Assembly (NCBI GenBank): GCA_945860515.1
Contig: CAMARI010000002.1
Span: 1-51,314, forward strand
DNA from: Polaromonas sp. YR568
GTDB lineage: Bacteria > Pseudomonadota > Gammaproteobacteria > Burkholderiales > Burkholderiaceae_C
Length of the DNA stretch: 51,314 nucleotides
Direction: 5' to 3'
Shown one piece after another: positions 1 through 51,314 of this stretch. The translations under genes were made by a program, and so were the position numbers. Numbering within the stretch: the stretch's first letter is position 1; every line of letters begins with the position of its first letter. The notes beneath the pieces were generated by a model. It was not told the DNA's origin and made no database searches. It saw nothing but the letters and a program-made list of their open reading frames with translations.

Positions 1-59
1 TGCTCTGTGCCTGCCAGTTCGTCAGGTTTATTCGTCTTGTCTGGGTTGGGGTCTGACAT
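1..59 (-). CDS. tatC: TatC, N-terminal fragment (cut by window edge)
   Basis: Only the first 19 codons are present. The reading begins at an ATG (59-57) 48 bases after the tatB stop and gives MSDPNPDKTNKPDELAGTE before leaving the window. TatC is the multi-spanning receptor of the twin-arginine translocase. A polar, acidic N-terminus before the first membrane span, and the position directly after tatA and tatB, fit TatC. The identity rests mainly on gene order, because no membrane segment is visible in the part shown. Confidence 0.7.
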   Translation of the reverse strand, partial: MSDPNPDKTNKPDELAGTE

Positions 60-107
60 GAATGGACTTAGGTCACTGCAGGCTGACACACGCCAGCGCG
101 ACAAGAT

Positions 108-566
108 TTATGCGGATTTTTTGGGCCTGAAACGTGCCACGCGCGCCGCTCCGGACTGCGTGCGGGTGCGCATGCCTGAGCGAGCTTTGTACCACTGCGG
201 CGTGGCGCCGGTTTTCAGTCGCCACTTCTTTTTGGGGTGTTTGTATTCGGGGAAGATTTCCATGCCCGGCAAACTAGCGCTGGAGTCGCTGGTGGCTTCG
301 GTCCATGACTTTTCGAAGTCGCTGGCATTGGTCTGGATAGAGTTTTCAACGTCGCGGGCTGCGCCCTCGACGCTTTCCTTCATCTTTTTCAGTTCGTCCA
401 GTTCCATCGACCGGCTGACCTCCTGCTTGACATCAGCAACATAGCGCTGCGCCTTCCCTAGCATGGTACCAATTGTGCGCGCCAAGCGCGGCAGCTTTTC
501 GGGACCAATCACGATCAACGCAACTGCGCCGATCAATGCGATTTTGGAGACGCCTAAATCAATCAT
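108..566 (-). CDS. tatB: Sec-independent protein translocase TatB
   Basis: TatB forms the substrate-receptor complex with TatC in the inner membrane. The 152-residue protein has one N-terminal membrane helix (about residues 5-21) that runs straight into the TatA/B hinge IGPEKLP (20-26). An amphipathic helix follows, then a long charged helix rich in K, E and D (about 40-90). The C-terminal 50 residues are basic and variable, as is usual for TatB. The IGPE hinge with Glu is the TatB form, against FGTKKL in the neighbouring TatA. The gene lies in tatABC with about 100 bases to tatA; that gap is filled by a GC-rich repeat. Confidence 0.95.
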
Positions 567-589
567 GTCTGGTTAATTGACGAGGAGGG

Positions 590-670
590 CCGCAGCGCAG
601 GGCCGCCCCGAGCAAGGCATGCCCCTTTGGGGGCAGCATCGTACGCGAAGCGACGAGCGTGGGAGCTCAC
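590..670 (-). repeat. GC-rich dispersed element, copy A (tatA-tatB gap)
   Basis: An 81-base GC-rich sequence fills the space between tatB and tatA. It aligns over its whole length with the element inside the alpha/beta hydrolase gene at 46229-46310; the first 29 bases differ at one position and the rest has a few substitutions and one gap. It contains a hairpin-forming C-run/G-run (GCCCC TTT GGGGGC) and a degenerate form of the ACACGAAGTG block. The end next to tatA overlaps the tatA stop codon (667-669). No coding role here. Confidence 0.75.
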
Positions 671-909
671 AATTTCTTGGCTTCGACATCAATGGTGGTT
701 TTGTCGACTGGCTTGTCAGCGGCTTGCGAATTGGTCACAGCCGCCGTTTTGTCGTCAGCCGGCGCAGCGCCGCCATCTTTCATGCCATCTTTAAAACCCT
801 TGACGGCACCGCCCAGGTCGCCGCCCATATTGCGCAGCTTTTTGGTGCCAAACACCATAACGACAATCAGCAGCACGATCAGCCAGTGCCAAATAGAAAA
901 TCCACCCAT
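667..909 (-). CDS. tatA: Sec-independent protein translocase TatA
   Basis: TatA oligomerises to form the transport path of the twin-arginine translocase for folded proteins. The 80-residue protein has an N-terminal membrane helix (about residues 5-20), the FGTKKL hinge (20-25), a glycine-bearing amphipathic helix (28-45), and a short polar tail rich in Ala, Asp and Lys. Length and hinge are typical of TatA. It is the first tat gene, downstream of the his operon tail and the HIT gene (64-base gap). Its TGA stop lies inside a dispersed GC-rich repeat, so the extreme C-terminus may have been set by that insertion. Confidence 0.95.
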
Positions 910-973
910 GATTTGCTCCTAATGCTCTAAATAAGACTTAACCGGAAATGCCTGATTCTAAAGGCTATGCAAT

Positions 974-1333
974 TCAGCCCTTGAGCCAAGGTCTTGGTCC
1001 ACCCATGACATGGAGGTGCAGGTGATGGACTTCCTGACCACCTTCGGCTCCTGTGTTTGTGACGATGCGAAACCCGCCTTCCGGGTAGGGCCTGCAACCA
1101 TTGGCGAGCGCAAGTTGGGGGGCCAGCACCATCATGCGCCCCAGCAGCGCGCTGTGCTCGGGCCCCGCCTGCGCCATGGACGGAATATGCAGCTTGGGAA
1201 TCATCAGAAAATGAACCGGCGCCCAAGGGTGAATGTCATGAAAAACGAAAATCTCGTCGTCTTCGTACACCTTGCGGCTGGGGATGGTGCCAGCGGCAAT
1301 TTTGCAAAAAATGCAGTTCTCGGCGGCGTGCAT
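974..1333 (-). CDS. hinT: HIT-family purine nucleoside phosphoramidase (HinT-like)
   Basis: HinT-type proteins hydrolyse adenosine 5'-phosphoramidates and related nucleotide conjugates. The 119-residue protein carries the C-terminal histidine triad HLHLH followed by VMGG, and the N-terminal CIFCKI block with two Cys that often bind zinc. The reading frame is open further upstream, but the ATG at 1333 gives the family length and starts at the family consensus [12 protein letters not shown]. That ATG overlaps the stop codon of the upstream gene (TGATG), suggesting translational coupling. HIT genes at the end of the his operon are common in Burkholderiales. Confidence 0.92.
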   Translation of the reverse strand: MHAAENCIFCKIAAGTIPSRKVYEDDEIFVFHDIHPWAPVHFLMIPKLHIPSMAQAGPEHSALLGRMMVLAPQLALANGCRPYPEGGFRIVTNTGAEGGQEVHHLHLHVMGGPRPWLKG

Positions 1334-1707
1334 CACACAACAGCCCTGTTGGCGTTCATGCGCACCATGCCCAGCACGATACGGTACAAAAACCAGATTG
1401 AAATCAGTGTCCAAGCGGTCCAGCCTGGCACCAGCAGGAAGAACCACAACGGCGCCGTGACCAGGTACATCAAACCGGCCCACAACACCGTGCGGATGCG
1501 CCAACTGAAGTGCGAAGCTTGCCAGGTGTTGGCCGCATCGCCGCGCTTGACCATATCAATCACCAGCGCAATGACGAGCAGCGTGATGGATGCCTGCGCG
1601 CCCGGTAGCACGGCCGCTACGGCGACCACCAGATGCAACAAATAACTAAGCCAACCCCAGGTTTTCAGGCCTTCGTCGGGTTCGATGGTGGTGATGTCAT
1701 TGGTCAT
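1333..1707 (-). CDS. Small integral membrane protein, DUF4870-like
   Basis: This is a 124-residue membrane protein with no catalytic motif. Hydrophobic segments lie at about residues 19-35 and 40-52, with a longer pair at 73-112. The short polar N-terminus contains the sequence [14 protein letters not shown], which resembles DUF4870 members. It overlaps hisE by four bases at its start and the HIT gene by one base at its end, so it is co-translated with the his operon tail. A protein of this kind is regularly found between hisE and hinT in Burkholderiales. Function unknown. Confidence 0.8.
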
Positions 1708-2114
1708 GCGGTCTTTCTCTCATCCTTGGCTGCTTGGTGCTCTTCAAGATCACGATTTTCAGCTTTGCGCAGGGCTTTTTCTTCAATTCCGCTGGTGCCC
1801 TCGCGGCGCTCCAGCTCAGCAATCACGTCAAGCGGGCTCAAACCATAGTGCGCCAGTGCAATCATGGAGTGAAACCACAAATCAGCGACTTCGCCGACAA
1901 AGCTACTTTTCAAATCAAGCGTCAAACCGCCGAAGTCCATGTCCTTGGCGGCCATCACGGCTTCGGTGGCTTCTTCGCCAATTTTTTTTAGAAACGTGTT
2001 CGGGCCCTTGTGCAGCAGTCGCGCGACGTAACTGGTGTCCGGGTTGCCGCCGTTGGCAAGCTTGCGGCTTTCTATGATCTGCGCTAGGCGGGCAAGGGAG
2101 TCGTTGGTGCTCAT
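1704..2114 (-). CDS. hisE: Phosphoribosyl-ATP pyrophosphatase HisE
   Basis: HisE converts phosphoribosyl-ATP to phosphoribosyl-AMP, the second step of histidine synthesis. The 136-residue all-alpha MazG-like protein shows the metal-binding [12 protein letters not shown] (about residues 46-57) and EVADLWFH (74-81) helices. The C-terminal 30 residues are charged and low in complexity, a common extension. It is separate from HisI rather than fused, the usual state in betaproteobacteria. It follows hisI by nine bases and overlaps the next gene by four. Confidence 0.95.
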
Positions 2115-2123
2115 GTTCAGCTC

Positions 2124-2513
2124 TTATTTATAGATGCTTTGCGGGTCTTTCAAGACCGGATCTTTAGCGACCCACTTGCCGCCAGAGTAAAGACTGTAAA
2201 AACAGCTGTGGCGACCGGTGTGGCAGGCAATGCCTGGCTCGTGGCCCAGCTGCGTGACCTTCAGCAGGACCACATCGCTGTCGCAATCGATGCGCATTTC
2301 ATGCACAGTTTGTACGTGACCAGACTCTTCACCCTTGAACCACAACTTGTTGCGCGACCGGCTGAAGTACACGGCACGGCCGAGTTCAGCGGTTTTTTGC
2401 AGGGCTTCGCGGTTCATCCAGGCAAACATCAACACGTCGCCGCTAGACGCTTCTTGCGCAATGACAGGGACCAAGCCTTTGTCGTCCCATTTGATTGTTT
2501 CTAGCCAGTTCAT
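2124..2513 (-). CDS. hisI: Phosphoribosyl-AMP cyclohydrolase HisI
   Basis: HisI opens the purine ring of phosphoribosyl-AMP (third step of histidine synthesis). The 129-residue protein has the Mg/Zn-binding RIDCDSD motif (about residues 74-80) and the downstream CHTGRHSCF block (97-105), so the cysteines expected for zinc are present. It lies 108 bases after hisF. That gap contains a GC-rich, hairpin-prone stretch (about 2530-2600) of unknown nature. Confidence 0.95.
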
Positions 2514-2621
2514 AGCAGTATTATCGCGCCCAAGTGCGCTCGCTGCGCCTAGCTTTCGGCCCCTTGCAGGCCGCCGCTCGCCGGAGCTGGACCCACACCC
2601 CGGCTGCCAGGGATATGAAAA

Positions 2622-3401
2622 CTACAGTCTGACGGGTATGCCGCGCCCAGCCATGAACTGTTTGGCCTCAAGCACTGTGTATTCACCATAGTGAAATATG
2701 CTGGCGGCCAGCACCGCATCGGCGCCGCCGGTTTGGATGCCATCGGCCAAGTGCACCAGGTTGCCCACGCCGCCTGATGCAATCACCGGCACGTTGACAG
2801 CGTCGCTCACCGCGCGGGTCAACGCCAAATCAAAACCTGATTTGGTACCGTCTTTGTCCATGCTGGTGAGCAAAATTTCACCCGCGCCGCGCCGGGCCAT
2901 GTCAGTGGCCCAAGCCACGGCATCAAGCCCGGTATTTTTACGCCCGCCGTGGCTGTAGACGTCCCAGCCCGGACCACGTGTTTGGGCTTCTTCGTCGCTG
3001 CGACGTTTGGCGTCAATCGCCACCACAATGCACTGCGCGCCATATCGGGCTGAGGCGTCTTCAATGACTTGCGGATTGGCAATCGCAGCCGAGTTAAAAC
3101 TGGTTTTATCAGCCCCTGCATTGAGCAGCCGCCGCACGTCATCGACAGTGCGCACACCGCCGCCAACCGTGAGCGGAATAAACACCTGGCTGGCCACGGC
3201 TTCAATGATGTCCAAAATCAGATCTCGACCATCGCTGGTGGCGGTGATGTCCAGAAACGTCAGTTCGTCTGCACCCTGGTCGTTGTAGCGCGCGGCAATT
3301 TCTACCGGGTCACCCGCATCGCGCAGTTGGGTGAAGTTGACGCCCTTGACGACACGGCCACCGGTGACATCCAGACAAGGAATGATTCTTTTAGCCAACA
3401 T
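2622..3401 (-). CDS. hisF: Imidazole glycerol phosphate synthase cyclase subunit HisF
   Basis: HisF takes ammonia from HisH and makes imidazole glycerol phosphate and AICAR. The 259-residue beta/alpha barrel begins with [12 protein letters not shown] and has the two catalytic aspartates at positions 11 (PCLD) and 130 (VVAID), plus the GGGVRT phosphate-binding loop (80-85). The frame is open for 26 more codons upstream, but those codons come from a dispersed GC-rich repeat, and the ATG at 3401 matches the family start. HisF lies downstream of hisA in the his operon. Confidence 0.96.
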
Positions 3402-3410
3402 TGGCGTAAG

Positions 3411-3504
3411 CCCCCACTGTCGCCCACTTCGTGTGGCTTCCTGCCCCCCGAGGGGGCCGCTGCGCCTGCGGTCTGGCAAAGCCAGTCCCGCGGCCCCTGC
3501 TTGA
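3411..3504 (-). repeat. GC-rich dispersed element, copy C (hisA-hisF gap)
   Basis: About 94 bases of GC-rich sequence fill the hisA-hisF gap. Blocks shared with the copy inside gltB (22679-22782) are CCCACTTCGTGTG at one end and CGCGGCCCCTGCTTG at the other. Blocks shared with the hydrolase copy are CACTTCGTGT and CTGCCCCCCGAGGGGGC. The latter is a perfect hairpin former. Read on the minus strand it extends the hisF frame upstream with a [11 protein letters not shown]-type peptide that is very similar to the peptide encoded by the element in the hydrolase. Confidence 0.75.
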
Positions 3505-3527
3505 ACTTGATGCCGCGCTTTGCGCGA

Positions 3528-4268
3528 TCATCCGTTCAGCTCGTCAGCTCGCGCCTGTGCTGCTTCAAAATCGAGGTCACCGCTGTAAATCGAGCGGCCA
3601 CAAATCACGCCTTCAACGCCTTGGTCTTCTACCGCGCACAGCGCCTCAATGTCCGCCATGTTTGACAAGCCGCCCGATGCAATCACAGGAATCGTCAGGG
3701 CTTGGGCCAGCTTGACGGTGGCGTCCATATTGATGCCGCTGAGCATGCCGTCGCGGCCAATGTCGGTGTAGATCACGGATTCAACGCCAAAGTCTTGAAA
3801 CTTTTTGGCCAGATCAATCACGTTGTGGCTGGTGATCTTGCTCCAGCCATCCGTGGCCACTTTGCCGTCTTTGGCGTCCAGGCCCACGATGATATGGCCA
3901 CCAAATGCGGTGCAGGCGTCTTGCAGAAAGCCGGGGTTCTTCACCGCTGCGGTGCCGATGATGACGTAGCGCAAACCTGCATCCAGATAGCGCTCGATCG
4001 TATCCAGGTCGCGTATTCCGCCGCCCAGTTGCACGTCAATTTCCAGGCCCACTTCAGCCAGTATTTTTTTGATCGCTAGGTCGTTTTTAGGAATGCCAGC
4101 GAACGCGCCGTTGAGGTCGACCAGGTGCAGCCGGCGCGCACCTTTGTTGACCCAGTTGCGGGCCATGGCCGCCGGGTCTTCGCTGAAAACGGTCGATTGA
4201 TCCATGTCGCCTTGTTTGAGGCGTACGCAGTGACCGTCTTTCAGGTCAATCGCAGGAATAAGTAGCAT
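3528..4268 (-). CDS. hisA: HisA, ProFAR isomerase
   Basis: HisA isomerises the aminoaldose ProFAR to the aminoketose PRFAR. The 246-residue barrel starts [12 protein letters not shown] with the catalytic Asp8. The second catalytic Asp lies in VGLDAKDG near residue 130, and the QLGGGIRD phosphate loop is near residue 80. It resembles the neighbouring HisF as expected for this twin pair. It follows hisH by 30 bases, and downstream a GC-rich repeat separates it from hisF. Confidence 0.96.
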
Positions 4269-4298
4269 GTGGCGGCTGCGGCAGAAAGCTAAAAACGT

Positions 4299-4976
4299 TT
4301 AAGGATTCCAGTTCAGGAAGTTGCGGTACAGGGCCAGGCCATGATCGGCGCTTTTTTCCGGGTGAAACTGGGTTGCAAAAATATTATCGCGCGCAATCGC
4401 CGCGCAGAAGCGCTCGCCATAGCTCGCCGAGCCCGCAGTGTGGCGCGCATCAGACGGACGGGCATAAAAACTGTGGACGAAATAGAAATACGAGTTGTCT
4501 GGCACACCTTGCCAGATCGGGTGAGTAGGCACTGACTGCGCGACCTCGTTCCAGCCCATTTGCGGCACTTTGTAGCGGCTGCCATCGTCTTGCAACTGCC
4601 CGGCCAGCTCAAACTTGAGCACCTCACCGGGTATCAAACCCAGCCCCCGCGTGCCCACGCCAGCATCGCCGGGGCGGCCCTCGGCGCTGTGCGTGAGGAG
4701 CATTTGCATGCCCACGCAGACACCAAACAGCGGTTTGTTGGCAGCTGCGTGCAGCACCGATTCAAGTAAGCCCGACGCCGCCAGCTCGTGCATGCAGTCG
4801 GCAATGGCACCCTGCCCCGGCAACACGATGCGGTCGGCGAGCATCACGTCCTCGGGCCTTGAGGTAACGACGACGCCGAAACCGCTGCCCTTGGCCACAT
4901 GCTGCACCGCCTGTGATACAGAGCGCAGATTGCCCATGCCGTAGTCGACGACCGCAACAGTTTTGGAGGATGTCAT
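4299..4976 (-). CDS. hisH: Imidazole glycerol phosphate synthase glutaminase subunit HisH
   Basis: HisH hydrolyses glutamine and channels ammonia to HisF. The 225-residue class I glutamine amidotransferase has the nucleophile Cys87 in [10 protein letters not shown] and the His/Glu pair in QFHPEKS near the C-terminus. The N-terminal [12 protein letters not shown] is the HisH signature. It lies between hisB and hisA in the his operon. The 133 bases between hisB and hisH are AT-rich and hold a copy of the AT-rich 3'-end element. Confidence 0.96.
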
Positions 4977-4991
4977 TGAAAATACTTGAAT

Positions 4992-5056
4992 GCCATTAAA
5001 TCAGGAGCTAATCAGTCAAGAATCTAGATGGCTAGAGCTATAAAAGGCACCTAAAA
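4992..5056. repeat. AT-rich gene-end element, copy i (hisB-hisH gap)
   Basis: The AT-rich gap between hisB and hisH contains a 17-base core GCCATTAAATCAGGAGC (4992-5008). It matches the core found at five other gene ends in this window, consensus GCTATT-N5-AATAGC, though less perfectly. A GGCTAGAGC block follows. This copy is the most diverged of the six, so membership is less certain. Confidence 0.45.
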
Positions 5057-5109
5057 ACAGGATTTTGCGTCGTTTCAGCCTTTTTCGGCCGCTTTTTGAC
5101 TCACATCGA

Positions 5110-5715
5110 TCAAAGCGAGCCTTTGGTTGACGGAATGACGTTGGCAGCGCGGGGGTCGATCTCCAGCGCCATGCGCAGTGCTCGGGCAAAGGCTTTGAAC
5201 ACCGTTTCAGCCTGGTGGTGCGAATTGTCACCGCGCAAGTTGTCGATGTGCAGGGTGACAAAAGCGTGGTTAACAAAGCCCTGAAAAAATTCGTAAGCCA
5301 GTTGACTGTCAAAGGTGCCAATCATGCCGCTTTTGAACGGCACGTGCATCTCCAGCCCGGGGCGGCCTGAAAAATCAACCACCACGCGGCTGAGCGCTTC
5401 GTCCAGTGGCACATAGGCGTGGCCGTAGCGGCGCAAGCCTTTTTTGTCACCCACGGCTTTGGCCACCGCCTGGCCGAGGGTGATGCCCACGTCTTCGACC
5501 GTGTGGTGGCCGTCAATATGCAGGTCGCCGACGCACCGAATGTCAAGGTCTATCAAGCCATGGCGGGCAATCTGGTCGAGCATGTGGTCAAAAAAACCGA
5601 TGCCGGTCGACAAATGGGCCTGGCCCGTGCCGTCAAGGTTGAGCTTGACAGTGATTTGGGTCTCGGCGGTGTTGCGAGAAACTTCGGCAAGGCGGGGAAA
5701 GAGTGTTGTGGTCAT
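5110..5715 (-). CDS. hisB: Imidazoleglycerol-phosphate dehydratase HisB (monofunctional)
   Basis: HisB dehydrates imidazole glycerol phosphate to imidazole acetol phosphate. The 201-residue protein has the two manganese-binding motifs DGHHTVED (about residues 68-75) and HHQAE (about 167-171), plus the repeated half FFDHMLDQ (41-48). There is no fused histidinol-phosphatase domain, in contrast to the bifunctional enterobacterial HisB, so that phosphatase must be encoded elsewhere. It overlaps hisC by four bases. Confidence 0.96.
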
Positions 5716-6803
5716 AAAGATTTTTCAAGCGCCGCCAGCATCAGCAGATTTTCATCCGCCGTGCCAACCGTCAGGCGCAAACAATTGGCGAGCAAGGGGT
5801 GCATTTTAGAAACGTTTTTCACCAGCACGCCCTGGGCCTTCATGCCCTCAAAGGTTTGGGCAGCGTCGGGCACCCGCACCAGAGTCATATTGGCGTCGCT
5901 GTTCCAGCACTTGACGCCTGGCAGCTTGCCAAGCGCACCTAAAAGCATAGCTCTCTGCTTAATTAAATCAATGGCTTGCGCTTTAAAAACAGCCTGATTT
6001 TCAAGCGCGAACAGCGCGCATTCGCAATTGAGCACGCTGATGTTGTACGGTGGCCGGACTTTGTCGATCTCGGCCATCAGGGCTTTCGGGCCCATCATGT
6101 AGCCCAGCCTGACCCCCGCCAGGCCGAACTTGCTCAGGGTGCGCATCAGCAGCACGTGGCTGTGCTGGGCGATGCGATTGATATAGCTTTTACTGGCAAA
6201 CGGCTGGTAAGCCTCGTCCATCACCACCAAACCGCCCTGCTTACCCACTGCGTCAATGATGTTTTCAATCGCCACGTCGTCCCACAAATTGGCAGTGGGG
6301 TTGTTGGGGTAGGCCAGGTACGTGATGGCCGGTTGGTGTTCAGCAATGGCGGCCAGCATGGCAGCTTCATCGAGCTCAAAGTCGGCCGTCAAAGGCACGC
6401 CAATGAACTTCAGACCCTGTAGTTGCGCGCTCATGGCGTACATCACAAACCCGGGGAGTGGGGACAAGATGCTGGCTCCCGGCACATCACACGCCAGCGC
6501 CAGAAGAGAAATCAACTCGTCCGACCCATTGCCCAGCATGATGTCAAAGCCTTCTGGCATCTGTGCGTAGTCAGCCAGCGCATGACGCAGATCATTGACC
6601 CGCCCATCCGGGTAGCGGTTCAGCGCGAGCGCGCCCAGCCGTTGCCCCAAAAGCGCCTGCAACTCAGGTGGCAAACGGTGCGGATTCTCCATCGCGTCGA
6701 GTTTGACCAGGCCAGCCGAGTCTTGCACGGCGTAGGCGTGCATGGACTGAATGTCTTGGCGGATGCGGGAGGTGGCGCTTGGGATAAGTGTTTCTATCTT
6801 CAT
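5712..6803 (-). CDS. hisC: Histidinol-phosphate aminotransferase HisC
   Basis: HisC transfers the amino group from glutamate to imidazole acetol phosphate, using PLP. The 363-residue fold-type I aminotransferase has the PLP lysine at position 225 ([10 protein letters not shown]), YPNNPT (165-170) and VMDEAY (194-199). It overlaps hisB by four bases and the PIN-domain gene upstream by four bases. An AT-rich patch at about 5936-6000 encodes [15 protein letters not shown] (about 273-287) and resembles the local AT-rich repeat. The protein length is normal, so this may be chance. Confidence 0.95.
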
Positions 6804-7249
6804 TTCAAAGTCTCAAATTCAGCAGGCGTCATGAGAAACGGGTTGATCACCTGCACGGTGTCGTATTGTTGAAGATGCTGCAGATGCTCGCTCAGCAAGT
6901 AGCCGCAACCTTGCTGCTGGGCAGACGACATGATGAGCGCATCCCAGTAGCTGAGCTGGTATCTGTCTTGCATCAGCCACGCACCGTCAACGGTGTGAGT
7001 GTCCAGGTGTGGCGGTTGCCACAGGCGAAGCATGCGAACTTGTTCGCGTGCTTTTTCAACCGTGACCACCGTTCGGAATTGGGTGATAGCGTTGTTATAG
7101 AACTCGTTGAGCACTTGGCTACTGATGCGCCCTGTGCGTTGCGTCCAGCACCAGGTCAGCCACTCGTTGGCGCGGATCTGTTTGTCGGTGTCTCGCGCAT
7201 CTTTGGCATACAGATGCACGTTGGTGTCAACGAAAACCAGCGCGCTCAT
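6800..7249 (-). CDS. PIN-domain ribonuclease toxin, VapC-like
   Basis: PIN-domain toxins are metal-dependent RNases that are held inactive by a cognate antitoxin. The 149-residue protein begins FVDTNV with Asp8. Other expected acidic positions are Glu49 (QVLNEF) and Asp103 (YWDALI), and a C-terminal LLSEHLQ block stands where many VapC proteins have S-E-D. All core acidic residues are therefore present and the toxin looks intact. It overlaps the upstream antitoxin gene by 23 bases and hisC downstream by four. This places a toxin inside the his operon, so its expression may be linked to hisCBHAFIE. Confidence 0.85.
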   Translation of the reverse strand: MSALVFVDTNVHLYAKDARDTDKQIRANEWLTWCWTQRTGRISSQVLNEFYNNAITQFRTVVTVEKAREQVRMLRLWQPPHLDTHTVDGAWLMQDRYQLSYWDALIMSSAQQQGCGYLLSEHLQHLQQYDTVQVINPFLMTPAEFETLK

Positions 7250-7466
7250 ACATCTCGTCGCGCGTCAAAAAGTTGCCATCGCTTTTGCCCCAAGATTCAA
7301 ACTTGGTGGCCTTGCGCATCGCTTGCGCGTAAGCGTCTTCCTGGCGCATCTTCTCGGCCAGAATTTCCCCGACCAGTCGCGACACACTGGAATTGCGCTT
7401 GGCCGCCTCAATGCGGGCCCATTCCAAAGCAGACTCTTCGACAGTGATTGTCACGTTCTTCATCAT
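7227..7466 (-). CDS. Antitoxin paired with the PIN toxin (ribbon-helix-helix type)
   Basis: This is a 79-residue protein. The N-terminal KNVTITVEESALEWARIEAA looks like a ribbon-helix-helix DNA-binding strand and helix, and SSVSRLVGEIL forms the second helix. The C-terminal half (about 45-79) is charged and should wrap the toxin. Its 3' end overlaps the PIN gene by 23 bases, the common antitoxin-first order. Two consecutive ATG codons (7466 and 7463) could start it; a GGA lies just upstream of them. A 41-base palindrome ends four bases before the first ATG and is the likely autoregulatory operator. Confidence 0.8.
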   Translation of the reverse strand: MMKNVTITVEESALEWARIEAAKRNSSVSRLVGEILAEKMRQEDAYAQAMRKATKFESWGKSDGNFLTRDEMYERAGFR

Positions 7467-7470
7467 TCCG

Positions 7471-7511
7471 ATATTACACTAAATTCGTGTAGCACGAAGT
7501 TAGTGTAATAT
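7471..7511. promoter_or_regulatory. 41-bp near-perfect palindrome, probable antitoxin operator
   Basis: Read on the plus strand, the arms are ATATTACACTAA-A-TTCGTG and CACGAA-G-TTAGTGTAATAT around a central TAG. Of 19 positions per arm only one pair is mismatched. It ends four bases before the antitoxin start, covering where a promoter or ribosome site would lie. Autoregulation by ribbon-helix-helix antitoxins usually uses such palindromes. On the plus strand it is followed by TTTTT, so a terminator role in that direction cannot be excluded, although no plus-strand gene precedes it. Confidence 0.75.
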
Positions 7512-7570
7512 TTTTGCCGCTCAAATTTTAAAAGTAGCGTATGGCTGCCCTGAATGTCACATTCGCAGCA

Positions 7571-8332
7571 TCACTCAAACACAGCGCCTGCCCCTTGAAA
7601 ACGAGCCGGAAGACCGAGCAAATCGAGCATATTGCGGACCGTGCAGGCCGCCGTCGACGTGACAGGTATGCCCAGCATGTTTTGGGCCGCTTGCAGTGCT
7701 GGCAAGGAGGGCATTTGCACGCAGGCCGACAGCACCACCACATCTGCGTTGGCGACATTCAAGCGTTTGACATCGTTTAACAGTTGCATCGGGTCGCGCC
7801 GGCCCACCTCCAGGTTGTCGGGAATTTCAAAGCAAATGCGGTCAATCACCTCAATGCCTTCGTGTTCGATGTAATCGACCACCATCTGCGTCAGCGGCAG
7901 CATGTAGGGTGCCAACAATGAAATCTTTTTGGCACCCATGACTTTGAGGCCGTGAATCAGCGCACCCGCCGACGTCATGACCTTGGATGTTGCCCCCGCC
8001 TCGGCCACGGCGGCCGCCATGTCGCGCTCCACTTCGCGGTGAAAACCTGGGCCTTGGGCCATGATGGCCACCAGGCAGGCCGTGGAGATCACATCCACCC
8101 GGGCATCTGCCAGTTCGGCTGCACAGCGCTGGGTCTGGCTGTTCATGGCCTTGAGCTCTTCCGGCGTGACCTTGTGCATGCGCATACGGCTGGAGTGAAA
8201 GGTAAAGCGCTCCGGCGCCACCTGCTCGCGCAAGCGCAACATGGCGGGTATTTCAGTCTCCATGGTGGTGTTGGAGCTGGGCACCATCTGGCCTATGCGA
8301 ATGGGGCGAACGGGAGTAATGCTTGGGTTCAT
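7571..8332 (-). CDS. Maleate cis-trans isomerase-like protein (Asp/Glu racemase superfamily)
   Basis: The 253-residue protein matches the maleate isomerase/arylmalonate decarboxylase type of fold. The catalytic cysteines are Cys86 in STACLVAIMAQGPG and Cys204 in LSACVQMPSL. The N-terminal VPSSNTTMETEIP block typical of maleate isomerases is at 17-29. The family reaction is maleate to fumarate, used for example in nicotinate degradation. No other gene of such a pathway is in the window, so the true substrate is open. It starts 18 bases after hisD and should be co-transcribed with it. It is a visitor in the his operon, not a histidine-synthesis gene. Confidence 0.85.
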   Translation of the reverse strand: MNPSITPVRPIRIGQMVPSSNTTMETEIPAMLRLREQVAPERFTFHSSRMRMHKVTPEELKAMNSQTQRCAAELADARVDVISTACLVAIMAQGPGFHREVERDMAAAVAEAGATSKVMTSAGALIHGLKVMGAKKISLLAPYMLPLTQMVVDYIEHEGIEVIDRICFEIPDNLEVGRRDPMQLLNDVKRLNVANADVVVLSACVQMPSLPALQAAQNMLGIPVTSTAACTVRNMLDLLGLPARFQGAGAVFE

Positions 8333-8350
8333 CTGATGGTTTCCTGGCTG

Positions 8351-9667
8351 CTATCGCAGGCGCATCTCGGCGGCGCGTGCATGCGCCTGCAAACCCTCGC
8401 CGTAGGCCAATTCAGCCGCAATCTTGCCGAGCACCTGCGCGCCCTGCTCGCTGACTTCAATGATGCTGCTGCGTTTTTGAAAATCGTACACGCCCAATGG
8501 GCTGGAAAAGCGGGCCGTGCCGCTGGTCGGCAGCACGTGGTTGGGGCCGGCGCAATAGTCGCCAAGACTTTCGCTGGTGTAAGCACCCAGGAAAATGGCA
8601 CCTGCATGTTTGAGCAGTGGCTCCCACTGATGCGGGTCTCGGCTTGAGACTTCCAGGTGCTCTGGCGCGATGCGGTTGCTGATATCGCAGGCTTCGTTCA
8701 TGCTGCGCGTCAAGATCAAAGCGCCGCGATCGGTCAGTGACTTGGCAATGATGGCGGCTCTGGGCATGGTGGGCAACAGACGGTTGATGGCTTCTTGCAC
8801 GGCATCAATATAGGCCGCATCGGGGCACAGCAAAATGCTTTGCGCCAGCTCGTCGTGCTCGGCCTGGCTGAACAGGTCCATCGCCACCCAGTCGGCAGGT
8901 GTGGTGCCGTCGGCCAGTACCAATATTTCGGACGGCCCGGCAATCATGTCGATGCCGACCATGCCAAACACGCGTTTTTTGGCGCTGGCGACATAGGCAT
9001 TGCCAGGGCCAGTGATTTTGTCGACCTTGGGCACGGTGGACGTGCCGTAAGCCAATGCAGCGACTGCTTGCGCGCCACCGATGGTGAAGGCGCGGGTGAC
9101 GCCAGCAATGTAAGCGGCGGCTAAAACCAGTGCGTTTTTTTCACCTTTTGGGGTGGGCACCACCATGATGATTTCGCCCACGCCAGCCACGTGTGCCGGG
9201 ATCGCATTCATCAACACCGATGAAGGATAGGCGGCCTTGCCGCCCGGCACGTAAATACCGACGCGGTCAAGCGGCGTGACTTTTTGGCCAAGCAGCGTTC
9301 CGTCTTCGTCGCGGTAGCTCCAGCTTTCGCCGTTGGCTTTCTTTTGTGCCTCATGGTAGCTGCGCACACGCTTGGAGGCGGCAACGAGTGCCTCGCGCTG
9401 GGCAGCGGGAATCGCCTCGAACGCCGCTTTGAGTTCGGCTTGGGTCAATTCAAGCGCACTCATCGATGGGACATCCAGCCCATCAAAACGCGCGGTGTAG
9501 TCAAGCACCGCCGCATCGCCGCGCATTTGTACGTCGGCCAAAATATCGGCCACCCGCTGCTCAATGGCCGCATCAGTGTCAGCAGACCAATGCAAACGCG
9601 CCTGAAATTCACGCTCAAACGTGCTTGAAGCCGTTGAAATTCGGGCGGGAGAAGCTATCAAAGTCAT
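8351..9667 (-). CDS. hisD: Histidinol dehydrogenase HisD
   Basis: HisD oxidises histidinol to histidine in two NAD-dependent steps. The 438-residue protein shows the conserved blocks [30 protein letters not shown], and [10 protein letters not shown], the zinc-site SQAEHDE, and the C-terminal [10 protein letters not shown]. Length is standard. It follows hisG by nine bases. Downstream, instead of the usual hisC, come the maleate-isomerase-like gene and the toxin-antitoxin pair. Confidence 0.97.
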
Positions 9668-9676
9668 AGCTTTTGT

Positions 9677-10321
9677 TCAATCTTCTTGTTTAACAGCCAA
9701 AGCAAACGCATCCATGATCTTGCGAATTGGCGCCTGCTTTAACTTCAATGCAGTCTGGTTGACGACCAGGTGCGAACTGATGTCCATGATGCGTTCGACT
9801 TCTACCAGATGATTGGCCTTCAGGGTGTTGCCGGTCGATACCAGATCCACAATCGCGTCTGCCAGCCCGGTCAGCGGGGCCAGCTCCATGCTGCCGTAAA
9901 GTTTGATCAGGTCAACGTGCACGCCCTTCGATGCAAAAAAGTCGCGCGCTATCGCCACATATTTGGTCGCGACGGTCATGCGTGAACCCTGCTTCATGGC
10001 AGCCGCGTAGTCAAAACTTTTTCGTACTGCCACACTGATGCGGCACTTGGCGATCTGCAAATCGAGGGGTTGGTACAAGCCCTGTGTCCCCGATTCCAGC
10101 AGTGTGTCCTTGCCCACCACACCCATGTCTGCGCCGCCATACTGCACATAGGTAGGCACATCGGTGGCGCGCACCAGCAGCACACGCACGTCGGGCTGGT
10201 TGGTGCTAAGGATCAGTTTGCGTGATTTGTCCGGGTCGTCCAGCACGTCAATGCCTGCGCTTTTGAGCAAGGGCAGGATGTCGTCAAAAATTCGACCTTT
10301 GGACAGCGCAATCGTGATCAT
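9677..10321 (-). CDS. hisG: ATP phosphoribosyltransferase catalytic subunit HisG (short form)
   Basis: HisG joins ATP and PRPP in the committed step of histidine synthesis and is the target of histidine feedback. At 214 residues it is the short form, which lacks the C-terminal regulatory domain and works with HisZ. Visible motifs are SKGRIFDD (7-14) and the PRPP loop [16 protein letters not shown] (about 155-170). No hisZ is in this window. It overlaps murA by four bases, so histidine and peptidoglycan precursor genes are translationally linked, a common Burkholderiales arrangement. Confidence 0.96.
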
Positions 10322-11592
10322 TTCTTCAGCCTCTCGATGTCAGCGCCAATCCCGCGCAGCTTGGCTTCCATCTGGTCATAGCCCCGGTCCAGATGGTAGA
10401 TGCGGTCAATCAGGGTTTCACCATCGGCAACCAAGCCCGCAATCACCAAGCTGGCCGATGCGCGCAAGTCCGTCGCCATCACCGCCGCACCGGACAGTTT
10501 GGCAACACCTTCCATCACGGCGACTTTGCCTTCAATTTGGATTTTGGCACCCAGGCGCACCATTTCATTGACGTGCATGAAACGGTTTTCAAATATGGTT
10601 TCGGTCACTGTCGCCGCACCATGCGACACCGCGTTGAGCGCCATGAACTGGGCTTGCATGTCGGTTGCAAAGCCCGGGTATTCGGTGGTGCGAAACGACT
10701 GGGCTTTCAATCGGCCCTGCGACTGGATACGCATGGCGCCTGCCATCGCGGTCACTGTTGCACCGGCTTCACGCAGCTTGTCGACCAGCGCATCTTGATG
10801 GTCTGCACGGCCGTGCAGCAGCGTCACGTCACCACCTGTAGCGGCTACGGCACACAAGAACGTGCCGGTCTCAATCCGGTCAGCCACCACCTGGTGGGTG
10901 CAACCGTGCAGGCGTTCGACGCCTTGAATGCGAATACGGCGTGTGCCGTGGCCCTCAATTTTTGCGCCCATCTTGATGAGCATTTCAGCCAAGTCACCAA
11001 TCTCGGGTTCTTGCGCGGCGTTTTCCAAGATGGTTTCGCCTTCGGCCAGGCTGGCTGCCATCAAGAAGTTTTCAGTCCCCGTGACTGTCACCATGTCGGT
11101 GGTGATGCTGCAGCCCTTCAGGCGCGTTCTGCCCTTGGGCAGTTTGGCAATCATGTAGCCGTGTTCGACCACAATCTCAGCGCCCATGGCCTGCATGCCT
11201 TTGATGTGCTGGTCGACGGGCCGCGAGCCAATCGCGCAGCCGCCGGGCAGCGACACGGTGGCCTCGCCAAAGCGCGCCAGCAGCGGGCCCAGGGCCAGCA
11301 CCGAGGCGCGCATGGTTTTCACCAATTCGTAGGGTGCTTCTGGGGACGTCAAAGCGCCCGCATTGATGCTGACGGTGCTTGGCACGTCTTTGTTGCGTTC
11401 TGCGGTCACACCCATGTTGCGGATCAGCTTGAGCATGGTGGACACGTCCTGCAGACCTGGCACGTTTTCCAAGGTGACCGTGTCAGCCGTCAACAGGGCC
11501 GCGCACAGCTCTGGCAGCGCCGCGTTTTTAGCGCCCGAAATGGTGACCGTGCCGTTGAGCGTCTTGCCGCCCTTGATGAGTAACTTGTCCAT
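10318..11592 (-). CDS. murA: UDP-N-acetylglucosamine 1-carboxyvinyltransferase MurA
   Basis: MurA transfers enolpyruvate from PEP to UDP-GlcNAc, the first committed step of peptidoglycan synthesis. The 424-residue protein has the substrate Lys/Asn pair in GAKNA (22-23) and the catalytic Cys119 in [11 protein letters not shown]. The presence of Cys rather than Asp at that site predicts fosfomycin sensitivity of the enzyme. It starts three bases after bolA ends and overlaps hisG by four bases. Confidence 0.97.
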
Positions 11593-11595
11593 GAT

Positions 11596-11841
11596 TCAGT
11601 TGTCGGGGTTACGGGCCCACTCAGCGGGGGTCAAGGTTTTCATCGACAGGGCATGCACCTCGTTGGTCTGGATACGGCCGCCCAAGGTGGCGTAGACTTT
11701 TTGGTGGCGCTGAATCATGCGCTGGCCTTCAAAGCTGCTGGACACAATAGTGGCATACCAGTGTTGGCCGTCGCCCGACAGCTCAATATGCTCGCACGGC
11801 AGGCCACTGGCGATGATGGATTGGAGTTCTTCGCTGGTCAT
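11596..11841 (-). CDS. ibaG: BolA/IbaG-family protein
   Basis: BolA-family proteins bind monothiol glutaredoxins and [2Fe-2S] clusters and act in iron-sulfur handling. The 81-residue protein has the FEGQRMIQRHQKVYATLGG segment containing the invariant BolA His, and ends with a short acidic tail. Its size and its place next to murA fit IbaG (YrbA), which in E. coli also lies beside murA and the mla genes. It starts four bases after the ABC permease stop. Confidence 0.9.
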   Translation of the reverse strand: MTSEELQSIIASGLPCEHIELSGDGQHWYATIVSSSFEGQRMIQRHQKVYATLGGRIQTNEVHALSMKTLTPAEWARNPDN

Positions 11842-11845
11842 ATGT

Positions 11846-12601
11846 TTAGTGTCTTATTTTGTAGCCCGTGCGCAGCATGTTGACGGCGATACCGCTGACA
11901 ATCACCAAGGCAGTCGAGACGATGCCCAGGCTGAGCCAAGGCGACACATCGCTGACACCGAAAAAACCATATCTAAAACCGTCAATCAGGTAGAAAAACG
12001 GGTTCAAGTGGCTGACGGTTTGCCAAAACGGCGGCAGTGAATGAATCGAATAAAAAACGCCGCTTAAAAACGTCATTGGCATGATGACGAAGTTTTGAAA
12101 CGCCGCCATCTGGTCGAATTTATCCGACCACAAGCCGGCAATCACGCCCAGCGCACCCAGCATGGAGGCGCCCAGCAAGGCAAACAGCACGATCCACAAC
12201 GGGTGAGCAAAGTCAGGCCGACCAAAGTAAGCCGTCACGACAAATACGCCGGTACCCACCAGCAAACCACGCGCAACAGCAGCGCCCACATAGGCAAAAA
12301 ACCAGTGCCAGTGCGACAGCGGTGTGAGTAGCACAAACACCAGGCTGCCCATGATTTTGCTTTGAATCAGTGACGATGAACTGTTGGCAAAAGCGTTTTG
12401 CAGCACGCTCATCATCACCAAGCCCGGCACCAAAAAGGCGGTGTAGTTGAGCGTACCGTACACCTTGACTTGGCCCTCCAGCACATGGCCAAAAATCAGC
12501 ATGTACATGACGGCTGTCAGTACCGGGGCACCCACGGTTTGAAAGCCCACTTTCCAGAAACGCAAGGTTTCCTTGTAGAGCAGCGTTTGCCAACCGGTCA
12601 T
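11846..12601 (-). CDS. ABC-2 type transporter permease
   Basis: This is the 251-residue membrane component of an ABC exporter. It has about six hydrophobic segments, at roughly 22-42, 55-75, 103-130, 135-160, 168-190 and 222-243. The ABC-2 signature region FLSGVFYSIHSLPPFWQ lies at about 180-196. It overlaps the ATPase gene by four bases, so the two form one exporter. Homologous pairs (YadGH type) sit between the mla genes and bolA in many beta- and gammaproteobacteria. The substrate is not known. Confidence 0.9.
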   Translation of the reverse strand: MTGWQTLLYKETLRFWKVGFQTVGAPVLTAVMYMLIFGHVLEGQVKVYGTLNYTAFLVPGLVMMSVLQNAFANSSSSLIQSKIMGSLVFVLLTPLSHWHWFFAYVGAAVARGLLVGTGVFVVTAYFGRPDFAHPLWIVLFALLGASMLGALGVIAGLWSDKFDQMAAFQNFVIMPMTFLSGVFYSIHSLPPFWQTVSHLNPFFYLIDGFRYGFFGVSDVSPWLSLGIVSTALVIVSGIAVNMLRTGYKIRH

Positions 12602-13536
12602 GCTTTGAGCCCCGCTTGTCCAGATTTACCAGACATGACATCAAGGAACACGTCTTCCAGATCAGCTTTTCGTATCTCAACGTCTTCAGCCACCAGTCCA
12701 GCCTGGCGAATCGCCGCCAGATACTGCTCGATTTCATTCGCATTGTGGGCCGGGAACTGCACAATGCGGCCGGTAATGCGGGCCTTTTCCGCCAGCGCCT
12801 GCGGCAATTGGCTGTCAATCTTGAAGCGCAGCACGTTGGAGGAAGCGGCTTTGAGCAGTTCAGATGTTTGCGCCAGCGCCACAACCTTGCCCTGTTTAAG
12901 CATCGCAATTCGGCTACACAGCGCCTCGGCTTCTTCCAAATAGTGCGTGGTGAGCAGCACAGTACTGCCCTGCTTGTTGAGTTTGGCGATGAACTGCCAC
13001 AGCGTTTGGCGCAGTTCGACATCGACACCGGCCGTCGGTTCGTCAAGCACAATGACTTTGGGTTTGTGAACCAGGGCCTGCGCCACCAGAACGCGGCGCT
13101 TCATCCCCCCAGACAGCTGGCGCATGTTGGCACTGGCCTTGTCCGCCAGGCCAAGACTGGACAGCAGCTCGTCTATCCAGTCATCATTGCTTTTAACGCC
13201 GAAGTAGCCGGATTGAATGCGCAAGGCTTCGCGAACGCTGAAAAACGGGTCAAACACCAGCTCTTGCGGCACCACACCCAAAGTGCGGCGGGCGGCAGCG
13301 TAGTCGGACAGAACATCGTGGCCGTGCACTGTCACGTTGCCACTGCTGGCCCGCGACAAACCCGCCAGAATGCTGATAAGAGAGGTTTTACCTGCGCCAT
13401 TGGGCCCGAGCAGGCCGAAGAATTCGCCCTGATGGATGTCAAAGCTCACGTCGTCCAGTGCTTTGACGGCTGGACCTGATTGACCGCGTTTGCTTTGGTA
13501 GGTTTTAGAAACTGATGTGAAGGAGATAGCTGGCAT
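12598..13536 (-). CDS. ABC transporter ATP-binding protein
   Basis: This 312-residue ATPase partners the ABC-2 permease encoded directly downstream. Walker A GPNGAGKTS lies at 44-52. The signature LSGGMKRR, Walker B VIVLDEPTAGVD and the switch His in LLTTHYLEEAE follow in order. The last 90 residues form the extra domain usual in this exporter class. The gene is separated from mlaB by 82 bases that contain a bulged hairpin, so it may be read from mla read-through or a separate promoter. Confidence 0.93.
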   Translation of the reverse strand: MPAISFTSVSKTYQSKRGQSGPAVKALDDVSFDIHQGEFFGLLGPNGAGKTSLISILAGLSRASSGNVTVHGHDVLSDYAAARRTLGVVPQELVFDPFFSVREALRIQSGYFGVKSNDDWIDELLSSLGLADKASANMRQLSGGMKRRVLVAQALVHKPKVIVLDEPTAGVDVELRQTLWQFIAKLNKQGSTVLLTTHYLEEAEALCSRIAMLKQGKVVALAQTSELLKAASSNVLRFKIDSQLPQALAEKARITGRIVQFPAHNANEIEQYLAAIRQAGLVAEDVEIRKADLEDVFLDVMSGKSGQAGLKA

Positions 13537-13577
13537 GAACCCACCATTTTAGGGGGTTAGACGGTCAGGGGCACTGC

Positions 13578-13606
13578 GCTTGCAATATGGCCCAAGGGCT
13601 GCAAGC
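13578..13606. other. Bulged hairpin between mlaB and the ABC exporter
   Basis: GCTTGCA (13578-13584) pairs with TGCAAGC (13600-13606), and inside it GCCC pairs with GGGC. There is no T-run on the minus-strand 3' side, so it is not a standard intrinsic terminator. It could tune read-through or protect the mla mRNA end. Confidence 0.3.
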
Positions 13607-13618
13607 TTATCAACGACT

Positions 13619-13888
13619 TCAAGCGGAAGAACTAAGCAGCTCGGCCACACCATACAAGCTCGCCAGTTGGCTTAGCCGGGCAGGCAACCCCTGAACTGAA
13701 AAGGTCTTGCCAGCAGCCATGGCCTCGCGTCTGCATGCCAGCATGACCGCCAGGGCCGATGAATCAAATCGTGTCAAAGCGGTGGCATCGAGCACCACGG
13801 CAGTGCCCTCTGACATCACACGTGCTTTCAGGCCGTGCGCTGTTTCCAGCGCTTGATCATGGCTAACAACTGATGGCAACGTCAACAC
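13619..13888 (-). CDS. mlaB: MlaB, STAS-domain subunit of the Mla ABC transporter
   Basis: MlaB is a small STAS protein that binds MlaF and is needed for activity of the MlaFEDB complex. The 89-residue protein has the STAS core VVLDATALTRFDSSALAVML (about 31-50). It opens with a GTG codon; an AGAGGA ribosome site six to seven bases upstream supports that start. It follows mlaC by 10 bases and is the last mla gene. Confidence 0.88.
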   Translation of the reverse strand: MLTLPSVVSHDQALETAHGLKARVMSEGTAVVLDATALTRFDSSALAVMLACRREAMAAGKTFSVQGLPARLSQLASLYGVAELLSSSA

Positions 13889-13898
13889 CGTCTTCCTC

Positions 13899-14528
13899 TC
13901 AGGATTTCTTGGCGCTGTTGGTCTTGTTTCGCTCGGACAGCGAGATGATCAGGCCATCGATCCCCTTGGCATTGATTTCCTGAGAAAACTGGGTGCGGTA
14001 GGTTTCAACCAGCCATACGCCGAGCACGTTCAGGTCATAAATCTTCCAGCCGGTAGATGTTTTTTCCAGGCGATAGTCGAGTTGGATGGCGTCACCCCGA
14101 CCCAGCACTTCGGTGCGCACCACCACCTCGGTATCTGCAGCCGCCGCACGCAGGGGCTTGACATTGATGGTCTGGTCTTTAACTTGGGCCAGTGCGCCGG
14201 AATAGGTACGGACCAAAAGGGTTTTGAACTCATCCTGCAATTTCTTTTGCTGCTCGGGCGTGGCCTGACGCCAACTGCGGCCCACAGCCGATGCCGTCAT
14301 GCGGGTGAAATTGACGTTGGGCATGATCTGGCTGTCTACCAGCGACATGAGTTTGGTCATGTCGCCTGCCTGCACAGATTTGTCAGACTTGACGTTGTCG
14401 AGCACTTCAGATGCCAACCGCTTGATCAGGCCGTCAGGAGATTCATCAGCGGCGCGAGCAACGGGAGCCGCCAGCAGCATGGCCGTCATGAACAGGGAAG
14501 CAAGTTGCAGGGCAGTTCTACGTAGCAT
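13899..14528 (-). CDS. mlaC: MlaC, periplasmic phospholipid carrier
   Basis: MlaC ferries phospholipid between the outer-membrane MlaA complex and the inner-membrane MlaFEDB complex. The 209-residue protein has a signal peptide with a hydrophobic core at about 8-22 and an AlaXAla cleavage site near ARA-A (25-28). The mature part matches the MlaC/Ttg2D type with a VGRSWRQATPEQQKKL region. It lies 79 bases after mlaA and 10 before mlaB. Confidence 0.92.
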   Translation of the reverse strand: MLRRTALQLASLFMTAMLLAAPVARAADESPDGLIKRLASEVLDNVKSDKSVQAGDMTKLMSLVDSQIMPNVNFTRMTASAVGRSWRQATPEQQKKLQDEFKTLLVRTYSGALAQVKDQTINVKPLRAAAADTEVVVRTEVLGRGDAIQLDYRLEKTSTGWKIYDLNVLGVWLVETYRTQFSQEINAKGIDGLIISLSERNKTNSAKKS

Positions 14529-14607
14529 GTTGGGCTTTCAAAAATGGGCTTTGTGCCTGTATAACGCGGCTAAGCGCCCGACGTGTACTTGCCAGACTTT
14601 TTTTCTT

Positions 14608-15381
14608 TTATTTGGCCGCAGGGCTGGTCGCGGAGGCGGGCAGATCGTAACGCTCCTCCTTCGACGGGGTATCTTGAGGCTGAGTGTTACGGCCAATCGA
14701 GTTGGCGCGACGCTGCAAATATAAATCGCGGGTAAAAGTGTATTTGTCCAGGGATGCCTCCTCAAGCACGGTTTCGGTACCTAAATATTCAACGCGTTTG
14801 TCCACCACGCGCAGGCTCATCAGAGAGTTGCGGACTGGCACGTTTTTGACATTATTCGCGATATCCGCACCCGAATCGACCACCATTCCGACAGAGTCTC
14901 GTACCGACGAAGGCCCAAAAAACGGTAGCACGACATAGGCACCGGACTTCACTCCCCAATAACCCAGCGTTTGACCAAAGTCCTGTTTGTTTCTGGCCAA
15001 ACGCATTTCTGTGCCGATATCGAGCACGCCAGCGAAACCAAAAATACTGTTGAAAGCCACCCTCATACCAGTTTCCAGCGTTTCTTTTGGCTTGAGCTGC
15101 AAAGCATTGTTAACCACCGACCAGACATCGGCGATGTTGCTTAAGAAGTTGTGGACCCCTGTGCGCACCGGAGAAGGCGTGACATCCGTGTAGGCCGTTG
15201 CCACGGGAAGGAAGATGGCTCGGTCCAGTCCGTCGTTCAAATTGAAAACTGTTCGGTTAAACGGCTCCAGCGGGTCTGCCGGGTTGGCATTGGGACCTGT
15301 GGCGCAGCCTTGCGCTAGCGCGACAAACAGGCCAAGCGCACCGATTCGCAATACGCGAATCGTCAGATGAAATGAGTTCAT
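14608..15381 (-). CDS. mlaA: MlaA, outer-membrane phospholipid-removal lipoprotein
   Basis: MlaA (VacJ) sits in the outer membrane with porins and removes misplaced phospholipids from the outer leaflet. The 257-residue protein has a lipoprotein signal with the lipid-accepting Cys in AQGCATG (about residue 26). The conserved DPLEPFNRTVFNLND motif follows, then the GVKSGAYVVLPFFGPSSVRD block. The gene lies inside the mla operon, between mlaD (four-base overlap) and mlaC; in E. coli mlaA is a separate locus. Confidence 0.94.
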   Translation of the reverse strand: MNSFHLTIRVLRIGALGLFVALAQGCATGPNANPADPLEPFNRTVFNLNDGLDRAIFLPVATAYTDVTPSPVRTGVHNFLSNIADVWSVVNNALQLKPKETLETGMRVAFNSIFGFAGVLDIGTEMRLARNKQDFGQTLGYWGVKSGAYVVLPFFGPSSVRDSVGMVVDSGADIANNVKNVPVRNSLMSLRVVDKRVEYLGTETVLEEASLDKYTFTRDLYLQRRANSIGRNTQPQDTPSKEERYDLPASATSPAAK

Positions 15382-15890
15382 TTTTTGTTGTTGCTCCCTG
15401 ATGCTGATGCTGATGCTGGTGCTGCTGGCGTGCTGCTGTCGGCAGCTTTGCTGTACAAAAATTGGCTGATCAGGGTTTCCAGCACCACGGCGGACTGGGT
15501 TTGTTTGATGACATCACCAGCAGCCATGTTTTTATCGCTGGCGCCTGCTTCGATGCCAATGTATTGCTCACCCAGCAAACCGCTGGTCAGAATTTTGAGG
15601 GACGAATCTTTGGGGAAAACGTATTTGCTTTCCATGGCCAGGTTCACGCTGGCCTGGTAGGACTTGTCGTCAAAGCTGATGTTTTCAACCCGACCAATCA
15701 CCACGCCTGCGCTTTTGACGGCGGCGCGCGGCTTCAAACCACCGATATTGTCGAACTTGGCAGTGACTTTGTACGAGGTGTCAAAGTTCAGGCTCAGCAG
15801 ATTGGCCGACTTGAGGGCAAGAAACAAAATGGCTACCCCGCCAATCAGCACAAACAAGCCTACCCACAGATCCGTTTTTGAGCGTTGCAT
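15378..15890 (-). CDS. mlaD: MlaD, MCE-domain subunit of the Mla transporter
   Basis: MlaD is a membrane-anchored MCE protein that forms a hexameric lipid channel on MlaFE. The protein has an N-terminal membrane helix (LWVGLFVLIGGVAILFLAL, starting about residue 7), and an MCE domain from about residue 35 with GLKPRAAVKSAGVVIGRV. An Ala/Ser-rich tail follows. The ATG at 15890 gives 170 residues starting MQRSKTDLWVG, the family start; a TTG seven codons upstream is in frame but lacks support. It lies 65 bases after mlaE and overlaps mlaA by four bases. Confidence 0.93.
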   Translation of the reverse strand: MQRSKTDLWVGLFVLIGGVAILFLALKSANLLSLNFDTSYKVTAKFDNIGGLKPRAAVKSAGVVIGRVENISFDDKSYQASVNLAMESKYVFPKDSSLKILTSGLLGEQYIGIEAGASDKNMAAGDVIKQTQSAVVLETLISQFLYSKAADSSTPAAPASASASGSNNKK

Positions 15891-15955
15891 CGTTTTTTCT
15901 TTCAAATTCAATCTAGCGGGCCAGTTACGTTTTCACACATTTTCATGACTTGCAG

Positions 15956-16747
15956 CTAGATGCTGAACATCAGGGTGGTGAGCAAAAAATCCAGTCCCAG
16001 CACCGCCAGCGACGCCACGACAACCGTGCGGGTGGTGGCCCGGGACACCCCTTCTGGCGTAGGCTGCGCTTCAAAACCCTGGTAGAGCGCCACAAAAGTC
16101 ACCGTGACACCAAACACACAGCTTTTGACGATACCGTTGCCAACGTCACGCCACACGTCCACGCCGCCTTGCATCTGGCTCCAGAACGAGCCAGCGTCAA
16201 TGCCGATCATGAGGACGCCGACGATCCAGCCGCCGAGCACACCTACAGCACTGAATACGGCCGCCAGCAGCGGCATGGCAATGATGCCGCCCCAAAAGCG
16301 CGGTGCCAGAACACGGCGCACCGGGTCTACTGCCATCATTTCCATCGCCGACAATTGCTCACCCGCTTTCATCAGGCCAATTTCAGCCGTCAGGGCGGTA
16401 CCGGCACGGCCAGCAAACAGCAGCGCTGTGATCACCGGCCCCAATTCACGCACCAAACTGAGCGCCACCAGCAAACCCAGAGCCTCTGACGAGCCATAGC
16501 GCTGCAGCGTGTAGTAGCCCTGCAAGCCGAGCACAAAACCGACAAACAAGCCAGACACCGAAATGATGGCGAGCGAATAATTGCCCAAAAAGAATATCTG
16601 GTCACGCACCAGGCCAAAACGGCTAAGGACGGAGCCGCTAATGGCGAATAACCGCACGAAAAGGCGCGTTGCGTAGCCCAGATGGCCGAGTTGCTGGCGC
16701 GTAGCAAAGCCCAGCTTGGAAATCAAGTTTGATTTGGCTCGACTCAT
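15956..16747 (-). CDS. mlaE: MlaE, permease of the phospholipid ABC transporter
   Basis: MlaE is the membrane permease of MlaFEDB. The 263-residue protein shows several long hydrophobic segments and the MlaE-family motif [20 protein letters not shown], followed by [17 protein letters not shown]. The ATG at 16747 overlaps the mlaF stop by one base (TGATG); a TTG one codon earlier is also possible. An N-terminal amphipathic stretch precedes the first span. Confidence 0.94.
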
Positions 16748-17592
16748 CAACGCTTGCCCTTTTGCGCTGCAGCAGGGTTGCCAAAGTCAGTGACTACATC
16801 TGGGCCGGGATAGTGAAACTTGACCGGGCCTTCGCTCAGCGCGTTGACAAACTGGTGCACCAGCGGGTCTTTCGAATGCCGTACCTCGTCAGGCGTGCCC
16901 TGAGCCGCAATGCCGCCATTAGCCAAGATGATCACCTTGTCGGCAATTTTGAAAGTTTCTTCCAGGTCATGCGACACGATGATGGACGTGATGCCCAGCG
17001 TGTCATTGAGCTGGCGAATCAGTTGTGCAGCGGTGCCGAGCGAGATCGGGTCCAGTCCGGCAAAGGGCTCGTCGTACATGATGAGTTCGGGGTCTAGCAC
17101 GATGGCCCGGGCCAGGGCGACGCGGCGTGCCATACCGCCAGAAATTTCACTTGGCATCAAGTCGCGCGCGCCGCGCAGGCCGACAGCGTTGAGCTTCATC
17201 AGCACGATGTCACGGATCAAATCAGCACTTAAATCGGTGTGCTCACGCAGAGCAAAGGCGACGTTGTCAAAAACGCTCAAGTCAGTGAACAGCGCACCAA
17301 ACTGAAACAGCATGCCCATGCGGCGCCGTGCGGCATATAAATCAGCCTGCGTCATGCTGCCAACGTTTTTACCGTCAACTAGAACCTGGCCACTGTTGGC
17401 TTTTTGTTGCCCGCCAATCAGCCGCAACACGGAGGTTTTGCCGCCGCCGGATGCGCCCATGAGCGCGGTTACTTTGCCGCGTGGCACTGAAAGCGTGACC
17501 TTAGTAAGAACGACGCGGTCACCGCTAGACCCCGGGTAAGAAAAGGTGACATCCTTGAATTCCACCAAGGCGGTAGGGTCTGGCTGCGACAT
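16747..17592 (-). CDS. mlaF: MlaF, ATPase of the phospholipid ABC transporter
   Basis: MlaF is the ATPase that drives MlaE. The 281-residue protein has Walker [13 protein letters not shown] (about 42-53), the signature ISGGMARR, Walker [13 protein letters not shown] and the switch His in IIVSHDLEE. It is the first gene of the mla operon, and a candidate promoter lies about 30-55 bases upstream of its ATG. Together with the genes downstream it defines a full MlaFEDACB set. Confidence 0.95.
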
Positions 17593-17620
17593 GAAAAATT
17601 ATGAACTGAAGGATGCGCTG

Positions 17621-17648
17621 ATCATAAAGGGATTACTTGATGCAACAA
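17621..17648 (-). promoter_or_regulatory. Candidate sigma-70 promoter for the mla operon
   Basis: On the minus strand, TTGTTG (17648-17643) and TATGAT (17626-17621) are spaced by 16 bases. The start of transcription would fall near 17613, about 20 bases before the mlaF ATG. The -10 is good and the -35 moderate. Further upstream (17724-17760), ACCTCC and GGAGGT arms can form competing hairpins with GGAG/CTCC and may end gltBD transcripts. That last point is a guess. Confidence 0.45.
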
Positions 17649-17779
17649 AATGTACCTTTGAATGCAAAAAGGCTCGACAACTGCGTTTTTGAGTCCTTTA
17701 TCTCGAAACCACCAGTCGTTTAGACCTCCTAACCCAATTATTACGGAGGTTGGAAGCTCCTCTTTTAATAGCGAAACAG

Positions 17780-19246
17780 TTATCGTGGCAAGTCACTGAA
17801 CCCCATCAAAAACTCATCCACAGACCGAGCCGCCTGGCGGCCTTCCCGGATGGCCCAAACAACGAGGCTTTGCCCACGGCGAATGTCGCCCGCAACAAAT
17901 ACCTTGGGCACATTGGTCGCATAACCGCCAATAAAAGCGTCGCTGGCCTTGGCGTTGCCGCGGTTGTCTTTGTCGATGCCAAACGATTCGAGGATAGACG
18001 CGACCGGGGACACAAAGCCCATGGCCAGCAGCACCAAGTCGGCCTTGAGGGTTTGCTCAGAGCCGGCGACTTCCACCATCTTGCCATTGACCCATTCAAC
18101 GCGCACCGTTTTCAAACCGGTCACTTTGCCTTTTTCACCCAACAGCTCTTTGGTGGAAATCGCAAATTCGCGCTCGCAGCCTTCCTGGTGGCTGGAACTG
18201 GTGCGCAGTTTGGCGGGCCAGTACGGCCAGGTCATGGGGCGGTTTTCTTCTTCCGGCGGCTGCGGCATCAGTTCAAACTGCGTGACGCTGACAGCGCCGT
18301 GGCGGTTGCTGGTGCCCACGCAGTCGCTGCCGGTATCGCCGCCGCCAATCACGATGACGTGTTTACCGTCAGCGCGCAGCTGGCCTTTGACTTTGTCACC
18401 CGCATTGACCTTGTTTTGCGACGGCAAAAACTCCATGGCGAAGTGCACGCCGTCCAGGTCACGCCCCGGAACAGGCAGGTCGCGTGACTGTTCAGCGCCG
18501 CCCGTGAGCATGACGGCGTCAAAGTCCCTTTGCAATTGCTCTGGGGTGATGGTGTCGACCGCCCAATTGGTCACTTTGCTGTCTTTGGGCAAATGGCCAA
18601 CCATCACGCCGCACTTGAAGGTCACGCCTTCAGCTGTCATTTGCTCGACCCGGCGGTCGATGTGGGTTTTTTCCATCTTGAAGTCTGGAATGCCGTAGCG
18701 CAGCAGGCCGCCGACGCGGTCATTCTTTTCAAACAGTGTCACGTCGTGACCGGCACGCGCCAGCTGCTGGGCGGCGGCCATACCTGCAGGGCCGCTGCCG
18801 ACGATGGCGACTTTTTTACCCGTTTTGTGTTTTGGCACTTGCGGTTTGACCCAGCCCTCAGACCAGGCCCGGTCGATGATGGCGTGCTCGATCGACTTGA
18901 TGCCGACTGCGTCGTCATTCACGTTCAATGTGCAGGCCGCTTCGCACGGTGCCGGGCAAATACGACCGGTGAACTCGGGAAAGTTGTTCGTACTGTGCAG
19001 CGTATCAATCGCGTTTTTCCAGTCAGCACGAAACACCATGTCGTTGAAGTCAGGAATGATGTTGTTGACTGGGCAGCCCGTGTTGCAAAAAGGTGTGCCG
19101 CAGTCCATGCAGCGTGCTGATTGCTTTTTGGCCTGCTCGTCATCCAGACCGATAACAAACTCTTTGTAGTTCTTCAGCCGCTCAGGCACAGGTTTGTAGC
19201 CTTCTTCCAAACGCTCAAATTCCATGAAACCGGTGATTTTTCCCAT
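17780..19246 (-). CDS. gltD: Glutamate synthase small subunit GltD
   Basis: GltD takes electrons from NADPH through FAD and iron-sulfur clusters to GltB for glutamate synthesis. The 488-residue protein has two cysteine clusters: C46, C49, C54 and C58 ([14 protein letters not shown]), and C97, C101 and C105 (CPAPCEAAC). A dinucleotide fold [11 protein letters not shown] starts at residue 150 for FAD, and a second fold [13 protein letters not shown] serves NADPH. The C-terminal [18 protein letters not shown] closes the FAD site. It follows gltB by 115 bases. Confidence 0.97.
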
Positions 19247-19361
19247 GATGCTGTCCTGTGCGAATAATTTGCTTCAAAAGGCCCCTGGAGGCTGCTTTAG
19301 GTAACTTTCACTGCTGCAGCCCGGCGAACGCTTGGGCGAGCAGCTCCTAATTTAAGAGTGT

Positions 19362-22300
19362 TTATTTGGCGCCGACCGGCTCGCGGTTGGTCTCAACCTG
19401 CACACGCGTTGTCTCGGTGGATGCACTCAAGCGGCGGTCTTTTCGTTCGAGCAAGGCACGCTTGTACTCGTTCGGGAAGACTTTGACGAACTTCAAACGA
19501 GACTCAGCCCAGGTGTCAAGCAACTCGCGCGCGCGCTTGCTGCCGGTCCAGCGGTTGTGGTCTTGCAGCAGACGCTTGAGAAGTGCTTCGTCGCTCTCCT
19601 CGGCATGCCAGTCTGACGCGTCGTGGGTATGCTGCTCGGCCGTTGTGACGACCTTGTCAAGGCTGACCATGGAGGTATTGCAACGGCTGGCAAAGTGGCC
19701 GTCTTCGTCATACACATAGGCTACGCCGCCGCTCATGCCAGCTGCAAAATTGCGGCCGGTTTTACCCAGCACCAGCACTGTTCCGCCCGTCATGTACTCG
19801 CATCCGTGGTCGCCTGTGCCTTCCACAACAGCCGTCGCACCCGACAGTCGCACCGCAAAGCGCTCGCCTGCCACGCCGCTAAAAAACGCCTCACCTGTGG
19901 TGGCGCCGTAGAGCACAGTGTTGCCCACGATGGTGTTTTTGTGCGACTCGCCCCTGAAGTCGATGCTCGGGCGCACCACAATACGACCGCCGCTCAGGCC
20001 CTTGCCTGTGTAGTCGTTGGCGTCGCCAATCAGGTACATGGTGATGCCTTTGGCCAGGAACGCACCAAACGACTGGCCGCCGGTGCCTTCCAGCTGAATG
20101 CGCAGCGTATCGTCTGGCAGGCCTTGCGGGTGGTGACGTGTCAGCTCGCCCGACAGCATGGCGCCAACGGTGCGGTTGACGTTGCGTGCCACCTCAATGA
20201 ACTGGACTTTTTCGCCCTTTTCAATGGCCGCTTTTGACTTTTCAATCAGCCGCACGTCAAGGGCTTTCTCCAGCCCGTGCTCTTGGGTGGAACTGTGCAA
20301 ACGCGGCACGTCAGCCGGAACATTGGGCTGATAGAACAGGCGCGCAAAGTCAAGGCCGGTGGCCTTCCAGTGCTCAATGCCTTTTTGCGTGTCGAGCAAG
20401 TCAGCCCGGCCGATCAATTCGTCAAAGGTGCGTACGCCGAGTTGCGCCATCAACTGGCGCACTTCTTCGGCCACAAAGAAAAAATAATTGACGACATGCT
20501 CGGGCTTGCCACTGAATTTTTGGCGCAGTACCGGGTCTTGCGTGGCCACACCGACAGGGCAGGTGTTCAAGTGGCATTTGCGCATCATGATGCAGCCCTC
20601 AACCACCAGCGGGGCGGTGGCAAAACCGAACTCATCCGCACCTAGCAGCGCGCCTATGACCACGTCGCGGCCGGTTTTCATCTGGCCGTCGGCCTGCACG
20701 CGAATACGGCCACGCAAGCGGTTGAGCACCAAGGTTTGCTGGGTTTCGGCCAGGCCAATCTCCCACGGGCTGCCTGCATGCTTGATGCTTGACCAAGGCG
20801 AGGCGCCCGTGCCGCCGTCATGGCCTGCTATCACAATGTGGTCAGCCTTGGCTTTGGTCACGCCTGCTGCGATGGTGCCGACGCCGACTTCACTGACCAG
20901 CTTGACGCTGATGCTGGCGCGCGGGTTCACGTTTTTCAAATCATGAATCAGCTGCGCCAAATCTTCGATCGAATAAATGTCGTGGTGCGGTGGTGGAGAA
21001 ATCAAACCCACGCCCGGCACTGAATAACGCAGCGCGCCAATGTATTCACTGACCTTGCCGCCCGGCAACTGGCCGCCTTCACCCGGTTTGGCACCCTGCG
21101 CCATTTTGATCTGAATCTGGTCAGCAGACACCAGATATTCAGCCGTCACGCCAAAGCGGCCCGAGGCAACTTGCTTGATCTTTGAGCGCAGCGAGTCACC
21201 GTCTTGCAAAGGCAAATCAACTTCCACCTGTTTGGGACCAATCACGCTTTTGAGTGTTTCGCCTTTTTTGATCGGGATACCTTTGAGCTCTTGGCGGTAA
21301 CGGTTCGGGTCTTCACCGCCCTCGCCGGTGTTGCTTTTACCGCCAATGCGGTTCATGGCCACGGCCAGCGTGGCATGGGCTTCGGTGCTGATGGAGCCCA
21401 GCGACATGGCACCCGTGGCGAAGCGTTTGACGATTTCTTTGGCGGACTCGACCTCATCGATCGGGATGGCCTTGCTTGGGTCAATCTTGAACTCAAACAG
21501 GCCGCGCAGCGTCATGTGGCGACGGTTTTGGTCGTTGATGAGCTGGGCGTATTCTTTGTAGGTGTTGAAGTTGTTGGCGCGTGTGGCGTGCTGCAATTTT
21601 GCAATCGCATCGGGTGTCCACATGTGGTTTTCACCGCGCACGCGGAAGGCGTATTCGCCGCCTGCATCGAGCATGCTGCTCAGCACCGGGTCATCGCTGA
21701 AAGCAGCGCGGTGCATGCGCAGCGCTTCTTCGGCAATCTCAAACACGCCCATGCCTTCAACCTGGCTGGCGGTGCCGGTGAAGAACTTGGCAATCGTCTC
21801 GCGGCTCAAACCAATCGCTTCAAACAGCTGCGCACCGCAGTAACTCATGTAGGTTGACACGCCCATTTTGGACATGATTTTCGACAGGCCTTTACCAACC
21901 GCTTTGGTGTAGTTGTAGATGGCTTTTTCAGTCGATAAATCACCTGGCAATCCCTTGTGCATCTCGGCCAATGTCTCCAGCGCCAGGTAGGGGTGTACAG
22001 CCTCCGCGCCGTAACCTGCCAGCACCGCAAAGTGATGGACTTCACGGGCCGAGCCGGTTTCAACCACCAGGCCTGCGGTGGTGCGCAAACCAACACCCAC
22101 CAGATGTTGGTGAATCGCTGACAAAGCAAGCAAAGCCGGAATGGCCACCTGGGTTGCGCTCAAGGCGCGGTCGCTGATGATGAGAATATTTTTGCCAGAC
22201 TTGATGGCATCCACGGCCTCAGCGCAAAGGGAGGCGAGCTTAGCTTCCACCCCTTCATGGCCCCAGGCCAGTGGGTAAGTGATGTCGAGCGTGTAGCTTT

Positions 22301-24161
22301 TGAACTTGCCTTGCGTGTGCGCTTCAATGTCGCGCAGCTTTTGCATGTCATCCACGTTCAGCACCGGTTGGCTGACTTCCAGCCGCATCGGTGGGTTGAC
22401 CTGGTTGATGTCGAGCAGGTTTGGCTTGGGGCCCACAAAGGACACCAGCGACATCACAATCGCCTCGCGAATCGGGTCAATCGGTGGGTTGGTGACCTGT
22501 GCAAACAACTGCTTGAAGTAGTTGTACAGCGATTTGTTTTTGTTCGACAGCACCGCCAGTGGTGAGTCGTTGCCCATGGAGCCAGTGGCCTCTTCGCCAT
22601 TGGCGGCCATCGGAGACATCAGGAACTTGATATCTTCCTGGGTGTAGCCGAAGGCTTGCTGGCGGTCAAGCAGCGTTGGCACTCCTCCGAGGTTCCCCAC
22701 TTCGTGTGATTCGCCTCCCCCCTCGCTGGGGGCGGCGCCTTGCGCCCGGCCAAGCCGGTCCGCGGCCCCTGCTTGTAAAGACTTAATGTCATCGAGCTTG
22801 ATCCGCAAATTTTCAATCCACTGCTTGTACGGCTTGCTATGCGACAGCGTGGCTTTGATCTCTTCGTCGTCGACCATGCGGCCTTGTTCGAGGTCAATCA
22901 AGAACATCTTGCCGGGCTGCAAACGCCATTTGCGGACGATTTTGTGCTCTGGAATCGGCAGCACGCCAGACTCGGATGCCATGATGACCAAGTCATCATC
23001 TGTCACGCAGTAGCGCGATGGGCGCAAGCCGTTGCGGTCAAGTGTGGCGCCAATCTGGCGACCATCGGTGAAGACAATTGAGGCCGGACCATCCCACGGC
23101 TCCAGCATGGCGGCGTGGTATTCATAAAACGCTCTGCGGCGCTCGTCCATCGTGGTGTGCTGCTCCCACGGTTCGGGGATCATCATCATCACCGCCTGGC
23201 TGATCGGATAACCCGACATGGTGAGGAGCTCCAGGCAATTGTCGAAGGTGGCGGTGTCGGACTGGTCGGCAAAGCTGATCGGGTAAAGCTTTTGCAAGTC
23301 CGCACCCAGCACCGGAGACGACATCACGCCCTCACGCGCTTTCATCCAGTTGTAGTTGCCCTTGACGGTGTTGATCTCGCCGTTGTGCGCGACGTAGCGG
23401 TAGGGGTGGGCCAGTGGCCATTCGGGGAAGGTGTTGGTGCTGAAACGCTGGTGCACCAGACCAAGCGCAGAGACGCATCGCGTGTCTTGCAAATCAAGGT
23501 AGTAGGTACCGACCTGATCGGCCAGCAACAAACCTTTGTAGACCACCGTACGGCTGGACATGCTGGGGACGTAATATTCTTTGCTATGCGTCAGGTGCAG
23601 GTTTTGAATCGCGGCACTGGCGGTTTTGCGAATGACGTACAGCTTGCGCTCTAGCGCATCCTGCACGATGACGTCATTGCCACGGCCAATGAAAATCTGC
23701 CGCAAAATCGGTTCTTTTTCGCGCACAGTGGGGGACATCGGCATGTCACGGTTAACCGGCACATCGCGCCAGCCCAGCAGCACCTGGCCTTCAGCTCTTA
23801 CAGCACGCTCTAGCGCCTGCTCACAGGCCAGGCGGGACGCATGTTCTTTCGGTAAAAACACCATGCCCACGCCATATTCGCCGGGGGGCGGCAAATCGAC
23901 GCCATGCTTGGCCATTTCTTCGCGGTACAGGGCGTCCGGCAGCTGAATCAAAATGCCCGCACCGTCGCCCATCAGCTTGTCGGCACCCACGGCTCCCCGA
24001 TGGTCCAGGTTTTCAAGAATCTTCAAGCCTTGCTGGACGATGGCATGCGACTTGTGCCCCTTGATGTGCGCTACAAAACCAACGCCGCAAGCATCATGCT
24101 CTTGCGAAGGTGAATACAAACCGTGGTCTTGACTATGTTTAATCTCAGCAGCCGTGGTCAT
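19362..24161 (-). CDS. gltB: Glutamate synthase large subunit GltB, with an inserted repeat peptide
   Basis: GltB makes two glutamates from glutamine and 2-oxoglutarate. The 1599-residue protein has a short propeptide and the Ntn-amidohydrolase Cys25 (DACGVGF). The amidotransferase domain runs to about residue 440, then come the central domain and an FMN domain with the [3Fe-4S] cysteines in [15 protein letters not shown] (about 1187-1201). The beta-helix GXGXG domain is at the C-terminus. At about residues 458-493 it carries a Gly/Ala-rich segment ([14 protein letters not shown] and on) that is encoded by a GC-rich dispersed repeat; normal sequence resumes at [14 protein letters not shown]. 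The frame is kept open, and the site lies in the linker after the amidotransferase domain. An AGGAG ribosome site and a strong promoter precede it. Confidence 0.97.
22679..22782 (-). repeat. GC-rich dispersed element, copy D (inside gltB, in frame)
   Basis: About 104 GC-rich bases within gltB share CCCACTTCGTGTG at one end and CGCGGCCCCTGCTTG at the other with the copy between hisA and hisF. The centre has CCCCCC-TCGC-TGGGGG and GGCGCCTTGCGCC hairpin-forming stretches. It is translated in a different frame from the copy in the hydrolase gene, so the peptide differs although the DNA is related. That favours a DNA repeat, not a protein domain. Confidence 0.75.
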
Positions 24162-24191
24162 GGCGCACTCCTAAATTTATCGGGGAATCGG

Positions 24192-24220
24192 ATCATAAGT
24201 TGCAGCAACAACAATGCCAA
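24192..24220 (-). promoter_or_regulatory. gltB: Strong sigma-70-type promoter for gltBD
   Basis: On the minus strand TTGGCA (24220-24215) is followed by exactly 17 bases and TATGAT (24197-24192). Transcription would begin near 24185, giving a leader of about 24 bases with an AGGAG ribosome site seven bases before the gltB ATG. The RAYT element begins only a few bases upstream of the -35, so any upstream activator sites have been displaced or replaced. Confidence 0.65.
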
Positions 24221-24225
24221 GCAAT

Positions 24226-25075
24226 TTAATTGGGGTCAGATTCCAATTAATCCCCGCCGTATTGATTCTAAAAATAATTGGGGACAGATTAATTTCAAGA
24301 AATTCTTAAATTAAATCAGGCGGTTACAAGATCAATCATCCTTGGAAACCTTGTTTTGTGGGCGACCCGCCTTGCTTTTATTGACCCGCCGAATAGTCCT
24401 TTTTTGCAAATCTGCAACAAAATCGTCTTCTCCCAACGCCCAGCCAGCCAAAGTTGACCGCGTCAAAGCGGCCTGCTGGTCGGCACTGATGCCCGCCCGC
24501 ACCAAATCGGCGTAAGCGGCTTCGCGCCCAAACGGCGTATTGGCCAGACCCCAGTAAAGAGAGTGCGGACTGATCAATTTGTCTTGACGCACGCCGACAT
24601 ACAAGCCGTGACTGGACCAGGGGTAATCGGCAGCCTCTGTGACTAGGCCCGCGCGCACCGGGTTCAAGTCAATATAGGCCATGCAGGCCAGCAGGTAGCG
24701 GTCCGTCTGGATCAACGTTGAACGGTAGCGTCCCTCCCAGAGCGTGCCAGTACGGCCCTGCAAATCATTGAAATAGCGTACATAGCTGCGGCCGACGGCC
24801 TGCATCATTTGCGGCAATCCGGTGTCCGTCTGGGGCGTTGCCAAGAGGTGAAAGTGGTTACTCATCAGCACGTAGGCGTGAACATCCACTTCGAATTTTT
24901 TGGCGTGGACGTCAATCAGGCCAAGCAATGCCTGATAGTCGGCAGTGGTCGTGAAGATCGCCTGACGGTTATTGCCCCGCTGGATGATGTGGTGCGGGTA
25001 GCCAGGAAGCGTCAAGCGCGGCAGTCGGGCCATGGGTTTGGGTTTGGGCTTTAATTGGAATCTGACCCCGATTAT
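24226..25075 (-). mobile_element. RAYT element with inverted flanking motifs
   Basis: The transposase gene lies between two inverted copies of one motif. The left copy, TTAATTGGGGTCAGATTCC plus AATTAA (24226-24250), can itself fold (TTAATTGG/CCAATTAA, 9-base loop). The right copy is TTAATTGGAATCTGACCCC (25051-25069), the exact reverse complement over 19 bases, continuing with GATTA. A second, partial left copy AATTGGGGACAGATTAATTT is at 24276-24295. This layout matches REP-associated tyrosine transposases and their REP-like ends. Confidence 0.8.
24332..25033 (-). CDS. REP-associated tyrosine transposase (Y1/HUH family)
   Basis: RAYTs are single-strand-specific Y1 transposases related to IS200/IS605 TnpA and thought to spread REP sequences. 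The 233-residue protein has the HUH pair H60-F-H62 in MSNHFHLLATP, the N-terminal GYPHHIIQRGNNRQAIF block typical of RAYTs, and candidate nucleophile tyrosines in GRSYVRYFND (84, 87). The WEGRYRSTLI, AYIDLNPVRAGL and YPWSS blocks follow. It looks intact. It sits alone between gltB and a binding-protein gene, between inverted flanking motifs. Confidence 0.92.
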   Translation of the reverse strand: MARLPRLTLPGYPHHIIQRGNNRQAIFTTTADYQALLGLIDVHAKKFEVDVHAYVLMSNHFHLLATPQTDTGLPQMMQAVGRSYVRYFNDLQGRTGTLWEGRYRSTLIQTDRYLLACMAYIDLNPVRAGLVTEAADYPWSSHGLYVGVRQDKLISPHSLYWGLANTPFGREAAYADLVRAGISADQQAALTRSTLAGWALGEDDFVADLQKRTIRRVNKSKAGRPQNKVSKDD

Positions 25076-25121
25076 GGTTTAAAACGTTTTTGCTGACCGT
25101 TTTTAACCAAGAAAATCCAAT

Positions 25122-25164
25122 TAGCCCAATGAATACCTAGGCTAGGAGCTATTTAATGAATAGC
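25122..25164 (-). repeat. AT-rich gene-end element, copy v
   Basis: The palindromic 17-base core GCTATTTAATGAATAGC (25148-25164) lies 12 bases downstream of the binding-protein stop codon. Read on the minus strand, it continues as CTCCTAGCC and then a CATTGGGCT block, matching the element at the lysA/msrQ junction. It may act as a transcript end or processing hairpin. Confidence 0.6.
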
Positions 25165-25175
25165 AAAAAAGAGTC

Positions 25176-26333
25176 TTAACGGAGCACTTTACCCTCTGGC
25201 GTGATGGTCACCAGGTCGACCGCGCCCACAGATTCGTACTTTTTGGCACGCAGGTTGACGCGAAAGCCTCTCATGTCGTAGTCAGTCATGGACTCAAACG
25301 CTTTTTGAAGACCGCCGCGGTCTGGCTTACCTTTGCCAGATTCAGCCTGTGCAGCACGTCGCACGCCTTCGGCAAAGGCGCGCGCGGCAACATAGCCCTC
25401 CACGCTTTCATAGCTCGGGGCCTGGTCGGTCTGGTTCAGCACGTCGAGGTACTCTTTGACCAGCGGCGTACCGATGCTGCGAGGCGACGGCATGACCTGG
25501 GAGATGACAATGCCGCCAATTTCTTTGCCCAGCGCGCTGAACAAGGGGTCAATTCCCACCACAGAGAAGGTTAAAAACTGGCCACCAAAACCGGCTTGAC
25601 GTGCTTTGCGAATGAAGGCAGCCGATGAGTTGAACAGGCTGACCTGAATGATGGCCTGGGGGTTGGCCTTCATCAATGCGGCCACGGCTGCATCGACCTT
25701 ATCGCTGTTGACAGACGACAGCGCGCTGGCCACCAGGGGCGGACGCTTCAGGTCAACCAGGGCTTGGGTGATGGCTGCCATTCCAGCCCGGCCCATGGCG
25801 TCTTCTTCGGCAAACACCGCAATTCGGTCCTGATTGATCGTGGCGCAGTGGCGAACGACTTTGTAGGCCTCATCAGACAGGGCGGGCCGCACGTGAAAAA
25901 CGTTGCTTGAGGCGGCGTCATGCAAGCTGTCTGAAGCAGCAAACGGCGCAAAAAAAGGAATGCCCGATGTTTTTGTCACGGCATAGGCGGCATCGCAACT
26001 GGCGGTACCTGCAAAGCCGAAAAGCGCATCAACGCCTTCGTTTATAAACAGTTTGGCGTTGGCAGCCGCCCTTGTGGCACTGTAGCCGTCATCCATGGTT
26101 TTGACTTCGATTTTGTAGCCCGCCGCGCCATTTTTCGCGTTGATGGCATCAAAGTACATCTTGGCACCATTGAAGTAAGCCAAGCCAATCTGGTCAGCGG
26201 CCCCTGTCAGCGGCACAGACTGCCCCAAAAGCAGCTTGCGCCCTCCTTTTGCTTGGGCAAAAAGCGCCGAGCTTGCCACCAAGGCGGCGCCTGACAAACC
26301 AGTGTGAATGAATCTGCGTCGATTGAATTGCAT
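25176..26333 (-). CDS. ABC transporter substrate-binding protein, branched-chain amino acid type
   Basis: The 385-residue protein is a type I periplasmic binding protein of the LivK/Peripla_BP_6 family. It begins with a probable Tat signal, NRRRFIHTG (4-12), followed by a hydrophobic stretch and an Ala-rich cleavage region ending near FAQA. LLGQSVPLTGAADQIG opens the mature domain. No permease or ATPase genes flank it, so it is an orphan binding protein or serves a transporter encoded elsewhere. The ligand cannot be read from the sequence. The 171 bases upstream hold no clear promoter. Confidence 0.88.
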   Translation of the reverse strand: MQFNRRRFIHTGLSGAALVASSALFAQAKGGRKLLLGQSVPLTGAADQIGLAYFNGAKMYFDAINAKNGAAGYKIEVKTMDDGYSATRAAANAKLFINEGVDALFGFAGTASCDAAYAVTKTSGIPFFAPFAASDSLHDAASSNVFHVRPALSDEAYKVVRHCATINQDRIAVFAEEDAMGRAGMAAITQALVDLKRPPLVASALSSVNSDKVDAAVAALMKANPQAIIQVSLFNSSAAFIRKARQAGFGGQFLTFSVVGIDPLFSALGKEIGGIVISQVMPSPRSIGTPLVKEYLDVLNQTDQAPSYESVEGYVAARAFAEGVRRAAQAESGKGKPDRGGLQKAFESMTDYDMRGFRVNLRAKKYESVGAVDLVTITPEGKVLR

Positions 26334-26504
26334 GACGTAGCCTTTGATTTACCGACAACCCAAAACAAATAGGCGCTCATTTTTAGTGCTGGTCGCCCTA
26401 CTTTCAGACATTTGGTGAACTTGTCGCAAAATGTTGATGAAGCACAAGGGTAAGCCTTCGAGTTTGGAAAAGCAAGATGGCATGGCTCCCAAGATCTTAA
26501 AAAG

Positions 26505-27728
26505 TCACGCAGCATGGGCTTGCAGCCCACGGCTATTGGCGTGCTCAAGCGCGCGGTGAATGGCACCGGCCAGCAGCAAACCCGCCACGCAGCACGCAAC
26601 GCAGACCGCGCCAGTCCACTGCCAGCCGCCCGCCAGTACGGCAAGCCAGGCCACCAGGGGCGGTGCGGTGAATTGCCCGATGGCCGACCACTGCTGGATC
26701 CAGCCTACGGTGCTAGACACGGCCGCCGGACTAGGTGCCAGGCGTACCGACAGGCTGAACAAAGTCGCGGGAATCAGCCCGCCAAGGGCTGAAAAGACCA
26801 GCACGGCGGCGTATTGCAAACGCGCATCCAGCTGGGGCGTAAATGCCAGCACAGCCCCCAGCGCCATCGCGACAAACGCTGTACGCAGCAGCGTCAGTGG
26901 GCGCACGCCTTGCTCTAGCAAACGCCCGGCCGCCACATTGCCCACGATATTGGCTGCGGCTGCCAACGCCGTGAGCCAGCCCGCCAGGGCACTGGCCACG
27001 CCTGCCAGGGCATAAATGGTGGGCAAAAACCCCACCACCGCCAGCCACTGGCCTGAATAAGCAGCAAAGCTCAGCGCCAGCAGCCATGCAGGCCCAGAGC
27101 GCAAGGTCAGGCTCAGGATCTTCTGATTCGGCGCGCTCAAGGCCGCTGGTCTGGCATCGGTGGGCACCAACCAAAGCACCAGCAAGGCCAGTAAAGCGCA
27201 CCACCCAGACAACACGCCCCACCACACGCGCCAGCCCATGTCGGGCACGGCCAGGTGCATCATGTAGGGGCCGAGCAACAAGCCCAACGACGTGCCCAGC
27301 GGCATATACGCCCCCCACAAACCCATGACCCGGTTCACCCGCTGTGGGCCGACCGATTGCCTTAACAGGGCAGGTGCGGGCAGCACCACCCACAAAAAGC
27401 CCAGGCCTTCCATCGCCCGAGTGGCCAGCAGCCAGGCCGCGCTTTGCGCCAGTGTGCCCAGTGCACTGCCCAGCGCCACTAGCAGCAACCCCAGAATCAT
27501 GCTGCGCTTGAGTCCCACGCGCTGCACGGCCAGGCCTGTCATCAGCCCCAGCAGCATGCCCGCCATCTGCATGCTGGACAACAAAAAACCAGCCTCCAGC
27601 AGCGTGACGCCCAGCACCTGACCCAGCACGGGCAAGCTGGGCGGCAACTTGCCGATGTGCATGGCGGCGCCCACACCGGCTGCCAGGATGCAGACAGCGG
27701 AAAAGTTTTTCGACAGGTTCGCCGTCAT
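26505..27728 (-). CDS. Major facilitator superfamily transporter (CynX/NimT-like)
   Basis: The 407-residue protein has about 12 hydrophobic segments spread evenly along its length and a short cytoplasmic loop VQRVGLKRSM after the second or third span, the usual MFS loop-2/3 pattern. It resembles CynX-type transporters, but the substrate is unknown. The ATG at 27728 (MTANLSKN) lies four bases after the dgt stop and is preferred to an upstream start inside dgt. It is the last gene of the aroK-aroB-dgt unit. Confidence 0.85.
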   Translation of the reverse strand: MTANLSKNFSAVCILAAGVGAAMHIGKLPPSLPVLGQVLGVTLLEAGFLLSSMQMAGMLLGLMTGLAVQRVGLKRSMILGLLLVALGSALGTLAQSAAWLLATRAMEGLGFLWVVLPAPALLRQSVGPQRVNRVMGLWGAYMPLGTSLGLLLGPYMMHLAVPDMGWRVWWGVLSGWCALLALLVLWLVPTDARPAALSAPNQKILSLTLRSGPAWLLALSFAAYSGQWLAVVGFLPTIYALAGVASALAGWLTALAAAANIVGNVAAGRLLEQGVRPLTLLRTAFVAMALGAVLAFTPQLDARLQYAAVLVFSALGGLIPATLFSLSVRLAPSPAAVSSTVGWIQQWSAIGQFTAPPLVAWLAVLAGGWQWTGAVCVACCVAGLLLAGAIHRALEHANSRGLQAHAA

Positions 27729-27732
27729 CAGG

Positions 27733-28956
27733 TCAGGCCGCAAACATCGCCTTACCACTGAGCCGCGCATGCTCTTTGGCCGCAAAGCGGTCGGTCATGC
27801 CAGCAATGTAGTCGGCCACCACGCGTTCGGGCTTGGCGCTTTTTGAATGCACAACATCGATGCCGTCGAAACGCTCGCTATGGGAGGCCGGCATTTGCGC
27901 GGGGTCAGCCATGTAGGCGGCAAACAAATCGCGTACCACCTGCTGGGCCGCCTGCGTTTTCTCCAGCACCTGTGGGTGACGGTAGAGGTTGTGAAACAAA
28001 AAGCGCTTCATCGCCGCTGATTGAGCCGCCATCGCGGGCGTGAAGCAAACCAGCGCGGCTTGCTGGCGCACAGCGGTCAGGTCTTGCGGCGCGGCATGGT
28101 TCAGTGCGTGGCGGGTTGCCTGCATCACGTCATAAACCTGCGCACTGAGCATCAGGCGGATGGTTTCAAACAGCAGCCTGCGGCCTTTGAGGGCGGGGTG
28201 CTGCTGCAAAGCCTGCAGGCTGTGCAGCCTGAAGAGCTCTACATCCTGCAACTGTTCCAGGCTCAACAGGCCAGAGCGCACACCGTCGTCAATGTCATGC
28301 GCGTTGTAGGCAATCTCGTCGGCCAGGTTGGCAAGCTGCGCCTCCAGGCTGGGTTGACGCCATGGCTCGAGGGTGCCAGACTGATCAACAAAGCGCTGCG
28401 CCACGCCGCCAGGTTCGCGCGCTTCAATGCGGTGGGCGTTGCGGCGCGAGCAGTGCTTCAAAATGCCTTCACGCGTCTCGAACGTCAGGTTCAGGCCGTT
28501 ATAGCTGGGGTAGCGCTCTTCCAGCGAGTCAACCACACGAAGGCTTTGCAGGTTGTGCTCAAAACCGGCGCTGTCCGGGTTGTGGTTCTTTAGGCATTCG
28601 TTGAGCGCGTCCTGTCCGGCATGGCCAAAGGGGGTGTGGCCCAGGTCGTGCGCCAGCGCAATGGCTTCGACCAGATCCTCGTTCAGGCGCAGGGTGCGGG
28701 CAATCGAGCGGCCGAGCTGCGCAACTTCCAGCGAATGCGTCATCCGGGTACGGAACAAATCGCCCTCGTGGTTCAAAAACACCTGCGTTTTGTAGACCAG
28801 GCGGCGAAATGCGGTGGAATGCACGATGCGGTCCCGGTCGCGCTGGAAGTCGGAGCGGGTGGGAGCCGGCGTCTCTGGGTAGCGGCGGCCCCTGGATTGG
28901 GCGGGGTCACAGGCATACCGCATCAAGGTGGGCACCAGAACAGACGTCGGAGTCAT
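27733..28956 (-). CDS. dgt: Deoxyguanosinetriphosphate triphosphohydrolase-like protein
   Basis: Dgt-type HD hydrolases cut dNTPs to nucleoside plus triphosphate and help set nucleotide pools. The 407-residue protein has the N-terminal FQRDRDRIVHSTAFRRL block and metal ligands His74 (RMTHSLEV) and His103-Asp104 (ALAHDLGHTPFGHAG). A further Asp lies in the EIAYNAHDIDDG helix. Its length fits the shorter dGTPase-like group. It lies in the aroK-aroB-dgt order common in Burkholderiales, with an 84-base gap after aroB. Confidence 0.94.
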   Translation of the reverse strand: MTPTSVLVPTLMRYACDPAQSRGRRYPETPAPTRSDFQRDRDRIVHSTAFRRLVYKTQVFLNHEGDLFRTRMTHSLEVAQLGRSIARTLRLNEDLVEAIALAHDLGHTPFGHAGQDALNECLKNHNPDSAGFEHNLQSLRVVDSLEERYPSYNGLNLTFETREGILKHCSRRNAHRIEAREPGGVAQRFVDQSGTLEPWRQPSLEAQLANLADEIAYNAHDIDDGVRSGLLSLEQLQDVELFRLHSLQALQQHPALKGRRLLFETIRLMLSAQVYDVMQATRHALNHAAPQDLTAVRQQAALVCFTPAMAAQSAAMKRFLFHNLYRHPQVLEKTQAAQQVVRDLFAAYMADPAQMPASHSERFDGIDVVHSKSAKPERVVADYIAGMTDRFAAKEHARLSGKAMFAA

Positions 28957-29014
28957 GAAAAAGCCGTTTTACGTATCAAATTGGCACTTTGACCAATGTA
29001 TACAGGGGCACGAA

Positions 29015-29050
29015 GCTATCGAATACATAGCGAATGCACGCTATTGGCAA
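29015..29050 (-). repeat. AT-rich gene-end element, copy vi
   Basis: The core GCTATCGAATACATAGC (29015-29031) is followed by GAATGCAC and CTATTGGC, the same order as in the other copies. The aroB stop codon TAG (29043-29041) is formed by the CCAATAGC part of the element, so the repeat overlaps the 3' end of the gene. Confidence 0.55.
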
Positions 29051-30156
29051 CAGCTGTTGATCACCTCGCGCACCACCGCATCAGGTGCTGGGCGCACCGT
29101 CGCCCGACCAGGCCCGTCAATCAGCACGAAACGAATTTCGCCTGCTTCTGATTTTTTATCAACCCGCATCAGTTCAAGATAACGCCCGGCGTTGTCGACC
29201 GCGTCAAGGATGGGCCCTTTGACGGGCAAACCAGCGCGTTGAATCAACCTTGTCAGGCGATTAACAAAAGCCATGTCCACCAAGCCCAGACGCTGCGACA
29301 AATGCGCAGCCATCACCATGCCGCAGCCGACGCCCTCACCATGAAGCCACTGACCGTAGCCCATGCCAGACTCGATCGCATGGCCAAAGGTGTGGCCGAA
29401 GTTCAAAATCGCTCTCAAGCCTTGCTCGCGCTCATCTTGTCCCACAACATGCGCCTTGATTTCGCAACTGCGCTGGATGGCATGCGCCAGAGCGGCCGGC
29501 TCGCTGGCCAGCAGGGCGTCGATATTGGCCTCGAGCCAGTCCAGAAACGGCATGTCCGCAATTGGGCCGTATTTGATGATTTCCGCTAGTCCAGCGCTGA
29601 GTTCGCGCGGCGGCAAGGTTTTGAGGGTGTCGAGGTCGCACACCACCAGTTGCGGCTGGTAAAAAGCACCAATCATGTTTTTGCCCAGCGGGTGATTGAC
29701 AGCCGTTTTGCCACCGACCGATGAATCCACCTGCGCCAGTAGCGTCGTAGGTACTTGCACAAACGGCACGCCGCGCATGTAGCTGGCTGCGGCAAAACCT
29801 GTCATGTCACCCACCACGCCACCGCCCAAAGCAAACAAGACTGTTTTACGGTCACAACTGTTGGCCAACAGCGCGTCAAAAATCAATTGCAGGGTTGGCC
29901 AGTCCTTGTGCGCTTCGCCATCGGGCAGGTCAAGCAAGAGCACCTTGGGGTAGCGCGCCCCAAGAGCCGCCCGAAGTTGGGCCGCATACAAAGGCGCAAC
30001 TGTTGTGTTGGAAACAATCAGTGCGGTGCTGGCGGGCGGCAGATGTTGGTAGGTGGACGCATCGGCCAGCAAGCCAGAACCGATCAGGATGGGGTAGCTT
30101 CGGTCAGCCAGTTCAATCTGAACTTGTGCCGGCATCAAAGAGGAGTTAACTTGCAT
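29041..30156 (-). CDS. aroB: 3-dehydroquinate synthase AroB
   Basis: AroB converts DAHP to 3-dehydroquinate, the second step of the shikimate pathway, using NAD and a divalent metal. The protein has the NAD-binding [19 protein letters not shown] stretch, the [20 protein letters not shown] block, and the metal-binding [11 protein letters not shown] histidines. The ATG at 30156 gives 371 residues and begins [11 protein letters not shown]; an ATG at 30135 (364 residues) is also possible. A longer start would run into aroK. It lies 22 bases after aroK. Confidence 0.95.
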
Positions 30157-30178
30157 GTTACAAGTGTAGAGGCAGCCA

Positions 30179-30721
30179 TTAGTTGTTCGCTGGCAAAACA
30201 CCCGCCAGCTCAAGCTGCATCAAAATTGTGCTGACCAGTGTCGACACCGATGGGCGGCCTGTTTCGACCACGAAACGTGCCGCTTCCCGGTACAGCGGGT
30301 CACGTGCAGCATAGAGTTCCTTGAGCCTGGCCAGTGGGTCAGCGACTTGCAGCAGCGGACGGTTCTTGTCGTTGCGCAATCGCCTGAAAACCTCTTCCGG
30401 TGCGGAATGCAGGTAAACCGTCTGACAGCGCTGGTGAAGGTTGTCGCGGTTTGTCTGGCGCAACAGCACCCCGCCGCCGGTCGACAACACGCAAGCACCG
30501 TTTTGGGTGAGTTCACTGATCACCTCTTGCTCCAGGTCACGAAAAGCAGCCTCGCCCTCGCGTTCAAAAAATTCGCGGATTGAGCAGCCGATCCGGCGTT
30601 CTAGCACCACATCAGAGTCGAAAAAACGCCAGTCCAGCCGTCGGGCCAGTTGGCGACCAATCGTTGACTTGCCCGAGCCGGGCAAACCCACGCAGGCGAT
30701 GGTGACAGGTGCGGCATTCAC
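30179..30721 (-). CDS. aroK: Shikimate kinase AroK
   Basis: AroK phosphorylates shikimate with ATP. The 180-residue P-loop kinase has Walker [10 protein letters not shown] (12-20), the shikimate-binding DSDVVLERR (35-43, with Asp37), Arg61 in AFRDLE, and STGGGVLL for the substrate loop. The start is a GTG, since no in-frame ATG precedes the P-loop; the ribosome site is weak. In related genomes aroK usually follows pilQ closely. Here a repeat-rich lipoprotein gene and a decayed P-loop fragment lie between them. Confidence 0.94.
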
Positions 30722-30739
30722 TTTGTAGGCTGAAACAGA

Positions 30740-30865
30740 AGTATCGGGCTTCTGAGTTTAACGAAGCCCTTGCTGAGTTGACACCCGACAGTTGATTTGC
30801 CGGCACCGGGAGGCCAACCAGAGCAATCAACCGGGTACCAGCTCTGTACTCCGATTCAAACTCAT
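30740..30865 (-). pseudogene. Decayed shikimate-kinase-like 5' fragment
   Basis: Directly upstream of aroK the minus strand encodes LIALVGLP. With one missing base restored it continues GAGKSTVGCQL, closely parallel to [19 protein letters not shown] of the intact AroK 100 bases away. No downstream part of the kinase remains. It looks like the 5' end of a second aroK copy, or of a related P-loop kinase, broken by a frameshift. It may mark the insertion or duplication that brought the lipoprotein gene into this locus. The short length limits certainty. Confidence 0.45.
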
Positions 30866-30908
30866 GACAGTGAAAGCCGAGCAAGCGACAAGCTCTCGTA
30901 CTTGCATA

Positions 30909-32837
30909 TCAGGGGCATGCACTGACACTGTTTTTAATGGTAACTGTCGCCGAGCCAGACGCACGAGTTGAATCCACCACGGTAATGGTGACATTCAAAT
31001 CAGGACCAGTGGGAGCCGTACCAGGAATACATCGATTACCTCCAGCTGGTGTAGCGAGCGTTACAGTTGTGCCTGATATGGACGCAATCAATTTGGAGAT
31101 GTCCGAGCTGAATACATTCGCACCCGCTGCGTCGTTTGCGGCACCGAATACCGTGAGACTTATAGGCGTATTGTCCAATTCAGATACCGTAAGCGGGGTG
31201 GGAGACAACCTTATTCCAGGAGTTGCAGCGTTGACTGTCAAGTTGTACGGAATCGACTGGTTATTGGCGTCCAAAACAGTAACAACGGTTTGACCCACTT
31301 GTATCAATGTGATTTCCAACTGATTACCGCTTACTGAAGCAGACGCAACAAGACGGTTTCCTACAGAAACCGTGAACGGCGCTGTACCGCCGGTAATCGT
31401 TGCTACCAGCCTGTCATTAATAATCCCAGTTGCACTGTTAGGCGTAATACCTAATGGCGCAGTTCCGATAGTAGCGTTGACGTTAACTACCGTTCCTGCA
31501 CTGTCGCGCACGGAAATGGTGGCGGAGCCAACAGCCACGCCAGTGATGGTGAGGTTGTTACCTTGTAAAGTGGTAGTGGCAATTCTTGCGTTATTGCTGG
31601 TTGATGTGTAGGGGCCTGTTCCACCACCGACGGAATACGTTGGCGCAGCGCCAATCGCTATCGTGACGGCGGACGGCGCCGTTGTGAATAAGGCCAGTGT
31701 GCCGGCCGCCGGAACCATCACAGCCACATTAACCACTGCGCCTCTACTGTCACGGATGACAATATTTGCGGTACCAGTTGTCAAGCCCGATATCGTGAGG
31801 TCACTACCGGTGAGTGAAACCGTCGAAACACTTGAATTGCTGGAGGTTGCTGTATACGGACCTGTTCCGCCGCCCACGCTATAACGAGGCACCGCGCCGA
31901 TCGCCACCGTGATGGCAGGCGGCGCCGTTGTGAACAGGGCCAGTGTGCCGGCCGCCGGAACTGTCACTGCCACGGTAACCACAGCGCCTTTACTGTCTCG
32001 GATCACAATATTTGCGGTACCAGTTGTCAAGCCGGATATCGTGAGGTCACTACCGGTGAGTGAAACCGTAGCAACACTTGTATTGCTGGAGGTCGCTGTG
32101 TAGGGGCCTGTTCCGCCGCCGACGCTGTAACTTGACGCCGCGCCGATCGCCACCGTGATGTTATTAGGCGCCGTTGTGAACAGGGCCAATGTGCCGGTCG
32201 CCGGAACCACCGTCACAGCGACGTTAACCACAGCACCATTACTGTCACGTAGAACAAGAGTGGCGTTGCCAGAAGCTACGCCGGATATCGTGAGGTCACT
32301 ACCGGTGAGTGAAACCGTAGCAACACTTGTATTGCTGGAGGTCGCTGTATACGGGCCTGTTCCGCCGCCCACTGCGTAGGAAGGTGCGCTAGCGAGCGCC
32401 ACAGTTACCGCTGCTGGGGCCGTTGTAAAGAGAGCTCGACCATCACTATCACTCACTCTCAAACTAATTTTTACTGATGCGCCTAGCGAATCGCGAACAG
32501 TAATTTCCGAATTACCTGAAGAAACCCCGCCTATAGTCAATCGTTGATCCTTGACACCCGAAATACCTACCGCTGCGTTATTACTAACCGCCGTGTAAGG
32601 TGCGACACCGCCACCAATATTGAAGTCTTGCGCAGCTCCAACCCCGAGAGTGAGGACATCAGGAGCAGAAGTAAACAATGGCGTGGTTACAGCCGGCGCA
32701 GAAGGTACAGATGCTGAACCTGATGAAGAGGTACCAGCTGAACCACCACCTCCGCCACAACCTACAAGTAAAACGACAAACAAAGCGCCGATCAGTTTCA
32801 AAATATTTTTCACGCTCAGGCCTTTAATATTGCTCAT
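30909..32837 (-). CDS. Lipoprotein with tandem Ig-like repeats, unknown function
   Basis: The 642-residue protein has a lipoprotein signal peptide with Cys27 in the lipobox LLVGC, followed by a Gly/Ser/Ala-rich linker (28-50). Seven beta-rich units of about 80-83 residues follow, starting near residues 54, 136, 219, 301, 383, 463 and 543. Units 2-5 are nearly identical: LFTTAP, then YSVGGGTGPYTATSSN, SLTGSDLTISG and VIRDS. The last unit has two Cys (603, 641) that could form a disulfide. The fold is presumably Ig/cadherin-like. An ATG at 32837 with AGGA upstream is preferred to an in-frame TTG two codons earlier. It lies 26 bases after pilQ, so it is probably transcribed with the pilus genes. 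A surface or pilus-related role is inference only. Confidence 0.85.
   Translation of the reverse strand: MSNIKGLSVKNILKLIGALFVVLLVGCGGGGGSAGTSSSGSASVPSAPAVTTPLFTSAPDVLTLGVGAAQDFNIGGGVAPYTAVSNNAAVGISGVKDQRLTIGGVSSGNSEITVRDSLGASVKISLRVSDSDGRALFTTAPAAVTVALASAPSYAVGGGTGPYTATSSNTSVATVSLTGSDLTISGVASGNATLVLRDSNGAVVNVAVTVVPATGTLALFTTAPNNITVAIGAASSYSVGGGTGPYTATSSNTSVATVSLTGSDLTISGLTTGTANIVIRDSKGAVVTVAVTVPAAGTLALFTTAPPAITVAIGAVPRYSVGGGTGPYTATSSNSSVSTVSLTGSDLTISGLTTGTANIVIRDSRGAVVNVAVMVPAAGTLALFTTAPSAVTIAIGAAPTYSVGGGTGPYTSTSNNARIATTTLQGNNLTITGVAVGSATISVRDSAGTVVNVNATIGTAPLGITPNSATGIINDRLVATITGGTAPFTVSVGNRLVASASVSGNQLEITLIQVGQTVVTVLDANNQSIPYNLTVNAATPGIRLSPTPLTVSELDNTPISLTVFGAANDAAGANVFSSDISKLIASISGTTVTLATPAGGNRCIPGTAPTGPDLNVTITVVDSTRASGSATVTIKNSVSACP
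31452..32426 (-). repeat. Four near-identical tandem repeat units (about 246 bp each)
   Basis: Within the lipoprotein gene, units 2 to 5 repeat at 240-249 base spacing. Blocks such as GCCAGTGTGCCGGCCGCCGG and TCACTACCGGTGAGTGAAAC recur with few changes on the plus strand. The near-identity at DNA level points to recent duplication or gene conversion and predicts copy-number differences between strains. Confidence 0.85.
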
Positions 32838-32863
32838 GTTCAAATCCTAAAAATAAATACCAA

Positions 32864-35047
32864 CTACCGGGCAGCGCTGCGGTCAGAAATGACTCTGGGG
32901 GTAATAAAAACCAGCATTTCTTTTTTGGTAGCGAGGGTTGACTTGCTTTTAAACAAGTTCCCCACACCAGGTAAGTCGCCAAAAAATGGCACCTTGGTTT
33001 CGGAGGCCACCTCGTTCAACTCAAATATTCCGCCAATCACAACGGTGCCGCCGTTTTCAACCTGCACCTGGGTTTTGATATGTTTTGTGTCGATCGCAAA
33101 CCCGTTTGCGGTGGCTTGGCCCACGGAATCTTTATTGACGTCGAGGTCCAGGATGACGTTACCTTCAGGAGTGATCTGCGGTGTAACCTCGAGCTTCAAA
33201 TTTGCTTTTCTAAAAGCAATGGCGGTAGCGCCGCTAGATGTAGCCTGTTGGTACGGCAGCTCTGTACCCTGCTCGATCAAAGCCTTGACTTGATCAGCCG
33301 TCACCAAACGAGGACTGGCCACCACTTTGCCCTTGCCATCAGCCTCCAGCGCAGATAGCTCCAGGTTCAAGAACCGGTTTGCTGATGAACTGAAAATCGA
33401 CAGCGCGAAGGTAGCAGGACTGAATCCGCCTTGGCCAACAGCTGGCAGATTGACAAAATTCGCGGATGAATCGGGCGCGCCAGTGGTTGCACCGCTGGAT
33501 GCAACCGCGTTTGAATAGCTGGTGCCAAAAGCTGCACGGTTGGAACCAGACAATTGGTAACCGCCGTCACCACCTCTGCTGGCCCGCTGATCCGTACCGC
33601 CAAGACGTACACCAAGGGACTTGCCAAACGTGTCGCTCGCCTCAACGATTCGAGCTTCAATCAGAACCTGCCGCACAGGAATGTCTATTTTGGCGATCAA
33701 AGCCTGAACCTGTTCAAGCTTCAAAGGAATATCAGTGACAAACACCTGATTGGTACGTGTTTCGAAAATCACACTGCCGCGCGTCGACAAAATTCTGTTG
33801 GTTGCTGCTGCACCACCCGTCCCTATCAAGGCCGTTGCAATTTCGCTGGCTTTGGCATAGTTGAGCTTGAAATCTTGCGTGCGCACCTGCTCTAGATTTT
33901 GAACCGCATTTCTTGACTCGAGCTCCAGCTTTTCTTTTGCTGCCAGTTCATCCTTGGGCGCAATCAGCAACACGTTTCCGGTCTTGCGCATGCCCAAGCT
34001 TCTCGCTTGCAAGATGATGTCTAGCGCCTGGTCCCAAGGGACGTCTTTGAGCCTCAAGGTCACAGCACCTGTGACCGTGTCAGAAGCAACAATATTGAAG
34101 TTGGTGAAGTCTGCAATGACTTGCAGCAAGGAACGGATTTCAATGTTTTGGAAGTTGAGGGACAGTTTTTCGCCCGCGTAACCAGTCCCCTGTGTCAGTT
34201 TGTTGGCGTCGATTTTTTGCTCACGCACCTCGACCACGAACTGGTTGTCGCTCTGGTAAGCGCTGTGCTCCCACAAGCCCTTGGGCTCAATCACCATGCG
34301 CACCTTATCGCCGGTTTGAAAGCTTGTCACGCTCTGAACAGGGGTACCAAAATCAGACACGTCGAGCCGGCGGCGCAAACCTTCGGGCAGGGCTGTTTTC
34401 AAAAACTCAACGACCAGCGTCTGACCCTGCTGACGTATGTCAACACCGACCTGGTTACTGGGCAAATCGACGATGATTCGCCCGGAATTGTTCGTACCAC
34501 GCCGAAAATCGAGATTCTTCAAAGGCAAGCTATCTCGGTTGCGACTTTCAGCAAAGGCAGGGGGCGGAGCAGCACTTGGCGCGACAGCAACTGCGACAGG
34601 ATCAAGGGTGATAAAAAGCGACTTACCCCGGATCTCGGCCTTGTAAGCAGTCGATGTTTTCAAGTTCAAGACCACGCGGGTCCTTTCGCCGGCCTGCACC
34701 ACGTTGGCAGAACGCAGGTTACCCAGGTTCATCTCCACTGCTGCGCGCCCCATGGCATGGCTGACACCCGGGAAATCAAGCGCAATGCGCGCTGGTGTCT
34801 GAATGCTGAAGCCGGTAGGAAGCGCTGTCAAGGGTTCTGCCAAATCAATACGGATGACTTCTGAGCCGCCTTGCAATGAGCCTGCAACAGACTCGATGGT
34901 GTTCACTCTTTGGGCCTGAACTGTCTGAGTCAATAAAACCGCCATGGCACCGACAACAGCTAGAGCGGACGTCATCATTTTGTGCCGTAAAAAATGCCAC
35001 GCCATTCGTGCATCAGCCGCCTTGACGAAACCTGCGTGCTTGTTCAT
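32864..35047 (-). CDS. pilQ: Type IV pilus secretin PilQ
   Basis: PilQ forms the outer-membrane gate for type IV pili. The 727-residue protein has an N-terminal signal whose hydrophobic core lies near residues 25-42, ending TVQAQ. Two AMIN domains follow (about 45-150 and 170-280), then an STN/secretin N domain with LNFQNIEIRSLLQVIADFT. A secretin N1-type region and the C-terminal secretin domain with VRQVLIEARIVEAS complete the protein, ending KEMLVFITPRVI. The signal is preceded by an unusually long polar N-terminus, so Met15 is another possible start. It overlaps pilP by four bases. Confidence 0.96.
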   Translation of the reverse strand: MNKHAGFVKAADARMAWHFLRHKMMTSALAVVGAMAVLLTQTVQAQRVNTIESVAGSLQGGSEVIRIDLAEPLTALPTGFSIQTPARIALDFPGVSHAMGRAAVEMNLGNLRSANVVQAGERTRVVLNLKTSTAYKAEIRGKSLFITLDPVAVAVAPSAAPPPAFAESRNRDSLPLKNLDFRRGTNNSGRIIVDLPSNQVGVDIRQQGQTLVVEFLKTALPEGLRRRLDVSDFGTPVQSVTSFQTGDKVRMVIEPKGLWEHSAYQSDNQFVVEVREQKIDANKLTQGTGYAGEKLSLNFQNIEIRSLLQVIADFTNFNIVASDTVTGAVTLRLKDVPWDQALDIILQARSLGMRKTGNVLLIAPKDELAAKEKLELESRNAVQNLEQVRTQDFKLNYAKASEIATALIGTGGAAATNRILSTRGSVIFETRTNQVFVTDIPLKLEQVQALIAKIDIPVRQVLIEARIVEASDTFGKSLGVRLGGTDQRASRGGDGGYQLSGSNRAAFGTSYSNAVASSGATTGAPDSSANFVNLPAVGQGGFSPATFALSIFSSSANRFLNLELSALEADGKGKVVASPRLVTADQVKALIEQGTELPYQQATSSGATAIAFRKANLKLEVTPQITPEGNVILDLDVNKDSVGQATANGFAIDTKHIKTQVQVENGGTVVIGGIFELNEVASETKVPFFGDLPGVGNLFKSKSTLATKKEMLVFITPRVISDRSAAR

Positions 35048-35592
35048 TTAGATACCTCTTGAAGCTGTAGAGTCGCTGTCCGTTGCATCCACTCACCGGC
35101 AGCGTCCTGCACGATTTCACGCAGGCTGATACCCGTCTCAGAAACCTTGGTGACTTTTCCGTAGTTTTGACCCAGATAGTTGCCTACACGCACCTGGTAA
35201 AGCAAGTTATCCACCCTCACCAGTGCCACCGGCTGACCTGCTCTGATGAGACTGCCAACCATGACCACTGCATCCAGCGGCGACGCCTCCAGGGGCTGTT
35301 TGCGGCGCGCCAGTTCCGGGGCAATCAGCGCCGAAGACGCTGCGGGCTGGGCGTCATCACGTTTGAGAACTTGCGCCAGTTTCTGGTTGCTGAAAGGTTC
35401 AACCACACCTTCCTGGGTATAGGCCTGCGGTGTGAATTTTGTAGGTTCTGGAAGGCGCGCGACCCTTGGGCGCGTCTGGTTACGCTGCTCTGTCATCCAC
35501 TGCTGCAACTGCTCTACGTCCGATGAGCTGCAAGCCGCCACAAGCGACAGGCTAAAAAGACATAACGCGAATCGTTGATGCCTGGTGATCAT
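35044..35592 (-). CDS. pilP: Type IV pilus assembly lipoprotein PilP
   Basis: PilP links the inner-membrane PilNO platform to the secretin PilQ. The 182-residue protein has a lipoprotein signal with Cys21 in SLVAACSSS, a Pro-rich disordered linker (about 40-100), and the C-terminal beta domain with LVRVDNLLYQVRVGNYLGQNYG. It overlaps pilO and pilQ by four bases on each side. Confidence 0.94.
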   Translation of the reverse strand: MITRHQRFALCLFSLSLVAACSSSDVEQLQQWMTEQRNQTRPRVARLPEPTKFTPQAYTQEGVVEPFSNQKLAQVLKRDDAQPAASSALIAPELARRKQPLEASPLDAVVMVGSLIRAGQPVALVRVDNLLYQVRVGNYLGQNYGKVTKVSETGISLREIVQDAAGEWMQRTATLQLQEVSK

Positions 35593-36266
35593 TTCTTGTC
35601 GCTCTTGGCAGGACCTGCTGTTTTGCGCTGCAGAGCGATTTCATCATTGTCCAGGTAGCGGAATGTCTTGGCCGTCGCATCCATGGTCAATGTGCCCTCT
35701 TTTGCGGGCGTCAAGTTCAGGTTATTGAGCGTCACAATTCTTGAGAGGTTGGCAATGTCAGCTGCGAACGCACCCATGTCGTGATAACGGCCGGTCACCC
35801 GAACAGCGATAGGCAACTCGGCATAGTATTCCTTGACGCTGACCTGCCCGGGTCTGAACAGTTCAAATTGGAGGCTGCGCCCCAAACCGGCCTGATTGAT
35901 GTCGGACAGCAAAGCATCTATTTCAGCTTTGCTGGGCAATTGTTTTTCAATTTGCGTGACGTACTGCTGGACCAGTTCCCGCTGTTTTTTCAACGCCTCC
36001 AAGCTGGCGGCCTGACTTAACTTTTTCGTGAAGTCCTCGCGCAGTTTGGCCTCGGTAGCGCGCTCAGCCGTCAACTCTTCATCAGACGCACTAAGCCACA
36101 CAAACCAGAGACTGGTGATGACAACGGCCGTCACAGCAGCGCACATCAGGTATCGAGGCAATGCTGGCCAGGACGGCGGATCGTTCGGGTTGAGTCCGAC
36201 AAACTGCGCCTTCAAACCTGCTTGCAAAGCAGCGAAATCAACATTGATTTTGGGGATTTTTGCCAT
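35589..36266 (-). CDS. pilO: Type IV pilus inner-membrane protein PilO
   Basis: PilO pairs with PilN in the inner-membrane alignment complex. The 225-residue protein has a cytoplasmic N-terminus (1-40), one membrane helix (about 42-60), a coiled-coil (about 65-110) and a ferredoxin-like C-terminal domain with the conserved GRYHDMGAFAADIANL block. It follows pilN by 11 bases and overlaps pilP by four. Confidence 0.94.
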   Translation of the reverse strand: MAKIPKINVDFAALQAGLKAQFVGLNPNDPPSWPALPRYLMCAAVTAVVITSLWFVWLSASDEELTAERATEAKLREDFTKKLSQAASLEALKKQRELVQQYVTQIEKQLPSKAEIDALLSDINQAGLGRSLQFELFRPGQVSVKEYYAELPIAVRVTGRYHDMGAFAADIANLSRIVTLNNLNLTPAKEGTLTMDATAKTFRYLDNDEIALQRKTAGPAKSDKK

Positions 36267-36277
36267 GAAACTGTGCC

Positions 36278-36940
36278 TCAGATTTTTGCGGCGCTGCTGG
36301 CCGGCTGGGCAGGCTTTTGGGTAGCAGGTGCTGGGGTATCGGCTGGCAATGCAGCGGAGGCGGCTACTTTGGGCTGGTCGCTGGCCCGCTTGAGTGACAC
36401 CCGCATCGAAAAGTTGGATACCCGGCGCTGATCCCGGGCCGTCAAGGCAAGGCTGGAAGCGGTAATTTCAACCAGTTCGGGACGCGTCAGCCAAGGGCTG
36501 TTGTTGGCCAGATTACGAAGCAGTTCAGACACCCGCTCGTTGGATTGCGCAACACCCGTCATCAGCACAACCTGGTTGTCCTGTTTCATGCTGGTGATAT
36601 AGACGCCGTCGGGCAACTGCTTGACCAGCTCGGTTAGCAGGTAAACGGGCAGATTGCGGTTGCCCTGCAGTTCTTCAACCGCGTTTTGCCGGGCACGCAG
36701 AGCCGTGATTTCCTGTTGTAAGCCGGCAATATCCTTGATTTGAGCTTCGAACTTGGTGATTTCTTTTTTAAGCAGGGTATTTTTGTTTTTTTGACCTGAT
36801 ATCTGGGCTTGATACCATGAATAAATACCCCCGCACATCAGACCACCCAGCAGGGCAGCAATACCCAACGTGACAAAAAAGTATTCACGTTTTTGCCTGC
36901 GTGCCGCCTCACGGTGTGGCAATAAATTGATCAAAATCAC
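36278..36940 (-). CDS. pilN: Type IV pilus inner-membrane protein PilN
   Basis: PilN binds PilM through its short cytoplasmic N-terminus INLLPHRE, visible here at residues 4-11. The 220-residue protein has a membrane helix at about 20-42, a coiled-coil (45-85) and a periplasmic domain ending in a Pro/Ala-rich tail. The start chosen is GTG at 36940, seven bases after a GGAGG ribosome site and overlapping the pilM stop by three bases (GTGA). An upstream ATG inside pilM would add ten unlikely residues. Confidence 0.93.
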   Translation of the reverse strand: MILINLLPHREAARRQKREYFFVTLGIAALLGGLMCGGIYSWYQAQISGQKNKNTLLKKEITKFEAQIKDIAGLQQEITALRARQNAVEELQGNRNLPVYLLTELVKQLPDGVYITSMKQDNQVVLMTGVAQSNERVSELLRNLANNSPWLTRPELVEITASSLALTARDQRRVSNFSMRVSLKRASDQPKVAASAALPADTPAPATQKPAQPASSAAKI

Positions 36941-38016
36941 CGAACAAACCTCCGCAAGGCCAAGCCACAAGCGGTCAGATAAGAGGCAACTTCACTCCGC
37001 ATTTTCTTTTCCCGCACATGGCTGCCGACCGTCATCCCCTTAAAGGGGTCTGCTTGCATACAGGCGAAGGTGGTCTGCTCAGTGACGGATTGCGTCAGGC
37101 CGGGCAGCGCTGAAGAACCACCAGCCAGCATGATGTAGTCGACGTTGTTGTGAGGGGTGCTGGTGAAGAAAAACTGAAGCGCGCGTCCGATTTCCTGGGC
37201 CATGCCCTCCACAAAGGGTTTCAAAACACCTGATTCGTACTCTTCAGGCAAGTCCCCGCTGCGTTTTTTGTTTTCTGCTTCTTCTGGCGAAAAGCCATAC
37301 TGACGCACGATCAATTGCGTCAGTTGCGCACCGCCAAACGCCTGGTCACGTTCATACAACACTTCGTCGTTTTTAATAACCTGCATGCTGGTGGTCAGCG
37401 CGCCAACCTCAAACAGTGCCACCAGTGTGTCCAAGCCTTTGTTTGGCAGATTTTCAATCAAGCGGGCAGTCGCCAGGCGCGAGGCGTAGGATTCCACATC
37501 CACCACCATCGGTTTAAGGCCTGCGGCTTCTGCCAAGCCCTGACGGTCCTGAACCTTTTCCTTGCGCGATGCAGCAATCAACACCTCGACGTCTCCCGCA
37601 GAAGTCGCGCTGGGCCCGACCACGCAGAAGTCAAGGCTGACTTCATCCAGCGAAAACGGAATGTACTGGTTGGCCTCCGACTCGACTTGAGACTCCAGCT
37701 CAGCCTCGGTCATGCCGCCAGGCAAGATGATTTTTTTGGTGATCACGGCAGATCCGGGCAAAGCCATGGCGACATGCCTGGTCTTGGTGCCGCTTTTTTT
37801 GATGACCCGGCGAACGGCCTCGGCGACCTCGTCAAACTTTTCGACGTGGCCATCGGTGATCCATCCGCGCTCAAGCGGCTCGATGGCGCAATGGTCGAGC
37901 ACAAGCTTGCCCGTCTTGTCGCGGCTAAGCTCAACCAGTTTGACGCTGGACGAACTGATGTCCAAACCCAACAAAGGAGGGTCCTGACGGTTGAATAAAG
38001 ACCCCAAAAAGATCAA
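36937..38016 (-). CDS. pilM: Type IV pilus assembly ATPase-like protein PilM
   Basis: PilM is a cytoplasmic actin/FtsA-like protein that binds PilN. It shows LLGLDISSSSVKLVEL near the N-terminus (phosphate-1 motif), the FEVGALTTSMQV phosphate-2 region and a C-terminal MLAGGSSALPGL adenosine motif. A TTG at 38016 (reading MIFLGSLFNRQ, 359 residues) has GGGGA five bases upstream and fits the family start. A GTG at 38028 is in frame but lacks a ribosome site. It is the first gene of pilMNOPQ and divergent from the PBP1a gene. Confidence 0.93.
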   Translation of the reverse strand: MIFLGSLFNRQDPPLLGLDISSSSVKLVELSRDKTGKLVLDHCAIEPLERGWITDGHVEKFDEVAEAVRRVIKKSGTKTRHVAMALPGSAVITKKIILPGGMTEAELESQVESEANQYIPFSLDEVSLDFCVVGPSATSAGDVEVLIAASRKEKVQDRQGLAEAAGLKPMVVDVESYASRLATARLIENLPNKGLDTLVALFEVGALTTSMQVIKNDEVLYERDQAFGGAQLTQLIVRQYGFSPEEAENKKRSGDLPEEYESGVLKPFVEGMAQEIGRALQFFFTSTPHNNVDYIMLAGGSSALPGLTQSVTEQTTFACMQADPFKGMTVGSHVREKKMRSEVASYLTACGLALRRFVR

Positions 38017-38128
38017 AGCAGTCCCCACATCATGGCTAAGTTCCAGCGTTGCAACCTGAAAAAATCTATCAATTCAATTATTAACGCAAAAGTCTTGTCG
38101 TCTTGTAACGAGTTGTTTATTTTCTATT

Positions 38129-38154
38129 TTTTAGCGTTTTAAATGTCGCTAAAA
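38129..38154. promoter_or_regulatory. Inverted repeat in the pilM-ponA divergent region
   Basis: TTTTAGCG (38129-38136) and CGCTAAAA (38147-38154) are perfect 8-base arms around a 10-base AT-rich spacer. It lies about 110 bases upstream of pilM and 145 upstream of the PBP1a start, in an AT-rich 280-base divergent region. It could be an operator shared by the two units. No regulator family can be named from it. Confidence 0.35.
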
Positions 38155-38267
38155 GCAGACGTATTGAGGAACCATGGCAAATTATAAGAAAACATGTAAC
38201 TTGATATCACAAGGTAAGAGTCTGTACTTTGTTCGCCTTGCCTAAGCTTTTGTTCACCAGCAGTTTT

Positions 38268-38273
38268 TATAAT
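38268..38273 (+). promoter_or_regulatory. TATAAT -10 box of the PBP1a gene
   Basis: A perfect TATAAT lies 25 bases before the ATG at 38299; no good -35 stands at 17 bases. If it is used, transcription begins near 38280. An in-frame ATG at 38272 would then be untranscribed, which supports 38299 as the true start. Confidence 0.4.
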
Positions 38274-38298
38274 GGGCGGTCAGCTTACGATTGCCCAC

Positions 38299-40734
38299 AT
38301 GTCCCTCCAAACGCCGCCAAATCCATCCCTTGAGTCAACGACAGACAAACGGGCAAGCCCGCCTGGCAATGCGCGTCCGGTCTGGCTTAGGTGGCTGCTC
38401 TCGTTCTTCTTGTGGGGCACCGGGTTGGTTGTGGCCGGTTTTTTGGGCCTGCTGATGGTGATTGCCGTCGCACTGGCCGTGGCTTACCCCAATTTGCCGG
38501 ATATTTCTGACCTGTTGGACTACCGGCCCAAGTTGCCGATGCGGGTTTATTCATCAGACGGCGTGGTGATTGGCGAGTTTGGCGAAGAACGGCGCAGCCT
38601 GACTCCGATCAAGGACATTCCCAAGGTCATGAAAGATGCGGTGCTTGCAATTGAAGATGCGCGGTTTTTCTCGCACGGCGGCGTGGACTATCTGGGCGTG
38701 GTTCGGGCCGGTTTGGCCAATGTGGGCCGAGCCAAAGCTCAGGGCGCTTCCACCATCACCATGCAGGTGGCACGCAATGTGTACCTGTCAGCTGAGAAAA
38801 GCTACACCCGGAAAATTTACGAGATTTTGCTGACCTTCAAACTGGAACACATGCTCACCAAGGACCAGATTTTGGAGATCTACATGAACCAGATTTTCCT
38901 GGGTAACCGGGCTTACGGCTTTGCTGCTGCGTCAGAGGCTTACTTCGGCAAACCGCTCAAGGACATCAGCATTGCCGAGGCGGCCATGCTGGCAGGTCTG
39001 CCCAAGGCCCCATCGTCATTTAACCCGATCGTCAACCCCAAGCGCGCCCGAGCCCGCCAGCTCTACATCATCGAACGCATGGAAGACAACAATTTCATCA
39101 CCAGCGCGCAGGCAACGGCAGCCAAAGCCGAAGAGCTGGTGGTAAAAACCGGGCCGGACGCTGGCCGGGTCCATGCCGAATACGTTGCAGAAACCGTGCG
39201 TCAACTGGTATTTAGCCAGTACAGTGACCAGACCTACACGCGTGGTCTGAACGTGTACACCACGCTAAGCGCCGCCGACCAGACGGCCGCCTACAAGGCG
39301 CTGCGCAAGGGCATCATGGACTACGAGCGCCGGCAGATTTACCGGGGTCCCGAGAAATTTGTGGCCCTTCCACAAGATGCCAAGGAAGCCGAAGACGCGA
39401 TTGAAGAGGCCCTGACAGACAACCCGGACAACGGCGATGTCATGTCGGCAGTGGTGCTGGACGCCAATTCCAAGCGGGTCCTGGCGATGCGGCAAAACAG
39501 TGAAAGTATCGAAATCACGGGTGATGGACTCAAGCCTGCCCAGTCCGGCCTGGCCGACGCGGCTGCACCCAACATCAAGATACGCCGCGGTGCCTTAATT
39601 CGCGTGGCCAAAACACCCAAAGGCAGCTGGGAAATCACCCAGCTGCCTGAGGTTGAAGGCGCATTTATAGCGTTGGACCCCAGGAACGGCGCCATCCGTG
39701 CGCTCGTGGGCGGTTTTGATTTTCAAAAAAACAAGTTCAATCACGTTACCCAGGCTTGGCGGCAGCCAGGCTCCAGCTTCAAGCCATTTATTTATTCAGC
39801 GGCCCTCGAAAAGGGCTTCACGCCCGCCACTGTGATCAACGATGCGCCGCTGTTTTTTGATGCGGGCGTGACCGGCGGCCAACCCTGGGAGCCGAAAAAC
39901 TACGACGGTACGTTTGAAGGCCCGATGAGCGTGCGCACGGCCCTTAAGAAGTCAAAAAACATGATTTCCATTCGTATCCTGCAGTCCATCGGCGCGTCTT
40001 ACGGCCAGGATTGGCTCACGCGCTTTGGTTTTGAAGCTGAAAAACACCCCGCTTATTTAACGATGGCGCTGGGCGCAGGATCGGTCACACCCATTCAGAT
40101 GGCCACCGCCTATTCGGTCTTTGCCAATGGCGGCTACCGCATCAACCCCTACCTGATCACCAAAATCACCGATCAAAAAGGCAAGGTACTGGTCGAGACC
40201 AGAGCCCCGGTGCTGGACGAATCAGCGCGCGGCATTGATGCGCGCAATGCTTTCATCATGTCCAGCCTGTTGCAGGAAGTGGCTCGCTCTGGCACGGCAG
40301 CCAAGGCGCAAGCCACCTTAAAGCGCACCGATCTGTACGGCAAAACCGGCACCACCAACGACTCGATAGACACCTGGTTTGTAGGCTACCAGCCCACGCT
40401 GACAGCCGCCGTGTGGATGGGTTACGACACCCCGAAGAAACTGGGCGACCGCGAAACCGGTGGCGGCCTGAGCCTTCCTATCTGGATAGATTTCATGGGA
40501 CATGCCTTGAAAAATGTGCCTGTCACCGAGCTGCCTGTACCCGAGGGCGTGGTGAACCAGGGCGGCGAGTGGTACTACGACGAATATGCCAAAGGGGCGG
40601 GTGTCAGCAGCTTGGGCATGTCCAGCGGCGCACCTGCGCCAGATAGTGGCGGGTCACCATCGCCCGGCACGCCCATCTCAGTGTTGCCGCCCGCTGATGA
40701 AAAAAAACGAATTCTTGATCTTTTCAAAAACTGA
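38299..40734 (+). CDS. mrcA: Penicillin-binding protein 1A (bifunctional transglycosylase/transpeptidase)
   Basis: This class A PBP builds and cross-links peptidoglycan. The 811-residue protein has a short cytoplasmic tail, one membrane helix (about residues 36-62) and a GT51 domain with catalytic Glu119 ([14 protein letters not shown]) and [13 protein letters not shown]. An OB-like insert follows, then the transpeptidase domain with Ser492 (SSFK), the SKN motif in KKSKNMIS, and Lys682 (KTGT). A Pro/Ser-rich tail ends the protein. The start at 38299 ([10 protein letters not shown]) is preferred to 38272. It is divergent from pilMNOPQ, the standard neighbour in proteobacteria. Its 3' end overlaps cyaY by 11 bases, tail to tail. 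Confidence 0.96.
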
Positions 40735-41053
40735 AAACGACAGCCTGGCCTGATTGCTCGCTGGCGTACTTTGTCAGCGCCGCAAAAAATTCGTCCCCGC
40801 TTTTGGTGTCCAGCCACAAGCCGCTATTAAATTTGTAGTGAAAGCCCCCAGACCTGGCGGCTAACCAGATTTCCTGCAAGGGTTTTTGCAGATTGATGAT
40901 GATCTGGCTGCGGTTGGCAAACGTCAGCGTGATCATGCCGCCGGTGCGCTGGTTGTCGATATCGGCATCAGTGGCGTCATTGATGTGGTCGCAGGCCAGC
41001 TCAATGGCGGCCAGGGCCTTCTCGGCGTGGTTCAAATAATCAAGGTCGGTCAT
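40724..41053 (-). CDS. cyaY: Iron donor protein CyaY (bacterial frataxin)
   Basis: CyaY binds iron on an acidic ridge and regulates iron-sulfur assembly through IscS. The 109-residue protein starts [14 protein letters not shown] and has the acidic helix with [14 protein letters not shown], then [17 protein letters not shown] and [13 protein letters not shown], the frataxin sheet. The ATG at 41053 gives the family length. It converges with and overlaps the PBP1a gene by 11 bases, and is divergent from lptM with only nine bases between start codons. Confidence 0.93.
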
Positions 41054-41062
41054 TACAATCTG

Positions 41063-41245
41063 ATGATGTTTTATCTGCATCGAATCATAACGGTCATGCT
41101 TTGGGCCATCCTGTGCGCATGCGCCCTGTCCGCTTGCGGTCAAAAAGGCCCCCTGTTTTTAGCCCCACAAAGCGTGCCTTACACCCTGTTCTCCAATACC
41201 GGTGGCGTAGCGCCACCCGCTGCACCTGCGTCATCCGCCAAATGA
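41063..41245 (+). CDS. lptM: Small lipoprotein LptM (YifL family)
   Basis: LptM is a short outer-membrane lipoprotein that helps the LPS translocon LptD mature. The 60-residue protein has a signal peptide and the lipobox [11 protein letters not shown], whose CGxKGPL run is the family hallmark, then a Pro/Ala-rich tail. Either of two adjacent ATGs (41063, 41066) may start it. Its stop overlaps the lysA start (ATGA). The lptM-lysA pair beside cyaY is a conserved arrangement in proteobacteria. Confidence 0.85.
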
Positions 41246-42540
41246 GCCCTATTTCCCGACTTCCAAGTGTCCCCGGCCACCCTTTCATTGCCTACCAAGG
41301 CGATGCGCTGCAAGTCGAAGGTGTGCCGTTAAGCCGTCTGGCGCAAGCCCACGGCACACCTTTGTTTGTCTATTCCAAAGCTGCCATGCTGGACGCTCTT
41401 GGCGCTTACCAGCGCGGCTTTGCGGGCCGCCATGCGCAGATTTGCTATGCCATGAAGGCCAACTCATCACTGGGCGTGCTCCAGGTATTTGCCCAGGCAG
41501 GCTGCGGCTTTGACATTGTCTCCGGCGGTGAGCTTGAGCGTGTTGTGGCGGCAGGCGGCGATGCTGCCAAGGTGATTTTTTCAGGCGTGGGAAAAAGCCG
41601 CGCCGAGATGGCCCAAGCCCTGAGCGCAGGCATTGGCTGCTTCAATGTTGAAAGCGAAACCGAGCTGGACGTGTTGTCTGCCGTCGCACTTGGCATGGGC
41701 TTGACCGCCCCGGTCAGCATTCGCGTCAACCCTAACGTAGACCCAAAAACGCATCCGTATATTTCTACCGGCCTGAAAGGCAACAAGTTTGGCGTCGCCC
41801 ACGAAGACGCTTTGCGCATTTACCAGCATGCGGCTTCGCTCAAGGGATTGCGCGTCATTGGCATTGACTGCCACATTGGCTCACAAATCACCACCACCGA
41901 GCCCTATCTGGATGCGATGGACAGAGTGCTGGAACTTATAACCAGCATTGAAGCTGCGGGCATACCAATTGCGCACATTGATTTTGGCGGCGGGCTTGGC
42001 ATTGACTACGGTAATGACGAAAAAGGCGCTACGCCGCCGCAAGCCGATGCGCTGTGGCAGCAACTGCTGGCCAAGATTGACGCTAAAGGTTTTGCCCACA
42101 AAAAGCTGATGATTGAACCCGGCCGCTCTCTGGTGGGCAATGCAGGCGTTTGCGTCACTGAAGTGCTGTATCTCAAGCCCGGCGAGCAAAAAAACTTTTG
42201 CATCATTGACGCCGCCATGAACGACCTGCCCCGTCCAGCCATGTACCAGGCTTTTCACGCCATCGTGCCCTTGTCCATCACGGCCAAACCGCAGGCGACC
42301 TACGACGTGGTCGGTCCGGTGTGTGAAAGCGGCGACTGGATTGGCCGTGACCGCGCACTCAATGTGGCTGCAGGCGACTTCATGGCCGTTTTGTCAGCAG
42401 GCGCGTACTGCATGAGCATGGCCAGTAACTACAACACCCGCGGCCGTGCGGCAGAAGTGCTGGTCGATGGCGACACCGCCCATGTGATTCGCCAACGAGA
42501 AACCGCGCAAGACCAGATGCGCGGCGAACAACTGGTGTGA
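41242..42540 (+). CDS. lysA: Diaminopimelate decarboxylase LysA
   Basis: LysA decarboxylates meso-diaminopimelate to lysine with PLP. The 432-residue fold-type III enzyme has the PLP lysine at position 72 (CYAMKANSSLG), HIGSQI and GGGLGIDY for cofactor and substrate binding, EPGRSLVGNAG, and the C-terminal CESGDWIGRDR with the active-site Cys. The ATG at 41242 overlaps the lptM stop; the longer open frame upstream lies across lptM. Confidence 0.96.
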   Translation: MSPISRLPSVPGHPFIAYQGDALQVEGVPLSRLAQAHGTPLFVYSKAAMLDALGAYQRGFAGRHAQICYAMKANSSLGVLQVFAQAGCGFDIVSGGELERVVAAGGDAAKVIFSGVGKSRAEMAQALSAGIGCFNVESETELDVLSAVALGMGLTAPVSIRVNPNVDPKTHPYISTGLKGNKFGVAHEDALRIYQHAASLKGLRVIGIDCHIGSQITTTEPYLDAMDRVLELITSIEAAGIPIAHIDFGGGLGIDYGNDEKGATPPQADALWQQLLAKIDAKGFAHKKLMIEPGRSLVGNAGVCVTEVLYLKPGEQKNFCIIDAAMNDLPRPAMYQAFHAIVPLSITAKPQATYDVVGPVCESGDWIGRDRALNVAAGDFMAVLSAGAYCMSMASNYNTRGRAAEVLVDGDTAHVIRQRETAQDQMRGEQLV

Positions 42541-42552
42541 AGCACTCTAGCC

Positions 42553-42600
42553 GCTATTGATTAAATAGCTGCTTGTCCTCATATCTTTTGGCCTGCAGCC
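42553..42600 (+). repeat. AT-rich gene-end element, copy ii
   Basis: The core GCTATTGATTAAATAGC (42553-42569) is followed by TGCTTGTCCTC and TTTTGGCCTGCAGCC. It lies between the convergent lysA and msrQ ends. The last codons and TAG stop of msrQ (KQLFNQ) are written in the repeat, so the insertion has set the C-terminus of MsrQ. Copy iii at 46914 aligns with it over almost the full length. Confidence 0.65.
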
Positions 42601-43198
42601 TTTTTTTGACCCAATACTGGCGCATGCGCCAGCCCAGCAGCACGGCGATGATGGCAGCGTACACAAACACTTCGGCAAAGTCGTTTTTGCCAGCCCGCAT
42701 CCAGAAAAAGTGCAGCAGCCCCAAGCCGGAAATCAGGTACACCAGCTGGTGCAGCAGTTGCCAGCGCTTGGCACCCATGGCCTTGATGGCGGCGTTAAAT
42801 GACGTGGCAGCCAGCGGCGTGAGCAGCACAAAGCTCGCAAAACCGACCAGAATGAAGGGGCGCTTGGCGATGTCTTTGGCAATGTCGGCCAGGTCAAAAC
42901 CCATGTCAAACCAGCTGTAGCTGAGCAGGTGCAGTACCACATAAAAGTAAACGAAAAGCCCCAACATGCGGCGCAGCCTGGCCAGGGCGGGCCAGTTGGC
43001 AAGGGTGCGCAGCGGGGTGACTGCCAGCACCATGCAGACAAAGCGCAGCGTCCAGTCACCGGTGGCGCGAATCAAATACTCCTGCGGGTTGGCCCCCGCG
43101 CCGTTGCTGGCAACACGGTAAACCAGCCAGATGATGGGCAGCAAGCACAGCAAAAAAAGCAGCGGCTTGACGGTCGGGCGCATCAGAAGCTTGTTCAT
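42554..43198 (-). CDS. msrQ: MsrQ, heme-binding membrane subunit of the MsrPQ system
   Basis: MsrQ passes electrons from the quinone pool or flavin reductase to periplasmic MsrP. The 214-residue protein has about six hydrophobic helices. Conserved His residues are in VVLHLLSYSW, LLHQLVYLISGLGLLHFFW, and the loop between them, as expected for heme b. The ATG at 43198 (MNKLLMRPTVKPL) is the family start. It follows msrP by 29 bases. The C-terminal codons and stop lie in an AT-rich repeat. Confidence 0.92.
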   Translation of the reverse strand: MNKLLMRPTVKPLLFLLCLLPIIWLVYRVASNGAGANPQEYLIRATGDWTLRFVCMVLAVTPLRTLANWPALARLRRMLGLFVYFYVVLHLLSYSWFDMGFDLADIAKDIAKRPFILVGFASFVLLTPLAATSFNAAIKAMGAKRWQLLHQLVYLISGLGLLHFFWMRAGKNDFAEVFVYAAIIAVLLGWRMRQYWVKKRLQAKRYEDKQLFNQ

Positions 43199-43227
43199 GC
43201 TCAAGGCCGCCGGAAAAGCCGACAAGG

Positions 43228-44238
43228 TCAGAAATTCTTTTTCAGGTCCATGCCCGCATACAACTGGCCAACCTGCGCTTCGTAGCCGTTGAACATCAGC
43301 GTTTTGCGCTTTTTGGCAAACAGGCCGTCTTCGCCAATACGGCGCTCGGTGGCCTGGCTCCAGCGCGGGTGATCGACGTTCGGGTTGACGTTGGAGTAAA
43401 AGCCATATTCGCTGGCAGCAGCCTTGTTCCACGCAGTTTTAGGCTCTTTGTCGGTAAAGCGGATTTTGACAATGCTCTTGCCGCTTTTAAAACCGTATTT
43501 CCATGGCAACACCATGCGCACCGGTGCACCGCTCTGGTTGGGCAGCACCTCCCCGTACATGCCAAACGACAGCAGCGCCAGCGGGTGCATGGCTTCGTCC
43601 ATTCGCAGCGCTTCCACATACGGCCATTCCAGTACGCGGGAGCCAACAAACGGCATGGTTTTCGGGTCTGCGAGGGTGACAAACTCCACATATTTAGCGC
43701 TGCCCAAGGGCTCGACTTTTTTGATCAGCTCTGACAATGAATAACCCACCCAAGGGATCACCATCGACCAGCCTTCAACGCAGCGCAGGCGGTAAATGCG
43801 CTCTTCCTGCGGCGCCAGCTTGAGCAGGTCTTCAAGCGTGTAGCTTTTGGGTTGCTTGACCAGACCTTCAATGGCGACGCTCCACGGTTGGGTCACCAGT
43901 GTGTGGGCGTTTTTGCTGGGGTCGGCCTTGTCGGTGCCAAATTCATAAAAGTTGTTGTAGCTGGCCGCATCTTTGTAATCGGTGATTTTTTCCATTGTCA
44001 CGGCGCCCGCCACGGCTGACTTGCCACCCACCAGTGCAGCCAGTTTGCCAGGCTTGGCAACATTGGCGACAGAGCTTTGAGCCATCGCCTGACGAGCAGC
44101 CCAGCTCGCCAATGCCGCACCGGCTGCGCCTTTGGCCATGAGTTTCATCAAGTCGCGGCGACCCTGGTAGGTGCTGGGCGACGTGATTTCACTGGCTACC
44201 GTGTGGTTAAAGCCGTTGGCATTGTTCTTGATAAGCAT
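43228..44238 (-). CDS. msrP: MsrP, periplasmic methionine sulfoxide reductase (molybdoprotein)
   Basis: MsrP repairs oxidised methionine in envelope proteins using a molybdenum cofactor. The 336-residue protein has a twin-arginine leader with [12 protein letters not shown] (26-37), a hydrophobic stretch, and cleavage near AMAQS. The Mo-ligand Cys is in [34 protein letters not shown] is the other family block. It should be exported by the TatABC proteins encoded at the left end of the window. Two 15-base direct repeats upstream may be regulator sites. Confidence 0.95.
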
Positions 44239-44278
44239 GGGGTTCTTTCAGTTGTGGCCCATCGGCCAGGTTGTCTGT

Positions 44279-44323
44279 TGGTCAGGATACACGGCTAACT
44301 TTTACACAGCTAACGCTTACACG
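44279..44323 (-). promoter_or_regulatory. 15-base direct repeats upstream of msrP
   Basis: GCTAACTTTTACACA (44294-44308) and GCTAACGCTTACACG (44309-44323) stand head to tail. A third, weaker copy ending ATACACG (44279-44293) keeps the same 15-base phase. They begin about 40 bases upstream of the msrP ATG. Phased direct repeats of this kind suit a dimeric response regulator; in E. coli msrPQ is controlled by HprSR. No regulator gene is in the window. Confidence 0.4.
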
Positions 44324-44341
44324 GATTGCCCGGTAAGGCAT

Positions 44342-44372
44342 AAAAAAAGCGAACCTTTTTGCAAAGGTTCGC
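44342..44372 (-). terminator. Intrinsic terminator of the cytochrome c gene
   Basis: A perfect 10-base stem GCGAACCTTT/AAAGGTTCGC with a four-base loop (TTGC) is followed on the minus strand by seven T. It lies 54 bases after the cytochrome stop codon, and isolates it from msrP. Confidence 0.85.
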
Positions 44373-44425
44373 TGGTATGGAGTGCTTTCAAAGCCAAGGG
44401 TTCAATCCTTGTCTTTGTGATGCGC

Positions 44426-45079
44426 TTAACGCAGACCAGCAACGTAGTCCGCCAGCGCCTTGATCTCACGATCATTCAGCTTGGCCGCGTTCTGGGTCAT
44501 TTGAAGGTTGTTTTTACGAACGCCATCACGGAAATAGGTCAACTGAGCGGCCGTGTATTCGGCGTGCTGGCCCGACAGACGCGGGTACTGGGCCGGTATG
44601 CCAGCGCCGTTCGGGCTGTGGCAGCCTGCGCAGGCAGCGATCTGACGCTCCTGAATGCCGCCGCGGTAAATGCGCTCACCCAGGGCGGCCATGTCTTTGT
44701 CGGTCGCAGTCCCCGGCTTTGCTTTGTTCGTGGTGACCCAAAAGGAGATGTTCTTCATGTCTTCTTCAGACAATGCAGTTGCGAAACCGACCATGATCGC
44801 ATTAGCGCGTTTGCCCGATTTGTATTCTTGCAACTGCTTGACGAGGTATTCAGGGTGTTGTTGCGCAAGCTTGGGGTAAGCAGGCGTGCCTGAATTGCCA
44901 TCGACGCCATGACAGGCGGCGCAAACAGCAAAACTGGCTTGCCCCTTGGCCACATCGGGCTTGTAGGCTGCAGGTTTAGCGGCTTTTGCAGGTTCTGGCT
45001 TGGCATCGCCAGCGGCAAAAGAGATGGCGCAGGACAGGGCCAATACGGCGCTGATGAGGGAGGTGGCAAACAGCTTCAT
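44426..45079 (-). CDS. Di-heme cytochrome c4
   Basis: Cytochromes c4 carry electrons in the periplasm, usually towards cbb3-type oxidases. The 217-residue protein has a signal peptide (1-23), an Ala/Lys/Pro-rich linker, and two heme sites: C53-A-A-C56-H57 and C150-A-G-C153-H154. Axial methionines are available in NAIMVGFA and in NNLQMTQNA. Two similar c-type domains of about 90 residues define c4. It is monocistronic with its own terminator and is divergent from engB. Confidence 0.9.
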   Translation of the reverse strand: MKLFATSLISAVLALSCAISFAAGDAKPEPAKAAKPAAYKPDVAKGQASFAVCAACHGVDGNSGTPAYPKLAQQHPEYLVKQLQEYKSGKRANAIMVGFATALSEEDMKNISFWVTTNKAKPGTATDKDMAALGERIYRGGIQERQIAACAGCHSPNGAGIPAQYPRLSGQHAEYTAAQLTYFRDGVRKNNLQMTQNAAKLNDREIKALADYVAGLR

Positions 45080-45185
45080 GTCGTGGGATGCTTTAATGGT
45101 TGTCGCAAGTTCAATAGCCCTTGATTTTACAATGGGTTAACGGCACGTATCTCAATCGGGTATTGAAGCCCCGCACCAACACACC

Positions 45186-45902
45186 ATGACCACTTCTTCC
45201 AGCCTCCTGCCACCGACCCAGGTCGACCCCAAAATCGCTATGGGCTGGCTGCACACCGCTAAATTTTTGACGACAGCCCCCGAGCTCAAGCACCTGCCGC
45301 GCCTGGATGTGCCTGAAATCGCCTTTGTTGGCCGGTCAAACGCTGGCAAGTCCACCTGCATCAACACCCTGACGCAACAGCACCGGCTGGCCTACGCGTC
45401 CAAAACACCGGGCCGGACGCAGTCGATCAATCTTTTTACGCTGGGCAAACAGGGCGTGACCGATGCGGTGTTGACCGACCTGCCCGGCTACGGGTATGCG
45501 GCTGTGCCCAAGGAGGCCAAACTCCGCTGGCAGCAGGTGATGGGCAACTACCTGCAAACCCGCGACAACCTCAAAGCCGTGGTGCTGATGTGCGACCCAC
45601 GCCGTGGCATGACCGAGCTGGACGAGATTTTGCTAGACGTGATTCGCCCCCGGGTAGAAGATGGCATGAAGTTTTTAATCCTGCTGACCAAATCGGACAA
45701 GCTGAACAAGACCGAAGGCGCAAAAGCCCTGCAAATTGCCCGGCTGAACGCCGCAGGCGGCGACGTGAAGCTGTTTTCAGCCCTGAAAAAGCAGGGCGTT
45801 GAAGAGGTGGCACAGCATTTGTGGGACTGGACGCATCCAGACATCAGCTCTGAAGCCAAAAAACTGCCAGATCAGGCAGCAAATGCGGCTTCAGTCCAAT
45901 AA
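45186..45902 (+). CDS. engB: Ribosome biogenesis GTPase EngB (YihA/YsxC)
   Basis: EngB is a GTPase needed for 50S subunit assembly. The 238-residue protein has G1 GRSNAGKST, switch region TPGRTQSINLF, G3 DLPGYGYA and G4 TKSDKLNK, all in order. The N-terminal extension (1-45) is usual for Burkholderiales. It is divergent from the cytochrome c4 gene, which is the conserved order in this group. Its TAA stop is part of an AT-rich repeat. Confidence 0.96.
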   Translation: MTTSSSLLPPTQVDPKIAMGWLHTAKFLTTAPELKHLPRLDVPEIAFVGRSNAGKSTCINTLTQQHRLAYASKTPGRTQSINLFTLGKQGVTDAVLTDLPGYGYAAVPKEAKLRWQQVMGNYLQTRDNLKAVVLMCDPRRGMTELDEILLDVIRPRVEDGMKFLILLTKSDKLNKTEGAKALQIARLNAAGGDVKLFSALKKQGVEEVAQHLWDWTHPDISSEAKKLPDQAANAASVQ

Positions 45903-45934
45903 AAATATGAGCTAGAAGCTCTCAAATCAATAGC
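45896..45934 (-). repeat. AT-rich gene-end element, copy iv
   Basis: Read on the minus strand, the core GCTATTGATTTGAGAGC (45934-45918) is followed by TTCTAGCTCATAT and ATTGG, the same block order as copies ii and iii. The engB stop codon TAA (45900-45902) lies in it, and the hydrolase ATG at 45938 follows four bases after the other end. The element thus makes up the whole engB-hydrolase junction. Confidence 0.6.
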
Positions 45935-45937
45935 AAA

Positions 45938-46912
45938 ATGATCGAATTCAGCCGCCAGACTCTGCCCCACGGCATCACGCTGTCTTGCCGCAGTGCGGGC
46001 GCAAAAGGGCGGCCGGTACTGATGTTTTTGCATGGCTTTCCAGAAGCGGCTTTTGTTTGGGACGGCTTGCTGGCGCATTTTTCCCAGCCGGAGAACGGCG
46101 GCTACCGCTGCATTGCGCCCAATCTGCGCGGCTATGAACAATCCAGCGCCCCGAATGATGTGAGCGCCTACCAACCCAAGCATCTGGTGCAAGATATTGC
46201 GGCGTTGATAGCCCTTGAGGGCGGGCAGCCGCAGCGCTGGGCCGCCCCGAGCAAGGCTAGCCCCCTCGGGGGGCAGCGACTTACACGAAGTGAAGAGCGT
46301 GGGGGTCCACAGATTGATTGTCTTGTGGCCCACGACTGGGGCGGTGCCGTGGCTTGGAACCTGGCCGCCAGCCAGCCGCAGCTGATCAAAAAGCTGGCCA
46401 TCATCAACTCGCCTCACCCCGGTACGTTTTTGCGTGAGTTGCAGCAGTCACCCAGCCAGCAGGCGGCCAGCGCTTACATGAATTTTTTGATTCGGCCGGA
46501 TGCTGAAAAGCTGCTGGCCGAGGACGATTACAAAAGACTATGGCGATTTTTTAGCGACATCGGTACGCCGCCCAACGCAGGCGGGTGGCTGACTGATGCT
46601 GTCAAGTCGCAGTACCGCGACGTCTGGGAGCACGGCTTGACAGGGCCGCTCAATTTTTACCGCGCATCGCCACTGCGGCCCGGGCCGGATGTCGCGAATT
46701 TGGTGATTCCGCGCGAGCTGCTTTACGTGAACCTGCGCACGCTGGTGGTGTGGGGCATGGGCGACATGGCCCTGCTGCCGGGGCTGCTGGTTGGCCTGGC
46801 CGACTTTGTGCCGCGCATGGAACTGGAGCGTGTCGATGGCGCGAGCCACTGGATCATTCACGAACAACCCATGCTGGTAACGCAGCATCTGGCGCGGTTT
46901 TTGTCTGGTTGA
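45938..46912 (+). CDS. Alpha/beta hydrolase (epoxide-hydrolase-like) with an inserted repeat peptide
   Basis: The 324-residue protein is an alpha/beta-hydrolase of the epoxide hydrolase/haloalkane dehalogenase type. It has the oxyanion HGFPEAAFVWD block (about 33-43), RGYEQSS, the nucleophile elbow VAHDWGGAVAW with Asp as nucleophile, and a C-terminal catalytic His in GASHWIIHEQP. Between IALEGGQ and IDCLVAHDWGG, residues 98-125 (containing APSKASPLGGQRLTRSEERGG) are not part of the fold. They are encoded by an 84-base in-frame copy of a GC-rich repeat. The insert sits right before the strand that leads to the nucleophile, so activity may be affected or the loop may be tolerated. Substrate unknown. 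Confidence 0.88.
   Translation: MIEFSRQTLPHGITLSCRSAGAKGRPVLMFLHGFPEAAFVWDGLLAHFSQPENGGYRCIAPNLRGYEQSSAPNDVSAYQPKHLVQDIAALIALEGGQPQRWAAPSKASPLGGQRLTRSEERGGPQIDCLVAHDWGGAVAWNLAASQPQLIKKLAIINSPHPGTFLRELQQSPSQQAASAYMNFLIRPDAEKLLAEDDYKRLWRFFSDIGTPPNAGGWLTDAVKSQYRDVWEHGLTGPLNFYRASPLRPGPDVANLVIPRELLYVNLRTLVVWGMGDMALLPGLLVGLADFVPRMELERVDGASHWIIHEQPMLVTQHLARFLSG
46229..46312 (+). repeat. GC-rich dispersed element, copy B (inside the hydrolase, in frame)
   Basis: The inserted block is 84 bases, exactly 28 codons. It is bounded by CAG at 46226-46228 and ends with CAG at 46310-46312, which could be a three-base target repeat. It aligns along its full length with copy A in the tat operon. The centre AGCCCCCTCGGGGGGC is a near-perfect hairpin, followed by ACACGAAGTG. 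Removing it joins IALEGGQ directly to IDCLVAHDWGG, the expected hydrolase sequence. Confidence 0.8.
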
Positions 46913-46913
46913 C

Positions 46914-46960
46914 GCTATTTTTTCAATAGCTTCATATGCACTAATACATTGGCCTGTAGG
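46914..46960 (+). repeat. AT-rich gene-end element, copy iii
   Basis: The core GCTATTTTTTCAATAGC (46914-46930) is followed by TTCATATGCACTAATA and CATTGGCCTGTAGG, parallel to copy ii. It fills the 48 bases between the convergent stops of the hydrolase (46912) and the LpxL-family gene (46961). Confidence 0.65.
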
Positions 46961-47857
46961 TCAGTAGAGCTCCTGCATGCCATCGGGCCGGGTTTTAAAG
47001 CGTTTGTGTACCCAGAAGTACTGCGCTGGCTGGCTGCGGATGTAGCCTTCGAGCTTCTGGTTCATCAAAGCCGTGTCGGCCACCACGTCATCGGTCGGAA
47101 AGCTCTTCCAAGCAGGCAGCACATTGACTTGGTAACCACTGGCCGTCATGCTGACGACGACCGTCACCACCTTGGCGCGGCCCAGCCGGGCAAAGCGTGA
47201 CAGCGACGGCACGGTGGCAGTCGGCACGCCAAAAAACGGCACAAAAATAGATTCTTGCGGGCCAAAGTCCATGTCGGGCAATAAGTACAGCGGCTGTCCG
47301 CCGCGGATGGCCGCCACAATCGGTTTGACGCCCTCAACTCGGCCAAACAAGCGCATATTGCCCCAGCGCCTGCGGCCCCGAAGAATCCAGCGGTCCACCA
47401 ATTTGTTGGACTGGTCGGTGTAAATGGTGGTCGATGGGCGCGGGATGCGCAGCGTCACGCCACCCCAGGCGGCGTCCATGCCGACAAAATGCGGCACAAA
47501 CACCACCGTTGGCTGATTACCTGCCAGTTCTTCAATAGCACCCGTCAGCGTGACGCGGCGCAAAATCCAGCTTTTTGGCGCATGCCAAACCCAGCTTCTG
47601 TCCAGCCAGGCCTGCGCAAAATAAACAAAGGTTTGGCGCGTCAGAACCTGTAGGTGGTCTGCAGAATGCTCCGGAAAGCACAGCGACAGATTGGCCATGA
47701 CGACCCGCCGGCGCGGCACCACCGCCGCATACAGCACCCAGCCCAGCAGCTTGCCCATGGCGCGCACAACATTCAGTGGCAACAAGGCCAAAAGCTGCAT
47801 GAACAAAATGCCACTGCTGGTCAACAGGTAGCTGAACCACTGGCGCAGTGTTCTCAA
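46961..47857 (-). CDS. LpxL/HtrB-family lipid A acyltransferase (second of a pair)
   Basis: LpxL-family enzymes add secondary acyl chains to lipid A at the inner membrane. The 298-residue protein has an N-terminal membrane helix, the HX4D catalytic motif in VPHFVGMDAAW, and the family blocks YLLPDMDFGPQESIFVPFFG and QYFWVHKRFKTRP. The best start is TTG at 47857: it overlaps the upstream stop (TTGA), has AAGGACAGGG just before it, and gives RTLRQWFSYLL after the initiator. Acyl chain and position specificity cannot be read from the sequence. Confidence 0.88.
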   Translation of the reverse strand: MRTLRQWFSYLLTSSGILFMQLLALLPLNVVRAMGKLLGWVLYAAVVPRRRVVMANLSLCFPEHSADHLQVLTRQTFVYFAQAWLDRSWVWHAPKSWILRRVTLTGAIEELAGNQPTVVFVPHFVGMDAAWGGVTLRIPRPSTTIYTDQSNKLVDRWILRGRRRWGNMRLFGRVEGVKPIVAAIRGGQPLYLLPDMDFGPQESIFVPFFGVPTATVPSLSRFARLGRAKVVTVVVSMTASGYQVNVLPAWKSFPTDDVVADTALMNQKLEGYIRSQPAQYFWVHKRFKTRPDGMQELY

Positions 47858-48720
47858 ACCCTGTCCTTCTTCGCAGCTTCTTGGCGCGGTGTTTTGTAAC
47901 GTCCATAACCCCACAGATACTGGCCAGGCTGGCTCAGCACGATGGTTTCAATGGCCTGGTTGATGCGTGTCACGGCGCTGAGCGGGTCTGAGTTGGCCGG
48001 CAGATCGACGGCAGGCCGGATTTTAACGATGTAGCCGCGCCCTCTGGGCAAACGCTCGCAACTGACAGGCAGCAGCACCGCGCCGGTTTGCAAAGCCAAG
48101 CGCGCCGCCAGCGTCATGGTGTAGGCAGGTTTGCCGAAAAAAGGTGCCCACAGCCCCAAGCCTTCAGGCGGCACCTGGTCAGTCAGCAGCGCCACCGCTT
48201 CGTTGGCCTTGAGGGCTTGATGCATGGCCTTGATGGCACGGAGGGATGCGGGCAACACTTTCATTTGGGGGCGCTGGCGGGTGGTCAGTTCAATGGCGGC
48301 CAGCCAAGGCTGGCGGGCCGGGCGATAAATGGCGGTGACAGGCCCGTAAATTTCAGCCAGCGCTTGCGGGCCCAGCTCAAAACTGCCGCAGTGCGGGCCA
48401 AAAAAAATCACGCCCCTGCCCTGCGCAAAAGCCTCTTTGGCGATGTCTTGCCCCTGCATCTCGACCTGCATCTCGGGGTTATCCAGACACGACTGGCCAA
48501 ACGGCCGCAGCCACAACTTGGGCAGCTCCGCCACAAAGCGCCCGGCCTCGGCAATGGCAGGCTTGGCGGCTTCGAAAGGCAAGCCCGCCTGCGCAACATG
48601 GGCGCGAAAGCGCTTGCGGTAGGCGGGGCTCAAAGCCCACACCAGCCAGCCCAGCGCCCCGCCGATCGCATGCAGCGCGGGCAACGGCCAGAGGGCAAAA
48701 AATCGGAACAGGGTGAGCAT
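47854..48720 (-). CDS. LpxL/HtrB-family lipid A acyltransferase (first of a pair)
   Basis: This is a second, diverged LpxL-family acyltransferase, 288 residues from the ATG at 48720 (MLTLFRFFALWPLP). It has an N-terminal membrane helix and HX4E in GPHCGSFELG, the catalytic pair. TDQVPPEGLGLWAPFFGKPAYT and QYLWGYGRYKTPR are the other family blocks. An upstream ATG at 48765 is in frame, but it overlaps the probable metK -10 box. Paired acyltransferase genes beside metK are common in Burkholderiales. The two proteins differ enough to have distinct acyl or site preference. Confidence 0.88.
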   Translation of the reverse strand: MLTLFRFFALWPLPALHAIGGALGWLVWALSPAYRKRFRAHVAQAGLPFEAAKPAIAEAGRFVAELPKLWLRPFGQSCLDNPEMQVEMQGQDIAKEAFAQGRGVIFFGPHCGSFELGPQALAEIYGPVTAIYRPARQPWLAAIELTTRQRPQMKVLPASLRAIKAMHQALKANEAVALLTDQVPPEGLGLWAPFFGKPAYTMTLAARLALQTGAVLLPVSCERLPRGRGYIVKIRPAVDLPANSDPLSAVTRINQAIETIVLSQPGQYLWGYGRYKTPRQEAAKKDRV

Positions 48721-48764
48721 CAATGAAGGCACATGCCAAAAATCCGGGACGCAGCGTCGCGTCA

Positions 48765-48887
48765 TATAATTGTGGTGTCGCTGAGTTATCTGAACAACTT
48801 GCAGAGCGACGTTAAACCAACCTGCTAAAGCGTTCGCCTTAGCATTCCGCTGGCAACGCGCCCAGCAACCTTATGGAGTGTACTGAC
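48765..48887 (+). promoter_or_regulatory. metK: metK promoter and structured 5' leader
   Basis: TATAAT (48765-48770) lies about 120 bases before the metK ATG, with no good -35. The leader that would follow holds two hairpins: GCTAA-A-GCG/CGC-C-TTAGC (48824-48843) and GCTGG/CCAGC (48849-48866). The GGAG ribosome site (48875-48878) comes next. The layout suggests a regulated leader. It does not match the SAM-I, SAM-II or SAH riboswitch patterns as I know them. Confidence 0.4.
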
Positions 48888-50072
48888 ATGGCGAACGACT
48901 TTCTTTTTACCTCTGAATCTGTCTCCGAAGGCCACCCGGACAAGGTAGCCGACCAGATTTCTGATGCCATCTTAGATGCCATCTTCAAGCAAGACCCCCT
49001 CAGCCGCGTGGCCGCTGAAACTTTGACCAACACCGGCCTGGTCGTGCTGGCCGGCGAGATCACCACCAACGCCCATGTGGACTACATTCAGGTGGCGCGC
49101 GACACCATCAAGCGCATTGGGTACGACAACACCGAGTACGGTATTGACTACAAAGGCTGCGCGGTGATGGTCTGCTATGACAAGCAGTCCAACGACATCG
49201 CCCAGGGCGTTGACCATGCGTCAGACGACCACCTGAACACCGGTGCTGGCGACCAGGGCCTGATGTTTGGCTATGCCTGCGACGAAACGCCAGAACTGAT
49301 GCCTGCACCGATTTACTACGCTCACCGTTTGGTGGAGCGCCAGGCCCAGTTGCGCAAAAGCGGCAAGCTGCCGTTTCTGCGCCCCGACGCCAAAAGCCAG
49401 GTGACGATGCGCTATGTGGACGGCAGGCCGCACAGCATCGACACCGTGGTGTTGTCAACCCAGCACAGCCCAGACCAGAGCGAGACCGCCCACAAAATGA
49501 AGGCATCCTTCAATGAGGCCATCATTGAAGAGCTGATCAAACCCGTGCTGCCAAAGCACATGCTGACCGAGCACACAAAATACCTGATCAATCCGACAGG
49601 CCGTTTTGTCATTGGCGGCCCGCAGGGCGATTGCGGTTTGACGGGTCGCAAGATCATTGTGGACACCTACGGCGGTGCTTGCCCCCACGGCGGCGGCGCC
49701 TTCAGCGGCAAAGATCCCTCCAAAGTAGACCGCTCAGCCGCCTACGCTGCCCGCTATGTGGCCAAAAACATTGTCGCTGCAGGCCTGGCCAAGCAGTGCC
49801 AGATTCAGGTAGCCTATGCGATTGGCGTGGCCAAGCCGATGAACGTGACGGTCTACACCGAAGGCACTGGCGTGATCAGTGACGAAAAACTGTCAGCCCT
49901 GGTGCAAGAGCACTTTGACTTGCGCCCCAAAGGCATCATTCAAATGCTCGACTTGCTGCGTCCGATTTACGAAAAGACGGCAGCTTACGGCCACTTTGGC
50001 CGTGACGAGCCAGAATTTACTTGGGAGAGGACCGACAAGGCAGCATCGCTGCGCGCGGCTGCGGGCCTGTAA
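48888..50072 (+). CDS. metK: S-adenosylmethionine synthase MetK
   Basis: MetK makes S-adenosylmethionine from methionine and ATP. The 394-residue protein begins [19 protein letters not shown]. It has the metal/phosphate-binding [28 protein letters not shown], and [19 protein letters not shown] loops of the family. The ATG at 48888 is used, nine bases after GGAG; an in-frame ATG five codons earlier overlaps that ribosome site. A clear terminator follows. Confidence 0.97.
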
Positions 50073-50103
50073 GGCCAAGAGCCAAAGGTCCGGTGCCGAA
50101 GCT

Positions 50104-50130
50104 AAAAAACCACCTTCGGGTGGTTTTTTT
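50104..50130. terminator. Bidirectional intrinsic terminator after metK
   Basis: AAAAAACCACC, a TTCG loop and GGTGGTTTTTTT form a compact hairpin with a U-run in both directions. It serves metK on the plus strand and the convergent DUF2177 gene on the minus strand. Confidence 0.9.
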
Positions 50131-50147
50131 ACGCCAGGCTCACACTG

Positions 50148-50549
50148 TTATTTGTTCAGGTAATCCAGCGCCAGTTTGCCGACCGTCGCCGCAATGCCGC
50201 TGACCAGCGTGCCCCAGGCCATGTCGATAAAGGTCAGGCCCAGCGGCCAGTCTTTGATGACCGCGAGGTTTGTCAGGTCGTAGGTCGAATAGGCGAAAAA
50301 GCCAAACAAAGCCCCCATCAATGCGGCTTTCCACAGGGGACTGTCGGTCTGCGGCAAGACCGTAAAAACGAGCAAGCCGACCGGAAACATCAGGTAAAAG
50401 CCTGCCGCAGCCCATAAATTCGGGCTTGGGCGCAGCAAAGGCCCCATCGCGTTGGCATAGGTTGTTTTGGCAATCACGCCCAGCCACACCATGTCGATGA
50501 CAAACATGGTCAGGAAAATAGCGATATAGGTTCCCAGGTACTTCAGCAT
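50148..50549 (-). CDS. DUF2177 family membrane protein
   Basis: The 133-residue protein has four hydrophobic segments (about 5-22, 47-65, 75-95 and 108-127) and the DUF2177 pattern MFVIDMVWLGVIAK near the start and ALFGFFAYSTYDLTNLAVIKDWP in the middle. The polar, conserved Asp/Tyr residues lie within membrane spans. Function unknown. It is monocistronic and shares a terminator with metK. Confidence 0.88.
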   Translation of the reverse strand: MLKYLGTYIAIFLTMFVIDMVWLGVIAKTTYANAMGPLLRPSPNLWAAAGFYLMFPVGLLVFTVLPQTDSPLWKAALMGALFGFFAYSTYDLTNLAVIKDWPLGLTFIDMAWGTLVSGIAATVGKLALDYLNK

Positions 50550-50621
50550 GAACAGCTTTCAAACAGTTGTCGACTCTTGTTGAAGTCGGGATTCATTATT
50601 CATGTAAATCAATAACTTGGC

Positions 50622-50680
50622 TTGACCTGATTTAGTGAGCTCTGAATTGACTGACACTGGGCCATCGCAGCAGGTCAAGT
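50622..50680. promoter_or_regulatory. Widely spaced inverted repeat upstream of the CDF transporter
   Basis: CTTGACCTG (50622-50630) and CAGGTCAAG (50672-50680) are perfect nine-base arms 41 bases apart, in the 248-base divergent gap between the DUF2177 and CDF genes. Four helical turns between arms would suit a looping regulator. A TATAGA sequence at about 50712 could be a -10. Nothing else is evident in the gap. Confidence 0.3.
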
Positions 50681-50797
50681 CCACAGGTCTTCTGAAATTA
50701 ATGCGCCGAGGTATAGACTAGGCTCGGTCTTCAATTTGCCATCAGTCATGGCTAATCTGGCCGGTAAATAACCCGTCTCGCTCACATAAATCTCGCT

Positions 50798-51314
50798 ATG
50801 CAATTTTCAGAACAGCCCGAAGACCACGAGGAAAGTGGGCAGACGGCCGCAGATCGAACCGCAGCCACATCCCAAAGTACATGGGTCAGCGTGGCGGTCA
50901 ATGTGGTGCTATCGGCGACTCAGATCATCGTGGGTACCTTGTCCAAGTCGCAAGGCTTGATCGCCGATGGCATCCATTCGCTGTCCGACTTGATAGCGGA
51001 TTTCGTGGTGCTGTTTGCAAGCCATCACAGTAAAAAAGACGCTGACGAGAATCACCCTCATGGGCATCATCGCTTCGAAACCGCGGCTTCCATGGTTCTT
51101 GGCGTTTTACTTTTGGCTGTCGGCGTTGGGATGAGCTGGTCGGCGCTCATGAAATTGCACCAGCCAGAAACCATAGCCCAAGTTCATTCGATGGCGTTGT
51201 GGGTCGCGGGCTTGGCTCTGGTGGCCAAGGAGGCCCTGTTCCGCTACATGCTGGCCGTCGCAAAAAGGGTGAAGTCAAGCATGTTGATTGCCAACGCCTG
51301 GCATGCCCGCTCCG
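50798..51314 (+). CDS. Cation diffusion facilitator (CDF) metal efflux protein, N-terminal part
   Basis: CDF proteins export divalent metals such as zinc, iron or cadmium in exchange for protons. The 172 residues shown include a polar N-terminus (1-27), TM1 (about 30-50) and TM2 with the signature ADGIHSLSDLIADFVVLFAS, which contains the HxxxD metal site. A His-rich loop DENHPHGHHRFE follows, then TM3 and TM4. The frame is open to the window edge, so the gene is truncated there. The exact metal cannot be told from this part. Confidence 0.9.
   Translation, partial: MQFSEQPEDHEESGQTAADRTAATSQSTWVSVAVNVVLSATQIIVGTLSKSQGLIADGIHSLSDLIADFVVLFASHHSKKDADENHPHGHHRFETAASMVLGVLLLAVGVGMSWSALMKLHQPETIAQVHSMALWVAGLALVAKEALFRYMLAVAKRVKSSMLIANAWHARS

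Follow-up and report, generated by a model that had tools for sequence, protein, structure and literature searches.

The window, by which we mean the whole stretch of 51,314 nt that was analysed, is one contig of a 2.94-Mb MAG of 279 contigs. It carries a hydrolase gene that holds a short repetitive element in frame, other copies of the same element, and a transposase gene. These features are listed below with the scores of R1, a covariance model of the element.

45938..46912, + strand: epoxide-hydrolase-like alpha/beta hydrolase of 324 aa, host of the insert (Pfam, structure search, AlphaFold model)
46229..46312, + strand: in-frame element copy of 28 codons, residues 98-125 of the hydrolase (empty orthologs, covariance model match)
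580..667, + strand: element copy between tat genes, non-coding (82% identity over query 3-86; R1 72.7 bits)
3410..3491, - strand: element copy with a different type of 5′ half, flanked by two His_biosynth genes (R1 45.8 bits)
24332..25033, - strand: Y1/RAYT-type transposase gene, single copy (sole PF01797 match in the genome)

The hydrolase ORF matches Pfam Abhydrolase_1 (E 1.4e-23), and its closest solved structures are epoxide hydrolases (top 5nfq, E 3.8e-39). Its translation reads IALEGGQ, then PQRWAAPSKASPLGGQRLTRSEERGGPQ, then IDCLVAHDWGG, and both this translation and an alignment with orthologs agree with the initial annotation, which had described an exact 28-codon block inserted in frame. 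The insert is 84 nt long and, because CAG is present at both of its edges (as had also been remarked), the bounds 46226-46309 are equally valid. R1 matches it at 46219-46306 with 86.1 bits, and the arms of its 5′ hairpin (P1) are of a GC type, AGCC[GCA]GC/GC[AA]GGCT. The same block had been reported between tatA and tatB (gene names as given there), and this copy is recovered with a local alignment score of 91, whereas none of 30 shuffled queries scored above 32 over the window. The genes on either side of the weaker third copy (3410-3491) match Pfam His_biosynth (hisA/hisF-like), and an open frame crosses this copy into the downstream gene; its translation confirms, in line with the initial annotation, that the copy shares its reading frame with an open extension upstream of hisF. 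Rfam gave no match at the gathering score anywhere in the window.

The block is far from unique in its own genome. A BLAST search with it located at least 40 places at E ≤ 10 (40 of 68 candidates scored), and R1 found 74 places at E ≤ 0.001. The model has 88 positions and was built from the tat copy and 25 copies selected by pattern from 43 BLAST stretches, with one long variant omitted and the structure set by hand. The element begins with P1, the arms of which are highly variable yet complementary while the loop, GGGCCGCCCC, is conserved; besides the GC type, there are AT-type arms (AATTTTCC/GGAAAATT). P1 is followed by the hairpin GCCCCC-TCG-GGGGGC, a small third hairpin (P3, CRC-GNA-GYG) and the 3′ end, AGCGTGGGGG[C/T]. 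Some copies have an alternative 5′ half (CAAGCAGGGGCCGCGG..CTGGCTTTGCCAG..) joined to the same 3′ half. A 21-nt extension (TTCTCGAAGAGCGGCGAAGCC-like) recurs in the third hairpin at L022:832-1944, L235:411-2543 and L213, the last being UvrA of the close species G078; it is absent from UvrA of the window's own genome. Tandem copies occur in G077:C20, at 30939-31027, 31029-31114 and 31116-31201.

The stems gave a covariation score of 0.266, compared with 0.140 after shuffling (reached by 0/500) and at most 0.116 when slid, although such scores are inflated by the kinship of the copies and the structure was derived from the same sequences. Further pair types in the stems did not rise above the shuffles (270/500). 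As drawn, P1 is paired in 66.5% of cells, a low value due to the GC-type copies, for which a different register is required. Pairing between the 5′ loop and the 3′ tail may be possible, although the bases concerned hardly vary. When six loci were searched against Rfam at E up to 5, isrD overlapped the L004 copy on the opposite strand (23.5 bits against 37, E 0.64), a sub-threshold match that was taken as chance.

R1 matches were found in 36 of the 37 genomes of the genus, own genome included, with per-genome copy numbers in this survey being lower bounds. Within the family, 127 of 150 genomes and 119 of 141 genera have them, and outside it they occur in one of 24 genomes of the order, where each other family was represented by one genome. 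Plasmids gave three partial matches (two in Variovorax, one in Paraburkholderia). The named organisms with close relatives of the hydrolase are mostly Polaromonas and other Comamonadaceae, some of them named isolates, and on this basis the genus of the window is taken to be Polaromonas-type.

The 74 copies in the own genome were classified with a hexamer coding score trained on the long ORFs of the window. By this score 26 are in frame inside genes and 42 have at least one non-coding flank, two lie between genes, three have flanks that differ in frame and one meets a stop in the frame that its flanks share; these final four seem to sit at the ends of genes and not to interrupt them. The HemN copy is in frame by Pfam and alignment, though the classifier had placed it between genes, giving a total of at least 27 in-frame copies out of 74. 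None of the 74 clearly breaks an intact frame, in a classification that frame-breaking copies in pseudogenes would escape, as decayed genes score as non-coding.

The 26 in-frame copies lie in 25 ORFs, of which all but one (L016) match Pfam; in some, such as the PrmC-like L025, the RsmB-like L004:2-997 and the PDH-E1-like L242, matches are confined to one side of the insert. Besides the window's hydrolase, the invaded genes include those for UvrA, RecQ, RecG, a UvrD-like protein, an AcrB-type protein (two copies), PurL, Fmt, FdhD, a PPDK_N enzyme, an AMP-binding enzyme, hydantoinase B, a Mur ligase, a biotin carboxylase, a class I tRNA synthetase, threonine synthase, a second alpha/beta hydrolase, and the PDH-E1-like and RsmB-like proteins. 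Both orientations of the element and several of its reading frames are used. Twenty loci of other species, picked for long open frames and hence examples, not a rate, added MoeA (L185), RecJ (L193) and a LysR-type regulator (L180), while several such ORFs gave no Pfam match (L177:1242-3128, L181, L193:2145-3341). A heavy-metal P-type ATPase of 805 aa (L176:2170-4584, - strand) holds two in-frame copies, one of them shortly upstream of the VGDGVNDAPAL motif.

Three other genes gave a view of one site across genomes. FdhD could be read in 28 of 30 loci, with a flank-to-flank distance of 33-153 residues in 24 and 8-11 residues in four; as the loci are the best matches to an insert-containing query, this is not a frequency. 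Most of the long FdhD inserts read as element-derived (L280 has no obvious element sequence), and further FdhD genomes align in two pieces around a missing insert. L283, L287, L284 and L289 appear to carry translated tandem units of the element (up to about four), i.e., a coding VNTR. For Fmt, 18 of 30 loci were readable; the site is occupied in four of them, by elements that differ in subtype, and vacant in the other 14. L299, unread by the pattern, aligns through the insert. In EamA-like transporters of two species (L249, L182), different subtypes occupy what seems to be the same position.

At the hydrolase site itself, 20 of the 30 loci from relatives cover the gene (L036-L055). The element is present in four and absent from 16 (15 by pattern, L052 by alignment), showing that the 28 residues are not a conserved part of the orthologs; where the block is missing, the helix is joined directly to the nucleophile strand. 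The comparison with orthologs, which the initial annotation had proposed as a check, was extended to the best 80 of 261 public orthologous loci. R1 matches eight of these (GC content of the matches 0.71-0.78), seven with the element at the hydrolase site and one (L099) with it upstream of the gene. A tree of the hydrolase gene (78 rows, insert excluded) shows the carriers scattered rather than together; L080, L098 and L140, in which the site is empty, were not included. The window forms a clade with L065 and L066, and the neighbouring L079 is empty (98/84). Carriers L067, L068 and L070 sit at an unresolved fork, carrier L078 is placed beside the empty L092 (99/92), and carrier L095 beside the empty L144 (100/92). 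The carriers differ in element subtype and partly in the frame through the element.

The preferred explanation, based on these sequence comparisons, is that the element would have inserted repeatedly at a tolerated loop of the hydrolase. The main rival is a single old insertion in a Polaromonas ancestor, followed by many losses and a replacement of the 5′ half. It accounts for the element ending in CGT GGG GG[T/C], in the same frame, in all hydrolase carriers, and for the non-carriers L133 and L135 keeping SDKR-like residues that recall its 3′ part. Such a history is harder to reconcile with the empty sites right beside carriers (L092 with L078, L144 with L095), with hydrolase junctions that differ by a few bases, and with two kinds of 5′ half (L067 and L095 versus the rest). 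Fmt behaves alike, with differing subtypes in L295, L297 and L298 and empty sites in L300-L302. We therefore regard a single insertion as a possible but rather unlikely origin of the hydrolase inserts. The count of tree labels covers only the contrast with five possible-footprint rows (two changes). The residues SDKR beside the site in L133 and L135 also occur in the 3′ part of the L078/L095 element, a possible footprint of loss.

An AlphaFold2 model of the insert-carrying hydrolase, built on 53 orthologs, has a mean pLDDT of 83.6 and a pTM of 0.86. Residues 99-119 fall below a pLDDT of 50 on a confident hydrolase core. This segment lies between helix 80-94 and strand 126-132, next to which is D133 of the HDWGG elbow, presumably the nucleophile by analogy with the family. 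The model predicts that the insert is a disordered loop on an intact fold. The initial annotation had placed the block beside the catalytic elbow, which is true of the linear sequence; in the model, the insert precedes the strand and D133 is at the strand's far end, so that little direct effect on catalysis is expected. Contact of a loop at the start of this strand with the active site is unlikely, and the modelled hydrolase very probably still works with its insert.

The fate of copies after insertion was followed in the close species G078, in which 40 stretches and L066 allowed 23 of the 41 distinct own copies to be mapped. Of these, 19 are shared, one (tat) is shortened and three are absent, a shared fraction that is biased upward, many stretches having been chosen for holding element copies. 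Between the two species, the host-gene flanks of 10 shared in-frame copies have a pN of 0.017 and a pS of 0.168 (PurL and the second hydrolase, poorly aligned, were omitted), indicating that the host genes are held by selection while carrying the insert. Within the 10 inserts, pS is 0.048 (12/252 sites) and pN is 0.028 (19/669), the latter above that of the flanks. Synonymous divergence in these inserts is about three times lower than in the codons around them or in codons matched for GC content; flank windows with a GC content of at least 0.65 have a pS of 0.145-0.163. Values of pS at or below 0.05 are not rare, occurring in 134 of 1108 overlapping 30-codon flank windows. Total divergence is 38/918 for coding copies (flank 5.5%) and 41/674 for other copies (flank 6.5%).

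Inserted copies thus seem to change more slowly than synonymous sites, and their low synonymous divergence is a poor fit to purely inert selfish DNA. Selection on structure, gene conversion or low mutability could explain the slow change. Length differences within in-frame copies are multiples of three (UvrA 21, AcrB 18, PurL 54 nt), but as an argument this is weak because the non-coding tat copy, an internally shortened remnant in G078, shows such a difference too (51 nt). A more far-reaching reading, which we put forward only tentatively and consider improbable, is that in-gene copies are both translated and conserved as nucleotide sequences, and so would serve as structured nucleic acid (hairpins of RNA or DNA) and protein linker in one; the loops of FdhD, the hydrolase, Fmt and an EamA-like transporter would then be standing landing pads, refilled by different lineages, in FdhD even with translated tandem arrays.

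REP/REPIN sequences, which occur with RAYT, are dispersed palindromes. The element resembles them in being palindromic and dispersed, and a RAYT-type gene is kept in its genus, with a PF01797 match in 60 of 61 genus genomes, mostly one in each. These points would suit an element of the REP/REPIN kind that is moved by the genome's own RAYT (Y1 transposase). The RAYT genes of the genus are, however, flanked by another repeat. In the window, AATTGGGGTCAGATTCCAATT-like repeats that differ from the element lie on both sides of the gene (at about 24232 and about 25053) and the locus (L034) gave no element match; from its sequence, this gene with its flanking repeats appears to be a separate REP-like system. 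Among 30 Y1 loci (25 RAYT-type and five strong IS200-type), the element matches only L148 (IS200-type, E 4.9e-11) and L150 (E 0.25), whereas 25 of the 30, the window's included, carry GGGGTCAGA-type repeats (by pattern, with at most two mismatches). Y1 genes are also present in G021 and G003, two genomes in which the element is matched once at most. Mobilisation by RAYT is accordingly very unlikely, and the gene was rejected as the likely source since the flanking repeat in Y1 loci is a different one. In the part of a REP/REPIN paper that was available (PMC3733652), six host names were not found.

We infer that the element is mobile at the present day. The search for a target motif among 109 distinct copies revealed no more than a slight bias past the 3′ end, towards A at +2 (56/109) and T at +5 (56/109). 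At one clean empty site (L007, G078), the insertion is bordered by ATGA on either side; the empty sites of L026 and L027 have diverged too far for their junctions to be placed exactly. By eye, no terminal inverted repeat was evident in the alignment of copies. The idea that the P1 arms derive from the host, as guides pairing with the target, was unsupported, AT-type arms being common to many copies; for GC-type arms a host-derived origin could still apply.

That the insert is instead a lineage-specific loop, expanded or selected within the hydrolase and only secondarily like other sites, is almost certainly wrong: loop length is slightly variable in non-carriers (28-37 residues in the pattern-bounded segment) and the three nearest genomes have a conserved insert, but the DNA of the block belongs to a family of 74 genomic places, and the site is filled in orthologs by element subtypes that differ, some of them read in another frame.

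The block is best regarded, with a probability of about 0.84, as a dispersed, non-autonomous, structured mobile repeat, the in-frame copies of which survive as translated surface loops, that of the hydrolase included. This reading draws on observed features of the element, namely its dispersal, its absence from relatives, its frame, the purifying selection on its hosts and the occupation of the same site in several lineages. Copies would land in many genomic places, and frame-breaking insertions would presumably be purged by selection. Open-frame copies of multiple-of-three length would survive where the protein tolerates a surface loop, and would probably go on being translated as long as the lineage lasts. 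For the hydrolase, this would mean 28 disordered residues leading from helix 80-94 to strand 126-132 and D133. The initial annotation had likened the block to Rickettsia palindromic elements (RPEs), as a selfish repeat surviving in frame within proteins, and this proposal is strengthened by the empty orthologs, the 74 copies, the 27 or more in frame, and the predicted disorder of the insert.

The element very probably already has a name. Betaproteobacterial Repeat Elements (BREs) are described as dispersed repeats of 75-91 bp and 63.7-78.9% GC, sometimes in tandem with few or no bases between them, in hosts including Polaromonas, Delftia, Acidovorax and Rhodoferax, and some copies lie wholly within coding sequences (Hot et al. 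2011, PMC3110155, in the part available). The length of our element (88-position model), its GC content (0.71-0.78) and its tandem copies fall within this published description. For Polaromonas JS666, 29 BREs were reported (score >50, >70% identity; PMC3110155); in the JS666 record behind L074 the block gave at least 43 matches (with 40 of 73 candidates scored), and 31 of these exceed 50 bits; copy number is thus similar at 31 versus 29, the two counts coming from different programs and scores. By size, GC content, hosts and copy number, rather than by alignment, the element is most likely BRE. The available part of that description (PMC3110155) is without frame analysis, a list of invaded enzymes, a covarying structure or empty sites.

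In behaviour, the element would appear to work like RPEs, an analogy of mechanism rather than a claim of sequence kinship. According to the parts available of two sources (PMC10969869, PMC4316617), RPEs too are short palindromic repeats found between genes and in frame in unrelated genes, where the ORF stays open and a peptide is added. The element differs in occurring in another bacterial class, in free-living hosts, and in being about 88 nt long versus about 100-150 nt; it also uses both orientations and several frames, and translated tandem arrays seem to occur (FdhD). It further resembles MITEs in being small, non-autonomous, dispersed and able to fuse with ORFs, but inverted ends are not evident and ATGA at both ends was seen in one clean insertion only. 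It is not unusual for MITEs within genes to form in-frame fusions, and MITEs in Polaromonas JS666 are cited to Mattes et al. 2008 (both in the part available of PMC10969869). No description of BREs inserted in frame in conserved proteins came up in the literature consulted, an earlier one in Mattes et al. 2008 being possible. In-frame persistence in conserved enzymes, re-use of sites and translated arrays are apparently new for BRE.

RPEs are the textbook example of selfish repeats that give rise to protein sequence. A comparable process appears here in free-living bacteria, some of them cultured, across a whole family and in enzymes that can be expressed and assayed. Because there are natural orthologs with and without the insert, the cost or gain of function from a selfish insertion is directly testable, and the occupied sites offer a natural record of the loops in core enzymes that can accommodate some 30 additional residues. 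For Rickettsia, the contribution of RPEs to novel or modified proteins remains unexplored according to the available part of a 2024 review (PMC10969869). Should the in-gene copies have the dual role, with landing-pad loops, that was raised above, the repeat would keep supplying proteins throughout the Comamonadaceae with new loops.
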